Assembly: GCF_040954645.1 (NCBI RefSeq)
Contig: NC_092804.1
Location: 39,895,753-39,959,752 of the forward strand
Source: Diabrotica undecimpunctata
Lineage: Eukaryota > Arthropoda > Insecta > Coleoptera > Chrysomelidae
Direction of reading: 5' to 3'
Length of the DNA: 64,000 nt
The notes beneath the pieces are model-generated. The model was not told the origin of the DNA and searched no databases. It was given only the letters and a program-made list of their open reading frames with translations. The position numbers and the translations under genes are program-made. Of this stretch, positions 1 through 64,000 are shown piece by piece. Positions within the stretch are counted from its first letter, which is position 1. Each line of letters starts with the position of its first letter.

Positions 1-59
1 ATGTACAGAAAGCAACATGCATGGAAAATCATTATTTACGATACACTACTAGGATAGAT

Positions 60-385
60 GAAAGAATAGTAAAATGGCTCTTTCTCTTATGCAACACAGT
101 CGTATGTTACTCAGTTTCTCAAGACTGTTACTCAAGACCGACCTGCTTCGCCGCCAAGGCTGTTTTTGTTTTGAAGTCTACGGAATACTGTTTCACATCT
201 CGTCGCTTGCTACTCCCTATAATGTCAATTTCATCAGGGTATACTAATATTTGTATCAATCTATTGTAAATAGTACCGTCTCTAATTCGAGTGTCTTGGA
301 TTGCCTTTTCCAAGGAAATAATAAATAGGAGACACGCCAGCGCATCTCCTTGTCTAAGTCCATCCTTTATCTCAAAAGTTTTAGA
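60..385 (-). pseudogene. LINE reverse transcriptase fragment
   Basis: Read on the minus strand, this piece carries the palm part of a non-LTR reverse transcriptase. The GLRQGDALACLLF stretch (RT motif B) is followed about 30 residues later by a catalytic-motif relic, YPDEIDII, where a working enzyme has YADDIDII. Stops occur in all frames outside roughly 128-385. The missing second Asp means it cannot be an active polymerase. Both ends fade into unrecognised AT-rich DNA, so it is a short internal fragment of an old insertion. Confidence 0.7.
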
Positions 386-680
386 ATCTCTCTCTAATTA
401 AATAACATATGACTCTCTCTAAATAACATATGTGTTATCAAATCCACTGGTAACTTTAACATCTTAATATATAAGATCGAATAATGTAAACTTAATTTTA
501 ACCTATAACTTTTAACGGGTTTTTACCCAGATATTTAGTGGCTCAAAACAAATACACCTAGACACTGATGATGGAATATGGATTCAGAAAACGTTTTGTC
601 TTTATAATATAGCCCGATTGGGTTTTTTAAATTATATACCTTTTATAATAGTTATTTAACCAACAAGTGTATTAATAAGG
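386..680. other. No gene; AT-rich
   Basis: No coding signal was seen. An imperfect duplicated unit of about 20 bp containing ctctctaa and ataacatatg lies near 390-431. Otherwise the stretch is unstructured AT-rich sequence. Confidence 0.5.
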
Positions 681-750
681 GCGATTAACAATTGAGATAT
701 TTTAACGCGTGAGCGAAGCCAGCGCGTTAATGTTCGAGATTGTTAATCGC
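681..750. repeat. Long imperfect hairpin (inverted repeat)
   Basis: The 12 bases at 681-692 (gcgattaacaat) are exactly complementary to 739-750. Inside them, ttaacgcg near 702 pairs with cgcgttaa near 723. The loop contains gagcgaagccag. Such compact double palindromes are typical of DNA-transposon ends or MITEs. It lies just outside the inverted-repeat pair that starts at 779. Confidence 0.6.
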
Positions 751-778
751 CATTTTAATTCATGAGTTCGTTACAAAA

Positions 779-1402
779 CTTTTCCGTCGACCGTACTTTT
801 CAGAAATAAAGATATCTTAGTTTAAATATTTATTTACTTAACGATAAACAACAATTTTTTCAGCTTTCATTGACTTTATTCAAAGTTTCCTTAGTGGATA
901 GTAAACATTAATATTCGAAATGGTACAATTACTGAAATTAAAGGAAGATATTGATAAATGATTATCTGCTGTATAGCATTTTGACAAATTTATATTTAAG
1001 TCTTCTTGGACCTCTGTAAATTCTGTGATAGAAGAAGTTAAATTCTGGTGGAGTTAAATTAAACTCTTCGTCAATATCCATCCTTTGAGTTTTCAAATAC
1101 ACAGAATTTTAAACAATAAAGTAAATAATAACATAAAATGACAGATAGTACTAACAGCGGCTACTTCATTTTAATTTAATTTTTTAGTGGGAATATAAAT
1201 AGGTGTATGTTTGGTTGCCTACACCACAGGTCACTGCCAATCACAGAGCGTTTAATCGTTTAATTAATTTATGCAAGCAATGTATGTTGTGTTGCCTATA
1301 ATGAAATCGTTCATTAATAGAAAATCATTCATTAATAGGGGTCATTAATCAATGATTTTGAGGGTGTTAAAATTGATCGTAAATGGACGGTCGACGGAAA
1401 AG
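779..1402. repeat. Candidate MITE bounded by a 16-bp inverted repeat
   Basis: The sequence cttttccgtcgaccgt at 779-794 is exactly complementary to 1387-1402, 592 bp apart. The interior is non-coding and contains short direct repeats of ttcattaatag near 1310-1340. An exact 16-bp inverted pair rich in CG dinucleotides is unlikely by chance in this AT-rich DNA. This points to a non-autonomous inverted-repeat element. No target duplication was found and the true ends may lie further out, including the hairpin at 681-750. Confidence 0.45.
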
Positions 1403-1622
1403 AATTTTAATGAATTTTTTAGAAAATTATTAATTATTTTTATTATTTTGTCATTATTTAGTTAAAAAAATATAATTTTTCAAATTATTAATTTTGTTGT
1501 TATTAATTATGCAACCCAGTAATGCATTGCGACCAGTTACACCACACTTTTAATTCAGTATAGGATTTTTCCAAAACCATATCTAATTAACTAAATACGT
1601 ATTATTCGTTATTTTGTTACAG

Positions 1623-1708
1623 GAACTGGGCTGAAAATATTAACCAGTCAAAGTGTCACCCTACTGGTATAGAAGTCAAAACTTCCGGAACACGCAGGCA
1701 ATTATCAG
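1623..1708 (+). CDS. Candidate internal exon of an unknown gene
   Basis: An 86-base block sits between a good splice acceptor (ttttgttacag, ending 1622) and a donor (cag|gtaaat, GT at 1709). It is open in one frame, encoding about 28 residues beginning NWAENINQSKCH after one leading base. It is less AT-rich than its surroundings. No protein family was recognised and no partner exon was found in the window. It could be a host exon, a transposon exon, or a chance match to splice signals. Confidence 0.22.
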
Positions 1709-2748
1709 GTAAATAAAACAGCTATACTTTTCACTTATATTTTCGTGAACATAAAACTTCCAATGAACTTCCGATTTTCACTTTGGAAGTTGTTACATTG
1801 GTGATGGTAAAGTAGATTGTTTTTCTCGAAACTACTTTCTTCTACATATTATGTTTTATATATTTTTTATATATTTTTCTCTTCTCATACATACTACGTG
1901 GAATAGGCTAGTGATTATGTATTTTAGATAGGAACTACAACGTTAAAGATGTTTTATTGTTTTATATGGTCAATGGGCCCCCAAATATGAAAAAAAAACG
2001 CGGAGTGCTACCATTTATTCTCCGTTCACAAATTGTTGATAGCACGAAATGTGCGTCAAACTCATAAAACGGTCGTAAATCATAGGCGTTCCTAAGGTGT
2101 TTATTCATTAAATAATAATATAACGTTTTAATACTGTTATATATAATATTAATAATATTTTAATACTAATATATTTAGCAAAAAAACAATTAAAACTTTC
2201 ACGGCTAATGTTGGTTATTATATTATATTAATAAAAATAAGAATTTAACGATTAACAATTTTGTAAATACGAATACCTTATCTCTTTGGATATTTCAATA
2301 CTAATCTTCGCGTTTAATCACTTTACTAGAAAACTTGGAATTCATATCCGAAGGTACTATTCGTTGCAAGATAATTAGGATGGAATTCCCCAGATTTTTA
2401 ATAATATAATGGGTATAAAGATGCCGGCTTTGGTCACGTGCCTCGTCTGTTCAGTTTATATTCGAAACTTAACTTGAAAGGGTGAAGTTATTACGAACGA
2501 AAACAATTTTTTTGTTTAGTACGTTTTTGATTGCATGTAAGTTATGGCTCGTCGGTGTTTCCGTTTCTAAGGCAGTAATTAGCGTCTCGAATATTTCTTT
2601 TGCGAATTATATGCAGTGCGTGAGTGATTTTTTATTCCATATACCTACGAACATATACGTACCTTTCGCTCGTGCTCGTTTTGTTTGATTGTTTGTGATG
2701 GCTTCATCATCATCAATATAATCAAGTTTTACACCGGTACTGTTGCGT
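1709..2748. other. No recognisable gene
   Basis: The stretch is AT-rich, and the only open frame (2482-2688) has a TTG start and no recognisable family. The stretch from about 2400 to 2748 precedes the transposase relic and could be its 5' flank or terminal region, but no inverted repeat partner was found. Confidence 0.4.
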
Positions 2749-3340
2749 ATGGTTAGTAAGTCTGTCTATTCACCAAGAGAGAAGATTATTGTCCTGAATG
2801 TTCACGATGTTCTGGTTTCTCAGAATCCCACAAACACTGTTCGCAACATAGTCGAAAGTTGTGCCAACATAACTGGCGTAGGAGAGTCAACTATATATAG
2901 GTTCCTATAAGAAAGATAAAAACACGGTATAGCTAACCCAAACACAAACGAACACTTAAAGAGAGGGAAAAAGCCTATTGAAATTAACGAATTTGCCAAA
3001 AATGGTATTCGAAGGAAAATTCATGGATTTTTTTTTTCAAAAAAGAAATACCAAACCTAAACAAAATTTTACAAGAAGTTAGAGGCGACCCGGATTTGCC
3101 TCATATAGGACGAACTAAATTGTGGCAAGTTTTAAAAGAATTAAATTTAATCACTTTTAATTGACCGGGAAGAGATAATATGTTGGAGAAGAAATTATCT
3201 AAGATCCATACGAAAATTCCGGGCTGAAGGAAGGCCAATCTTCTACCAGGATGAAACGTGGGTAAACTCAGGCCATACTCTAAAAAGAAAATGGTCAGAT
3301 AAAAATATATTAAGCTCCAGGCAAGCCTTTATGGAAGGTT
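2749..3340 (+). pseudogene. DDE transposase relic (DDE_3-like)
   Basis: An ATG at 2749 opens a frame with a helix-turn-helix-like N-terminus (SVYSPREKIIVLNV, then NIVESCANITGVGESTIYRF). It breaks at a stop near 2906 and continues in shifted frames through a linker (FAKNGIRRKIHGFFF) to the motif RPIFYQDETWVNSGHT near 3230-3280. YxDETWVNxGH is the first catalytic block of an insect DDE superfamily transposase related to Tc1/mariner/IS630. At least two stops or frameshifts are present and everything after the first Asp block is missing, so only the N-terminal half survives. It abuts a minus-strand LINE fragment on its right. Confidence 0.6.
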
Positions 3341-3344
3341 AGTC

Positions 3345-3864
3345 TACTGGTATCTCCCCACCTTCTGATAAAGGCAGTAGATTAATAATTTCTTTTTGCT
3401 TTTCTGAGATTGGTAATATAAACATTTTGCCAGTCTGTTTATAATAATTATAACCGCTCTTTCTGATTGCTAAAGTTGTCAGGAATAATATACCTGGTTT
3501 GCAATAAGGACTATGTCGTCTGCAAACCGCAAGTTGTTCAAAAACTCCCCATTTATGTTGACTCCAATATTTTCTCAATTATCTGCAACAGAGTAGTGAA
3601 TAGTGTAGAGATGGTGTATCCTTGCCTAATACCCTCATCCAAGAGTAATGTGTTTGTGTCGCCATAGTTTATTTTCACTGCAGCTGTTGCGGTATTATAT
3701 ATGTTTCGAAAAATAATTGTGTACCTATGATCAATACTGCATTCTATAAGAGCTCTCAACATGGAGCTATGCTGGACTGAGTCAAATGCTTTCTCAAAAA
3801 GTCTACAAATATTAATATCAATGGCTTGTTGTATTCTATAACTTTCTCTATCATACTGTATCAA
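3345..3864 (-). pseudogene. RTE/BovB-like LINE reverse transcriptase fragment
   Basis: The minus strand reads LFEKAFDSVQ, then CSIDHRYTIIFRNIYNTATA, then a degenerate GIRQGYTIS block (usually GVRQGDTIS). After a frameshift comes NGEFLNNLRFADDIVLIA. The IDHRY, NIYxxATA and NLRFADDIVLIA signatures are those of the RTE/BovB group, and the same signatures recur in the LINE at 58957-60056. The catalytic FADD is intact, but at least one frameshift separates the two halves and the C-terminus is missing. It is a fragment of about 520 bp. Confidence 0.75.
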
Positions 3865-4748
3865 ATTGCCGAAAAGGGGGTCAACATTTTCCGAAAATCA
3901 AAGATTGTCCCTGCTACTGGTACCAATATTTTTGTACGGCATTAGGTCGCAGATCATTATTTTTGTATTTCCTACCTAAGTTATAAATGCCGTATAAATA
4001 TGTTTGACCAAAATGCTCTACCCTTGAGTGGTAAGTTAAACTTATCAATGTAGTCACCTGTACCGATAAAAATTGACGGCATATTTTCTAAAGTTGTTAT
4101 TGCAGTATTGTAGTATTGTCTATATTATAGTATTGATTTATATGTGATTCATGCTGGGTCAAATGACCTCTTAAAAAAATGTTCCATGTCTATAAGTATA
4201 AGTACTTTAATAGTAGCAAAAATACGAATACTAGATGCATTTAAATGAGTTGCCGTTCCTACCCTGATATTCATTTGAAAATATATATATTTAAGTTTGT
4301 CTTTAATCATTTCAAATTAAAATAAATTAAATAAACTTTTTCTGCTTATTCAAACTAGATCTCTGCGACTTACTGTATGAGTTCAACGAATGGAAAATTT
4401 TTCTGAATTATCAACGTGCTGGAAATATATAAAAGTTTCGAGTTTTCATTTTCTAGTCTAAAGTTTCTTGGCTATTCAGCAAATCTGCTCGATATTAGTA
4501 TAAAATTTTTCACATGGAAGTTTAACTTTGAATGCTGATGCGTGTAATCGAAGTTGAAGGGCCTTTAAACTAACACTGGTTAGAAATATATTTTAATATG
4601 TAAAGTATTCAAAAACATTATAATTTATATAATTTATAAATAAAGAATATAAACAGGGTCAATAGCATTACCGATGTCTGTTAAAGTACAATACCATATT
4701 GTTTTTTTTTTTGAAACTAGAACTACTAATTAAGTGTTCTTGTGATCT
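3865..4748. other. No recognisable gene
   Basis: The stretch is AT-rich, without convincing coding potential, repeats or splice-flanked exons. It ends at the TTAA that marks the piggyBac terminus. Confidence 0.5.
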
Positions 4749-6900
4749 TTAACACGTTAGTCGCCATGTGACCCGACATCTGAGTCTCAATAAAATTATA
4801 CCACCAGGCCCTGTGACCCATATATGGGCTTCACGACTTGTTATCGTTTTCGACTCTGTGAACCGCCGTCTAGTTCTTGCTTTACATTGCTTCATGTGTG
4901 ATATTAAAATAAGGGGCCTGGCCGCCCCAAGCAGCTTTTGGCCTGGGATTTTTCTATTTTTGATTCGACTGATATGCATAACAAAATATTCGCAAAAAAA
5001 CAAGTTTTCTATTAGTGTTTAATGTAATATCAGAAATTAAGTACAGCTAATTTAGGAACTGAAACATGGTATCACATGAACGTCTAAAAAATATAAACAA
5101 CTAAAAATAAGTAGAAACATTATTTTTGACACTTATGAACGTCGAAAAAACATGACAAACAGTAAAATGTGTTGCAAGCTACACAAGAAAACCTCGATTT
5201 CTTTGCCGTTAGCTGTGCTTGTTTTCGACCTTCATTACTGCAGATTTTTTCGTACCAAATAACACATCTACGGCGGTTTCTGGAGTCGGTTTCCTCTAAT
5301 GCATGCTGTTCTATGTGGCTTGTGTTTTCTACTTCCATGTAATTCAGTTTCAATAAACTCTGAACAATTTCTTCTCTGAACTCTGTTATAGATATGTGAC
5401 CTTTTGTTACCGTCTTGTAAAGAATATATGCGTTTACTATAGAAGTTCCTAGTATCAGTTCAAACACAAGCTTGCGATACCACTTGATTCCCTTCCTCAA
5501 GGGCGTAGAATACGACTTCAGTTGATCAGATAAATCAATGAACGATTTACTGTCATTGTAATCGCATATTAGTGTGGGTTTGTCAATTTCTTCACCTCGT
5601 CGTTGAACTTTGGTTGTGTTTGCTGTATGACAAGTACTCGGAGTAAGTACCTCCCGTTTGTCTTGCCACTTTAGGACAACCACTCCGTTATGTTCTCTAG
5701 CAATAACCTCTCCCTTTTTCAGCTTCTTGGTGGTCACTTCTACGAGATTGAGCTTTCTGTTTTTTCTGAGGGTGCCGACTAGGTAAGTTTCTTGTTTTAG
5801 AAGCTCCTGTGTCAAACCAACGCTAGTATAGTAATTGTCCGTAAAAAGAATCCTGCCTTGGCGAAGAAGTGGTTCCATAAGTTCGAGGACAATTTTTGTT
5901 GATGCGCTCATATTTGGATCCTTGTCATTTCTAGTGTAAATTTTCAGGTCCTATGTATATCCTCTTTTGCAACAAAGCTTGTACAGATTTATTCCGAACT
6001 TGAAATGTTTATTTTTTATATACTGTTTGAACAGTAGACGACCTCTAAATGGAACTATGCTCTCCTCTATGCAAATTTTTTGTTCCACAACATAACTTTC
6101 TTTGAGTTTGTCCATAATTAGTGTCAGCAAAGGACGTAATTTTGCAAAACGATCACCAGGAATAGCTTCTTCGTTATTGCTAAAATGCAACAAACGCAGC
6201 AGCATCTCAAAACGATTCCTGGACATCTTTCGGAAGAATTTATTTGAATACAGTGGGCTTTTTCTCCAATAATCTGTAATTTTAGGGTATTTTGCTAAGC
6301 CCATCCACAAAGAAATTGTAAAGAATGAGGTAATTTCTGCCGCATCAGTGTCTTTCCATCTATGCAATCTAGAATGCTGCGTAATTCCTTTACTGATGCT
6401 TTGTTGCGCATAACGATTTGTTTCGGTTACTATAAGATTTACTACATTTTCATTAAAGAATATTTTAAAAAAATCGACAGGGGTCTTACCCAGATAGGAT
6501 TCTCTAATCTCATCAGAGGGGCCTACGGAACCTACGGAGAAATAAAATTTCCTTAGAGATGTTCCCGTAACTGTAGACCAAGTCGCATCTTCTGTTATTA
6601 CATCAGGATCATCATTGTCCGAGTTATCGTTATCGATCGTGCAATATTTCATAACAACTGCCTCTATAGTATCTTCTACAGACAAATTTATATCCGGCGG
6701 TTGAGAAATTTCTTTGGATGTTGAAGGAATGGCTCCATCATGAACTTTTGGCTTAGAAGTCAATGAAATACTTTCTGTCCTAAAAATAACTTAGATAATA
6801 CTACGTAAAAAAATGGTAAATCATTTGTGCATACAATACAGTTAAAAAAATCCATCATATTTTTGAAGAGAAAAAATTTAAATATTACCTGTTGAATCTT
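4749..6900 (-). mobile_element. piggyBac-like DNA transposon, one end preserved
   Basis: A TTAA at 4749-4752 is followed by cacgttagtcgccatgtgac, a typical piggyBac-family terminus, and by a palindrome cccatatatggg (4816-4827) in the subterminal region. The transposase gene (5120-6779) lies on the minus strand, so this end is downstream of the gene. No matching TTAA terminus was found beyond 6780. The other end is probably lost where a LINE (from about 6910) begins, so the right boundary given is approximate. Confidence 0.6.
5120..6779 (-). pseudogene. piggyBac-family transposase, one internal stop
   Basis: This enzyme would cut and paste the element at TTAA sites by a DDD nuclease. The frame is open from 6779 to 5120 except for one TAG at 5951-5953, in GYT*DLKIYT. 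The order is: acidic N-terminus, DDE_Tnp_1_7 domain (YWRKSPLYSN, FRGRLLFKQY), second Asp in LFTDNYYTS, third Asp in DLSDQLKSYSTPLRKG, and a C-terminal Cys-rich finger (CSNEG...CVACNTFYCLSCFFDVHKC). The first catalytic Asp, normally DES before the PFRGRL block, reads EES here. No clear ATG starts the frame (an often-chosen start at 6763 is TTG). A tttttag acceptor at 6780 hints at an upstream intron. Total length of about 550 codons fits the family. One stop plus an altered catalytic residue indicate a recently dead copy. Confidence 0.85.
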
Positions 6901-6909
6901 TTATGCGGC

Positions 6910-8060
6910 CTTAGAAACAGATATGATGCACACGGACAGTGTTGATTTTGCGTCAGAAGGCAAGAAGCGAAAAGATAGAGAGCCAACTCACCTTTCCTGC
7001 GGAGCAAAAAAACTGCAAGAACCTCAAGCAAAAAGAAACCAAGGGAAAAGATTCAGAGGATGAGGATGACGTTATGAGTATGTTTAAGAAGATGATAGGA
7101 GAACTAAAATAAATCAGTAATGAAAATAAGGAATATAGAGAAGAAATGATAGTGCTAAAAAAATGTTAAGATAAAGCAAGAATTGAAAGAAATAAAAAAC
7201 AAATTAACTCAAATTAACTCGAATTGAAAAACAAATGAAAAGAAATAGCATAATAATAACGGGTATATGATCTAGGATCTACGATCTACTAAAGAAAGGA
7301 CGGGTAAGAGACCCGTTGTGTACCTTGGTATTTAATATAGTTCTAGAAAAAATTGTAGGGGTTAGTGGGATAAATAGGTCAGGAACTCTTTTATACAAAG
7401 AGCACCAATGCTTAGCGTATGCTGATGCTGTGGTCCTCATTGAAATAAATGGAAAAGAACTGACAAGTATAGCAAAAAGACTGATGGGAAAGCTCTAAAA
7501 AGGGACTGAAAGGTAATATTAATAAAACCAAGTACACGGAAATCATATACTTGAATACCATTATTGATGAAACATGTAAGGAAAAACTAAAATGAACCTG
7601 AGACTGACCAAGAGCAACCGATGTGCTGAAGCCATAAACAAGATAGTTAAGATCAAAGATATATCTCGTAATAGAAAAATAAGAGTATATAAAACTATAA
7701 TGAGACCCACAATGCTATATGCAGATTGGAAGCATGGAAAAAAATACTTCTCAGAATGTTTGGTTGAAAAGTAGTACAGACGGAATGGAGAAAACAAACT
7801 AATTTAGATGTGTACCAATTGTATGCTAGTCCTACAATAACAAAAGTAGTAAAAAAACGTAGACTAGAATGACTCGGCAATCCAGAAAGAATGTAAGGTA
7901 ATATGTAAGTCAAGATTATTGGTTGCAGAGTACCTGAGAGCAAAAAAAAAATGAAGAAATGCAGTGATAGATGTCAGAGAGATGGGAATTAGAGATTGGA
8001 AACTGACAGCTAAGAACAGAAAACGATGGCAATTATCCATCCAGCAATGGGCCTGAAAGA
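6910..8060 (+). pseudogene. Internally deleted LINE (coiled coil, RT scrap, C-terminus)
   Basis: Plus-strand scraps of one LINE occur in the expected order. 6923-7262 is a lysine/glutamate-rich coiled-coil region ending in a KRNSIIITG-like block, as precedes the endonuclease of many LINEs. 7300-7497 is RT motif B (DPLCTLVFNIVLEKIV) and a catalytic relic LAYADAVVLI, in which YADD has become YADA. 7592-8058 is the post-RT region (INKIVKIKDISRNRKIRVYKT) and the C-terminus (MGIRDWKLTAKNRKRWQ). The endonuclease and most of the RT are missing between 7262 and 7300. Many stops are present. Confidence 0.65.
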
Positions 8061-8879
8061 CCTGTTAACGCTATACATATATAATCTATTTTATCAACAT
8101 TCTTCGAAATAAGCATATTTCGAAGGTTTTCAATTATGTCATATTATGTAGTCATCGAGTCCTGTTCATACATACAAATATGAAATGAATATAAGTTACA
8201 AACTATTCTTGAATGTTAATAATATTATGAAACCGATCAAGACCGATTATTGTCAAAGTACTGAAAAAGGTACTGAAACGTGAGTACGAACTAATTTTAC
8301 ATCACTTTTATTTTTTCTGCATTTTTTTAGTCCCTGCCGGTCATCTTTACTTATTATACTGGTTATTATTTCTAGCAAATGTTTAATACTTTCTGTTATA
8401 TGTAATATTTGAAACTGTATCTGCATACCTCAAGCTGTTTATCCTTCTCCAAGAACCAATGTATAAATTCGAGTATAATTGCAAATGCCCTTATGTCCTA
8501 ACTTCTCGATTGACGATGTGAAAAAATACACGATGTGAAAAATGTCGTGGAATGACAATTTATTGATAGCTAATAAATATACTCTCGACCCAACTTCAAA
8601 CAATGACTTAACGATCTTTATGAGGTGAATATTCTAATTAGACTACACATTAAAAAGGGGTTAAACTCCAATTTATAAGCTCACAAATAAAACATCAATT
8701 TATTACAAAAGCAATTACATTGCACTTTGTAACGTATGCCTGTGAAACTAGACGTTTTCACAAATATAATTTGAACTAATTTTGAACACCATATTTTTAA
8801 TTTAAATTTCCTCTGACAGCTGTTCGTTGACACGTACTTTTGCTCGCTGTTTTCAGTATAAATTCGTTATGATTCTGAG
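8061..8879. other. No gene; small perfect hairpin
   Basis: The stretch is AT-rich and non-coding. Bases 8102-8110 (cttcgaaat) and 8117-8125 form a perfect 9-bp stem with a 6-base loop. A short tandem of acgatgtgaaaaa occurs near 8513-8542. Nothing else was recognised. Confidence 0.5.
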
Positions 8880-9705
8880 ATCATTGTAGTATATCTTCTT
8901 TAGCTAATGGAACACTATCATACGCCTTTTGAAAATCAATAAATACCATGTGTGTCTCCATATTGTGTTCCAAGCGCATTTCTATTGTTTGTTTTAGACA
9001 GAACACATTATCTATATAAGAACGACCAGTACGAAAGCCACTCTGATCTTCATCGTGTTCCCAACAGTCTTCAATTCGGCTTTTAATTATCTTTCCGTAT
9101 ATTCTACAAATTGAGTAGGTTACACTAAGCGCTCGATAGTTCTTACAATTCTTTCTCTCACTTTTGTTTTTTATATATTGCTGATATATGCAGTCCATTC
9201 TTCCTCTCAAGAATAAATTAAAGGTATAAGCCAAGAGCTGAAATAGTTTCTCTGGGCCATATTTAATCAGTTCTGTGGGCCTTCCCCACAGTCCTGGAGT
9301 CTTCTCATTTTTCATAGCGTTGGCACGTTGTCAATTTCTTCTGGTGTTATTTTAGTTTCTTACATTTTTCACATTATCACATTTCACAAAAATATCACAT
9401 TTTTCATAGCCAATATCTTGGAATTTTGCTCGATCTTCTGTCAACATTTGTTCATAGTATTCGACCCATAATTCCGGGGATATTACAGTTAACCTACTGC
9501 TCCTTTTCTGGTCTCAAATTGTTTTCTAGACAGAAAATTTAAATTCAACAAAAGGAAACAATTTCAAAGTGTTTCCTTTTTTTGCCGTACCCATCTATAT
9601 CTATATCTAATTTTTGACTGTATTTACCTCTTTTTTTAATTCTTTGTTTAAACTATTATACTGTTACAGATCGCAAGGGTTCTTTATTGCTATCCTTTAT
9701 TATAC
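8880..9705 (-). pseudogene. Old minus-strand LINE-C, left part (RT N-terminus)
   Basis: Minus-strand frames give a LINE linker (WVEYYEQMLTEDRAKFQDIG, near 9440-9480), then the RT N-terminus (PTELIKYGPEKLFQLLAYTF), fingers (KNCKNYRALSVT; DQSGFRTGRSYIDNVFCLKQ) and motif A (MVFIDFQKAYDSV) at the low-coordinate end. Everything C-terminal of motif A is absent. The 5' continuation is cut by the LTR element: sequence left of 9705 continues at 13133-13165 (EDIVAKKKNMY on the minus strand) and again from 14585. This LINE is therefore the oldest layer of the nested stack. Confidence 0.75.
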
Positions 9706-9980
9706 TGTAACGAAATAGCCCATCTCCGATACGTCATAATTCTTAGAAGGACGAATCTAGAAAACGTAGGAATCGGCTTGTCAATAGCGCCCGTCTTTCG
9801 GACGGGAGACAATTAGAGGTGGGACAACGCCAGAATGTTCTCGAAAAGTAACTTTATTATATATATATATGTAACGTTGTTAGGAGTGAGTTTAGTTGAT
9901 AAGAGAGTACCGAACTGTAAACTTATAAATAAATATATGTATATAAATTCGAACCGCTCGTTTTATTTAAAAACGCTACA
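9706..9980 (+). repeat. 5' LTR
   Basis: The 275-bp LTR starts TGTAACG and ends CTACA. Inside it are a hairpin (cccgtctttcggacggg), an AT-dinucleotide run, and a TATA-like and polyadenylation-like stretch (acttataaataaatatatg) in the right third. It would supply the promoter of the element. Confidence 0.92.
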
Positions 9981-9981
9981 G

Positions 9982-9999
9982 TGGTGTCACGGTGTGAGG
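9982..9999 (+). other. Candidate primer-binding site
   Basis: One base after the 5' LTR comes tggtgtcacggtgtgagg. It begins with TGG, as expected for pairing with the CCA end of a tRNA, and sits at the usual place. The priming tRNA was not identified by eye. Confidence 0.5.
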
Positions 10000-10086
10000 A
10001 TAATTGATTTGTTTAAAAATAAATTCAGCAGTGACTTTTGAAAAAGACTTTTGAACATTTTAAAAAGTACGCGTGCCTGACCAAAG

Positions 10087-12846
10087 ATGCTGCTAGTACA
10101 ACTCTCAGTAAAACAGTTGCGTGAGCAGCTAGAAGAACGCGATGAAGATTGCAGCGGGTCCAAGAAGATCCTCCAAGAACGACTGAAGAATATTCTTAAC
10201 AAGAATGGAGATGACCCAGAGACATTCCATTTTCAGTCAGCAGAAGAAGCAGTTTTAATGAAGATCGAAGAGAGTTTCAGAAAAAATGATAAGAAATTTG
10301 AAAACGTCTCTCAAATGATAGAAGAATCTTCTAAAAGAGATGATAATAAATTAGAGAATGTTCCCAAAAGATTCGATGAAACATTCGAAAATGTATTTAG
10401 AAGATTCGACGAGACTTTACAAATAGTTAAAGAAATATGTATTCAAAACAATGAGAAATTTGAAGAAGTCTCAAGAACATTCGATAAAGTAGAAGAGAAG
10501 ATCAAACAATTAGAGACCATGATAAGTAACACAAAAGTGCTACCACCAGTTAATACGGTAGCCTTAGATCCGGTAGTGAAAAAAGAATCACCGAGAGACG
10601 AAATGACACATCATATGAGATTCAAATTGCCACCATTTGATGGAAAGTCCTCTTGGTCCATATACCTTAGACAATTTGAAGCTATTGCGACAGCCAATCA
10701 TTGGACAGAACAAGAAAAAGCTGTTTCCTTGACTGCTGCTTTACGAGGTGATGCTGCGGATATCCTAAGATCAATTCCTAAGGGTCAAGAAAAATGTTAC
10801 CAGACCTTGTTCACTCGACTAGATAAACGTTACGGAGATGCCCATCTACAACCAGTCTACAAAGTACAAATAAGAAGTAGAATCCAACGAGCAAGAGAGA
10901 GTTTGCAAGAATTTGAAGCAAATATTGCTCGTATAGCGCTGTTGGCCTATCCAGAGGCACCAGACAACGTTTTGGAAGAAATCGCTGTAGATGCCTTCGT
11001 CAATGGGTTAAGAGACATTGAACTACAGAAAGCTTTACGACTAGCAAGACCGAAAGTTTTAGATGAAGCGCTCGCTATTGCCTTGGAACATGAAACAGCT
11101 AGTCAAGTTTCACGGAGCTATCGAGTACGAACCTCTGAAGAGAGCGACGAACAAAACGAGAAACATCTGGAGGAAATCGTACGGAAAGTAGTTCGCAACA
11201 TGATGCCGAAGAGACACGAAACCAGATGTTCGAATGATGGCGACGTAGGTCACATTCGCCTTAAATTGCAAGAAAATAATACAACAGTCAGAAAGCTAGA
11301 ACAAATGGAACACAGGGCTGGAAAGAGTCATTCAAATGATGATGCTCAGTCAAGACGGGCATACAGTGCAAATCGTAATCATTGTCTTGAATTAGAAGAA
11401 CGACTTTGCCCCGTGAGACGAACCGCCGTCATTAATGATCAATGGCAGCCTCAACAGCTACAAGACGCTCAAGCAGATGATCCATGTATAAAAAGAGTAT
11501 TGGATTGGATGCGTCGAAGTGGAAGACCTTCTTGGCAAGACATTAGTGCATGTAGTCCAGAAGTCAAGTGTTACTGGAGCCAATGGAATTGCCTAGTGCT
11601 GAAAGATGATCTTCTGTATAGAACCTTTGAGAACGATGATGGTACAGAAACTAAGCTTCAGTTGATTGTACCTAAAAGTAAAGTGTCAGAAGTTTTACGT
11701 CAGTTGCATGACGGTTCATCAGGTGGACACTTTGGTATTACGAAGACTCTGCAAAAGGTTCGAGAACGGTTCTATTGGGTGAACTGTAAAGATGATGTAA
11801 GAAGATGGTGCCGGAAATGTGAACTGTGTGCAACCAGTAATGGTCCAGTTGGTAAAAAGAGGGCACCCATGAAACAGTACAATGTTGGTAGTCCTATGGA
11901 AAGAGTAGCAATCGACATTGCAGGTCCACTTCCAGAGACGAATGATGGAAATAAATATGATTCTCGATGCAAGAGTGAAAGCTATGAAGTAGGTGATCTT
12001 GTTTGGCTTTATAATCCACAACGTCGTCGAGGCTTGTCTCCCAAACTGCAAAGACAATGGGGAGGTCCGTATGAAATTAAAAAGAAAATAAATGACGTAA
12101 TATACCGAATTAAGAAGTTGCCGAAAGGTAAACCAAAAGTAGTTCACATAAATCGTCTTGCACCATATGCTGGTTCAAATGAAACAGAAGAAGCACGTAC
12201 CCTTCAACATAAGATCAAAGATGACCGGCGACCAAGCTTTAATGAATTTATGTCAAATTACGCAGAGAGAAAGAGTGCTAGATTCGGCGTGACCACAGAA
12301 GTTCAGCAGGATCTTTTTAGTGTTCCGCATAACGTCTCTCTAGCCCACTGTGTTGCCCAAGATCTTGAGATGACTAAAGGAATCTCATCCGTATTTTATA
12401 AGGAATTCGGTCGTTTGGACGAGTTAAAAAACCAGCAGCCTAAAGTTGGAAGAGTACTGAGATTAGAAGATGGTTCTCGATCTTTGCTGTATATGGTGAC
12501 CAGGAAGTCGTATACAGACAGGGCAAGCTACGAGGATATATGGCGTGCTCTAACTAATTTGAAGAAAATTGTGTGCAATTACGACATCAAGAATTTGGCC
12601 TTACCCAAAATAGGCCATGCATTAGATAATCTGGACTGGAAGATTGTCAGAAGCATGCTTGAAGTGATCTTCCGAGAAACCGGCGTACGAATTACTGTGT
12701 GTTGCATTAACCCGATGAGATCGTATCCTTCAAAGTCAGTAGACTGTTATTTCTTTCTAAAGGGTTCATGCAGAGCTGGAGAGTCCTGTAGATTCCGCCA
12801 TCCTGTGCCTACATATAGAGTTGCTGATCGGGACAATCAGATTTAA
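10087..12846 (+). CDS. Gag / RNase-H relic / integrase relic / macrodomain / CCCH fusion
   Basis: An intact 919-codon frame runs from an ATG 106 bases after the LTR to a TAA beside the polypurine tract. In order it encodes: a SAP-like N-terminus (about 5-40); coiled coil (55-146); Gag capsid-like region (177-345: MRFKLPPFDG, GDAADILRSIP); the tail of RNase H (407-424, MEHRAGKSHSND); an integrase HHCC finger (H541, H548, C578, C581); the first integrase Asp (D610 in VAIDIAGP); an in-frame deletion after residue 624; and the integrase C-terminal GPY domain (about 628-696). Novel additions follow. Residues 733-874 resemble a TARG1/OARD1-class macrodomain, with SLAHCVAQDLEMTKGIS, a candidate catalytic Lys at 807 (VTRKSY) and Asp at 847 (HALDNLDW). 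Then comes a CCCH finger, C887-X7-C895-X5-C901-X3-H905. A Gag particle protein is likely. ADP-ribose binding or hydrolysis is inferred from motifs only. Confidence 0.9.
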   Translation: MLLVQLSVKQLREQLEERDEDCSGSKKILQERLKNILNKNGDDPETFHFQSAEEAVLMKIEESFRKNDKKFENVSQMIEESSKRDDNKLENVPKRFDETFENVFRRFDETLQIVKEICIQNNEKFEEVSRTFDKVEEKIKQLETMISNTKVLPPVNTVALDPVVKKESPRDEMTHHMRFKLPPFDGKSSWSIYLRQFEAIATANHWTEQEKAVSLTAALRGDAADILRSIPKGQEKCYQTLFTRLDKRYGDAHLQPVYKVQIRSRIQRARESLQEFEANIARIALLAYPEAPDNVLEEIAVDAFVNGLRDIELQKALRLARPKVLDEALAIALEHETASQVSRSYRVRTSEESDEQNEKHLEEIVRKVVRNMMPKRHETRCSNDGDVGHIRLKLQENNTTVRKLEQMEHRAGKSHSNDDAQSRRAYSANRNHCLELEERLCPVRRTAVINDQWQPQQLQDAQADDPCIKRVLDWMRRSGRPSWQDISACSPEVKCYWSQWNCLVLKDDLLYRTFENDDGTETKLQLIVPKSKVSEVLRQLHDGSSGGHFGITKTLQKVRERFYWVNCKDDVRRWCRKCELCATSNGPVGKKRAPMKQYNVGSPMERVAIDIAGPLPETNDGNKYDSRCKSESYEVGDLVWLYNPQRRRGLSPKLQRQWGGPYEIKKKINDVIYRIKKLPKGKPKVVHINRLAPYAGSNETEEARTLQHKIKDDRRPSFNEFMSNYAERKSARFGVTTEVQQDLFSVPHNVSLAHCVAQDLEMTKGISSVFYKEFGRLDELKNQQPKVGRVLRLEDGSRSLLYMVTRKSYTDRASYEDIWRALTNLKKIVCNYDIKNLALPKIGHALDNLDWKIVRSMLEVIFRETGVRITVCCINPMRSYPSKSVDCYFFLKGSCRAGESCRFRHPVPTYRVADRDNQI

Positions 12847-12857
12847 GAGGGGAGCAG
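12845..12857 (+). other. Polypurine tract
   Basis: The purine-rich run aagaggggagcag ends immediately before the 3' LTR and overlaps the stop codon of the long frame. This is the normal place for plus-strand priming. It contains one C. Confidence 0.75.
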
Positions 12858-13132
12858 TGTAACGAAATAGCCCATCTCCGATACGTCATAATTCTTAGAA
12901 GGACGAATCTAGAAAACGTAGGAATCGGCTTGTCAATAGCGCCCGTCTTTCGGACGGGAGACAATTAGAGGTGGGACAACGCCAGAATGTTCTCGAAAAG
13001 TAACTTTATTATATATATATATGTAACGTTGTTAGGAGTGAGTTTAGTTGATAAGAGAGTACCGAACTGTAAACTTATAAATAAATATATGTATATAAAT
13101 TCGAACCGCTCGTTTTATTTAATCACGCTACA
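12858..13132 (+). repeat. 3' LTR
   Basis: This LTR is identical to the 5' LTR except that two adjacent A bases near the right end read TC here. It has the same 275-bp length and is followed directly by the target duplication atac. Confidence 0.92.
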
Positions 13133-13165
13133 ATACATATTCTTCTTCTTAGCCACAATATCTTC

Positions 13166-14584
13166 AATGAAAAAAACATAGATCTTTTAGTCCAACTACT
13201 GAACACAATCGATTCCACAGGAATCATTCCACGTGAAATGCTGACATTTATTTGTCTACCAAAGAAAGTAAATGCCAAAGAATGTAGTGATTATCGAACG
13301 ATCAGTCTAATGTCATATACCTTAAAAACCCTGCTAAAAATCATCCATAATAGAATACACGCTAAGCTGGAGATGGATATTAGTGATTCCCAATTTGGAT
13401 TTCGGAATAGAATGGGCACAAGAGAGGCACTATTTTCTTTTAACGTGCTGACCCAAAGATGTTTGGATGTTAATCGAGATCTTTATGTATGCTTTATAGA
13501 CTACAACAAGGCATTCGATAAGGTAAAACATGAACGACTTATAGAAGTACTCAAAAACAAGAATCTGGATGTGAGTAATGTAACATTGATATCAAATTTA
13601 TACTATAGCCAACGATCAAATGTGAACATTGGAAGAGAAGTGTCAGAAGAAGTGGAGATAAGGAGAGGGGTCAGGCAAGGTTTCATACTGTCGCCGTTAT
13701 TGTTTAATGCTTACTCTGAAGAAATCATACAAGAAGCTTTGGTGAACGAGACAGTCGGCATAAAAGTGAACGGAAGTTTAATTAACAACATTAGGTATGC
13801 CGACGATACAGTCATAATAGCTGACAACTTGGAAGACTTAGAAAAAGTAATGAACAAAATATTAAGATATAGTGGAGAATACTGACTTGCTCAACATCAA
13901 AAAAACCAAATTCATGAAAATTAGCAAGAACAACAATACAAACGAAATATTAACGGTAGGCGGCCAGCAGATTGAGAGAGTAAAAAGATATACTTACTTG
14001 GGAACGATAATCACAGAAAATAACGATTATACTGCAGAAATAAGAGTCAGAAATGAAAAAGCACGTGCCAACTTCGTCAAAATGAAAAAGATTTTATGCA
14101 GCAAAGATCTGACATTGGCCCTCAGAATAAGGCTAGTTAAATGCTATGTACACAGTGTACTCTACTATGGAGCTGAATTATGGACATTAAACCGGAATAC
14201 AATAAATCGACTTAACGCGTTTGAAATGTGGACATTTAGAAGATTGTTATAGGATTCCATGGGTAGATAGAATCACGAATACAGAAGTGTTAAGGAGAAT
14301 AGGCAGAGAGAGGGAAATGGAAAATACAATAAAAGAAAGGAAATTGCAATATCTCGGATATGTGATGAGAGGCGAAAGATACAACATCTTGAGACTCATA
14401 ATTCAAGGAAAAGTAGAGGGTAGGAGAAGCGTAGGAAGAAGACGCGTTTCCTGGTTGAAGAACCTGAGAAAGTGGTTTGGTTGCAGCTCAAGGCAATTGT
14501 TCAGAGCAGCTGCCTCAAAGGTCAGAATAGCCATGATGATTGCCAACCTTCGTCGCGAAGATGGCACTTAAAGAAGAAGATGAA
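13166..14584 (+). pseudogene. LINE-A copy 1, 5'-truncated reverse transcriptase
   Basis: Plus-strand RT remnant: fingers (CSDYRTISLMSYTLK, SQFGFRNRMGTREALF), motif A (CFIDYNKAFDKV), motif B (GVRQGFILSPLLFN), catalytic RYADDTVIIA, then post-RT blocks (YTYLGTIITENNDYTAEIR; FEMWTFRRLL) and the C-terminus WLKNLRKWFGCSS...ANLRREDGT. Two frameshifts (near 13880 and 14240) break it, and the endonuclease half is missing. It ends in an aagaagaagatgaa tail. The flanks gccacaatatcttc (13152-13165) and gctacaatatcttc (14585-14598) match at 13 of 14 bases, a target-site duplication, so this copy inserted into LINE-C. Confidence 0.85.
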
Positions 14585-14900
14585 GCTACAATATCTTCTA
14601 TTTCTTCACTCCACCATTCATTTTTAATCTTTATACAATCCACTTCTCCATTGCTGCTTCGTCAAGAGCTTTCATTATAATTTCATTAAAAATATATTTT
14701 ATACTTGTCCAAATTTGCACGGCTCTGATACTCAGTCTTCTACCCTCTAGGGCGATGTAACTCTCCACATATTACAGATGGCATTACTTACAACTATTTT
14801 ATACTTCGAGTATTGTCTTATTTTCTCCTCATACCTTCTTTATTTTTTATTTCTCACTTTATTTCTATCCTTTAACCTTTGTAATCATATTCATCTCTCT
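14585..14900 (-). pseudogene. LINE-C continuation beyond the insertions
   Basis: Minus-strand reading gives pieces such as IKYIFNEIIMKALDEAAME and KNEWWSEEIEDIVA, the region between endonuclease and RT of the LINE whose RT start lies at 8880-9705. The reading passes across the LINE-A and LTR insertions: NEWWSEEIEDIVA ends here and DIVAKKKNMY is at 13133-13165. The upstream (higher-coordinate) limit is uncertain. Confidence 0.6.
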
Positions 14901-15619
14901 CTCTGAGCGAATCATGCTTATATTATTATTATTATCATGTTACAATCAACTTTATTATTAACACATACAATTTATATCGTTTATTTTTAAAATACTACTT
15001 ACTTTTCTACCTATCTGGAATATCCGATCATTGCTGTGTCGGAAGCAATCTAATTTCCCTTTAAATGAATATTCTTTCCCCATTTTATTCGATACCTTAT
15101 TGTATTTACGAGACGCACCAGTACTTTCCGATAGCGAGTCTCCTCCATAAAATCCTCTCTTTTATTAGACATTGATTTCTATACGGAAGACGTGACAGGA
15201 ACAGAATATATAACAGCTTTTTAAAAGTTCTGAATGGCAAAGTTTCTAGAAAGTAACCAGTGGTGTCCTCTATTATATCCGAAAATTGTGGAAATTGATT
15301 TTTTAGAAATAATAATATACGGGGCGTTGTGGTATATAATTATAAAAATTAGTCGATAAAAAGCAGTTTAAAAATTATGTCATAATGAAATTAGTGTAGC
15401 GTAAAACCTTTATTACTTATTAATGTTTATAAACAGGTCCATTAAAGTTTTTAATATTAATTTTACATTGTTATCGGTGTTGACAGGACCTGTTCCGAAG
15501 TTATTTTTTTTTTTTTTATTTAACATCCTCCCGAAGTATATTAGCGATATAACGATTTTGGTATATTTAAATGCGATTAACAGTACTTACATGATTAATT
15601 CACATGTGGGCCAATCCAC
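14901..15619. other. No recognisable gene
   Basis: The stretch is AT-rich with a short ATT-type simple repeat near 14920 and a T-run near 15508. The imperfect repeat catgtgggccaatcca at about 15603 and 15645 sits at the edge of the following LINE. Confidence 0.5.
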
Positions 15620-17785
15620 ACAAGCCACATGTGGGGACAATGTCATGTGGGCCAATCCAAGGCAGGATATGAATCAATACATGTAGAACTAGGATTTGGA
15701 ACTAGAAATAAAGTTGGAGGTGACATGCTTGACTTAGCAACTGCGTTAGATATGGCCATTGTTAACACATTCTTTTAAAACAAAGAAACTTAGCTTCTTA
15801 CATACAAAAGTGGACAAAATCAATCCCAAATAGATTATTTCGTGGCAAGAAAAGAAGATATACATGAATGTAAGGAATGCAAGGTAATAGAAAGTGAGAC
15901 AGTAAGCCAACAACATAAGTTGCTTGTACTGGACCTTGAAGTAAAAAACGAAACCAAACGTATCGGAGAGGACCACAAAAAAATTGGTGGATGTTTAAAA
16001 GAGAATGTTTGAGAATAAGAAGAACTGGTGGTGGTCTAACGAAATTCAAAAAAAAAATGAGAGAGAAGAAAAGATTATATAAACAGTGGCAAGACAATAA
16101 ATCGGACACATATCTTCAAAACTATACGGTCGCTAAAAAGGAAGCAAAAGTGGCAGTATCAAAAGCAAAAATAGCCAAACAGAGAGCAAAGAAAGCAAAA
16201 AATTCAGATTAGATGTATCCGAGATGAAAATAGTAAAATACTTATTCACGAAAAGGATGTCAAAAAAAGATGGAAAAAGTACTTTGACGGGTTATTAAAT
16301 GAAGAATTTGACAGATAACCAGTTAAGTTAACGAAGATAGTAACCAATAGTAAACAAAATAACAAACGAAAAAGTGGCTCAAGCAACTCAAAAAATAAAG
16401 AAAGGAAAAGCAGTTGGACCAGATGATATGCCTGTGGAAGTGTGAAAAGCATTAGAAGAGAAAGGGACAAATTGGTTAACAAGTATATTTAATAGAATTA
16501 TGGAAGTTGGACAAATGCCAGACGAATGGAGAAGTAGTTTGTTAGTACCCCGTCTACAAAAACAAGGAAGATGTACAAACTACAGGGCCATAACACTACT
16601 TAGTCATACCATGAAAATATGAAAGAGAGTAATTGACAACCAGATACGTCAAGAAATCGAAATATTTGATAACCAGTTTGGCTTTATGCAAGGCAGACCA
16701 ATCACAGACGCAATTTTCATTATAAGGTAGTCGATGAAAAAATACAGGAATAAAGGAACAAACACTTATATGGTATTTATTGATCTTGAGAAAGCATATG
16801 AAAGGTTACTCGGAAGATTCTGTGGTGAGTACTCAATAAGAAAGGAGTCCCCGGTGAATATGTAAAGATTGTGATAGACATGTATGAGGGAGTAACAACT
16901 AGTGTTAGGGCAGGTGTGTGGGCGAGACTGATAAATTTCATGGGAAAGTAGGAGGATTGCGCCAAGTGCTTAGTCCTTATTTATTTTTATTAGTTCTGGA
17001 TGAAATAACAGCGAAACTACAGGGTAATCCTTTCGAAGATTGCTGTAGACGAGCGGTCAAATTATCTTCTCAGGTCTTTCAGCCAAGAGTTTTGGCGTCT
17101 TCTAACTGATCTTTTACCCTGCACTTTGTAGTGGTGCTTAATGCATGCTGATGATGAAGTGTTAGTATGAAATAGTGAAAGCGACTTAGAACAAATACTG
17201 GTACAGTGGAGACAAGCTCTTGAGGAAAAAAGTTTAAAACCTGGTAGGACAAAAACCAAGTATTTGGAATGTTCATTTAAAGATGGATTTAGTACAAATA
17301 AAATGTTATATTTAGATAATGAAATGATTGTGAAAATTAATAGTTTCAAGTACGTAGCATCGGTATTACAGAGTAATGGGGGATAGATGGAGATGCATGC
17401 AGTAGAATTAAGGTTAGATAGATGAAGTGGAAATGAGAATAGGAATGAATGAAGTGACAAAAAAGGATAAAATTAGGAATGAGTATATTAGGGAAATTCT
17501 AGGGATGGCACCAATTGTTGCCAAGATGCAAGAGCATAGGTTAAGATGGTTTGGTCATATTCAACGTAGAGACGTTAATTACATAATACAAAGAAATGCA
17601 GATCTACGGGTTCCTGGAAGTAGTAGGAGAAAAATACCAATAAAGCGCTGGGAGGAGACGCTTAGGCAGACATATCAGTAAAGAGTATTAATATTGATAT
17701 AACCCAAGATAGACACTTATGGAGAAATGTAATTAGGGAAGCCAACCCTACATAGGTATATAGGCAAATAGAATAATGATGATGA
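15620..17785 (+). pseudogene. RTE-like LINE, decayed but nearly full coding span
   Basis: From left to right: endonuclease C-terminus (GTRNKVGGDMLDL; SQIDYFVARKEDI), a lysine-rich linker (15991-16210), RT N-terminus (KKRWKKYFDGLLNEEFD; KGKAVGPDDMPVEVW), fingers (CTNYRAITLLSHTMKI; NQFGFMQGRPITDAIF), motif A (MVFIDLEKAYE), a damaged motif B (LSPYLFLLVLDEITAKLQGN), HADDEVLV (17144-17167), post-RT region and C-terminus (IRNEYIREILGMAP; RLRWFGHIQRRD). Many stops and frameshifts are present. The 3' end is an aatgatgatgatga tail near 17775. The segment at about 17040-17145 between motif B and HADD is foreign: on the minus strand it encodes a LINE-A C-terminal scrap (QGKRSVRRRQNSWLKDLR). Confidence 0.75.
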
Positions 17786-18204
17786 TGACATAATTAAATT
17801 ATTGTATACAACATATTTATACAAGACAGACACCTTATTAGTTTTCTGTAGTAAAAATTCCTTCCAAGTAGCGTTTGCAAGCTATTCTGAAGGCGATATA
17901 CACCTCTTTCAATAGTATATTTAGGACAGTCAATAAGGGAAATGGTCTGTGCCAGGAATGAGAAAACTTTTTCTTCTGCCTGCCAATATTTACTAAAGGA
18001 ATATATGGTGGATCAAGATGTTGAATTTTTAGTTATGTTGTTTGCTGAAATAAAAATATTAATTTTTCGGAAACACTTTTATTGTGCAATATTACAAAAT
18101 AACTGATTGAAATACAAAAGCAATCGTAAGTAACTGAATTAAAATTTTATGTAAGCTGTGAAGTAGAAGGTAGAGGTAGCAGAACTAGACTTTGTGGTGA
18201 TATG
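17786..18204. other. No recognisable gene
   Basis: The stretch is AT-rich and lies between the 3' tail of the LINE and the hAT relic. It may contain the terminal part of the hAT element, but no inverted repeat was identified. Confidence 0.45.
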
Positions 18205-18970
18205 TAAAATGTGGAGCTGTTTTTGTTTTTGCATGATTTCCTCATAATTCGGCTGCATTTGTAATACTGAAATTTTTAGTACTGTAAACATAACCATATT
18301 TTTTGGTAGTGGGCAACTATATTTGGGTATTGTATCCTAGATATGGCCTTATAAATTTGCTGATATTAAGAAAAAGTTGCTTAAACCGTTGACATTAAAA
18401 GGCATGGAAAAAATGTTACGCAATGGTTCAATTTTCTTAAAATCTAGAAATATCTTCTCAAATTCCTCATGCAGTTTTTTTACTTTTTGAGCGAACCTTT
18501 GTAAGTTTTCTTCTTAGACAGGTGCTCATTTTGGGAAAATGGGTGAGTTTATTTTTCTCTATATATCTGGGAAATAGTTTAAGCTGCAGAAGTCATATTT
18601 AATTTTTTTAGGTGTGACAACAAATCTGTAAAAAATACGAATTCAGGAAGCCAATTTTCGTCAAACATGATCTTCAAGTCATCTGGCTTGCTCCGCCAAA
18701 AAGTTCTGAATCTCCTTCCTTAATTCCATACTCTCTCAAATGCGTTACCGCAACTTAACCAGCTTACTTTAATATGGTAGAGAAGATCAGAAAATTCGCT
18801 TTCGGTGGATTTTAAAAACTCTTGTCTATGCATCAAACCTCGTGAACGCATTGTGTTAAAAGTTTAACAACCACACTCAATGCGGATTGTATGTTAAGAT
18901 GTGCTTTAGACAACACATCCTGGTGTATTAAGCAGTGCAAAAATAATTAAAAGTATTTTCGTCAAAATTT
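18205..18970 (-). pseudogene. hAT-family transposase relic
   Basis: Minus-strand frames recover successive blocks of a hAT transposase of the kind domesticated as GTF2IRD2/ZBED5-like proteins: LHCLIHQDVLSKAHLNIQSA, then a mutated RSRGLMHRQEFL, then SDLLYHIKVSWLSCGNAFERV, KLHEEFEKIFLDFKKIEPL, and a C-terminal QMQPNYEEIMQKQK. Numerous frameshifts and stops separate them, so this is an ancient copy. The N-terminal BED finger and the element ends were not found. Confidence 0.65.
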
Positions 18971-19330
18971 GGAAGAATGCTTAAATTTTTTACGTCAAAT
19001 TGTTGAACAGTCATAATTTCAAAATTGTATATATTTGTAGGTGATACTCTTTAATTATTTAATCTTTTCATTAAATTTGTGTCTTCACATTTAGTTAAAT
19101 TTTTGTTTAAATTAGCTTTTAAACTCAAAGTCAGCTAAGGACTCAGAGGAGCCTGAAATAACAATGTTTTTTAATAAATATAAATCTTCTTAATTCTAAG
19201 TAATAAAATTCGCTTACAATATAAAGATGATGCTAATGTGCATTTCTTCGATCTTAAAGGCTTCTCTCTAACTTCTAATTCCATCGGGCGAACCCTCTGC
19301 AGGTGGTTGATAGTAGGTAGGGCTGGTTCT
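18971..19330. other. No recognisable gene
   Basis: AT-rich DNA with no coding signal. It runs up to the first copy of the 78-bp direct repeat. Confidence 0.45.
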
Positions 19331-19408
19331 TGGAATAGTGGACAAATACTTAAAAGTGACGAGGATCTTCAAATACTTTTACAGTTCTTTACTGACTCTG
19401 CGTCAATT
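19331..19408 (+). repeat. 78-bp direct repeat, left copy (long target duplication)
   Basis: It begins tggaatagtggacaaatac and ends gcgtcaatt, and is repeated at 20904-20981 with four mismatches. It lies exactly at the 3' tail of the minus-strand LINE-D, while the other copy lies at that LINE's 5' end. This is best explained as an unusually long target-site duplication. Confidence 0.7.
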
Positions 19409-20903
19409 CTTCTTCTTCTTCTAATGACGCTACAACCTCTTGTGAGTCTTGGCCTGCTTAACAATGTTCTTCCATTCTGCCCTGTTGGATACTTTCCTTC
19501 GCTACTGTCTGATGTTTATGGTTTTAAGATCCCTCTCTACGTCGTCTATCCATCTTTTACCGGGCCTTCCTCTTGTTCTGCTTCCTTCCATCTCTAGACT
19601 ACTTTTACAGCTCGATTATCTGGGATTCTTTCTAGGTGACCAAGCCAGTTTAGTCTTTGTGACTTTACAAATATTCATACTTGAATACGACCGATCATGA
19701 CATATGGCATAGGAGTGCGCAAAGATACCAACAAAACGAAACAGATGCTAAGGGTTGCCGAGATGAAAACCCTAAGAACAATATTGGGCAAAACAAGAAG
19801 AGACAGGGTGAGAAATACAAACGTTAGAGAGCAGTGCAAAATTCAAGATATTGTAAGATGGGGAAGGCAGCGTAAAAGGATGTGGTACAGTCATGTAAGA
19901 CGAATGGATGAGAATAGACTCCCAAAAATTGCCCTAGAAAACAACCCGTCCGGTTCAAGACCTCCCGGAAGACCACCTAAAAGATGGAGGGATATTTGGC
20001 AATCTACCTCCAAGGAAATTAACCAGAGGCAGCTTCAGAATTAAACAGATCGAAAGATCTCCAAGAAGTAGAAGAAGAAGAAGACTTTACAAATCTAACA
20101 ATATCTGCGCTCTGCATTAGTTCATCCAGCTCGTGGTTCATTTTAATTCTCCACGAACCATCGCTGCATTGGGTTGGTCCAAATATCTTCCTTAGTATTT
20201 TGCGCTCAAATATTCTCAGTTGATTTTCATTAGTGGTTGAAAGGGTCCACGTTTCACATCCATATGTAAACACTGGTTTTTACTATACCACTTACCGTTT
20301 TGTAGATTCTAAGCTTCGACTCACGATTCAGTAACTTACTTTTCATTAAGTCTTTGTATGCATAAAAGCACTTATTGTATTTGTTGACTCATGTTGTTGT
20401 TGTCATTTATTATTGAGCCTAGGTAGGGAAAAGTGGAGGCGTATTTGTAGGTATGGTTGTCTACCTTCAGATTCTCATGTTGATTCGATTTTGTGCACTC
20501 CATATATTTTGTTTTGCTTTCATTTACATATAGACCAAACGTAGCAGCTACTCGTTTCAGTTCTATAACTTTTTCGCTTAATACCCTTTTGTTGCGGCTT
20601 ATTATTAACATTATCCGCATATGCGCATATTTGCATTGATCTTGTATTAATACAGCCGTTTATATCCAGTTTTCTAAAAACAGCTTTTAAAATTAGATTA
20701 AAAAGTGTTATTGATAAGGCATCACCTTGTCTAACTCCATTTTTAATATCAAAGGCCTGCCTGCATCATATCTCCATCTATTCTCACCGTAGTTTTGAAA
20801 CCCTCCAGAGGGTTTCCTTTGCCATATTTGTAATTGTCGTTTGGATAACATTCCATTCTTCTTCAATGTTGTTTTGTTCTCCTCTTTCATTTAATAGTAC
20901 TTT
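19409..20903 (-). pseudogene. LINE-D, minus strand, split by LINE-B
   Basis: Minus strand, starting at high coordinates: a linker scrap (EEEWNVIQTTITNMAKET), an internal deletion, RT motif B (DIKNGVRQGDALSITLFNL), a catalytic relic (YADN instead of YADD), post-RT region (FGLYVNESKTKYMECTKSN; PYLGSIINDNNN), YTYGCETWTLSTTNENQLRI, ELMQSADIVRFVKS, then past the LINE-B insertion NWLGHLERIPDNRAVK and the C-terminus (KRWIDDVERDLKTI; VKQAKTHKRL). It ends in a GAA-type tail at 19409-19421. Frameshifts are present throughout. It is flanked by 78-bp direct repeats and contains the LINE-B insertion at 19673-20082. Confidence 0.75.
19673..20082 (+). pseudogene. LINE-B copy, C-terminal fragment nested in LINE-D
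   Basis: This 5'-truncated plus-strand insertion carries only the LINE C-terminus: MTYGIGVRKDTNKTKQ, CKIQDIVRWGRQRKRMWYSH, then GSRPPGRPPKRWRD. It ends in a gaagaagaag tail. The flanks gactttacaaat at 19661-19672 and 20083-20094 are identical, a 12-bp target duplication. Removing it restores continuity of the minus-strand LINE-D reading. The same family occurs at 28195-28510, 41047-41509 and 50212-50905. Confidence 0.85.
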
Positions 20904-20981
20904 TGGAATAGTGGACAAACACTTAAAAGTGATGAGGATCTTCAAATACTTTTACACTTCTTTACTGACTCAGCGTCAATT
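20904..20981 (+). repeat. 78-bp direct repeat, right copy
   Basis: This is the second copy of the repeat at 19331-19408, 74 of 78 bases identical. It is followed after about 10 bases by an AT microsatellite. Confidence 0.7.
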
Positions 20982-20988
20982 AGTCGGA

Positions 20989-20990
<2 letters not shown>

Positions 20991-21063
<73 letters not shown>
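20991..21063. repeat. (AT)n microsatellite
   Basis: An uninterrupted AT-dinucleotide run of about 73 bases. Any apparent protein frame across it is an Ile-Tyr artefact. Confidence 0.98.
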
Positions 21064-21067
<4 letters not shown>

Positions 21068-21764
21068 ATATGATTTTTTTAAGACGGTTTATAAATAGCG
21101 TTAATTCCCACAAAGGATAAAAATATTATTAAAATAATTTTAGTACGCTACGTTGCTTGGATCATTGTTTTAATATCAAGGAGTTATTCCGTGAAATTGC
21201 CAAACCAGTTCAAACCATAAGAACTAACAAACAGAAAACGATCTTCAGCGTAATTTCCAAAAGGCACACTCATCCTTTGTTCTAAATATATTAGACAATT
21301 GTTAATCTCTTTTACAACTTGTTTTCACAAGCTTAAAATGAGGATTGTCGCTCGAAGTTTGTTAAATACGAGCTTTAGCATATTCTTATTACAATTCCGC
21401 GATGGAAACTCTGGAAAGCGAATCGACAAAAGGCTTTGTTAATAGAATGCCAACAAATGAATGACGTATGCGAATGTTTCAATAATAACTTTATGTGAAT
21501 GTATTTTAAAAAGGACTAGTAGGATTTCTACAAATCAACAATAGAATGTTTTGTAACGGTGAAGCGGGAAAAGCTATTGTTTAACGAGAGCTTTCCAATA
21601 ATATACAGATTAGGCGATAGCTAGTGACGCGACTGTAACAGTGCAACATAATTTGGAGCATAAAATATACTAATCGAAGGACCAAACATACGAAGCGAAC
21701 CCGCTCACTATATAAAAATATTTGCAGGTAAAAAATGATATTACAATTTATGCGAGTATATATA
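21064..21764. other. No recognisable gene
   Basis: Non-coding, AT-rich. It ends at the TA that precedes the transposon terminus at 21765. Confidence 0.5.
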
Positions 21765-22040
21765 CAGAGTTACCCAAAAGTCTGGAAACGGCCAATTATC
21801 TCGTAAATTGCTAGTCATAATTGTAAAAAATTTGAGGTACACCTATTTTTTGGATATGGCGATTCCATATTTGATATTTGCAATGTTGCCAGATTTGCCG
21901 TTTTTCTTATATTATTAGTAACTTTCGTTTTTCGAATTCATCACCCTGTATATTCAGTCATTATTGGAATCTCCTATGCAATACGAGTTCAACTATATGT
22001 AGCACTTATGATTTTATGTAATCTGGAAGGTCTTAAATAC
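21765..22040 (+). repeat. Left terminal inverted repeat
   Basis: About 276 bp, complementary to 23938-24221 with scattered substitutions and small indels. It begins cagagttacccaaaag. Confidence 0.8.
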
Positions 22041-22193
22041 ATAAAACAGTGCAAAATATGTAGATTTTAATAAATTTAAATATTTAAATGTAGAATGCTG
22101 TAATTTTGACATTTGTTCACCATTTACATTATTAACTAAAACTGACAGTAGTTGTGTTTCGAAAAGTTCTGTAAGATAAATTGCTTCTCTAAA

Positions 22194-23825
22194 ATGGCTC
22201 TTAACGAAAAAGAACGAATTACTATTCTAATAATAAGAGGGTACGGTGACAGAAAAAGATCTTATTGTGAAGTAGCCAACTTTCTCAAACCGTTCTCCTA
22301 TTCATAAGGCGACGGTACAAAAACTGTAAAGCGATTTGAGGAATCTGGTATCGAGGAATTCGGTAGACCGAAAAGGGTTATGAATGACAACAAAACTTTA
22401 GATATAATGCAAAGTTTGCACAAGTACATGATGTATATAGGTCGTTCTTCAGTCTTACGTGTATTACGTAAGAATAAATTTAAACCATACAAAATTAACT
22501 TAATGCCAGAATTAAGTGAAGATGACTTCGATCGTAGATTAGAGTTTACTGAGGCAATGATGGATAAAATTGAAAATGATGAAAATTTCGTTAACAGAAT
22601 ATGTTTTTCCGATGAAGCAACCTTCACACTGTGTGGAAGTGATAATCGACACAATTTAAGGTACTGGAGTGACGTAAATCCACATTGGATGCGTGACATA
22701 CTCAAAGACCACAAAAATTAAATATATGGTCAGGTATAGTAGGTACTCAGTTATTTAGGCCATTTTTTATCGAAGGAAATTTAACATCAGATAGTTACGA
22801 AATAGAAATAAAATTGTACCTACACTGAAAAACTTGTTTGGGGCCAATTTTAATCAGATATGGTTTCAGCACGATGGAGCTCCAGCTCATTTTGGTTTAA
22901 CTGTTCGGCGTTATGGCAGTGAGATAGAACATATCCAGGAATATATCTACCTAGGCCAAATCCTGAAACTTGACAAAGAGAATCAAAGTGCGGAAATTAT
23001 TAGAAGAGCAAGACTAGTATGGGCAGGATTTCGAAAACTTAGTTGGATACTTAAGAACCGCAAAATACCCCAATGCTTGAGGAGCAAAGTCTTCAACCAA
23101 TGCATACTTCCTATCATGACATATGGATGTTAAACCTGGACCCTAACAAAGGCAAACATGAATAAACTAGCCACAACGGAAAGAACAATGGAAAGAGCAA
23201 TGTTAGGTATAAGACTGTCAGATAAAAAAAAACGACTGGGTAAGATCCAAAACAAAAGTCGAGGACATAACAACAAAAATTGCCAAACTTAAATGGAGCT
23301 TCGCGGGCCACACTGCTAAACAAAAAGACCAACATTGGAATACTACAATACAACATTGGAGACCTTACGAAAGTAAACGACCAAGAGGAAGACCACAGAT
23401 GAGATGGGTTGATGACATTAAAAGAATAGCCGGAACAAATTGGAAATTGGTTGCTCAGGATAGAGACTGATGGAAGGAGTTGGAAGAGGCCTATGTCCAA
23501 ACATGGACGATAGAAGGCTAAGAAGAAGAAGAAGTTCGGCGTTATTTATATGAGATATTTCCCGGACGATGGATTGGTAGAGGAGGTAGAATTGAATGGC
23601 CTTCACGTTTAATTTCAATCCTAAGATTAATTTTATTGGGAATGCTTGAAAAATTCAGTTTACAAGACTAAACAAACAAGTCTTGCACAGCTGAGGCAAC
23701 GAATTATCGATGCATCTCGAATAATTTCTAGACAATCATGCAGAAATGTGGAAGACGCATTCTATCATCGATTAGGGTACTGTCAACTCACAAATGGAGC
23801 ACATTTTGAACACTTGATAAAGTAA
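22194..23825 (+). pseudogene. DUF4817/DDE_3 transposase, split by a LINE
   Basis: Starts at ATG 22194 with MALNEKERITILIIRGYGD, the N-terminal helix-turn-helix region (DUF4817-like) of a large insect transposase family. A stop and frame break fall near 22300. The frame then runs through ELSEDDFDRRLEFTEAMMD to the first catalytic block (ICFSDEATFTLCGS). After further frameshifts come the second block (WFQHDGAPAHF, 22858-22890) and, beyond the LINE-E insertion, IFPGRWIGRGGRIEWPSR. The third acidic block is destroyed by a frameshift. C-terminal RQRIIDASRIIS and GAHFEHLIK end near 23825. Expected product: about 330-340 residues, cutting at TA sites. Confidence 0.8.
22915..23533 (+). pseudogene. 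LINE-E C-terminal fragment inserted in transposase
   Basis: This 5'-truncated LINE begins at IEHIQEYIYLGQILKLDK, continues through RKIPQCLRSKVFNQCILPIM and TERTMERAMLGIRLSDKK, and ends near WKELEEAYVQTWT with an aagaagaagaag tail. Identical 12-bp flanks, gttcggcgttat (22903-22914 and 23534-23545), are a target-site duplication. A full-RT relative lies at 45778-46990 on the other strand. Frameshifts after 23130 show decay since insertion. Confidence 0.88.
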
Positions 23826-23937
23826 CCATTATGTTAAAAAATGTTGTAATCTATCAATTGTTAGGTTTTAATGTGGTAGAAAATAGTTAATATTAAAAAA
23901 ATTATTGAGACAATTAGGCGTTGCCAGACTTCTGTTT

Positions 23938-24221
23938 TATTTATTTAAGACCTTCCAGACTACATAAAATCATAAGTGTTATATATGGTTGAACTGGTAT
24001 TGAATAGGAGATTCCAATAATAACTGAATATACAGGGTGATGAATTTGAAAAACCGAAGTTACTAATAATATAAGAGAAACGGCAATTCTGGCAACATTG
24101 CAAATATCAAATATGGAATCTCCGTATCCCAAAATAGGTGTACCTCAAATTTTGTACAATTATCACTAGCAATTTACGAGATAATTGGCCGTTTCCACGT
24201 TCCGACTTTTGGGCCACTCTT
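23938..24221 (-). repeat. Right terminal inverted repeat
   Basis: Complementary to 21765-22040. It opens with ttatttaagaccttccagac and ends around gggccactctt. Confidence 0.8.
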
Positions 24222-24249
24222 TGGGACATTGGTCGTGTAGAAGGTAAAG

Positions 24250-24560
24250 AACGTTTTGGCATAAAAAATTAAAATCAACAGATATCAGCACAAAATTTTA
24301 TTTTCAAAATCATAGTACCTTAGGCTATTTTCAAATGTTGTTGCCTTGGTTGTCAAGGCCTTTATTGAATCGTGGAATAAGTTTTTCGATGCCGGTACTC
24401 GACAATTTCCTATTGTAGTATTTAGTCTTTAAAGGGTTTCACAATAGGCTTCCTAATTTATTGTTTCACCCCTAGGCATAAACTCTTCATGAATTAAACC
24501 TGTACGTTCAAAATGTTATAGAAAAAGACGCGTGGCCACAGTAACGAGACTTGGCTCACA
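24250..24560 (-). pseudogene. mariner-like transposase scrap
   Basis: The minus strand reads FERTGLIHEEFMPRGETIN followed by a damaged EAYCETLxRL. That is the block before the second catalytic Asp in mariner transposases (Transposase_1), where KGIVHxEFxPxGxTVN is usual. Downstream residues are not recognisable and stops are frequent. The call rests on this one block. Confidence 0.4.
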
Positions 24561-24732
24561 CCTTTGCGACAGACAGAGGTAACTGGCTTAAAAGCCTCTT
24601 TTTGTTTGATAGAAAAAAACCAACACCGGACCTAGGAAGTTATGGCTTGGTAACGATCTTATGAAATCTATCTCAAGAAACCAATTTCACAAATGCATAC
24701 GATTACATTTTGTATTAGATGTTCAGCACTTA

Positions 24733-25081
24733 AGCGGTAAATGAAAATGTTGTCTGGAGAAGACGATACAACTTCGAACTTTATAGGATATACCAGGAAC
24801 CAGATATCGTAAAACACATAAAGATAGGACGTCTGAGGTGGGTAGGCCATATAATGCGGATGGAGCAAACCGACCCAGCTAGAAAAACGCTCCTTGATAG
24901 ACCTATTGGTCAAAGAAGAAGAGGAAGACCCAGGACAAGATTCCTAGATAACATCGATGAAGACATGAGAAATATGGAAATACGTGCTTGGCGGAGGAAG
25001 GCGATGGATAGGGACAACTGGAGAAAAATTCTTGGGGAGGCTAGGACCCATACAGTGTTGTAAAGCCAAAATGATGATGAT
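24733..25081 (+). pseudogene. LINE-F C-terminal fragment
   Basis: A 349-bp insertion encodes only the last part of a LINE protein: NVVWRRRYNFELYRIYQEPD, IKIGRLRWVGHIMRMEQ, RRRGRPRTRFLDNIDEDM, and WRKILGEARTH before a stop. It ends in an aatgatgatgatga tail. The flanks gatgttcagcactta at 24718-24732 and 25082-25096 are identical, a 15-bp target duplication. Apart from the truncation the frame is open, so the insertion is fairly recent. Confidence 0.85.
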
Positions 25082-25239
25082 GATGTTCAGCACTTATTAT
25101 TAAAACTAATGAATATTTTAAATATGTTGTTGTTTTTAAAAGTTCGGTGGTACATTGAATGGATGCTCAAGAAATGGGTAAACAAAGTTTATTCTGGTCT
25201 GTACATACACGTACCAGTATTTACCATTTTCAAAGGTCA

Positions 25240-26318
25240 AAGGTTATATACAGAAGACCATCTCTAACTACCGTTCAATTCCATTTGCTCCAACAGGCTT
25301 TAACTGCTATATGCAATTATTATATTTTAACTTATATAATTATTACATGCAATTATATCTTTTCACGCTGGTCTTTTGCCGTAACACTTTTAATCCAAAA
25401 CGTGTTTCAGTTGAAACACGTTTTGTGTTTCAATTTATTAATTATTCATTAACTTTGTACAGTAGCTACAATTCGCGCTGAATGACTTTCTCGAAAGGGA
25501 ATCAACATTTGATTGGATTTTTCCTGCTCTGTACTCGATGTCATAACGTCTAGTTTTCTTACTCTTGTATTTTTTTCTTGCAAGTACTACTAAGTTGGAC
25601 TACTTTACCAACATCTTAGCTCACGTTTAATAGGCATCGTAGCACGGATTATTTTCTGAACCAGTTTTTTTTTACTTTATTCTTGGCTTTTAGGAATCGA
25701 TCGTAAAATGTCAGCAGCATTACGCTGCACATTATCAGAGATAAATGAATCGAGATTCCCCATCAAATGGGCGCAATTTAAATCTCATGTGAATTTTTAA
25801 TTTTTCACATGTCTATGCACCTTCGTTATTGGATCTGGATCTACTGCTTCTGTTTCTGACTCAGTTCTTGATTTATCTGTCATTTGGACTACTGTTGTCA
25901 TCATGAATTTTATCTTCTTTTTAGATTATTTTCAATGTTTTCAAAGAATTTTATCAATCTTCTCTCTATTCGCTTTAGAGGTTTTTCGATGATTAAGAAA
26001 ACTTCTGTGAATTTCTCATTGGTTGTTTTAGAAGCTTTATAGATTTTGCTCGGAATATTTTTTATCGGTCTTTTTAAAAACTTCTAGTTTCTCATTAGTC
26101 TGTCGACAAACTTCTTCTACAGTTATTCTAAGTTTCGTTGATTTTTCTCATGATTGTCTCATCTTTTAACTAAAATTCAAAGTTTTTGGATCTTCTCCAT
26201 TGATAATGATGACTTCCTTTAATCATTCTTGAAGAACCTTTTTGGAACCATGGGAATCTTCGGCTTGTTCCTCTAATTGCTCCCTCAGCTACTTCAACGC
26301 AAGATATTTTAGCAGCAT
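25240..26318 (-). pseudogene. Second, decayed copy of the macrodomain-LTR family (Gag to integrase finger)
   Basis: The minus strand from an ATG at 26318 matches the N-terminus of the 10087-12846 protein: LREQLEEQAEDSHGSKKVLQ, a coiled-coil stretch, MRFKLRPFDGESRF, and AADILRSIPKSQE. It then matches the Gag tail (KKLVQKIIRATMP), the junction LQEKNTRVRKL, an RNase-H tail relic (IEYRAGKIQSNVDSLSRK) and the block before the integrase finger (SKWN then VVRDGLLYITF). Stops and frameshifts are many, and the middle of Gag is deleted. No LTR was found beside it and the macrodomain part is not preserved. The shared junction shows the two copies descend from the same already-deleted ancestor. Confidence 0.75.
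25397..25424. repeat. Perfect 13-bp-stem palindrome
   Basis: Bases 25397-25409 (aaaacgtgtttca) pair exactly with 25412-25424, with a 2-base loop. It lies inside the decayed retroelement copy, between the RNase-H relic and the integrase relic, at a place with no counterpart in the intact copy. Confidence 0.8.
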
Positions 26319-26409
26319 TTAATGTCCTCAATATTCAAATTTATTACTATAGATTTATTACTTATACACAATGATGCTAACGAATAAATAGTAATCATAA
26401 AAATCTCGC

Positions 26410-28125
26410 TCTTGCGCACAGGTGCCACATTATGAGTCAAACGGCTGTGACACTGCGATGGGGAAGGCAACGGGAAACCACCCCATAAATAGACCCTGGT
26501 TCATTCATCATAGTTAATGTAAACCAATTTGAAGAAGGTACTGATCATGGACTTCGGATACCAAGATCCAGCAGGAGAGGAAAAACACAAAAATGTAAGG
26601 CTTCCCAGGTCGTCAACCCACAAAATCCTTACCAATATTTAAACACTAATAGAGAAAAAGTGTGCACGTGGAACGTTCAAAAAATATGTACTTGGAATGT
26701 TTGAAGTATGTTTAAAGGGAGAAAGATACACAACACCATTCAAGAAATAAAAAGTCTAAATATCGACGTGATGGGAATCAGCGAGATGAGATGGCCAGGC
26801 TCGGGACAGTGCTGTGTGGATGAGCATATCGTATATTATGCGGGAACCCATAAACCACATCACTGGAATGGCGTAGCGGTGATTCTGAGCAAAAAGATCG
26901 CTGGGGCTGTAATCAGCGTGCTACCTCTCTCTGATAGAGTCATTTTGATGAAGCTGTAAAGCAGACCCGTTAATACGGATATCATTGAAATTTACGCTCC
27001 AACATCAGAAATGCTAGAAGAGGATATCGAGGAGTTCTACGCACTTGTACAAAAAGCAGTAAAATATACCAAGAAGAAAGAGCTTACCATCATCATGGGT
27101 GATTTTAATGCCAGAGTTGGCAAAAGCAGAATAGAAAACATCGTCGGACAACACGGCTTATGTGGGCCAGATAGAACTCAAACTAAAGAAACTCATCAAA
27201 AGTAAACCTAAACAGAACCTGGATTATGACACTCTAAAAGATCCCATAGTTCGTCAGAACGTAGGAGATGTAATGAGAGAAAAACTAGAAACCGCTAAAC
27301 AACAAGAACAGAGTGTAGAACAAAAATGAAGTTATATCAAAGACGTCATGCTAAGTGCGGGAAAAGAATATCTGGGAAAAGAAACAAGAGTAAAAAATAA
27401 AGAATGGATGACTTATAACATTCTGCAGATGATGGACTAAAGAAGATTAATGAAAAACAGGGACGCGAAGAAATACCAAGAAATTAACCAAACAATTAAA
27501 AAAGAAATACGAAGAGCCAAGGAGACATGGATGCAAGAAAAATGTAAACTAATCGAAGAACTCCAAGTGAAACACGATCATATAAATATCCACCGAAATA
27601 TACAAAATATAATACATATAATAATAATACAAAAGGAGAAACACACACCTCCTCATAAACAAAGACGGGAACCTGGCGATGACAGTTAAGGAGAAGTTGG
27701 TGGCCTGGAAAATGTACATCAAAGAACTTTTCTGGGACTACCGAGGTAACATTCCAGAAATAAATTGCATGACAGGGCCGTCAATACTAGAAAGCGAGTT
27801 AAAAGCAGCTTTAACAGTCTGAGAATGGTAAGGCCACAGATCCAGATGAAATACCCGTTGAACTTATTAAGGTGATGAGTGAAGTGTGCACAAAGGAGTT
27901 AACTGAACTGTTTAACGCCATATACGATTCAGGTAATGTCCTAGAGGAATGGCTATTGTCAACATTTGTAACACTACCAAATAAACGATCTGCGAAAACG
28001 TGCGAGGATTTCCAAACTATCAGCCTTATAGGTCCTGCACTTAAAATTTTTCTTAAAATCATACATGCCAGAATTTACAAGAAATGCGAAGAAATATCTA
28101 CCAATTTATAAAAAAATTAGACTGT
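26410..28125 (+). pseudogene. LINE-A relative: 5' end, endonuclease, RT start
   Basis: This copy keeps the 5' half. A leader with gatggggaaggcaacgggaa (26457 on) is followed by the apurinic-type endonuclease: NVRSMFKGRKIHNTIQEIK, ISEMRWPGSG (catalytic Glu), IYAPTSE, and IIMGDFNARVG. An internal deletion follows (about 27180), then a basic linker (27450-27690) and the RT N-terminus: ATDPDEIPVELIKVM, IYDSGNVLEEWLLSTFV and KIFLKIIHARIYKKCEE. It stops before RT motif A. Stops and frameshifts occur at several points. The RT start resembles 42143-43444, so it belongs to the same group. Confidence 0.75.
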
Positions 28126-28194
28126 CGCTGACAAATCAGACCCTCAAAGATTCGAGAAGGTATACGAATGTTCTAGTTTGCGTAGCAGGTCCGA

Positions 28195-28510
28195 CATTGT
28201 GTTACAGTATGCTCCTATATCTTCTTCCTCTTTATAAGCAATTCTGTTTGTTCATTGGCGGATTAATACCTCTATGGAAGGTTGTCACTCCATCTTTTTG
28301 GTGTGGCTGGATTGGTGACTTATCTCTTGCTATTTTGACGACACGGGTCTCCTCATTCTGCTTAGGTGGTTATTCCATTGTTTTTACTATTTAGTGTCCA
28401 TTCGTTTATATACTGTACATTACATTTTCTTCTAATGTCTTTACTTCTCTTTCGATCTCTCAGCGTATTTTTCTCTGTGATTCTTCTCAGTGTTCTCATC
28501 TCTGCCTCAT
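28195..28510 (-). pseudogene. LINE-B C-terminal fragment
   Basis: The minus strand reads AEMRTLRRITEKNTLRDRKR, CNVQYINEWTLNSK and, after frame breaks, ELLIKRKKI near a gaagaagat tail at about 28205. It closely parallels the plus-strand copy at 50600-50900 (MRVLRRIIGNTLRDRKRSED). It is 5'-truncated and frameshifted. Confidence 0.7.
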
Positions 28511-29310
28511 TTTATTTATAAAAATCGTTATTTTAAAATACCATAACTGGTGCAAGGAAAATTCCCACAGATGTGATGAAATATATAAAGAATATATAAA
28601 GACAAATAGTAACTACTTGTCAAAATTATTTAAACAGGCTAAGTACTACTTGAACCGTGACCTCGAGGTTGTCTTGTGTAATTTGTATTAATTCATTTAA
28701 TAAAAATTTGGTATTACATGAGAAGTCAATAAGAATAATAAAAGTCAAGTTATCCTGTAATGTAGGAATATCTCCCAGGAAGTAGTCCAGAAAAAATTAT
28801 AATGCAATACCTTTTAATGTTTTTTAGTAATTTTTGACAAAAACACAATAAGTAATATTTAATCTAAAACTGGACTAATATATAAATCAATAAACCGTTT
28901 GCTTAAAAAAGGGAAGTGGATAAAATTCTTCAGATCGTCGCTTAGAATTTTATTTTCCGAACATGTCCTCAGAAAAGTTAGGATCAGTTAGTAACATGAG
29001 AGGCAATAAATTTATGATATTTTAAGGGATAACGTGTTGACAAATTGCTTTTAAGATGGACATCTCGTAAAAAGCATGAATGGATAGAGTTATGTGCGAG
29101 GGTTGTTATGTATGTAATAAGAGCTGTTGTTGTTTGTATAGATATGGCCATTTAATATGGATATTAAAAATTTGGAATAATCAAATATGTTGTTACGTTT
29201 TTGTGTGGGTTCAGGGATTAAGGCAAGTACACGTAGTTAAACTAATTTTATTTACTTTACATACTACAAAAAAAATCACTGATAATAATAACTAAATAAC
29301 AAACATCTCG
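28511..29310. other. No recognisable gene
   Basis: AT-rich, without coding, repeat or splice signals that could be supported. Confidence 0.5.
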
Positions 29311-30037
29311 TTCAAAGTCTCAATATATACTGTAACAGTTAAGGCTTGAAAATTAATTTGAAAAAAACTAAATTTATGGTAATCACGAAATCAAAGAACA
29401 TCAGAGCTAATCTTGTAATAGACAATACAACGATTGAGCGTGTGTCCTGTTATAAATATCTAGGTGCTTGGATCACAGACGATACTGATCAAACAAAAGA
29501 GATTAGATGTAAAATAGAAATCGCTAGATCAGTCTTTAATAGAATGCGCAAACTCTTTTGCAATCGTGATATCAATATAAAGTTACGAATACGAATGCTG
29601 CGGTGTTATGTCTTTTCTACCCTGTTGTATGGAGTAGAGGCTTGGACACTAAAACAGTTGACCACAAAAAACATCGAAGCTTTCGAGATGTGGTGCTATA
29701 GGCGCATTCTCAGAATATCATGGATGGACCGCGTCAGTAACACGCAAGTACTCCAAACTTTAGACAAAAGATGCGAAATTCTAAATGAGATAAAAACTAG
29801 AAAGATGGAATACTTGGGGCACATTGTGAGAGGTGAAAAGTACGAACTTTTAAGAAATATCATGCAGGGCAAAATTAAGGGCAAAAGAAGTGTGGGAAGA
29901 AGAAAATGATCGTGGCTTCGTAATCTACGTGAATGGTTCGGGTGTAGTTCGATTGAACTTTTTAGGCGCGCTGCTAACAAAGTCGCAGTGGCCATGATGA
30001 TTTCCAATCTCCGCTAGGAGTGGCACGAGAAGAAGAA
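29311..30037 (+). pseudogene. LINE-A relative, post-RT half
   Basis: The open frame 29346-29909 encodes INLKKTKFMVITKSKN, ERVSCYKYLGAWITDD, CYVFSTLLYGVEAWTL, FEMWCYRRILRISWMDRV and YLGHIVRGEKYELLRNIMQG. A TGA at about 29907 is followed in frame by WLRNLREWFGCSS and MMISNLR. It ends in an agaagaagaagaa tail. Flanks near 29296 (aacaaacatctcgtt) and 30038 (aacaaatatctcatt) are a possible imperfect target duplication. Apart from the TGA this half is intact. Confidence 0.82.
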
Positions 30038-30059
30038 GAACAAATATCTCATTAATAAT

Positions 30060-30400
30060 AAATTATCGTATATCACCTTACAAAATAGTCACTTTGCTAT
30101 TAGCATAAAAACTGTCTCAAAATCAAACATCAGATCAGAACAAAACTCGGATGTATTAACAAAAAACGAAGAATATGAAAAGATGAATAAAATATTTTCA
30201 AATTTAAATGGAGAACATAAATATGGATCAGTAGTAGTGGCAGAGTATGAGTAAGATATCCAGTGTGGACGTTGAAAGAAACTTGTCGATATATAAACAT
30301 GTTTTGAGTGACACGTCGAAATTTTACGATGGAACTTTTAAATGAATACTTAGTTATTTCATGCTTTACACAAAAATCGTATATTTTTCTTTACCTAACG
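30060..30400 (+). pseudogene. hAT transposase C-terminal scrap (CGBP1-like)
   Basis: Plus-strand frames give SSVDVERNLSIYKHVLS and, one frame over, TRRNFTMELLNEYLVISCF. Together they match the C-terminal dimerisation block (SVDVERSFSxYKxxLxDRR) of the hAT group that gave rise to CGBP1-like proteins. One frameshift lies between them. The catalytic region is missing. A LINE-G copy inserted just downstream. Confidence 0.5.
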
Positions 30401-30434
30401 TGTGTCGATAAAAATTATGTAGGTAAAGCATTTT

Positions 30435-30890
30435 ATTATTTTAAAATTATTAAAAAAAGTATTACACTTTACGGTTCGGAAGTATGGGACGTCACCAAAG
30501 CTAATAAAAACAAACTTATGACGACAGAAATGGATTATCTGAGACGAAGCTGCGGTAGATCGAAACTGGAGAGAGTTAGAAACGAACAAATAAGAAACGA
30601 AATGAAAATGGAGAGAAATATCAATGATGACATAGAAAGAAAACAATTAATCTGGTTCGGACATGTTAAAAGAATGCCAGAGTACAGATGGCCTAGGAGA
30701 GTACTGGAATGGATCCCTCCTGAAAGAAGAAAGAGAGGACGACCACGGAGAAGTTGGCGCAACGATATTGATGAAGCAATGGCGGCAAGAGACTTAGAAG
30801 AGGCAACTGCATATGACAGAAAAAGATGGAAATTGGGGGCGGAGAAGCGGCGACAGCCGTAATAAATCCGTTATTATTATATATTATATA
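30435..30890 (+). pseudogene. LINE-G C-terminal fragment
   Basis: It begins in KKSITLYGSEVWDVTKANK and continues DYLRRSCGRSKLERVRNEQI, KQLIWFGHVKRMPEYRWPRR, and RRKRGRPRRSWRNDIDEAM to two stops after EKRRQP. The frame is fully open, but only the protein's last 140 or so residues are present. Flanks taaagcatttt at 30424-30434 and 30891-30901 are identical, an 11-bp target duplication. The tail is AT/ATT-rich rather than GAA. Confidence 0.82.
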
Positions 30891-30957
30891 TAAAGCATTT
30901 TTGTTCCAGATATCTATATATTTTTTTCTAGTATATCTTTCAAGTATCTCCAAAATT

Positions 30958-32762
30958 AATTTCAAGCAAATTTTTGACGTCTTTTAACTTCTACCGACTG
31001 ACTAATCTTGGTTAAGCTTCGAAAAACTCCAGTTGAAACGTTGAAATTTGGATCAGCCTTTACCAAAATATCTCCAGGTTGTTTGATTAATAGCTTTAGA
31101 TAAAGTCGTTTACATTCGGTAAGTTTAAAATGCCACTGCCTTGTAGCTTTAATGAAGCTATCAGCCTCGGTCTTCCAGTCGAAAAAGTTAAAATCTTGGT
31201 CAGCTAACAAAACAGTGGTGTAATATTTCATTTCATTGTAATATTCTGCAGGATTTGCTACAATTTCAAGTTATTTTATTTCAATCAGCCCAAATATCCT
31301 ATCGTGGGGATAAATTAATGCCCTCTAACAAGGAATTTTTAAATTCACTTGAGCTCGCTTGCATGACCATCTCAAGAACAATCCTGTTCTTATTTGAATG
31401 CCACATCCGTAAACACAAGTCTCACAGTAGTTACCTTTGACATATCTATTTGGCATAAATGGTGCCAGATTGCAGAGGCTATATAATTGGAAGATTTCCC
31501 GTATTGGTCTAGGTTCAACAATAACTGAATGAGTTCTGAGGCCCAAATGTAGCCTTTGAGTATCCCTGAAAGACAGTGAGATTATGTAAATAAAGCTACC
31601 TGCTGTTATATGCCTGGTGGTCTGGTACTTTTGATAAGGAGTTTGGTAAGGTTTTTCTGAAGGTTGAAGAAGAAAGTGATTACGTTGGTATTTTCTTTCT
31701 TCACTAAATTATAGAATACCCTGGCTCGTAGCTTGTGGATTCTTTTTTGACATATTAAATTAGCTTTCTCACCTCCTTCAGATCAATTACTATTTAATAA
31801 ATAGTAATTGATTATATATTATTAATTAATAATAGTAATTATTAAATAGTAATTAATTTAAAATGCCACAAGAAAATAGCTTCCTTCAGATCGTTTAATT
31901 TTTTCTCTAGTGATAAATATGTGGAACACATATCTTACGTGGTGTACTAGAGCCTAAATTGAAATTTTTGTTAAACACCTCCCGGAAAAAGCGTCTCTTG
32001 ACAGGTTCATTTGACGGATCACTTGAGTAAAAACGGTAGAACTTAGTAATGTTTAAGTTATCACACAATCTCCGTTCGGATTTGCCACGGCAATAATATG
32101 ACTCAATACATTTTAGCTTCATTATAAAAGCCATAACACTTTGCTTCTTAGTTAAAAATTTTGTTGTCTTTCTGTCTCAACCCCTTCTTTCAATAGGTAC
32201 ATTATTGTGCTTTTTATAATTTTCAATAATTATTGTTCTAACTTTGTCGTGTAATACAAAATATATTCAGAAATGACTTTAGGCAGACTTTTACAACCGT
32301 ATTATCACTTAAATTAATAAGATATTTGCACGTCGTTGTTTTTGCTGATCTCCTGGATCTCTCTTTTATCAATTCTTGCTGCTTATGTCGTCTTTTTACA
32401 TCCTGTATTTCAATACTCTTTCAATACTATTTAATATAAATGCATCTTGTGCAATCTTTGTTGAATTGGAGTAGAATCGTTTGTTGACTTCTGCAAGTTC
32501 ACGTAGTTTAAATTTTCTGCACTCAAAAGCTGTTGATTTGTCCTGACACTGCGGTTGTGTTCGTACTTTTCCGATGTATCTGAAATAGAAAGAAAACTGT
32601 TTTCAGATCTCCTGAAAAATTGGTGGGTCAAAAACAAGAGATTTGAAATTCAGATAGAGTTTTAAGACATGCTGTTAGAAATAGTACACTTACCTGAGAC
32701 GTTTCTTAACATTACATTTCCATTTTTCAGGTTGTCTAATTCTTTTTCGATATTTCGTTGGT
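30958..32762 (-). pseudogene. Decayed copy of an uncharacterised arthropod repeat-gene family, with an intron
   Basis: Minus strand, from 32762 down: RKRIRQPEKWKCNVKKRLR ending at a donor (cag|gtaagt near 32697), an intron of about 120 bp, an acceptor (tatttcag) and YIGKVRTQPQCQDKSTAF, then RFYSNSTKIAQDAFILNSI. Next is MKLKCIESYYCRGKSER, NITKFYRFY and KRRFFREVFNKNFNLGSSTP (31907-32134). After frame breaks come IHKLRARVFYN and RLVFTDVAF, then DWKTEADSFIKATRQWHFKL and TECKRLYLKLL (30962-31231). I recall this block order from many predicted insect proteins that are multi-copy and probably transposon-encoded, but I know of no established function. An acidic VFTD-type motif could be nuclease-related. 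Frameshifts show it is dead. Confidence 0.55.
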
Positions 32763-33424
32763 GTTACTGGTACAGGTGAAATATCTATTTTTAATTATAT
32801 TGACTTAAAAGTTCTTAAATTTTGATTAATGTGCTATTAAATGCTAATAATTTGTAAATAACCAAGCAGTGATTAAAGTAATTCGGCCATGATTCTTGTT
32901 TACGATATTCAGGTCACGTGAATGAAAGAAAGTCACCTGATTGGCTGTTTTAATACTGAACATTACTAGCAGTCGATAGGTATTAATAAGACGAATCCAG
33001 GGGAGTACATATATCAAAACTGGAAAAACGAGCGTTTTGGCGATTTTGTTACTAGGTGACTTAAATAGTTTAATCAAGCTTAAATTTGTTACTGATGCCT
33101 GGGATACTGTATGGAAATATTTGAATTGAGTAGGTATCTTTGTATAAAATAATTACTATTTGTTCTATGTGCTCTGTGCCTATTCATTAAGAATAAGGTT
33201 TTGTAATAGTGCTTTTGTAATAATACATTTTTACGATCTTTTAATAAAACTATAGGAAAAAAATTGAAAAAGTTTTAAATTTTAAAATAAATTACAAAGT
33301 ATTCATTTTTGTAATATGTATCGCAACTGAATACACCAGTTTATACGATTAAATAAAATATCCCGTTTGTATTATTTTGAGCGGTAAAATTAAACAAAAG
33401 CCTAAGAAAATTTGTTTGTTTCAG
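32763..33424. other. No recognisable gene; possible upstream intron
   Basis: AT-rich. The last part (about 33370-33424) looks like a 3' splice region, with a T-rich run tttgtttgtttcag ending at 33424 before the GC-rich exon. Confidence 0.45.
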
Positions 33425-33764
33425 CTTCAGGCCGCGAATCGGAGAGCGTCATCCAAAAATTCCGCAAAACGTTTTCGCTGCACTTCCACCACCAGCGAAA
33501 ATCCAAATCTGCCGGCGAAAAAGAAGACGATCCGGTCGTTTCGCCGCCTCCATCCGTAGCCGATCTGCCGATGTGCGATGCGCCCGAAGAGGAGTCAATG
33601 CCCCCTCACGTGCCGCCTCCATCGGCCACGTGTCCGATCGATGCACCGCCGTCTGCTGCGTCCCCCACGCCACCTAGGATTCCCACACTAGAGGACGACG
33701 TCGCCGACGGCTCTAGCGGAGAGCAACAAGGCCCAGCCGCCTCCAATACCGAACACAAATACAA
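33425..33764 (+). CDS. Candidate internal exon of a host gene
   Basis: A block of about 340 bases, clearly GC-richer than its surroundings, lies between a strong acceptor (tttgtttgtttcag, ending 33424; an alternative AG ends at 33430) and a donor gtaaga (GT at 33765). One frame is open throughout, beginning ASGRESESVIQKFRKTFSLH and continuing with basic HHQRKSKS, then proline- and acid-rich low-complexity sequence (PPPSVADLPMCDAPEEE; SSGEQQGPAASN). Codon use is unlike the AT-rich transposon frames around it. The basic VIQKFRKTFSLHFH stretch followed by a disordered tail suggests a signalling or scaffold protein, but no family is assigned. No partner exon was joined with confidence. Confidence 0.5.
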
Positions 33765-33822
33765 GTAAGAAAAACGATTTGTTTTTGGTTTGTTGTTTTT
33801 TAGTTTTAGTGTAATTCAGTGA

Positions 33823-33859
33823 ATGATGGGCGGAAAGTTATGCAAGCACCCTTTGCACG
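33823..33859 (+). CDS. Candidate short first exon with N-myristoylation-like start
   Basis: Two consecutive ATGs (33823 and 33826) precede a strong donor, g|gtaagt, with the exon ending at 33859. From the second ATG the peptide is MGGKLCKHPLHG. Gly at position 2, a Lys at 4 and a Cys at 6 resemble dually acylated N-termini. It cannot be spliced in frame after the exon at 33425-33764, because a stop arises at the join. It would therefore be an alternative first exon or part of another transcript. It is short and could be chance. Confidence 0.25.
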
Positions 33860-33957
33860 GTAAGTATAACCCTTCTTCTTGTTACGTAACTGTTACAATT
33901 ATATGGCGTGCGATTTGGAAGCCGCAGTTGCAAAAATGGTTTATTGTAAATATATAT

Positions 33958-34882
33958 GACAGTTTAATTATTCATTTTATATACATAATTAGTAAGGTAG
34001 CAACAACTAAAACGTGCTTTTAAATTGTTTTGATATCTTTGACATTTGACATTGACAGTTTTGAAATAATTGATGTTTATTTTTATTCGACCTTTGGTTG
34101 GGTTCATAGCTAGTGATCGCTCTGAAATGAAAATTATGTTTGGTAATTTTTTGTTACCTTAAGATAAATCCTTAGTATTCGTCAAAAAGGGTTTATTATT
34201 TAATTGATTTTTGAATATGCATCTTCATCTTGATATATATTAGCTGCATATTATACCTAACCTCGTTTTGCATTTTCTAGCCAAATATTAGTTAAAGGAA
34301 GCTTAAACCGGGAAAGAAGAGCTAAAACATTTAAATTAGCTTATTATTGTCCTTGTTGATGAATATGATTCAAATTGGTTTTCCGTAAATAACATGAAAT
34401 TGGTTTTTAAAAATACTTATGACAGTTTAATTATTCATTTTATATACATAATTAGTAAGGTAGAAACAACTAAAACGTGCTTTTAAATTGTTTTGATATC
34501 TTTGACATTTGACATTGACAGTTTTGAAATAATTGATGTTTATTTTTATTCGACATTTGGTTGGGTTCATAGCTAGTGATCGCTCTGAAATGAAAATTAT
34601 GTTTGGTAATGTTTTGTTACCTTAAGATAAATCCTTAGTATTCGTCAAAAAGGGTTTATTATTAAATTGATTTTTGAATATGCATCTTCATCTTGATATA
34701 TATTAGCTGCATATTATATCTAACCTCGTTTTGCATTTTCTAGCCAAATATTAGTTAAAGGAAGCTTAAACCGGGAAAGAAGAGGTAAAACATTTAAATT
34801 AGCTGATTATTGTCCTTGTTGATGAATATTATTCAAATTGGTTTTCCGTAAATAACATGAAATTGGTTTTTAAAAATACTTA
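33958..34882. repeat. Two tandem copies of a 463-bp unit
   Basis: Copy one is 33958-34420 and copy two is 34421-34882, head to tail with no spacer. They differ at about eight single bases (roughly 98% identity) and by no long indel. The unit is AT-rich, non-coding and unlike any transposon recognised here. It may be a segmental tandem duplication inside an intron of the adjacent gene. Confidence 0.9.
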
Positions 34883-35059
34883 CTTTATATTTAACGTTTC
34901 GAATTGCATTTCCTAAATCAGTCTCAAAATATTGAAACAAAATATTTTATCTTATTTGGAAATAAATATTTGTTTTTCTAATAGTTTAATTTTGCCTACC
35001 TTACTAATAATAGTAGCAATTAAGACATGTAAATTACATTTTAAAATAGAGGACTTGGT

Positions 35060-35525
35060 ATTACTTTCCACCTTTGTTCTGTGTTTTGCTGTAAGTCTCC
35101 TTTAGATATTCCTTCTTTTCCTATTATTGTTCCTAGATATTTAAACTCCTTTCATTCTTTATATATTTAAAAGACAGTCGAGAAACTCTTTATGCGTTCC
35201 TTATTACGAGGTATTTCGTATTAATAACGTTGATGGCAAGTCCCCAATTGTATTTTTCAGTCAGTTTTCGAACAAAGACAGTCGAGAAACTCTTTATGCG
35301 TCCTTTATTACGAGGTATTTCGTATTAATAACGTTGATGGCAAGTCCCCAATTCAGTCAATTTTCGAACAATATAATCCATATCTTCCTTGTCATTTGCT
35401 ATAATTTCTTGATCGTCGGGGTAGAAAAATTTATCAGACACTGATTCCTAATGTCTATTTCCATTCCTGGGCAGTTCTTTAATTTGTTATTTTATAATGG
35501 GGAAAAGGTTTGATATATCGGTTCT
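35060..35525 (-). pseudogene. LINE RT fragment with internal tandem duplication
   Basis: The minus strand reads FYPDDQEIIANDKEDMDYIV (catalytic YADD replaced by YPDD), WGLAINVINTKYLVI, and FKYLGTIIGKEGISKGDL. The block around NTKYLVI is present twice because of a 104-bp tandem duplication (35171-35372). Frameshifts are numerous. Confidence 0.6.
35171..35372. repeat. 104-bp tandem duplication
   Basis: The unit starts aagacagtcgagaaactctt at 35171 and again at 35275. The second copy lacks about 10 bases after ccccaatt and has a few substitutions. It lies within the LINE RT fragment. Confidence 0.85.
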
Positions 35526-35529
35526 TCTT

Positions 35530-35836
35530 ACTGTGCCTCATTCTTTAAGGACATTGGCCATCATCACGGTCCATTTTACTTTGTCCGCAAGAGTTCTGAA
35601 GAGTTCTATTGATGTTTTTTAATTCCACTGCTTTAAATTGTCAACCACAACGTGCGTGATCTCCCCGGTTCTCTTTTCCTTCCACCTTTCTTTGTATAAC
35701 CAATTATGTGACCAAAGTAGCTCATTTTTCTTTCATTCATGGTGTTGAATATTTCCTTTTCTTTTTCATCTTTCTTAAGGTTTCCGTGTTTGTTACGTGT
35801 TGTGTTCATATTTTCCACATTCTTCGATAACACCAC
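35530..35836 (-). pseudogene. LINE C-terminal fragment
   Basis: The minus strand reads NERKMSYFGHIIGYTKKGG, KREPGRSRTLWLT and, after frame breaks, ELLRTK and MMANV-like residues. It is a LINE C-terminus related to the A group (RKMEYLGHIIRN; GRRRISWL). It is separate from the RT fragment to its left, because its C-terminal end comes before that fragment's RT. Confidence 0.55.
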
Positions 35837-35944
35837 ATCTCAAAGTTAGTAAGGCCTTTTTAGTTGCATATGCACTTGTCCAGGCTTCAACTGCATATAA
35901 CAGAACAAAGAATATACAGCATTCCAATACTCTAAGTTTTAATT

Positions 35945-36768
35945 TCTACTCCAAATTTTCCCTCCAAATACTTCTTCTTCATCTTCTTCTACGGCACTAC
36001 AGCCCACATTGATCATTGACCTCATTTGTTTTTTGCCTCCACCCTTGCTTGTCTGTGGCTGATCTTCTCCATACACGGACCCCAAAAGGGCTTGTGCGTC
36101 TAGCATTCTAGCATTCGGTTTTTTTTTTGGTTGCCTATTCTCTCCGATTCTTATCATATGTCCAGCCCATTGCAATCTTTGTATTCTAATGATGTCTGAC
36201 AGTGGTGCTTTCTTATAAAGTTGATAAAGCTCGTTGTTGTATCGACTTCTGAAGATTCCGTTTTCCCTCACAGGTCCTAGTATTCTTCTCAATACTTTCC
36301 TTTCGAATGTATCGAGTTTGCTTTTGGATGTTTCTTTCAGGACCCATGCTTCATTGCCATAGCATGCTATTGGTCGAATTAAGGTTTTATAGATTCTCAT
36401 TTTTGTATTTCAGTGGACATTTTTAGACGGAAATATATGGGAGAGGGCAAAATAAGCTCTGTTTGCCTGCGTTATTCTCTTCCGTATTTCTCCATCTTCT
36501 GATCCGCTGGCATATATTTCTACTCACAGGTATGTAAACTTTCCAACCGTTTCAATGTCATCTTCATGTATAATGTGTTGTGGGACTATATTTCTTCTCG
36601 TCTGTATCAATATTTTTGTTTTGTCTGTGTTAATTTCCAGACCTAGCATTTTTGTTTGTGTTTTTAACTCTGCGTATGTTTCTTGTTGATGTTCTAATCA
36701 TAATATCAATATCATCGGCATAAGCGGCCAGTTGAACCTTTCGGTTGGTCAATAAGTTTCCTCGTCCA
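35945..36768 (-). pseudogene. LINE with AYADDIDI, post-RT part
   Basis: The minus strand begins NRKVQLAAYADDIDIM (intact YADD), continues with frameshifts through INTDKTKILIQTRRNI and KFTYL, then the open frame MRIYKTLIRPIACYGNEAWV, DTFERKVLRRILGPVRENG, and IIRIQRLQWAGHMIRIGEN. It ends in a gaagaagat-type tail near 35970. Its RT N-terminus is found at 38165-38290, on the other side of the LINE-A insertion. About 100 residues between the two parts are missing. Confidence 0.7.
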
Positions 36769-38110
36769 GATTCTTCTTCTTATTCAGGTGCCATCTCCGC
36801 TACGGAGGTTGGCAATCATCATAGCTACTTTAATTTTTGAGGCAGTAGCTCTAAATAGTCGTTATGAGTCGCAGGATGCCATACTTCTCGCCCTGCATTA
36901 CATGTCCGAGATACTGTAGCTTTATTTCTTTAATTGTAAGTTCAACTTCCTCCTCTTTACCTATTCTTCTCAGTACTTCATTGTTCGTAACTCTATCTAC
37001 CCAGGAAACCCTCAAAATTTTTCTATAGGTCCACATTTCAAAGGCGTTAAGTCGTCTCATTATGTCTAGATTTAACGTCCATGATTCCACTCCATAGTAT
37101 AGTACATTGTATACGTAACATTTTGTTAGGCGTACTTTAAGAGCTAATCTTGAATCTTTGCCACATATGACCTTTTTCATTTTCATAAAATTAGAACGTG
37201 CTTTTTCGATTCTGACTTTGATTTCTGCAGTGTAGTCATTATTTTCTGTTATAAGTGTTCCTAGGTAAGTGTACTTTATTATTCTTTCGATCTGCTGGCC
37301 CTCTACTATCAAGATTTCGTTAGTATTATGGTTGTTTTTACAAATTTTCATAAACTTCATCTTTCCAGGTCTTGTAAACTATCGGCTATTATTACTGTAT
37401 CATCTGCATATCTGATGTTGTTAACCAAGACTCCATTTACTCTTATGCCGACTGTTTCATCTTCCAGAGTTTCTTGAATTACCTCTTCAGAATAACCGTT
37501 AAATAATAGAGGTGATGGTATGCAGCCTTGCCTGACTCTTCTCTTTATTTCCATTTCTTCAGATGTCTCTTTTTCAATTCGTACTATTGCTCGCTGATTG
37601 TAATAAAGGTTTGTTATTAGCCTTAAATTTCTTTCATCTAGGTTTTTATTTTTTAGAATTTCCATGAGTCGGTCATGTTTTACTTTATCAAACGCTTTAT
37701 TGTAGTCTACAAAACAGACGTAAAGAGGACTGTTAACATCCAAACATCTCTGCGTCATCCCGTTGAAGGAGAATAGTGCCTCTCTGGTACCCATACCATT
37801 GCGGAACCCATATTGTGTGTCACTAATATCCAGCTTCAGTTTAGAGTGAATTCTGGCGTGGATAATTTTCAACAGAATTTTCAAGGTATGTGACATTAAG
37901 CTTATGGTTCGATAGTCACTGCACTCTTTGGCATTCACTTTCTTTGGCAAACACACAAATGCTGATGTCAACATTTCTCTAGGGATGATGTCCAGGTTTT
38001 TCTCGTTGACCAACTTTAATAGCTCTCTTGGCAATTCATCTGGACCAGCAGATTTAGTGGTTTTCATTGAGTTTAATGCCTGATTAGCCTCTGATTTGGT
38101 TTGGTTTGGT
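36769..38110 (-). pseudogene. LINE-A copy, minus strand
   Basis: Open frame 38067-37360 holds the RT: SAGPDELPRELLKLVNEKN, CSDYRTISLMSHTLKILLK, QYGFRNGMGTREALFSF, CFVDYNKAFDKVKHD, a motif B (VRQGCIPSPLLFN), and RYADDTVIIADSLQDL. After a frameshift, 37360-36851 gives the post-RT region (YTYLGTLITENNDYTAEIK; MWTYRKILRVSWVDRV; YLGHVMQGEKYGILRL). About 30 codons (QGK...WFGCSS) are deleted before the C-terminal MMIANL. The tail is GAA-type at the low-coordinate end (36769-36778). It inserted into the LINE whose halves flank it. It resembles copy 1 (13166-14584) closely. Confidence 0.85.
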
Positions 38111-38164
38111 TTGGTCTACAAACACGTTGTAAACATCAATTTCCTGTTCCCATGATTTACTCAA

Positions 38165-38290
38165 GATCTGTTTGACTGTAAATATTTGATCCAGTGTCGA
38201 TCTTCCCCGTCGGAAGCGCGTCTGATACTCTCCAATAATATTTTCTGCTAGTGGTTGGAGCCGCTGGTTTATAATCTACGCGAGGACTAT
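38165..38290 (-). pseudogene. RT N-terminal part of the LINE split by LINE-A
   Basis: The minus strand reads PLAENIIGEYQTRFRRGRST and LDQIFTVKQILSKSWEQEID, ending VYNVFVD, which is RT motif A. It is open across about 40 codons and belongs with 35945-36768. Confidence 0.6.
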
Positions 38291-38505
38291 TGCATAATAC
38301 TAGTCTCATCTTATTGAAAGCGTTTGTGGCTATCTTAAGCCGTCGTTTTATTTAAAGGCTACGGTCCGATGCTTCATTTAACTCACATTCCAGGTAATTG
38401 TATCGGGTACTTTCTTTTTTCAAAGTTTTTCCTTTAACGTACATTCTTTCGCCTTCAATCTTGTCCTTACTGACAATCATGATTTTAGGTTTTTGTGTTC
38501 ATAGC
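38291..38505 (-). pseudogene. LINE post-RT scrap
   Basis: The minus strand reads KPKIMIVSKDKIEGERMYV, YNYLECELNEASDRSL and IKRRLKIATNAFNKMRLVLC. This is the post-RT region of an A-group LINE (usual YLGCELNE; AFNKMRxVLC). It is cut on its right by the Mutator-like element. Confidence 0.55.
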
Positions 38506-38964
38506 CATTCTATACCTCTCGCAGAGCGGACGTGTATGAACTCATCACTTTATAGCCCCCCATAAAATTATTAGACCCTCCGAGATATAGTAAACTGATC
38601 ACCGCCATCCTTTGGAGATAGGTAAACTCATCACCACAGATAGGTAAACTCATCACCAACCTTTTTGCCCCAAGGCGCTGGTTGTTAATTCGAAAGATTG
38701 CCTTTTATCTATGACTTTTCTCTTTTGTGTGGTAATTTTGTGTGGTAATAAATACAGAAATTATTTTAAGCAAATTGCTTTAAAATAGATATTAATATCG
38801 GGTTTCTTACTGTGTGGCCTATTAGACGTATCTGCCAATCTAAACGGTTTTGAGATCTGAAAATTCAGTTGCATATGTTTTCGATAGTGAACTTTATAAT
38901 GAATTTATATTTATTTAAAACAGTTAGAAAAATGGGAATGAAAAGATTCGCATGGATTTGTAGT

Positions 38965-41600
38965 GAAATGTATATGGCTAGACTGGGATGCCCAAACAGT
39001 TAGAGGGGAAAAAGACTCATTACTTACGTAATTCTCTATCATATAATCGGCCATTTTCATAAATGAAGGCAACTTAGAGATATACGCATGAAATCGTTAA
39101 CAAAATAATCGCCGACTTGTTCTGGGTCCAAAAATGGCAAGCCAAATAAGTGGTGCAGCCACTTGCCGTTGGAATTTTCTCTCTTGTGAGTGGTTTTCAA
39201 ACCAACGTTTTGGATTTTGCGAAACTAACTTTGAGTCAAGTGAAATAAACACCCAATACGCTTCGCAGATGGCCGAACGGCAATTACCCCCTTGTAAATT
39301 GAAATTTCGACACCAACTTCTTCGGAGCAACGAATTAATTGAGTAAGACCTTGACGTAGGTTTCTATGCGTTTGTCGGGAAGAACACAGAATATAAGAGA
39401 CACGTAATGCCCATTTAATAAGATATAAATGGTAAATAATTGCAGGAAAAATTTTGGAGCATATTGAAATGTACCATCCATGTAATACTCTGCTTTCGCC
39501 AAGTAACGTAAATTTTCAAGAATGCCAAAAATAATAATATTTTGTTGCGAATCGTTAACATTTATCGCGGTCCGTATTTAGATTTATCTGTCGGATTGCT
39601 TGACGCGCTTCCCCATTGTCTTCGGTACAGGTGGCATAAAAGGCAAACGATCGTTTCTCATATTCCTCCGAATACAAGAGATGTCCGTTGTTGTCAGGTG
39701 TTCTTTGAAAGAAGAAGTTGCAATCTTTTGGTGAATGATTTTTGATCGCCTCTCCAATCAGTCCGCTTGAGCTTTCATCTTGTAGGAGTGGCGGATGACT
39801 TGGCGGTTTAGTTTTCGAAGGTCGCTTAAGTGATTGTGTTCGAAGTCGCAGTGCAGAGTATTTTCTGCAACTAAAATAATTATAGAAATATAAAGACATA
39901 CTGGTCATTTTCAGACAACTGGACCTTATTCCATAAAATAAAGTCTTCTTTAGTTTTAAAATTTTAATAAGTTCTTTGCATATTTTTACGTTTCATGTGA
40001 AACATTACTTTATTGAATTATAAAAAATGATCTATTTGTGGTTAAGTCAAGAAAATATTTGGATCTTCAGCTGGCATTGCAAAACTTATTCTAAGAGTAC
40101 AATTGCAATTCTACACAGAAATTAGTTATTTATACTAAATGATTTTCCAATTCTGACATTTTGAATTTTTATCATAAATATCTAGCAAGAGAAATGTAGA
40201 GTATTTCTAACAAACTTTAAAGAATAATATTGACATACATTTGTGTTTAGATTTAAACTCTACCACCGTTCACGAAACAGGGAAATTGTGTTAATTAAGA
40301 AAAATAGCGAAGTTCTCTAGAATTAAGTGGTCTATCACCAAAAATTGTTTTCGGGTATACTAGAAGATGTTGTATGTGGTATGATTTAGGTTGTTTTTAA
40401 TAGACCACCATTTTGATTATTATACCGATTTGCACTTATTACTATTACCGTACTTTTCTCAAATGGATAATGCAAAAGTAAAATACATGTTTTATATACG
40501 TACTTTGGTTTGTAGCTAACAGTTTTGTAAATAATAATTTTCTTATTCTTATTTCAATTAAAATCTAGAAAATTTAACCAATAGTCAGACTTAATTAATT
40601 AAATGGTGTCTGAGGTAAAACTGTCATAATAAAAAAAAACCAAAAATCTTTTGCGTCACATCCATAGATGAAAAGTCAACGTAACATCTGGCATCTTTTT
40701 GAGATATTCAATGTTTTAGAATGATCTACCTAAAATCTAAAACTGTGATAATGTGACCTTAATGTGAATTTAATCAGAAATCTAAAAATGTAATATCAGA
40801 AAGGGTAATCTGCTTAAAGCAACAAAATAATAATACGCCTTGTCTACAAGAAACATCTTGTACAGTTGACTTAAAGAACTTAATTAAGCTGATTTTTTTC
40901 TGTTTGGTCAGAATGATCCCTCACCAGTGCGAAACAATTAAAAAAACGGTATAAAATCTACTCACCAGTTGTATGCCATTTAGCCTTACATTCTTTCTTT
41001 GAACAAGTCCACAAAAGGCAATTTGATTTTAGAGTCTTTAGAAATTCTTCCTCTTCTTCTTCTTCTTCTTCTTCTTCTTCGCGCGACTAGGATTACTCCT
41101 GTTTGTCTGCCTCTTATTCTGTTTCAGTCGTTGTTGACTGTACATTATCTTTCCACCTTTTTGGCGGCCTTCCAACGGGTCTTCTGCTATACGGCTTGTT
41201 GTTTTTACAGATGTTCGCTAATCTATCTGGTCCCATTCGGTTTACATGTTCGTTCCAGTGTTTTTTTCTTGTTTTTATCCACCTGTTAATATTTTGAATT
41301 TTGCATTGTTCGCGTATACTTCTGTTGGTTTGTCTGTCTCTTAATGATATGCCCGCTATAGATCTTAATACTTTCATTTCGATATTGTTGATTTGTTGTT
41401 TCGTCTTTCTTGTATCGGTCCTTGTGTCCGCTGCATATGTTAGGATTGGTCTTACTGTTGTCTTGTATACTTTCATTTTGCTTTCCATGGTCAGATATTT
41501 GTTTCTCCATCTTTAGCAATTGAAATTTGAAATTATTGAAAACTGTTATTTTTCGTCCGCATTGGCTCAAAACGTAATCAAAGAGCAGTTCACTATCCAT
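38965..41600 (-). pseudogene. MULE transposase with FLYWCH-like finger, two exons
   Basis: Exon 1 starts at ATG 41600: MDSELLFDYVLSQCGRKITV and NNFKFQLLK, continuing after the LINE-B insertion as WTCSKKECKAKWHTT. This is a FLYWCH-type finger (SQxGRxxxVFNxxKF...WxCxxxxCxAK...HNH). It ends at a donor, ctg|gtgag, at 40966. Exon 2 begins after an acceptor (ttattttag) at 39870 with ENTLHCDFEHNHLSDL, supplying the finger's histidines. Then come IRHSYKMKAQAD, a TGA, ERRSKIIHQKIA, LTTTDISCIRRNMRND and PFMPPVPKTM, and in shifted frames the MULE catalytic core (SAKRIGCLFHLTQS; KIQNVGLKTTH; LFGLPFLDPEQV) to about 38965. One clear stop plus several frameshifts show it is inactive. Confidence 0.7.
41047..41509 (-). 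pseudogene. LINE-B copy inside MULE exon 1
   Basis: The minus-strand frame MESKMKVYKTTVRPILTYAA, IEMKVLRSIAGISLRDR, CKIQNINRWIKTRKKHWNEH and RRPVGRPPKRWKDNVQST runs to a stop and a long GAA tail (about 41048-41080). Flanks tctttagaaatt (41035-41046) and tctttagcaatt (41510-41521) differ at one base: the target duplication. The frame is open over its whole length, so this is a young 5'-truncated insertion. Confidence 0.87.
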
Positions 41601-42030
41601 GTTAAAGGAACAAGAGCAAATAAAGAGAAATTTTTTTTTCGCATAGTTTTAGGTAGCTATCAATAGAATTTTGTGGAATTCCTAAATAAAAACCAAAGAA
41701 TTGAATTTGCATTTAATCCATCTATTTTAGATTTCTTCTGTAAAATTACCAAATCTTAGCGGTTTGCAAGGGGTTTATGTGTTTAGTGATGAGTTTACCA
41801 TTCTCTTGGGGTCTATTTTAAAATCCCTACTTTTATGGCGGTGATGAGTTTGTACTATGTACGAGGGTATTTATGCTAATTGGTGATGAGTTTACGTGTA
41901 CCCCGCAGAGGAATTCTAAGTGTTTTGGAGGCTGCTTTTATTTTCTTTAGTTTGAATTTCATGCCTGCTGTAATAAAATTGTGATAACTTGCTCTATCTG
42001 CCCCGTAATAAGCTTTAGTGGATACTAATT

Positions 42031-43567
42031 GTCAATTGTAAAATGCCACCATTTACAGTCGAAGAAGTAATATGCCATCAAAAGCACCAAAGATGGTAAA
42101 GCAGTAGGCCCTGATAATTTTCACTCAGAATTCTTAAAACTTATGGACTATGATGGCGTAAAATGGTTGACAAATATATTTAACAGTATATATGATACGG
42201 GCGTGGTTCCCCAAGAGTGGTTAGTGTCAACTTTTATAAATCTTCCAAAAAAAACCAATGCGAGAAAGTGCGAAGACTATAGAATTATAAGCCTTATGAG
42301 CCATTTACTTAAAACATTTCTAAAGGTCATTCACAAAAGAATATATACAAAATGTGAGGAACAACTAACAAGAACACAATTCGGATTTCGTGATGCTCTG
42401 GGAACACGGGAGGCCCTTTTTGCTGTACAGGTGCTATTTCAGAGATGCAGGGATGTGAATTGTGACATATACGTATGCTTTATAGATTACCAGAAGGCAT
42501 TTGACGGAGTAAAACATGAAAAATTAATGACTCTAATGCAAGAAATTGGAATTGACAACAAAAATCTTAGAATTATCAGAAACATTTACTACAATCAAAC
42601 GGCCAAAATCAAAATAGAAGACCAGTTAACTGATAAAATTGCAATAAAACGTGGAGTACGACAGGGCTGTATTTTGTCTCCATTGTTGTTCAATATTTAT
42701 TCTGAATGGGTATTTAAGGAAGCTTTAGACGGTTGTGCGAAAGGAATACTAATAAACGGTGAATGGTTGAATAACATTAGATATGCAGATGACACTATAG
42801 TTTTTGCCGATAATCTGAATGACTTACAGATAGTAACAAATCGCATAAAAGAAGTCAGCAACAGATACGGACTAGCTCTTAACATAAAGAAAACCAAATT
42901 TATGACAATTAGTAAAAAACCAATACTAAACGCTCAACTTACAATCAACCAACAGAATATCGAAAGAGTCGAGCAATATACATATCTAGGCACCAATTTA
43001 AATAGCCAATGGGATCACTCAACAGAAATTAAACAGCCAATAATAAAAGCAAAAGCAGCATTCGTTAGAATGAGAACCATCTTCAACAGTCGAGACATAT
43101 CATTAAAAACAAAATGCCGTCTATTGAACTGCTACATATTCACAGTTCTGCTCTACGGAATGGAAGCATGGACACTGACTGTTGCATCTATGAATCGACT
43201 CGAAGCTTTCGAAATGTGGTGTTATAGGCGAATCTTACGTATATCCTGGGTTGACAGAGTTACTAATGTGGAGGTCCTGCGTAGAATGGGGAAAGAATGT
43301 GAAATTCTTATGACCGTCAAAACTAAAAAGTTGGAATATCTAGGACATGTAATGAGAAATCAAGAACGTTACGGCCTTCTCCAGCTGATTCTCCAAGGGA
43401 AAGTAAATGGTAAGAGAGAACCGGGAAGAAGACGCATTTCCTAGCTTCAAAATTTACGAAAGTGGTATAACACGACTACCACTGAACTGTTCCGCGCTGC
43501 AATAAACAAAGTAAAGATAGTCGTGATGATCGCCAACATCCGGAACGGATAGGCACTTTAAGAAGAA
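42031..43567 (+). pseudogene. LINE-A copy with nearly intact RT
   Basis: This is the best preserved LINE reverse transcriptase of the window. The frame is open from before ATG 42143 to a TAG at about 43442, then continues in frame (LQNLRKWYNTTTTELFRAA; VMIANIRNG) to the end, so only one stop interrupts it. Counting from 42143: fingers (TQFGFRDALGTREALF), motif A (CFIDYQKAFDGV, Asp 115), motif B (RGVRQGCILSPLLFN), YADD at 214-217, thumb and post-RT (YTYLGTNLNSQWD; FEMWCYRRILRISWVDRVTN; YLGHVMRNQERYGLL), then GRRRIS before the TAG. The endonuclease half is missing. The tail is aagaagaagga. An 8-bp ggatacta occurs at both flanks (about 42020 and 43568). Confidence 0.88.
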
Positions 43568-43579
43568 GGATACTATAAC

Positions 43580-44370
43580 TTTACGGAGTCTTTGGTTTAT
43601 AATAAAATTATCAATCTGGTTCCTTGATATGTTCCCACCGTCAACTGTAGGGGCTTTCCAGGCACATATTTTTCGTACTGGTAGTTTGTACCGTGTGTTC
43701 TTAATAATAAATTCGTTGTCCTTTGGCAAAATTGGACTAGTCTCTTTCATCTTCCATTACTTTTTCCCGATCGCCATTCGCTTACTACTTCTTCGTTGTC
43801 TCTTCCTTTCCTTATGTTGGTATTGTTATATAATAACAATAACCTCCTCTTTTTTAGTTTCTTCAAGTATTTTATTTAATTCATTATAAAAGCTGTCTAT
43901 TTCTTCATCTGTGATATCATGTCGGTGAATATGCTGTAATGATGTTTATATTGGACGGCATAGCGTTTATTGTCAGTAATGCAATTATGTCTGTTATCGG
44001 TATAATCCCTTTGACTGATCTTTTGATTTCTTGTTTGATGACAGTAATTACTCCATTACGATTTTGTGGGATGTTACGTCCAGAGTAATAAAACACGTAG
44101 TTGTCCATTGCACTTATACCGCTGTTAGGCCTTCGAACTTCACTGCATGCAAGGATGTCTATCTTTGCGTTTCTTGTGCCAAGTTATGAGCTTTTTTCTT
44201 GTTAATATAGACTCCGTACATTCCATTTGCCTATTCCTTTGTTTATTTCGAGTTGAATTGCAGGTCCTATAGGTCATATAAATCTTTAATGCCGATTTTC
44301 TCGCCTCTGGGACGATATTCTCCCCAAATAAATGATGGAAAGGTGGCATTTTGTTAAGATTCAAAAAACA
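43580..44370 (-). pseudogene. LINE endonuclease domain, minus strand
   Basis: From 44370 down, frameshifted blocks give NGMYGVYINKKKAHNLAQET, a damaged SEVRRPNSGISAMDNYVFYY (catalytic Glu), NGVITVIKQEIKRSVKG, INIITAYSPT, DSFYNELNKILEETKKE, and finally PVRKICAWKAPTVDGG and RNQIDNFIINQRLRK. This is an apurinic-type endonuclease, N- to C-terminus. The RT half is cut off where the LINE-A copy (42031-43567) begins. Confidence 0.68.
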
Positions 44371-45775
44371 TTTTAATTTTATCTGACTTTATTCAAACAA
44401 GAATCTCACGTTATTTGTGTGGATAGACGTCTGATTAAGCTCATAAAATCTGTAGCTACTGGCGCTAGAAATATCACCGAGAAAATTCAAATTAGCAGGT
44501 GACGAAATCTGGCAAATGCTTCTCGTCAACTAACTTCCACGTTGTTAAGCCATATAGTCTGTTTATGTACAAACTTTATTTAATTAGGCATAGTGTCTGG
44601 TGCATGCACACCGAAGAACAGCCCAAAGGAGCCAAATTGACGACGTTGTATAACGGAAAGTGTTGTAATGGAGCTTAAAAATGGGTAATTAGTGGAGCGA
44701 TATAACTTGCTGGGAGAAATTACCTATATAATAATTATATTTTAATAACAGGAAGATTAAGTAGTTAATATTTATTTTATTTATTATTCATAATACGTAA
44801 TTTGCTACTTGTCCGCTTGATTCCTTTTTACACTATTCCTTCATTATTTAACCCTTTTTACTAAATTTTTGGGCATGCTTCATTAAAATTTCTCTCCAGA
44901 AATCACCAAAATGGGTAAAAATTATAAGTATAGAAGAAACAGGTGGTGATATTTGGTAACTGGAAACCAAATACCCCTATAAGTAATGAATCCAGTCCAG
45001 GCATCACTTCCATGGAAGTTATTACAAACTCCCTTAGAAAAATTTATAACCATAAAGCTTACTAGGTATGAAATCACATTTTTTTGTTCAGAAGTCACAC
45101 CAGAAACTGCTAAGTCAACTAAATTTTCTTGTTTTTTTATTTCTGTGTTTATAAGTTTAGATGTGTTCCCTCTTCTGTCACGAAAGTTTGGTCCATTATT
45201 TCCAAGTGGCGTTCTTTAGTAGATATTAAGTTTATTCAGTTTACTCTTTGATCTCATTTTGGCTATTTGTATTCTAGAGTTATCTCTTTAGCTCTTTTCC
45301 CATCTTTCACATAAAGAGTAGGTATGACCATTGTTTTATTATTATATTATTTCGTATCTTGTTTTTCAATTGAGTCGCATATATACTGACATCTGTCAAT
45401 TTTGTGATCAATATATCTCTTTGTCTCTCTTCCTCGAAACTTGTAACACCCACACTCATCCAGCCTTGAACATCCATAGCTAAACATAGAGCTTCTTTCC
45501 TTGTTTGCAACCCCATCTCTCATCCTTGTGAACCCTGATATCTCGTAACGCGAGATTGGGTAACTCCATAAATGCTAACGGAAAATTCGTAACAAAAACA
45601 TATCGTAACATGAACATTAACCACAAGTTACTATTTTGTTTATTTTTTTTAACGTGGAAACCAATTTGTGTAATTACCTATCATTATAATAAGCTTTGTG
45701 ATTGAACATAATTGATAACAGGAATGTCTTCAAACGTGTCAGTCTTTGAACATAAATTGAGAAACATTAGTGATC
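44371..45775. other. No recognisable gene
   Basis: Mostly AT-rich. Short open frames (44986-45219 plus; 45307-45516 minus) show no family signature. A small palindrome tctcgtaacgcgaga occurs at about 45540. No transposon ends were identified. Confidence 0.5.
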
Positions 45776-45777
45776 TT

Positions 45778-46990
45778 CTAGTTTGGCCTTTTTTTATAGC
45801 CCTTCTCTCCATTCGGATTGTAGAATATAGGCCTCTCGTAATTCTCGCCATTCATCTCTGTTGTTTGTAAGACGTTTCCAAATTGGTCCTGCAGTTCTTT
45901 TAATATCGTTGCTCCAGCGCATTTGCAGTCTTCCTCGTGATCTTTTGGCTTCATATGGCCGCCAATTCCCGATTTCTTTATTCCATCGGCCATCCTTAAG
46001 ATGTTCGTTATGTCCAGCCGCCCATTTTCATTTCAGTTTAGCTGCCTGTTCGACAACATCTTTTACTTTTGTTCTATTACGAATTCTTCATTGGTTTTAT
46101 GGTCTTTGAGTGAGATACTCAGCATCTGTCGTTCCATAGCTCTCTGAGTTTTTCTGATTTTCTCCATGTTTATTTTAGTGAATGTCCAGGTTTGAGCTCC
46201 ATCTGTAAGTACAGGAAGGATACAGGAATTAAACACTTTGGTTCGTAGTCTTTGAGGTATATTTCTATTTTTAAGTACGTGTGAGAGTCTTCCGAATGCT
46301 GCCCATCCCATTTTTACACGTCTGCTTATTTCGGTAGTCTGATTTTCTTTGCTTATCTTGACGTTTTGACCCAGATATGTATATTTATCTACGTGTTCTA
46401 TCTCTGTCCCTTGGATGCTTATCATAGGTTTGTCATCTTTGTTTGACATTAGTTTATAGTAGATCCTCAATCATCGTATTCAGTGCATTCCATGTATCGG
46501 CTATTAGTACTACATCATCTGCGTATCTATGATGGTTCAAGTATCTTCCGTTAATAGGGATTCTATAGGGATAATCTATTGACTTAAAAAATAGCTTCTA
46601 GGGCACCTGTAAATAATTTTGGAGATATTGTGTCTCCTTGTCTTACGCCTTGGTTGATTTTTACTGGTCTTGTTTCGATTCCATTACCCAACATCACTAT
46701 CATTTCAGCTTGTTCGTAACTATTATGTAATAATATTTTGTACCTGGAGTCGATCCGATTGTTGACTAATGCTTCTTCTATTGCCCACAGTTCTACGCTA
46801 TCAAAAGCTTTTTCATAATCTATAAAAGCCAGACATAATGGGAGATTTTATTCGTTAGTCTTTTCTATTAAGATTTTCAAAGTATATAGATGGTCACAGG
46901 TGCTGTACCCTATTCTAAATCCGGCTTGTTCTACTGGTTGATATTCGTCAAATTTAATTGTTAATCCCTAAAGAGGTTTTGCAGTACTTT
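45778..46990 (-). pseudogene. LINE-E copy with RT, minus strand
   Basis: From 46990 down: EYQPVEQAGFRIGYSTCDHL, LAFIDYEKAFDSVELWAIEE (motif A), NNRIDSRYKILLHNSYEQAE, INQGVRQGDTISPKLFTGAL (motif B), NGRYLNHHRYADDVVLIADT (intact YADD), then HVDKYTYLGQNVKISKENQT, GWAAFGRLSHVLKNRNIPQR, QRAMERQMLSISLKDHKTNE, and a C-terminus in shifted frames (KRSRGRLQMRW; WRELREAY). RT motifs are RTE-like. There is a stop after motif A's upstream region and at least three frameshifts. The 5' endonuclease part is missing. Confidence 0.8.
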
Positions 46991-47334
46991 GAAAATACCT
47001 ATATTAGAGGTCTTGAATTGAGAAATGGCCGTAGGCGAGATCCAGCGTTTCCTCCAGACTTATGACATCATCATCAAAATGCATCAGATGGTTTGCCAGA
47101 ATTATCAACAGCGTAGAGGGCTTTCACTATCCACTTTAATCTTTATCTTAATGTGCCCATCCTACAATATGGAAATTTCTTGATGGTCTTTTGCAGAAGT
47201 TGCTTTACAGTACATATTTGTATTTGTAAAGTAGTTAAATAAATTAATTAATTAATCATATACTGATGGCCAAAAAACACCAACGCTTGTTAATATGTTG
47301 ACACAAGTCCTTAATAGATACCTAAATGGATATA
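46991..47334. other. No recognisable gene
   Basis: Non-coding. An atatactgatggccaaaaaa sequence near 47259 resembles the atatactaatagccaaagat at the edge of the following Tc1-like element and may be an older end of the same family. Confidence 0.45.
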
Positions 47335-48110
47335 ATATATACTAATAGCCAAAGATAATGCAACACCTAGGAGGACAAATATTTTTTAAATATTTATTTA
47401 AAGGGTCTTGCATTATCCTGTTGAAAGCTCACATTTGGAATTGTTAGTATATAGGGATGTAAAACCGGTTGCATTAATTCATAAATATATTGTCGAGCTG
47501 TCACAGTGCCTTTAATAAGAACTAAGAGTGATCTCTTTCGCAAAAATATAGCGCCCCATACCATAATGCTTGGTTGTCTTACTGTGTGACGTGCAACAGC
47601 TCTCTATTTCGTCTCTTATGCGCCTATCAGAGTCACCAAAACAAAACTTAGATTCGTCACTGAAGCAGACAAAATTCCATTGGTCATTCCAGTTTTGCCT
47701 GTGGTATCAAAGGTGCTCTCAGTCTCATTACAAGTAACCTTTGATTAACTGTTCTTCTTGAGACTACTCCTGTATCTTCCTATAGCTGCAACAAAATCAT
47801 CTCTTGCGTGATGACGTGATACACTGTCCCGTCTATTTCCGAGAGCAAGAAGTTAAAGATGGCGCAAAGCACTGCCTTGCAATATTCTAGGACGTCCAGA
47901 CTCTTTAAGATGCTAATAGGTCTCACCATTGCACAACCTCTTTCAAACTCTTAACACCGTTGATGGATTAACTTTAACTTTTCGTGAAATTTCTCTTGAA
48001 ATTGAAGTTGAAAACTGGCCTCTTTTATATCTGCAATGCGTTCTTTTTTTGAAGTCACTTGGCGAAGTCGCGAATGACGAAATTGCCGACGACTGCAAAC
48101 TCTTGTTATT
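47335..48110 (-). pseudogene. Tc1-like transposase relic
   Basis: From 48110 down: the DNA-binding N-terminus (REISRKVKVNPSTVLRV, KESGRPRI), then damaged linker sequence, a first-Asp block seen as CFSDESKFCFGD-like residues across frameshifts, HTVRQPSIMVWGAIF, LVLIKGTVTARQYIYELMQP, HPYILTIPNVSFQQDNARP (second Asp). It stops before the third acidic block. The left edge at about 47335 reads ctaatagccaaagataatgc and may be the element terminus, but no matching right end was found. Confidence 0.65.
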
Positions 48111-48273
48111 TTACATTTTTTGGGTAAATCAAAAACAATCCAAAATGACTAAAATTTACAAATAAACTGAAGTTAAATAAACAGAAATAAACTTTTTTAT
48201 CTTTTTTGTTTTTATAAAAAAAAAGAAGAAAAAAACTTCGGTTAAAGAAAAGATAGAGAGGTAAAAACTTTAT

Positions 48274-48276
<3 letters not shown>

Positions 48277-48330
<54 letters not shown>
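48277..48330. repeat. (AT)n microsatellite
   Basis: An AT-dinucleotide run of about 54 bases. Confidence 0.97.
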
Positions 48331-48333
<3 letters not shown>

Positions 48334-48412
48334 ATAAGTCATACAAAGAAATACTTTGATCCAAATAAATACCGTATACAAAGTGTTACATTTTTTTTTG
48401 GCAATTAGTATA

Positions 48413-48416
48413 ATAT

Positions 48417-48485
<69 letters not shown>

Positions 48486-48488
48486 TAA
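48413..48488. repeat. (AT)n microsatellite with interruptions
   Basis: An AT run of about 75 bases broken by a few taat units. It precedes the dispersed repeat at 48530. Confidence 0.95.
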
Positions 48489-48529
48489 CTATTATATTAA
48501 GAAAAGGAGTACGACCGTTAATCCCATAT

Positions 48530-48960
48530 AAATTAAGGATCACTCGAAGGTGGTGGGTTTTTCGTTCAAAAGGTGGAGAAAAAAGACAAAGAAGATGGCT
48601 ACTTCATCTATTTATTTGAAGACGTTTCGTTATCTAATCAGAAAGCATTATCAGTTCATCTAAAAAGAATAATATGAAAAACCAAACATCCATAGAGAGG
48701 TTAATACAAACATGTTACCTCAAAAAGACATGTAGCAGTCAATAGTATAAAATGTAAAGAAGCTTAAGACATTAGACATTAAATAGTTAGGTTATATAAA
48801 CAATCAATTGAAACTAAGTACAGTTTACAATTTAACACAAACTTAGAACAGCAAAAGAACCATGTGTTTATTATACATGTAATTTAAAAAAAAGTATGTA
48901 AAAAACTTATGTAAAAAATAAGTATTTGCCGAGAAACTAATAGATCACAAGATTACTTGC
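48530..48960 (+). repeat. Dispersed repeat, copy 1
   Basis: It shares most of its length with 63420-63810: cactcgaaggtggtgggttt, gacaaagaagatggctactt, gaagacgtttcgttatctaa, cagaaagcattatcagttca, agacatgtagcagtcaat and so on, with many small differences. Both copies directly follow an AT microsatellite. It is non-coding. The family was not identified; the gaagacgtttcg...cagaaagcatcatcag core resembles the 3' regions of some arthropod retroelements. Confidence 0.8.
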
Positions 48961-49984
48961 TTTTTGCTAGAATTTCAGTCACTTTCAGAGTTTTTCGTTG
49001 TCAGCTGATCATTGGCAAAAAATATTGTTTTTATTTGTATAAATTGATTGATTTGTATATCTTTCTAGATTGTTTTATATCAATCTCTTACGATTGGTTA
49101 ACAGAAAGATCAGAATTTGATATCAATCCATTTTTAGCCTAGAAGTGTAAACCTGGGCGATGTATCCAAAATTGCGGCCAATTAAGTCTGAACTGCCTAG
49201 TTTTCGTTCACCTACAAATAAAAACTACATTTACAGGTTTTTTTGATTAGAAATCGAAACGTCCAAGGCAAAACAAAAAATTTAATGTTTATTACAATTC
49301 ATTGTGGTTTATTTCCATGTATAACATTCAGTGTATAAATTGTTAGTATCGTTTTAAAGTTAAAACAAATTGATTCGGGTTTAATTTATGGTCTGTCTGA
49401 CGTCTGACCCTTCGATACCCAATTTTATCGGTTTATTTTGTTATATATGTTAATATGTCCTAATTTTTTAATAGCTAGATATCACTAGGTAATAAATATA
49501 AAAAATGATCCAATAAAAATTATTTTTAATAAATTGTAAAGTATTATGAAAAACTTCTATATTATCTAAGTTTGGTTATTGTGAATTTATTAAAATATTT
49601 TACAGTCCTTAAAAGTTCACTTTTTTATTTATATACATTTTTATGTATTACATTTAGGATCAAAAGCAACGTTAAATGCTTATGACAAATTTATTGTATA
49701 TCGTTTTGAACTTTGACATTTAAAGCTACATCCACTGTTTTAATTAAAAAACAAAATTCCTGAATGTTGTCGAGAAATATCCTTTTCTTTTTTCGTTTAA
49801 ATAAATATTTCAATTTATCTCATTCCTTTCTTTTTTAAAATTGAATTGTGATCCGTCATGATGAACAAATGTGTTGAGCGCATATTCAAAAAAATAGACC
49901 AGGGATGTGGATTTAATAAAGAAAAGTAGTTTACTCTTTAAATTTTTATTATTAGTAGTAAGTTAGTCTTTAGTTCAACTACAA
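48961..49984. other. No recognisable gene
   Basis: AT-rich, with no coding block, inverted repeat or tandem array that can be supported. Confidence 0.5.
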
Positions 49985-50160
49985 AATCTGGGGCACTGCG
50001 TGGTGAAAGATATAGCATCCTACCGCTTATCATTTTTGAAAAAATAGCGGGGAAAAAATCGAAAGGGACATCTGGGACACATACTGCGTGGTGAAAGATA
50101 CAGCATCGTACGGCTTATTATTTTCGGAAAAATACCCAACAAAAAAATCGAAATACTTAA
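49985..50160 (+). pseudogene. Duplicated LINE-A C-terminal scrap
   Basis: The segment ctgcgtggtgaaagatatag at about 49996 recurs at about 50086 (ctgcgtggtgaaagatacag). Each copy encodes the LINE-A block LRGERYSILPLIIFEKIAGK or a frameshifted version. It is a roughly 90-bp tandem duplication of a very short LINE-A fragment. Confidence 0.5.
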
Positions 50161-50211
50161 GTATGTCAAAGTATATAAACACTTAGTGTATACTGTATAA
50201 ACACTTAAGTA

Positions 50212-50905
50212 TGTCAAAAATACTCTGTTACACAGACGACGCAATATTAATAGCCCAAGATGAAAATAGTCTGCAAAGACTGGTCCACCGATTTAACAGC
50301 AAAAGAAATAGTAATCAGCAAAGAACCAACCAGATGTAAAATAGAAATTGATGTTATCTGTATTGAACTAGTAATGAAAATAAAATACCTGGGAATAACA
50401 CTGTCCAGCTAAGAGACCTGGCCAAAGAAGTGAGATATCAAGTACAAAAAGCAAATAGACTGGCAGGATGCCTTAATAACACTATATGGCGAAATAGACA
50501 CATTAACACTGAGATGAATTCAAGAATTTATAAAGCCAGTGTAAGACCAATAATGACATATGCCTCAGAAACAAGACCCGAAACAGCCCAACGCGAAGGC
50601 CACTGAAAACGGCAGAGATGAGAGTACTAAGAAGAATTATAGGAAATACGCTGAGAGATCGAAAGAGAAGTGAAGACATTAGAATAAAATGTAACATACA
50701 GTGCATAAATAAATGGATACAAAATAGAAAAAAACAATGGAATAACCACATAAGCAGAATGGAGGAGACCCGTATCGTCAAAATAGCAAGAGATAAGTCA
50801 CCAATCGGCAAAAGAAGTATGGACGACCGCGCAAAAGATTGAGTAAAGAGGTGTTAATCCGCCAAAGAACAAGCAGAATTGCTTATAAAGAGGAAGAAGC
50901 AGAAG
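50212..50905 (+). pseudogene. LINE-B copy from the YxDD motif to the 3' end
   Basis: It begins at the catalytic block ILCYTDDAILIAQDENSLQR (YTDD). It continues frameshifted through IKYLGITLSS, RYQVQKANRLAGCLNNTIW, NSRIYKASVRPIMTYASETR and open MRVLRRIIGNTLRDRKRSED, CNIQCINKWIQNRKKQWNNH, to a degraded GRPRKRLSKE and a gaagcagaagaagaaa tail. It is the longest LINE-B copy here and the only one with an RT motif. Confidence 0.78.
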
Positions 50906-51404
50906 AAGAAAAAGTATGTCATGGCTAACAAATAAAAAAAAAATATTTTGGATGTAGTGCTGGTCAACTCTAGATCAATTTTAAATGTAATAATAACCAT
51001 GATGATAGGCAATCTTTGTAGTAAAAATAGTACATGAAAAAGCTTTTATTACACGAGAAAAGCATTATTGAAGACGCATCACTGTAAAGAGGACAGTCAG
51101 TAAATTCTAAGTTCTATTTGGCTTTCTTTAACTTTTGGAATTTACGTTCATAAACAAATAGTCTAGCGAGTAATATGCTGTTGAGAAACGACCAAAAAAT
51201 AAACCCGAATTTCCGCCGAATCTTGTGGCAGCAGATAATAAAATAACTATGACAGCTGCTAAGTGGAAAAAATAATCGATCAAAGTGTTACAATATTTTT
51301 GAGGTGGTAAGTGAAGTTCGGTCTATTCGTAGGACTGTTTTCAGATCTAGATAAAAGCTATATAATAATATTTAAACTGTTAAATATTGTTCTTTTCTTC
51401 TCTC
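50906..51404. other. No recognisable gene
   Basis: AT-rich, no coding block recognised. Confidence 0.5.
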
Positions 51405-51665
51405 TAGCACTTCAACCCAGGGTGGGTCTTCGCTGACTTAAACTCTTCACCGCATGCTTGGTCTCTCTATCGGGGGCTTTGTTTTAGGTTTATCTTCTCA
51501 GACCAACTTTACGACACGCTGATCTTGTCTCGTAACATGGCCAATATCTTTGTGTTTGTATTATTTTTACTATATCAATCTGGTTATATAATTGTTTTAA
51601 TTCTCGCTTAGTTCCACTTTGTATTGCTGTGTGGTATTATCCTAAATTCATCCATATAGTTTATT
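51405..51665 (-). pseudogene. LINE C-terminal scrap
   Basis: The minus strand reads ELKQLYNQIDIVKIIQTQR, then GHVTRQDQRVVKLV, KPPIERPSMR and EEFKSAKTHPGLKC. These are the successive C-terminal blocks of a LINE protein (RLRWxGHVxRM; RGRPxxRW; AKTHPGL) spread over three frames. It is a heavily decayed copy near the F/D type. Confidence 0.5.
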
Positions 51666-51899
51666 TTGTTTTGTCTTCTGCTGGATATGCTTTTACCGGT
51701 CGCCATTAGGAATTAAGATGGACTAAGTCTGTAACGATATGCATAAAGAAGTCATTAGTATTGTGGTCTGGGCATGAAAAAGGATGTGGCCTTGTAATAA
51801 AGGAAAGACTGCAATCAGAACTATAAGACGTTAAACCACTCAATGAAAGAATCTGTATTATGAGATTACGAGATAAATGATCCAATATTTTATGATCCA

Positions 51900-52712
51900 A
51901 TAAGTTTATGCACCAACCGAAGATGCATTAGAGGATGATAAAAATGAATTCTACGACTGTCTAAATCAACTATACACAGAAACTTTTGACCATGATATCA
52001 AAATAATATTAGGTGATATAAACACAAAAGTAGACACAGAAGATTACTTAACACTAGTACAAGAAAACATATCTACATGACGTTAGAAATGACAATGGAT
52101 CACGATCGATCGATTTTGCGATAGGCTGCAACTTAGTCATCAAAAGCACCTAATCTGTTAGAAAAAATATCAACAAGACAACATGAAGATCAAACGATGG
52201 AAGAACAAATAATCAAATAGATCATGCTGTGATTGGTGGGAGACATTCTAGCAGCATAATAGGCGTAAGAACTATAAGAGGAGCAGATAGCGACACGGAC
52301 CATTTTCTCGTGAATTCAAGGCTCAGAACCAGAAATTCAATACAAAAAATAGATTAACAGATGAAGATCGAAAGAAGGAATGTGGCGAGCTCCAAGAAAT
52401 ATCAACTAGAAATAAAAAGTAGGTTTTAGGTTTTGGAAATAAATGAAAATAAAAGTGAAGATGTAGACCAGCAGTGGCACTCCATAAAAAGAACTATTAC
52501 ATAATCAGCAAAGAAATCTATCGGAAGAAAAAAGAAAACGAAAAGAAAAAAGTGGTTCGACTATGAAAGCGAAAGAGCCCTAAAAAAACAAACAAAATAA
52601 GAATGGATTATCTGACGAACTCATCAGACGCAAAATGTATAGAGAGCCGCAGCTAGAAGAAGGAAGGTTATAACTTTGCTAAAGCAAAGAAGCAGTAATA
52701 TTCTTAAAGATT
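51900..52712 (+). pseudogene. LINE endonuclease domain, plus strand
   Basis: Blocks in shifting frames: YAPTEDALEDDKNEFYDCL, DIKIILGDINTKVDTEDY (Asp/Asn pair), LHDVRNDNGSRSIDFAIGCN, TTWRSNDGRTNNQIDHAVIG, GADSDTDHFLVNSRLRTR (terminal DH pair). Downstream sequence is lysine-rich and degraded. It is the C-terminal two thirds of an apurinic-type endonuclease. It joins a Tigger relic at about 52715. Confidence 0.7.
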
Positions 52713-52714
52713 GG

Positions 52715-53325
52715 TTCTTCGTGGATTTCATTCGATCAACAGAGAAATTTTTAAAAGACAATAATCTACCAAAAAAAGCAGTCAGATAATGCGCCGACTC
52801 CTGATGAAACTGAACTTAAAGATGGGGATATAAAGGCCGTATTACTTCCGACTAATGTCACAGCTATCTGTCAACCTATGGACCAGGGTATTTTGAAGAC
52901 GCTGAAAAGAAACTATCGGAGATTCTTTCTATCAACCATGATACAAGAAATGAACGATAGCAGAGAATTAATCCCTACATTGAAAGCCATCAATTTGAAA
53001 TATGTTCCTTACGGGATCTCACGTGCATAAAATAAAGTTGGGGCACAACAATTGCTAAGTCTTGAAAAAAGCTATTGGACAATGATAAAGAAACCGCAGA
53101 GAACACTCCGGATGAAGTTCAGGAATATATTTTGCCCTTAGTGAATATCCATGGATGTGAAGATGCGTCTTCAAGTGATGTAGGGGAGTGATTTTTAAGG
53201 GATAACCAGTATGAAATAATCAATGAAGAAATTGTTACTCTTGTTAATAGTGAAGTTGGTAAATTCATCGAAGAACCAGAGACTGTTGACCCCGCAAAGT
53301 TTTACACAAAATACGCCTAGCAACA
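52715..53325 (+). pseudogene. Tigger/pogo (jerky-like) transposase C-terminal half
   Basis: The plus strand reads STEKFLKDNNLPKKAV, a damaged DNAPTPDE block (second Asp lost), LKDGDIKAVLLPTNVTAICQ, PMDQGILKTLKRNYRRFFLS, QEMNDSRELIPTLKAINLKY, then frameshifted EYILPLVNIHGCEDASSSDV, QYEIINEEIVTLVNSEV and FIEEPETVDPAKFYTKYA with a stop. This is the DDE_1 domain and acidic tail of jerky/Tigger transposases. The N-terminal CENP-B-type DNA-binding domain is missing. A matching pogo-type terminus lies at 54494-54518. Confidence 0.75.
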
Positions 53326-53449
53326 AGAAAAAGCCAGAGCTGTCAATATTATGATACTATAGAGATGGCGCGACTTGGCAGCAACAAAACGAGATACATC
53401 GGCAAGGCAGATGAATGCTTTTATACATTAATATGTACATACAGTATGT

Positions 53450-54361
53450 CGCTATGTGCAAGTTCCGAAGAGCGACACCTAATGGCATAAATCAGCGAAG
53501 GTGTTAGCGCTATAAATATTTTAGTCTTATATTAGTTGCAAATAAAGTGACTTAAACTTGTTTATTTAATACAATAATTATTGTAATATATTATATCAAT
53601 AACTAACTTGGAAAAATTTTGAATTGATTTTTAACTGTAAAAATTCGTAAGTATATTTTTTACGTTTAGATTTTATTATTTGTCAATTAAGATTGAGATT
53701 ATGAGGATATTACATAAAATACAATAATAATTGCATATCACATTAATATTTTGAAGCGACAATAACGCCTGATTTCATAATGACAACCCACTTTAACTAA
53801 TGTTAATTTTATACTAAATTGCATAACTGTATACTTTGTCAATTCAAACCTTTCAAACAAACATACATCACATTGGTTTAAATAATTAATTTTAATGTTA
53901 ACTTTTGTTTAATGTTTACTCCGAACTTGAAGAAATATTTAGCATTTTTTTAAATTTGAAAAAAAAAATAAAATTGTAAACAAACTTAAACTGGCATGAT
54001 TATTAATAAAATTTGCACTTTAAAGTGAACGTTATATTATCGAAATTTACATTTAAAGTAAACTTTAATTTAATGTTCACGTCAAACTTATTACGAAATC
54101 GGGCGTAAGAATGCAGAATTTGGGTTATGTTACTTACTTCTGCTTTATTATGATATAAATCCACTTTTCTACTACAATTTACTATTTTTTAATGTATTTT
54201 TACAATTTATAACACAGCATTTGCGAAATCCCACTTTTTTTTAAACAAATACTTGAAATAGTGCTATGAATACTATGAAATATGCTAACAAAGTTGCAAG
54301 ATTTCACCGCAGCACACACACGATCGTTTCTCGTATCCCCTCCAAGTACTTGCACATAGCG
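53450..54361. repeat. Candidate MITE inside the Tigger element
   Basis: The sequence cgctatgtgcaagt (53450-53463) is complementary to acttgcacatagcg (54348-54361), and similarity extends outward. A second inverted pair lies inside (ataacgcctgatttcataa at 53762, complement at 54091-54109). The interior is AT-rich and non-coding. The nested inverted pairs suggest one MITE within another, or complex subterminal repeats. Confidence 0.5.
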
Positions 54362-54493
54362 AATACAGTACGTAATTAAACACTTTTAAGAGTAAAGTCC
54401 ATTGCAATGTTATTACAATAGGCCTGAACTTGTATTTCATTTAACCCTTCCTATTATCCGCCAGTTTAGCTTATCTTCCGTTGGTCCGTTTAT

Positions 54494-54518
54494 GGCGGAT
54501 AAGCGAGACTCTACTGTA
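54494..54518 (-). repeat. Tigger/pogo terminal repeat
   Basis: Read on the minus strand, tacagtagagtctcgcttat begins here. This is the characteristic end of Tigger-type elements, next to a TA. It is taken as the 3' end of the element whose transposase lies at 52715-53325. The 5' end was not found. Confidence 0.65.
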
Positions 54519-54631
54519 TTTACTACATCACTATATTTTTTATTGAGCTCAATAAATATAAATATTTCTTTCTCTTTCTCTGAGGTGTATTTTATATCCT
54601 TATGTTGTATGAAAAGGAATAGTGAAGGATG

Positions 54632-54684
54632 GCGGTTGAGTGAAGGAATACAGTAAAAACTGTGGAAATCCTTGTATATATATA
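54632..54684 (+). repeat. LINE-G-type 3' end scrap
   Basis: The block ggttgagtgaaggaatacag, then aaaactgtggaaatcctt and TATATA is repeated at 63284-63325, where it forms the 3' end of a LINE-G copy before an AT tail. Here the AT tail is interrupted by the Tc1 element. Confidence 0.65.
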
Positions 54685-56264
54685 CACTCGCGATCATAAA
54701 ATCCGGGTCACCTTGAAAATCACCGATATTTCATTTTTAACGAGCTTTATCGTAAATAATAATAACACAAATACAAACTAATGCATGTTTCTGAGAATTG
54801 TTGCGGTTTCCTTTATAACAAAGAATTCCAATAGTGTCGATTTCGCGGTCAAGTGCACACTTCCCAAAATGAATGCTACCTGTAACTCCGCTTGTTTTAA
54901 ATGTCTCGTTTGTACTTAGACTTTCAAATGCAACGGACAAACGTTTATTATTGCCACCATTAGTGTTTATTAGTGCCATTATTAGTGTTTATTTTTTGAC
55001 AAAAATGCCTTTGACTGTTGTTGAAACGGCACAAATTGTTGCACTTGTGGAAGACGGTCACACTCAACGGCAATTCGCAAGAACTGTTGGCGTAAGCCTT
55101 TCTACGGTTCAACGAGTGCTTCAACGCTTTCAGGAGGCAAGTTTGCTAACCAGGCGGCCTGGCTCTGGACGAAGAAGAACGACCAAGGCACTAGATGACC
55201 GTTTCCTTGTGTTTCAGGCTTTACGAAACCGGACCTCAACTGCGGTTATCCATCAAAATCGTCTAGAGAAAGTACGAAATCGCAATTTTAGTGTAGCAAC
55301 AGTCAGAAGAAGACTTCGTTCTTCTTGACTATCTTCTCGGGTAATGGCTAGAGGACCGCCACTTCGCCGGGTGCCTCGAGTTGCACGACTAGCTTTTGCT
55401 CGACAATACGCGCATTGGGGAATTAACGATTGTAGCAAAGTGTTATTCTCAGATGAATCCCGTTTCTGCCTAACTGGATCCGATGGACATGTAAGAGTTT
55501 GGAGGAGAACCGGTGAACGATTTTCACAAGCTTGCATTGCTCCAAGAATGCCATTTGGTGAAGGCTCGGTCATGGCTTGGAGAGGTATATCTTCCGACTT
55601 CCACACAGAATTACCCTTTATCAAAAATGGGTCCCTAACTGCACGAAGGTACATTACGGAGATTCTGGAAGAACATGTTATGCCCAATATGGCAGGGCTT
55701 GGAGAAAACGCCGTTTTTATGCAGGACAACGTGCGACCGCCCGTTGCCAGGATCAGTATATAATATTTGGACGAAGTTGGAATTACGAGGGTACCCTGGC
55801 CAGCTAGGTCTCCGGACCTGAATTCCATCGAACATCTCTGGGACGATTTGAAAAAACGTATTCAAACCCATACACCTCCTCCTAACTAGTGAGAGAGTGG
55901 AATAACATACCACAACATGTAATCCGGAGAAAAATTGAGAGTATGCCCCGTCGTCTGCAAAAGGTTATTAGAGCAAGGGGAGGCAATACACGATATTGGT
56001 CATTGAAATTTCACTGATTTTTTACCACGTTCTGTATTTTCCATTTTTTTTCGTATGTCTGTTTTATCAACAATTTGATTTGTTTTCTGTTTTTTTCAAT
56101 AAAAACAATAAAAAACCATTTTTTTCTTTTAAAACAAACATTGATGACAAATAAAAAATACATTAGCCAAAAAAAAAGGTTATTACTGCACCAGAGGCAA
56201 ATATATATATAATATTAAGAAACTTGAAATTTTCAAGATGACCCGGATTTTTTGATCGCGAGTG
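54685..56264 (+). mobile_element. Tc1-family DNA transposon, both ends present
   Basis: A 1580-bp element inserted at TA in a TATATA run. The left end cactcgcgatcataaaatcc and the right end are inverted repeats about 36 bp long (to cttgaaaat) with two mismatches. TA flanks both sides (54683-54684 and 56265-56266). It carries one Tc1 transposase gene on the plus strand. Confidence 0.85.
55005..56017 (+). pseudogene. Tc1 transposase (DD34E), recently disabled
   Basis: Starts at ATG 55005 (MPLTVVETAQIVALVEDG). A paired helix-turn-helix DNA-binding region follows (QRQFARTVGVSLSTVQRVLQ, then RRPGSGRRRTT). A TGA sits at 55326-55328 where Gly is expected. The same frame continues with PLRRVPRVARLAFARQYAHW, first Asp in VLFSDESRFCL, GSVMAWRGIS, second Asp in VFMQDNVRP, a TAA at about 55761, and [20 protein letters not shown] with the Glu in [10 protein letters not shown] to E spacing is 34, as in Tc1. 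A frameshift follows THTPPP, with RGGNTRYWSLKFH at the end. The expected protein is about 335 residues. Two stops and one frameshift make it non-functional. Confidence 0.88.
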
Positions 56265-57104
56265 TATATATATGTTGTATGAAAATTGGGTATTTCAATT
56301 GATTAGACATGGTGCAAATGATTGAATGACTAAATCGGATATTTACCTATACCTATTTAAAAAAATATTCTTTGCTCAGGATAGTTTAACGACAGTTTAA
56401 ACTTCGTTGACTGGTCTAATTGTTTATCCGGATATAAAATAAATTCCATGTAGAGATTTTCACAGTACTTCCAGCTTTCGATCTACCTCGATTCTCTCGT
56501 AACTGAGTAGGGTAATGTGGGACGTTCGAAAAAAAATCAAATCTAAGGAGTTAAGGTAAGGGATTTAGCTTTATATTTTATATTCGGTTACGGCAAATTA
56601 GATAGTAATTTCTATTAAGTTGTCCTTAATAATAAATTTCCGTTGGTAATTTTATTCTTTGGGAGCTTTGTTCTTCATTTAACCACAATTCTTTCTTTAT
56701 TTATTAATGAAAAAAAAAAAACAAAAAACAACAATGTTTTTAATATCCATATGTCAACTTGACATCACTGAGACATCAGCTCTTATGAAGGGAAAGTTCA
56801 AATGGATATTTTAGTGTGCCAAATAATTTGTGATAGTACCTAATAGAAGATTTTATTATTACTATATTTTGTGCCTTTCAAGCTTCCTAACTAGATTCCC
56901 GTTAAATTCGGATACCTCCTAGTATCTTTTGTTTTTTAAGGATTAAATCTACGTTTTTAATTTTCAAGCGGGCGCGCCTTTTAATTTATCTTGAGCGGGT
57001 GCTTGTCGTAAATTTTACGTCTTTCCGTAAATGATGGTTTCTTTAAATAAATGTTGGCAAATTACTTAAAGATAACTAATATTTTTTTAATATTGTTTAC
57101 TTCT
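56265..57104. other. No recognisable gene
   Basis: AT-rich, with an A-run near 56709. No coding block or element end was recognised. Confidence 0.5.
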
Positions 57105-57760
57105 TCTTAATGTGCCTTCTTCATTACTGAAGGTTGGCTATAACTACAGCAAATTGCTCTCTATCTTGAGCTGTTCTTGGTATCTAATGTGTGTCCATCC
57201 CTGTCCAGTCTCTTACATTCTTCAACCAGGAGCATTTTCTTCTTCCTTCCACTTTCCCTTCCATTATAAGTCGTAGGAAGTTGTATTTTTCTCCTCTGTA
57301 AATATGTCCTAGATAACTCGTTTTTCTATTTATACAATATTTAGGAGTTCTATCTCAGTACCCATTCTTCTTAGTACCTCGTTGTTGGTTACGTGCTCTG
57401 TCCAAGAGATCTTCAGCATCCTTCGAAAAACCCACATCTCAAAGGCTTCTATACGCCTCATGCTTGTAATTCCGAGACTCCATGTTTCCACTCCGTATAG
57501 CAATATGGAATAAATAAACGTTTTTACAAATTGGTATCGGATATCCAACGATAACGTAGAGTTTATTAGGAATTTTTTCATTCGTTGAAATACGGACCTA
57601 GCATATTCTGTACGAGCACGTATTTCGACCTCGTGTTCAAGATCGTTTGTTATCCAGCAACCAAGATACTGGAATCTTTGTACTGGTTCTATATGTTTAT
57701 TATAGATACAAATGGTAATGTCGACATTTGGTGCACGTGTAACGTAAGAGAACAATGGTA
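57105..57760 (-). pseudogene. LINE-A relative, post-RT fragment
   Basis: Open minus-strand frame 57755-57330: IYNKHIEPVQRFQYLGCWIT, HEVEIRARTEYARSVFQRMK, SILLYGVETWSLGITSMRRI, FEMWVFRRMLKISWTEHVTN and VLRRMGTEIELLN. Then frameshifted YLGHI- and LRLIM-like blocks continue down to a GAA-type tail at about 57105. It is 5'-truncated just after the RT and belongs to the A group, but is clearly distinct from the other copies. Confidence 0.75.
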
Positions 57761-58009
57761 ACTTAAAAATATAAGTTGTATAAGAATAAAAAAATTTAAT
57801 CTAATGTAGAAGTCCCAGCTTCAAAACCAATCTCGCCATGAGTATTTTCTGTAATTTGAATTTTATATTAGTAAATCTAGTTAATAATTTAATTATTCTT
57901 TTAGATGTTCTGAAGAAAAATTAAATAAATTCGAAAGCTAGACAAAACATTCAAGAGTTTTACCAAATTCCTTAGCCAAAATCAATGACTGCTACTCTAC
58001 GATAAACTT

Positions 58010-58246
58010 ATGTAGGATTCGTTTTGAAGTAATGCGACCAAAGTTACTTGTTTTTAAGAAGAAAATGAATTTTAAATAACTTCGTCGTCGTAAGCAATTC
58101 TTATATGATCGACACGTCAATTTAATTTCGTCTTAAATTTATCGTTAAGACTAATCTAAACACATATTATTTTTACTGAATCTCGACTGCCCAATCTGCC
58201 TTTCGACTAATCGTATCTAAAAATGCCTTCTTTAGTCAAGGTACTT
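58010..58246 (-). repeat. LTR-like direct repeat, left (3' side)
   Basis: It starts tgtaggattcg and ends near cttctttagtcaaggta. It is repeated at 62249-62494 with many substitutions and small indels (roughly 80-85% by eye), so the element is old. The sequence from 58247 to about 58420 may also belong to this LTR. Confidence 0.55.
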
Positions 58247-58439
58247 AAGAATTTGGCAAGGGATTATTTTATCTGGTAATTAAAATTCTTTACTTTTGAA
58301 GACACATGTGTTTATGCTTGTATGCAGTCCAGCAACGTAACAGATAAATAACATTGTAGACAAAACTTAAATAATAAGGTGTAATATTATAATACATAAT
58401 AAAATATCGTACATTTGGTAAAAAATCCGACTCGGATTC

Positions 58440-58665
58440 TTAGGGATTCTCTATACATGGCTTTATATACTCTGTACCCGTTGATGTGCTCGGAGGTCCA
58501 TCATGACATCCTGATTTTTTACCTCATCTCTGTCGTTTGCCTTAACTTCTATTACCAAGTACAGTCCTAAATATTTCCTCATTAGCTTGAGTCCTCCACC
58601 GAACTGTGTTGTCTTGATTGCCACTAAATCTATCCGCTTATACCTTCTCAACTTTTTTCTTTGTG
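58440..58665 (-). pseudogene. Integrase C-terminal domain
   Basis: The minus strand reads RYKRIDLVAIKTTQFGGGLK, LMRKYLGLYLVIEVKANDRD and, one frame over, GCHDGPPSTSTGTEYIKP. This matches the C-terminal DNA-binding part of Ty3/gypsy integrases (GDLVxIKRTQFxxGxKL...LGPYxVxxVxxNDRYxV). One frameshift is present. It follows the charged linker directly, so the catalytic core is deleted. Confidence 0.7.
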
Positions 58666-58956
58666 GATCATATCTGCTCGTTTTACATCTTTATTTCGGC
58701 TCTGTTCTTCATCCATTTCTTTTAAGTCATTGTCTTAAATGTCTTGGCTTAGATCTTCTTCTGTGTTCTCATCATTTTGCTCTATTGATACATACTGACT
58801 TTTTTTTCCTGTTTTTGTTTTAGTATTCTCCTCAAGTTGCGAGCTATCATCTGCTGTATATACCTCATCAGCTGTAGTTTCTTCATCAGCGGTATTTACT
58901 TCATCAGCTGTTGTTATCTCTCTATCATCTGTTCTATCTTTCTTATCTTCCACATC

Positions 58957-60056
58957 ATCATCATCATCAACTAGCCTCTAACCTCCATTGCTGAACATAG
59001 GCCTCTCGCATGCTTTTCCACTTAGTTCGATTTTGCGCCATCTGAATCCAATTTGTAGTCACTCTTTTTATGTCATCTGTCCATCTCGTTGGGGGTCGAC
59101 CTCTATTTCTGTTAGCTTGTATTCGGGGTCTTCATTCCAAAATTCTTTTTGTCCACCGGTCATCAACTGATCCTGCTACATGACCTGCCCAGTTCCACTT
59201 TAGTGTTGTTATCCTTTCAATAACGTCTGCTACTCCTGATCTTTTGCATATAGTAGCATTGGGTATTCTATCACGTAGAGAAATCCCTCAATTATTCTCT
59301 CCATTGGCCTTTCCGCAACTTGTAGTTTACTCACTGTTGTTCTTGTGTGTGTTAGGGTTTCTGCGCCGTAGGTCATCACTGGCAAAATACTGATTAAATA
59401 CTTTTCTTTTCAGACACATTGGAATCTTAGACCTAACAATATCCTTCATCTTTCCAAATGCAGCCCAAGCGAGGTTTATTCTTCTTTTCAGCTTGATTGT
59501 GTGGTTGTCTCGACTTATTCTGATCTCATGGCCCAAGTATTTATAGGAGTCAACTGGCTCAATATCTTTGTCTTCTACTGAGATGTTTTTGTTGTGGATT
59601 AAATTTGTCATAAATTGTGTTTTTGAAAAATTTATTTTAAGACCAACTCTTTTTGTGGCAGTATGGAGTTCTTAGAGCATTATCTGTGCCTGATCAAAGC
59701 TGTCTGCAATAAGAACGATATCATCTGCAAACTTAAGGTTATTTAAAAATTTTCCATCTACATTGATTCCCTTTTCGTTCCAATCTATTGTTTTACAAGC
59801 GTATTCTAGCAAAGGTATAAATAATTTAGGAGACATGTTGTCTCCTTGCTGAACGCCTCTTTCAATACGAAAGGTCCCAGTATCTTCATTAAGTTTTACA
59901 CAGGCTGTAGCATGCTGATAGATGTATCTGATGAGGGATATGTATCGGTGATCTATTCTACATTGTGTTAGAGCTTGGAGCATTTTAGTTTGATTGACCG
60001 TATCAAATGCTTTTTCAACCACACTAACTGGATTTTCATTTTCTCTTTGGTCTTCT
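58957..60056 (-). pseudogene. RTE/BovB-like LINE inserted in the LTR element
   Basis: Open frame from about 60040: VVEKAFDTVNQTKMLQALTQ, CRIDHRYISLIRYIYQHATA, RIERGVQQGDNMSPKLFIPL (motif B), KGINVDGKFLNNLKFADDIV (intact FADD). Next frame: GLKINFSKTQFMTNLIHN, SYKYLGHEIRISRDNHTIKL and NLAWAAFGKMKDIVRSKIPM. Frameshifted C-terminus: ITTLKWNWAGHVAGS, NRGRPPTRWTDDIKRV and KWKSMREAYVQQW. The tail is a GATGATGAT repeat. Similar flanks ttatcttccacatcatc (about 58946) and ttatcttccacttcatc (about 60057) are a likely target duplication. Confidence 0.8.
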
Positions 60057-60059
60057 TTA

Positions 60060-61183
60060 TCTTCCACTTCATCGGAATTTTCATTCTTCGTTTGCTTCAG
60101 TTTTTGTTCTGGGCTTTCGTTTCCAACATTTCATTTTTTTTTTTCGCAATTTTCTTCAACTGTATCCTCTTCTATAGCTGAACTTTCATCAAATATTTTA
60201 ATCTCATTTTTAGCAGATATTTCCTTATCGGTCTTATTGTCATCTTAATTTGAATTTTTTTTACTTTTCATTTCTATTGCCTCATCTTCTTTACGAGGAA
60301 CTTTATTTTTTGTTGCTTGATTTGTATTTGAGATATCAAGGTTTATTGGGTTTTCTTTATCGGGGCTTTTTCTGTTTGACTGTCGGTCACATTTATCGAC
60401 AATCTCGTTCCCTATACTAACTTCTTTGTCTAAGATTTACGTGACCATTTTTTCTTCATCATCCGTTTTAAAATCTTTTTTGGAAATACCAGTGGTAATT
60501 GAGTTTTATTTACTACTTCTACTATTTAGTTTCACTTTTTCCTTTGGAGCTTGATCTTTTATATGGTCCAGCTGTAGATCATCATTGTCTGTGGTCTCGT
60601 CAATTGCAATCCTCATTACAAAATTATCTACTTTCAATTTTACGTACAATGATCACATCTTCGGTTATTGTAATTTATGCTTGTCTTAGTATGTTGTTTC
60701 CAAGAATAGCTTCTACGTCCATTGCTGTTTTTGGGACCACAGGAAACAAAATATTAAAGCCTTCCTCTTGTATTTCTACCATTCTGTTAAATGAACCTAT
60801 TGTTTTAACTTAAGTACCTTCTAATCCATTCAAATGTAATAATTTTTGAGTAAGAATGACGTCATCAAAATGTTTTGGGAAAATATCTTCTCTTACTGCA
60901 CTTTTGTCGATTCCTGTATCAAACAATGCACATAATGATATTTTTCCAAACTTCAAAGTCACCGTGTTTGTTTATACCACATTGATAACATTTATATGTC
61001 CATAGTTGATATTTTCTTTTCTTTAGAATTGCATCGAGAAGAAATATATCCAAACTGGTTGCATTCAAAACATGTTATCCCCTTGACTTTATTAGGACAG
61101 TCTTTCGATTTGTGTCCCTGACTTCTACAATTAAAACACAAATTCTTCCTTTTTATTCGTAGTCTCAGGTACTCTTCTGTCAT
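60060..61183 (-). pseudogene. Gag zinc knuckles, aspartic protease and charged linker
   Basis: From 61183: YLRLRIKRKNLCFNCRSQG with a perfect CCHC knuckle (C16, C19, H24, C29) and a second one in which His is replaced by Tyr (C38, C41, Y46, C51). Then the protease: KFGKISLCALFDTGIDKSAV (active-site Asp in DTG, codon near 60918-60920), KTIGSFNRMVEIQEEGFN, AMDVEAILGNNILRQA (flap-like ILG). After it comes a long Lys/Glu/Asp-rich segment (60060-60580), continued beyond the LINE at 58665-58955 with ETTADEVYTADD-type repeats. Stops and frameshifts occur. RT should follow the protease but does not. Confidence 0.7.
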
Positions 61184-62248
61184 CTCATCTTATTACATTG
61201 TTTTTCCACTTCTTTTCATACGTCTCTCGTCGTTATTCAAACTTCCTCGTCGTCCCAGTCCAAACAACCTCGTCTTCACTGCCTAAACAGCCTCCCAGTC
61301 ACTGCTTTATCCTGCCTCTATTCCTAGACTGTCACCTCGGGGGAACAAATAAGGGTCTAACCACCTTCTGATATCCCCGGGTGCTCTGTAGAGGGCTTCG
61401 AATATACTGTCGAGAGCTCCTCTACTTAAGTCCATTTTCGGGTTATGGACTTAAAAAATATTTATCTTCAGTGTCTTGCCTTGAAAAAGGCAATAGGAAA
61501 AGGATATTTCTTACATGACAATTTCTTCGTCGAAATAAAACACCAAGTTAAGTTGAAACAATTCTCAGTCTCAGGGTATGGAAAATAAATGCAGGAAGCA
61601 GAGCCCCGAGAGCACTAAGCTCTCGGAGAGCCCGTGAGGGACTGCCCTCGCTAACCTGAAAATCGCCAATATTTATACACATACACACACACATTAACAC
61701 ACGAGGTGATCAACCCTACCCCTAGGAACATGTGTATACCAATATAAGACAGGGATCCACATGTTCGAAGATCAAACCGGTCACACCTCGCTAGTCGAGT
61801 TGGTACCTATCTGACCCCCGGGCTTTTCCTCCACCCCTCCTCAGCGTGTTAATAAAGTGAGGAGGCTTATGATCTTAGAATTTACTAAGGTACTTTGGGT
61901 AATGAAGTACCTTCCGTTTTTAATAGTTGTGGTTATGCCACCTAACTGTAGGGGTAGCCTAAATGTCGGCTTTTCTCCCTATTTACTTTACTGTTTCTTT
62001 TTGTTTATCTTAACGTCGGGACTGGAGTCGTCGATATTGACTGGAGACGCCAATATTTATATGCGCTGTTCGAGCGATAAATAGGGATTTCCAGGTCAAG
62101 AGCCAATGGAAAAATTCGAGGCGGGGCGATGCGCATCGAAATGGTACTAGTCCACAGAATGGCATTCGATGACAAGACAAGGTAACTACACTTTTCACGG
62201 TACTTTAAAACGTTTGTGTCTTCCTTAGATTGCGCCTGAACCCTAAAA
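61184..62248 (-). other. Leader and Gag N-terminal relic of the LTR element
   Basis: On the minus strand an ATG near 61434 opens MDLSRGALDSIFEALYRAPG, RRWLDPYLFPRGDSLGIEAG, a possible Gag N-terminus. Upstream are two TATA-like copies of tataaatattggcg (about 61665 and 62060), a CA-repeat near 61680 and a stable hairpin, ccgagagc...gctctcgg (about 61605-61625). These features look like a long transcribed leader or a second promoter/LTR remnant. Confidence 0.4.
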
Positions 62249-62494
62249 TTGTAGGATTCGTTGTAAACTAATGTGACCAAAGTTACTTGTTCTTAAAAAG
62301 AAAATGAATTTCAAATAATTACGTCTTAAACAACCCTTATATGATCGACACATCAATTTAATTTTGTCTAAATTCGTCGTTAAAACTATCCCAAACACGT
62401 ATTATTCTTTTAAACACTAAATATCGACTGCTCAATCTGCCTTTCGATTGATCGTATCCAAAAATAAAAATGCCTTCTTTAGTCAAGGTATAGT
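62249..62494 (-). repeat. LTR-like direct repeat, right (5' side)
   Basis: The partner of 58010-58246. It starts tgtaggattcg and ends ttagtcaaggta, after which the two copies diverge. Confidence 0.55.
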
Positions 62495-62829
62495 TTAGTT
62501 TACAAAGAAGAATCTCTCATTCTACTGAAGTCCATTCTCGTAAATAACTCTTATCCCGTATCCATTATACATAAATTTCTTTTTTCCAAATGGTATGGGT
62601 AGTCTATTACTAAAACACCCAACGGGCTAACATTAGCGTTGATTTCTAATAAAATACAGATGAATAATTCCCCATTCTCAAAAAAAACACAAAATATGCT
62701 TCGCTTTCGCTCCCGTACTTCCCACAAATCACGAACAAGCTTACCAAGCTTTTCAAAAACTTACCTGTCAAAATAGCCTCAAACAACAGTTGAAATTTTT
62801 ATTATAAGGAATCTAAAAAAATACGTAAG
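62495..62829. other. No recognisable gene
   Basis: Non-coding. A donor-like acag|gtaag exists on the minus strand near 62765, but no convincing exon accompanies it. Confidence 0.4.
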
Positions 62830-63810
<981 letters not shown>

Positions 63811-64000
63811 TTATTTTAAAGTGTAAAGAACTAAAAAGATCATAGGAATGCACTTCCAACAATGTTATTTAATAAATTAGATTTTAATTTTAACTTTAGG
63901 TAACATTATAAGTTATTTAGATTAATAGTAATAAGATAAAATGAAGTTACCAGTCTTTAGCTTACTGAGTCTCGCCGATAAATGAATTTACAGGTTTAAC
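63811..64000. other. No recognisable gene
   Basis: AT-rich end of the window. It may include the rest of the dispersed repeat. Confidence 0.4.

What the first reader, a model, noticed from the sequence alone, without database searches (positions are those of the whole stretch)
12283..12708. Retrotransposon-encoded macrodomain resembling TARG1/OARD1
Seen: residues 733-874 of the intact 919-codon frame contain SLAHCVAQDLEMTKGIS, VTRKSY and PKIGHALDNLDW in the order and spacing of a macrodomain. Known: in the TARG1/OARD1 class a Lys after the central strand and an Asp in the GCGLDxL loop perform hydrolysis of ADP-ribose from acidic residues. Both positions appear occupied here (Lys 807, Asp 847). 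Inferred: an insect LTR element captured a host ADP-ribose hydrolase-like domain, which could counter a PARP- or ADP-ribose-based defence or serve in RNA/nucleotide binding. I do not know of a described retrotransposon of this kind.
Basis: partly seen in the sequence, partly recalled or inferred. Interest (0 to 1): 0.92.

Follow-up and report, generated by a model that had tools for sequence, protein, structure and literature searches.

The report
Beetle retrotransposon carrying ADP-ribose domain
An abundant jumping gene of corn-rootworm beetles carries, fused to the enzyme that inserts it into the genome, a domain related to a cellular enzyme that removes ADP-ribose tags, but in these beetles its key catalytic lysine has been replaced, so it probably reads such tags rather than erasing them.

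Summary

The catalytic claim is wrong. Lys807 aligns with TARG1 Lys85; the catalytic Lys84 position is Arg806 in 105 of 105 copies read. Related element-type proteins from other beetles and unnamed sources have Lys there (16 of 16 with a letter), as does the host's own OARD1-like gene. Element macrodomains fall in one clade. Variants shared between copies show purifying selection (N/S ratio 0.19-0.20); single-copy variants do not (about 1).

Best reading: one old capture, ancestrally hydrolase-competent, now an ADP-ribose or RNA reader on integrase in Diabrotica. Function is untested.

The parts
9706..9980 (+). 5' LTR (275 bp, TGTA...TACA)
   Evidence: 99.3% identical to the 3' LTR, 2 mismatches; flanked upstream by ATAC at 9702-9705
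12858..13132 (+). 3' LTR; 4-bp target-site duplication ATAC at 9702-9705 and 13133-13136
10087..12846 (+). 919-codon fused Gag-integrase-macro-CCCH frame of a deletion derivative
   Evidence: SAP 5-35, Retrotrans_gag 217-310, Integrase_H2C2 528-585, Integrase_p58_C 660-693, CCCH 883-906 by Pfam
10735..11016 (+). Gag core (Retrotrans_gag; DUF1759 also matches at residues 185-252)
11302..11305 (+). deletion junction 1: about 2.1 kb absent (protease, RT, RNase H), net in frame relative to L010
   Evidence: blastn against full-length copies L010, L017; domains present in L017
11668..11841 (+). integrase zinc-binding domain (Integrase_H2C2)
   Evidence: E 5.5e-21
11932..11958 (+). deletion junction 2: about 0.56 kb absent (integrase catalytic core, rve)
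   Evidence: rve present in L017
12064..12165 (+). integrase C-terminal domain (Integrase_p58_C)
   Evidence: E 1e-12
12280..12708 (+). TARG1/OARD1-class macrodomain (residues 732-874)
12502..12504 (+). Arg806, at the position of TARG1 catalytic Lys84
   Evidence: Arg in 105 of 105 copies
12505..12507 (+).
12625..12627 (+). Asp847, at the position of TARG1 Asp125
   Evidence: Asp in 104 of 104 copies with letters there; Glu or Val in 6 of 6 other Diabrotica database sequences
12733..12804 (+). CCCH zinc finger (C887-C895-C901-H905)
   Evidence: Pfam zf-CCCH E 7.7e-6 on the tail; four ligands in 104 of 104 copies with letters

Best explanation
Shown: a Ty3/gypsy-type LTR retrotransposon family carries a TARG1-class macrodomain plus a CCCH finger as a C-terminal extension of integrase; the same arrangement occurs in proteins of other beetles, and the element-type macrodomains fall in one clade; in Diabrotica the family is abundant, has copies with identical LTRs, and keeps the module under purifying selection. 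Shown: the catalytic lysine is present in the non-Diabrotica members read and is Arg in Diabrotica. Inferred: the ancestral module bound and hydrolysed ADP-ribose linked to acidic residues or nucleic acid; in Diabrotica it became a non-hydrolysing reader. Inferred mechanism: sitting where chromoviruses carry a chromodomain, it binds ADP-ribosylated chromatin or PARP-modified proteins at DNA breaks, with CCCH contacting nucleic acid, and so helps the integration complex dock or shields it from PARP-1-dependent repression.
Against: No binding, hydrolysis or integration data. Gly123, which lines the ADP-ribose site (G123E blocks binding), is Ala here, and 6 of 6 other Diabrotica database sequences have Glu (5) or Val (1) at Asp125, so ADP-ribose binding itself may be weakened and RNA or protein binding may be what is selected. 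Whether protease cleaves the tail from integrase is unknown. Aquatica and Nilaparvata members of the clade show no CCCH motif, and no integrase domain was listed for them. The CCCH tail (pN/pS 0.34) and the integrase C-terminal stretch (0.65) are less constrained than RT. Of 20 RT-picked copies, L091, L094 and L098 have frame-shifting gaps in the tail and L093 is cut short.
Confidence: 0.4

Rival explanations
1. Counter-defence hydrolase: the module removes ADP-ribose from element RNA, DNA or proteins and so defeats a PARP-based restriction, as viral macrodomains do.
For: Fold and class are those of an ADP-ribosyl hydrolase; non-Diabrotica element-type domains have Lys84 in 16 of 16 and Asp125 in 14 of 16; most affected mobile elements rise without PARP-1 in Drosophila.
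Against: In Diabrotica the lysine is Arg in 105 of 105 copies read, although these include recent copies; a K84A change abolishes TARG1 rescue. So this cannot be the Diabrotica function by the TARG1 mechanism unless Arg works, which is not known.
Confidence: 0.23
2. Nucleic-acid module: macrodomain plus CCCH finger bind the element RNA or cDNA (packaging, chaperone), with ADP-ribose irrelevant.
For: TARG1 is itself an RNA-binding macrodomain; the CCCH ligands are invariant in 104 of 104 copies with letters; the Gag CCHC knuckle is intact in L017 and L018 but has cysteines replaced in the window, L010, L026 and L027, all of which keep the CCCH finger.
Against: The tail after the macrodomain is less constrained than the macrodomain itself (shared-variant ratio 0.48 versus 0.20); non-Diabrotica members keep the hydrolase residues, which RNA binding alone would not require.
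Confidence: 0.2
3. A degenerating enzyme in Diabrotica only: the module mattered in other beetles but is now losing function in this genus.
For: Lys84 to Arg in 7 of 7 and Asp125 to Glu or Val in 6 of 7 Diabrotica sequences including the window; Gly123 to Ala in the copies read.
Against: Arg806, Asp847 and the zinc ligands are invariant across the copies read and the macrodomain is constrained about as much as RT.
Confidence: 0.12
4. Passenger: a captured host fragment without function, carried along because the elements are young.
For: Each copy's private variants look neutral (ratio about 1); 3 of 20 RT-picked copies have frame-shifting gaps in the tail.
Against: Shared variants are strongly synonymous (0.19-0.20); the module is shared with leaf and longhorn beetle proteins; two deletions in the window derivative spared it.
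Confidence: 0.05

Closest known systems
TARG1 / OARD1 (C6orf130) macrodomain hydrolase
   Different: Catalytic Lys84 is Arg806 and Gly123 is Ala845; fused to integrase and a CCCH finger in a mobile element
Gypsy integrases fused to chromatin readers (PMC12477816, passages; PMC2864245, listing and start of abstract only)
   Same: A foreign binding domain on a Gypsy integrase
   Different: The domain here belongs by class to ADP-ribose binders, not to readers of histone marks
NADAR domain in Ectocarpus Gypsy Pol and oyster Tx1 LINE ORF1 (PMC12477816, passages)
   Same: A retrotransposon that acquired a domain of ADP-ribose/NAD chemistry
Macro-domain ORFs of fish epsilon-like endogenous retroviruses (Basta et al. 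2009, cited in PMC4977317, passage; the 2009 paper itself not seen)
   Same: LTR retroelement with an added macrodomain
   Different: Described there as additional open reading frames in retroviruses; their macrodomain class and catalytic residues were not seen here
Macrodomains of insect-restricted alphaviruses (PMC7729036, passages)
   Same: A macrodomain in an insect-restricted agent with loss of catalytic residues
   Different: nsP3-type macrodomain of a positive-strand RNA virus

Membership tests
TARG1/OARD1-class macrodomain | sequence and fold nearest to TARG1 and DarG among macrodomains | tested here: met
TARG1/OARD1-class macrodomain | catalytic lysine at the Lys84 position | tested here: not met
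   Arg806 in 105 of 105 copies; register fixed
TARG1/OARD1-class macrodomain | Asp at the Asp125 position | tested here: met
   Asp847 in 104 of 104 copies with letters; not met in 6 of 6 other Diabrotica database sequences
TARG1/OARD1-class macrodomain | hydrolysis of ADP-ribose from acidic residues | not testable with these tools
   needs biochemistry; predicted absent in Diabrotica from the missing lysine
Ty3/gypsy LTR retrotransposon | LTR pair, target-site duplication, Gag, and Pol in the order PR-RT-RH-IN | tested here: met
   LTRs and 4-bp TSD; L017 pieces give gag-asp_proteas, RVT_1, RT_RNaseH, then Integrase_H2C2, rve; the window copy lacks PR, RT, RH and rve by deletion
Ty3/gypsy LTR retrotransposon | RT phylogeny placing it within a Ty3/gypsy clade and not BEL/Pao | not tested
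   no reference RT set; a DUF1759 match in Gag (a family I recall from BEL/Pao) is noted
CCCH zinc finger | Cys-Cys-Cys-His ligands in zf-CCCH spacing | tested here: met
   Pfam zf-CCCH above its cut-off on the tail (26.1 versus 20.5 bits)
Fish ERV macro-domain ORF | macrodomain as an additional ORF of a retrovirus | tested here: not met
   here the domain is in the pol frame after integrase; in L009-L024 no sense-strand frame of 200 codons or more besides gag and pol was listed

The most novel reading that the evidence does not exclude
An ADP-ribose-guided integrase: insect Ty3/gypsy elements captured a host ADP-ribose eraser and, in corn rootworms, turned it into a pseudo-enzyme that tethers integrase to ADP-ribosylated chromatin (DNA breaks or PARP-1-active loci), a chromodomain-like targeting system reading ADP-ribose instead of histone methylation.
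Probability: 0.2. Interest if true: 0.87.

Novelty: new variant of a known kind. Interest (0 to 1): 0.64.

Why it matters
It puts ADP-ribosylation, best known from viral conflict and DNA repair, into the life cycle of an abundant retrotransposon and gives a natural comparison: the same captured module with the catalytic lysine (longhorn and other leaf beetle proteins) and without it (Diabrotica). That makes the eraser-versus-reader question testable. It also suggests that several 'OARD1-like' gene models in beetle databases are element fragments.

Full report

The catalytic residues. The alignments agree: model 15-155 runs along TARG1 12-152 with 141 aligned residues, so TARG1 Lys84 falls on Arg806, Lys85 on Lys807, Gly123 on Ala845, Asp125 on Asp847. 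Arg806 is found in 65 of 65 distinct copies (the window included) picked by macrodomain similarity (L002, L007 and L008 were dropped as repeat fetches and L001 as the window's own locus), in 20 of 20 of a second set picked with the distant protein P0007 and in 20 of 20 picked by reverse transcriptase. Position 807 is Lys in 92 and Arg in 13 of these 105. In the protein database 7 of 7 Diabrotica sequences including the window have Arg at the Lys84 column; at Asp125 the window has Asp but the other 6 have Glu (5) or Val (1), one of them named D. undecimpunctata, so subfamilies outside my 105 differ there. Of the non-Diabrotica proteins with a CCCH motif or an integrase C-terminal domain, 16 of 16 with a letter at Lys84 have Lys (7 are from named beetles, 9 from unnamed contigs), and 14 of those 16 have Asp at Asp125, the two others (P0012, P0017) having a shortened loop (P0033 and P0091 have no letter at Lys84). 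Loss of the lysine (K84A, K80A) abolishes TARG1 and DarG rescue of DarT toxicity (PMC8501950, passages). Hydrolysis by the TARG1 route is therefore unlikely in Diabrotica and plausible elsewhere.

The family. The genome has 1.74 Gb; one contig (C8, 145,884,717 bases) has the same length as the contig of P0003, named Diabrotica undecimpunctata, so the window is most likely from that species. Searches scored 150 of 6161 first-look candidates with the tail, 150 of 5345 with P0007 and 150 of 17013 with RT, so these are capped lists and not copy numbers. Of the 150, 40 lie in frames of 1413-1414 codons, 6 in 1855-1857 and 19 in 921 (recounted). The full-length copy L017 carries Gag with a CCHC knuckle, protease, RT, RNase H, integrase and CCCH, with the macrodomain in the last 200 codons. 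The window copy differs by two deletions, net in frame relative to L010, of about 2.1 kb (protease, RT, RNase H) and 0.56 kb (integrase core); L025, L026 and L027 align without a break across both junctions, so this is a non-autonomous subfamily. The Gag knuckle is intact in L017 and L018 and has cysteines replaced in the window, L010, L026 and L027. I picked L009-L024 for long frames; 13 of these 16 align with identical LTRs, the others at 97.7-99.7%, and for L015 only 188 bp of LTR aligned.

Relatives. The profile search gave 90 proteins at E <= 0.001 among 2152 candidates. Named sources with the CCCH motif are Aromia and Molorchus (longhorn beetles) and Gonioctena, Leptinotarsa and Acanthoscelides (leaf and seed beetles), beside Diabrotica; Aquatica (firefly) and Nilaparvata (planthopper) proteins lie in the same clade without a CCCH motif. 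Six non-Diabrotica proteins have the integrase C-terminal domain upstream (P0006, P0010, P0012, P0016, P0017, P0019), and 4 of these 6 have the CCCH motif. In a tree of 88 rows these macrodomains and their nearest rows form one set of 26 (support 100/91): 21 rows that I had labelled, plus P0024 and P0027 with CCCH, P0030 from Diabrotica, and two from Nilaparvata; the label as I first set it needed four changes on the tree because of those five. In a smaller tree the 17 labelled rows, now including Aquatica and Nilaparvata, form one side of a branch (99/98). The host's own OARD1-like gene, at C3:100934209-100934598 in a 760-codon frame, 49% identical to human OARD1, has ITKKK and GCGLD and lies on the other side, grouped weakly (94/59) with an Aromia OARD1-like protein. 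One capture before the split of these beetle lineages, or capture plus horizontal transfer, fits; the data do not separate these.

Selection. Over the 16 long-frame copies pN/pS is 0.11 in the macrodomain, 0.10 in RT, 0.06 in the RNase H stretch, 0.02 in integrase zinc-binding/core, but 0.34 in the CCCH tail, 0.65 in the integrase C-terminal stretch and 0.52 on the protease side. All 20 have the macrodomain at the expected distance; L093 is cut short, L091, L094 and L098 have frame-shifting gaps, and none has an in-frame stop when read in the window's columns. Macrodomain variants seen once: 5 synonymous and 17 non-synonymous (ratio 0.95); seen twice or more: 9 and 6 (0.19). All 105 copies: 16 and 59 (1.03) against 28 and 20 (0.20); the tail gives 0.66 and 0.48. 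Private changes look neutral, transmitted ones constrained. Variants are counted, not events, and best-matching copies are young.

How it may work. The module sits at the integrase C-terminus, where chromoviruses carry a chromodomain (recalled). TARG1 is recruited to PAR chains on DNA damage and binds RNA (PMC5928194, passages); most affected mobile elements rise in parp-1 null Drosophila, though the authors note a possible indirect route (PMC7712786, passages). I therefore favour a reader on the integration complex in Diabrotica, descended from an ADP-ribose eraser. Insect-restricted alphaviruses offer a parallel of macrodomains that lost catalytic residues (PMC7729036, passages). None of this is tested biochemically.

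Novelty. Ten library searches listed no description of a TARG1-type macrodomain or macro-CCCH tail on a retrotransposon integrase; the library holds only part of the literature and several listings were capped. Precedents of the kind exist: macro-domain ORFs in fish endogenous retroviruses (PMC4977317, passage) and NADAR domains in algal Gypsy Pol (PMC12477816, passages). I file it as a new variant of a known kind.

Noticed in passing
P0038 (295 aa, environmental contig of 1450 bases): A retroelement RNase H followed by a TARG1-class macrodomain with Lys and GCGLD kept, no integrase domain in between: a different arrangement, possibly a second capture; its place in the trees is unsure.
   Followed up: partly
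L009-L016 versus L017-L024: Two coding layouts in closely related elements: one frame of 1810-1857 codons, or Gag and a 1413-1414-codon Pol in different frames, overlapping in most; the one-frame copy L010 has an altered Gag knuckle, L017 and L018 an intact one.
   Followed up: partly
P0002, P0003, P0004, P0012 and similar records: Proteins named ADP-ribose glycohydrolase OARD1-like or uncharacterized in beetle databases look like pieces of this element family.
   Followed up: partly
P0001-P0005, P0030: Six Diabrotica database sequences have Glu or Val at the TARG1 Asp125 column, unlike all 104 genomic copies with letters there; the subfamilies behind them were not looked up in the genome.
   Followed up: no
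L018:1241-1530 and L019:1272-1561: Gag contains repeats offset by 75 bp (about 87% alike).
   Followed up: no
G000:C3:100934209-100934598 (L109): The host's own OARD1-like macrodomain, Lys and Asp kept, lies in a 760-codon frame, much longer than human OARD1.
   Followed up: partly
window 13238-14571, 29346-29909, 36851-38067, 42143-43444: Fragments that look by eye like parts of non-LTR retrotransposon proteins (YADD motif in three), one directly beside the 3' LTR.
   Followed up: no
window 5120-6763 (-): Two adjacent frames that look by eye like a broken piggyBac-type transposase.
   Followed up: no
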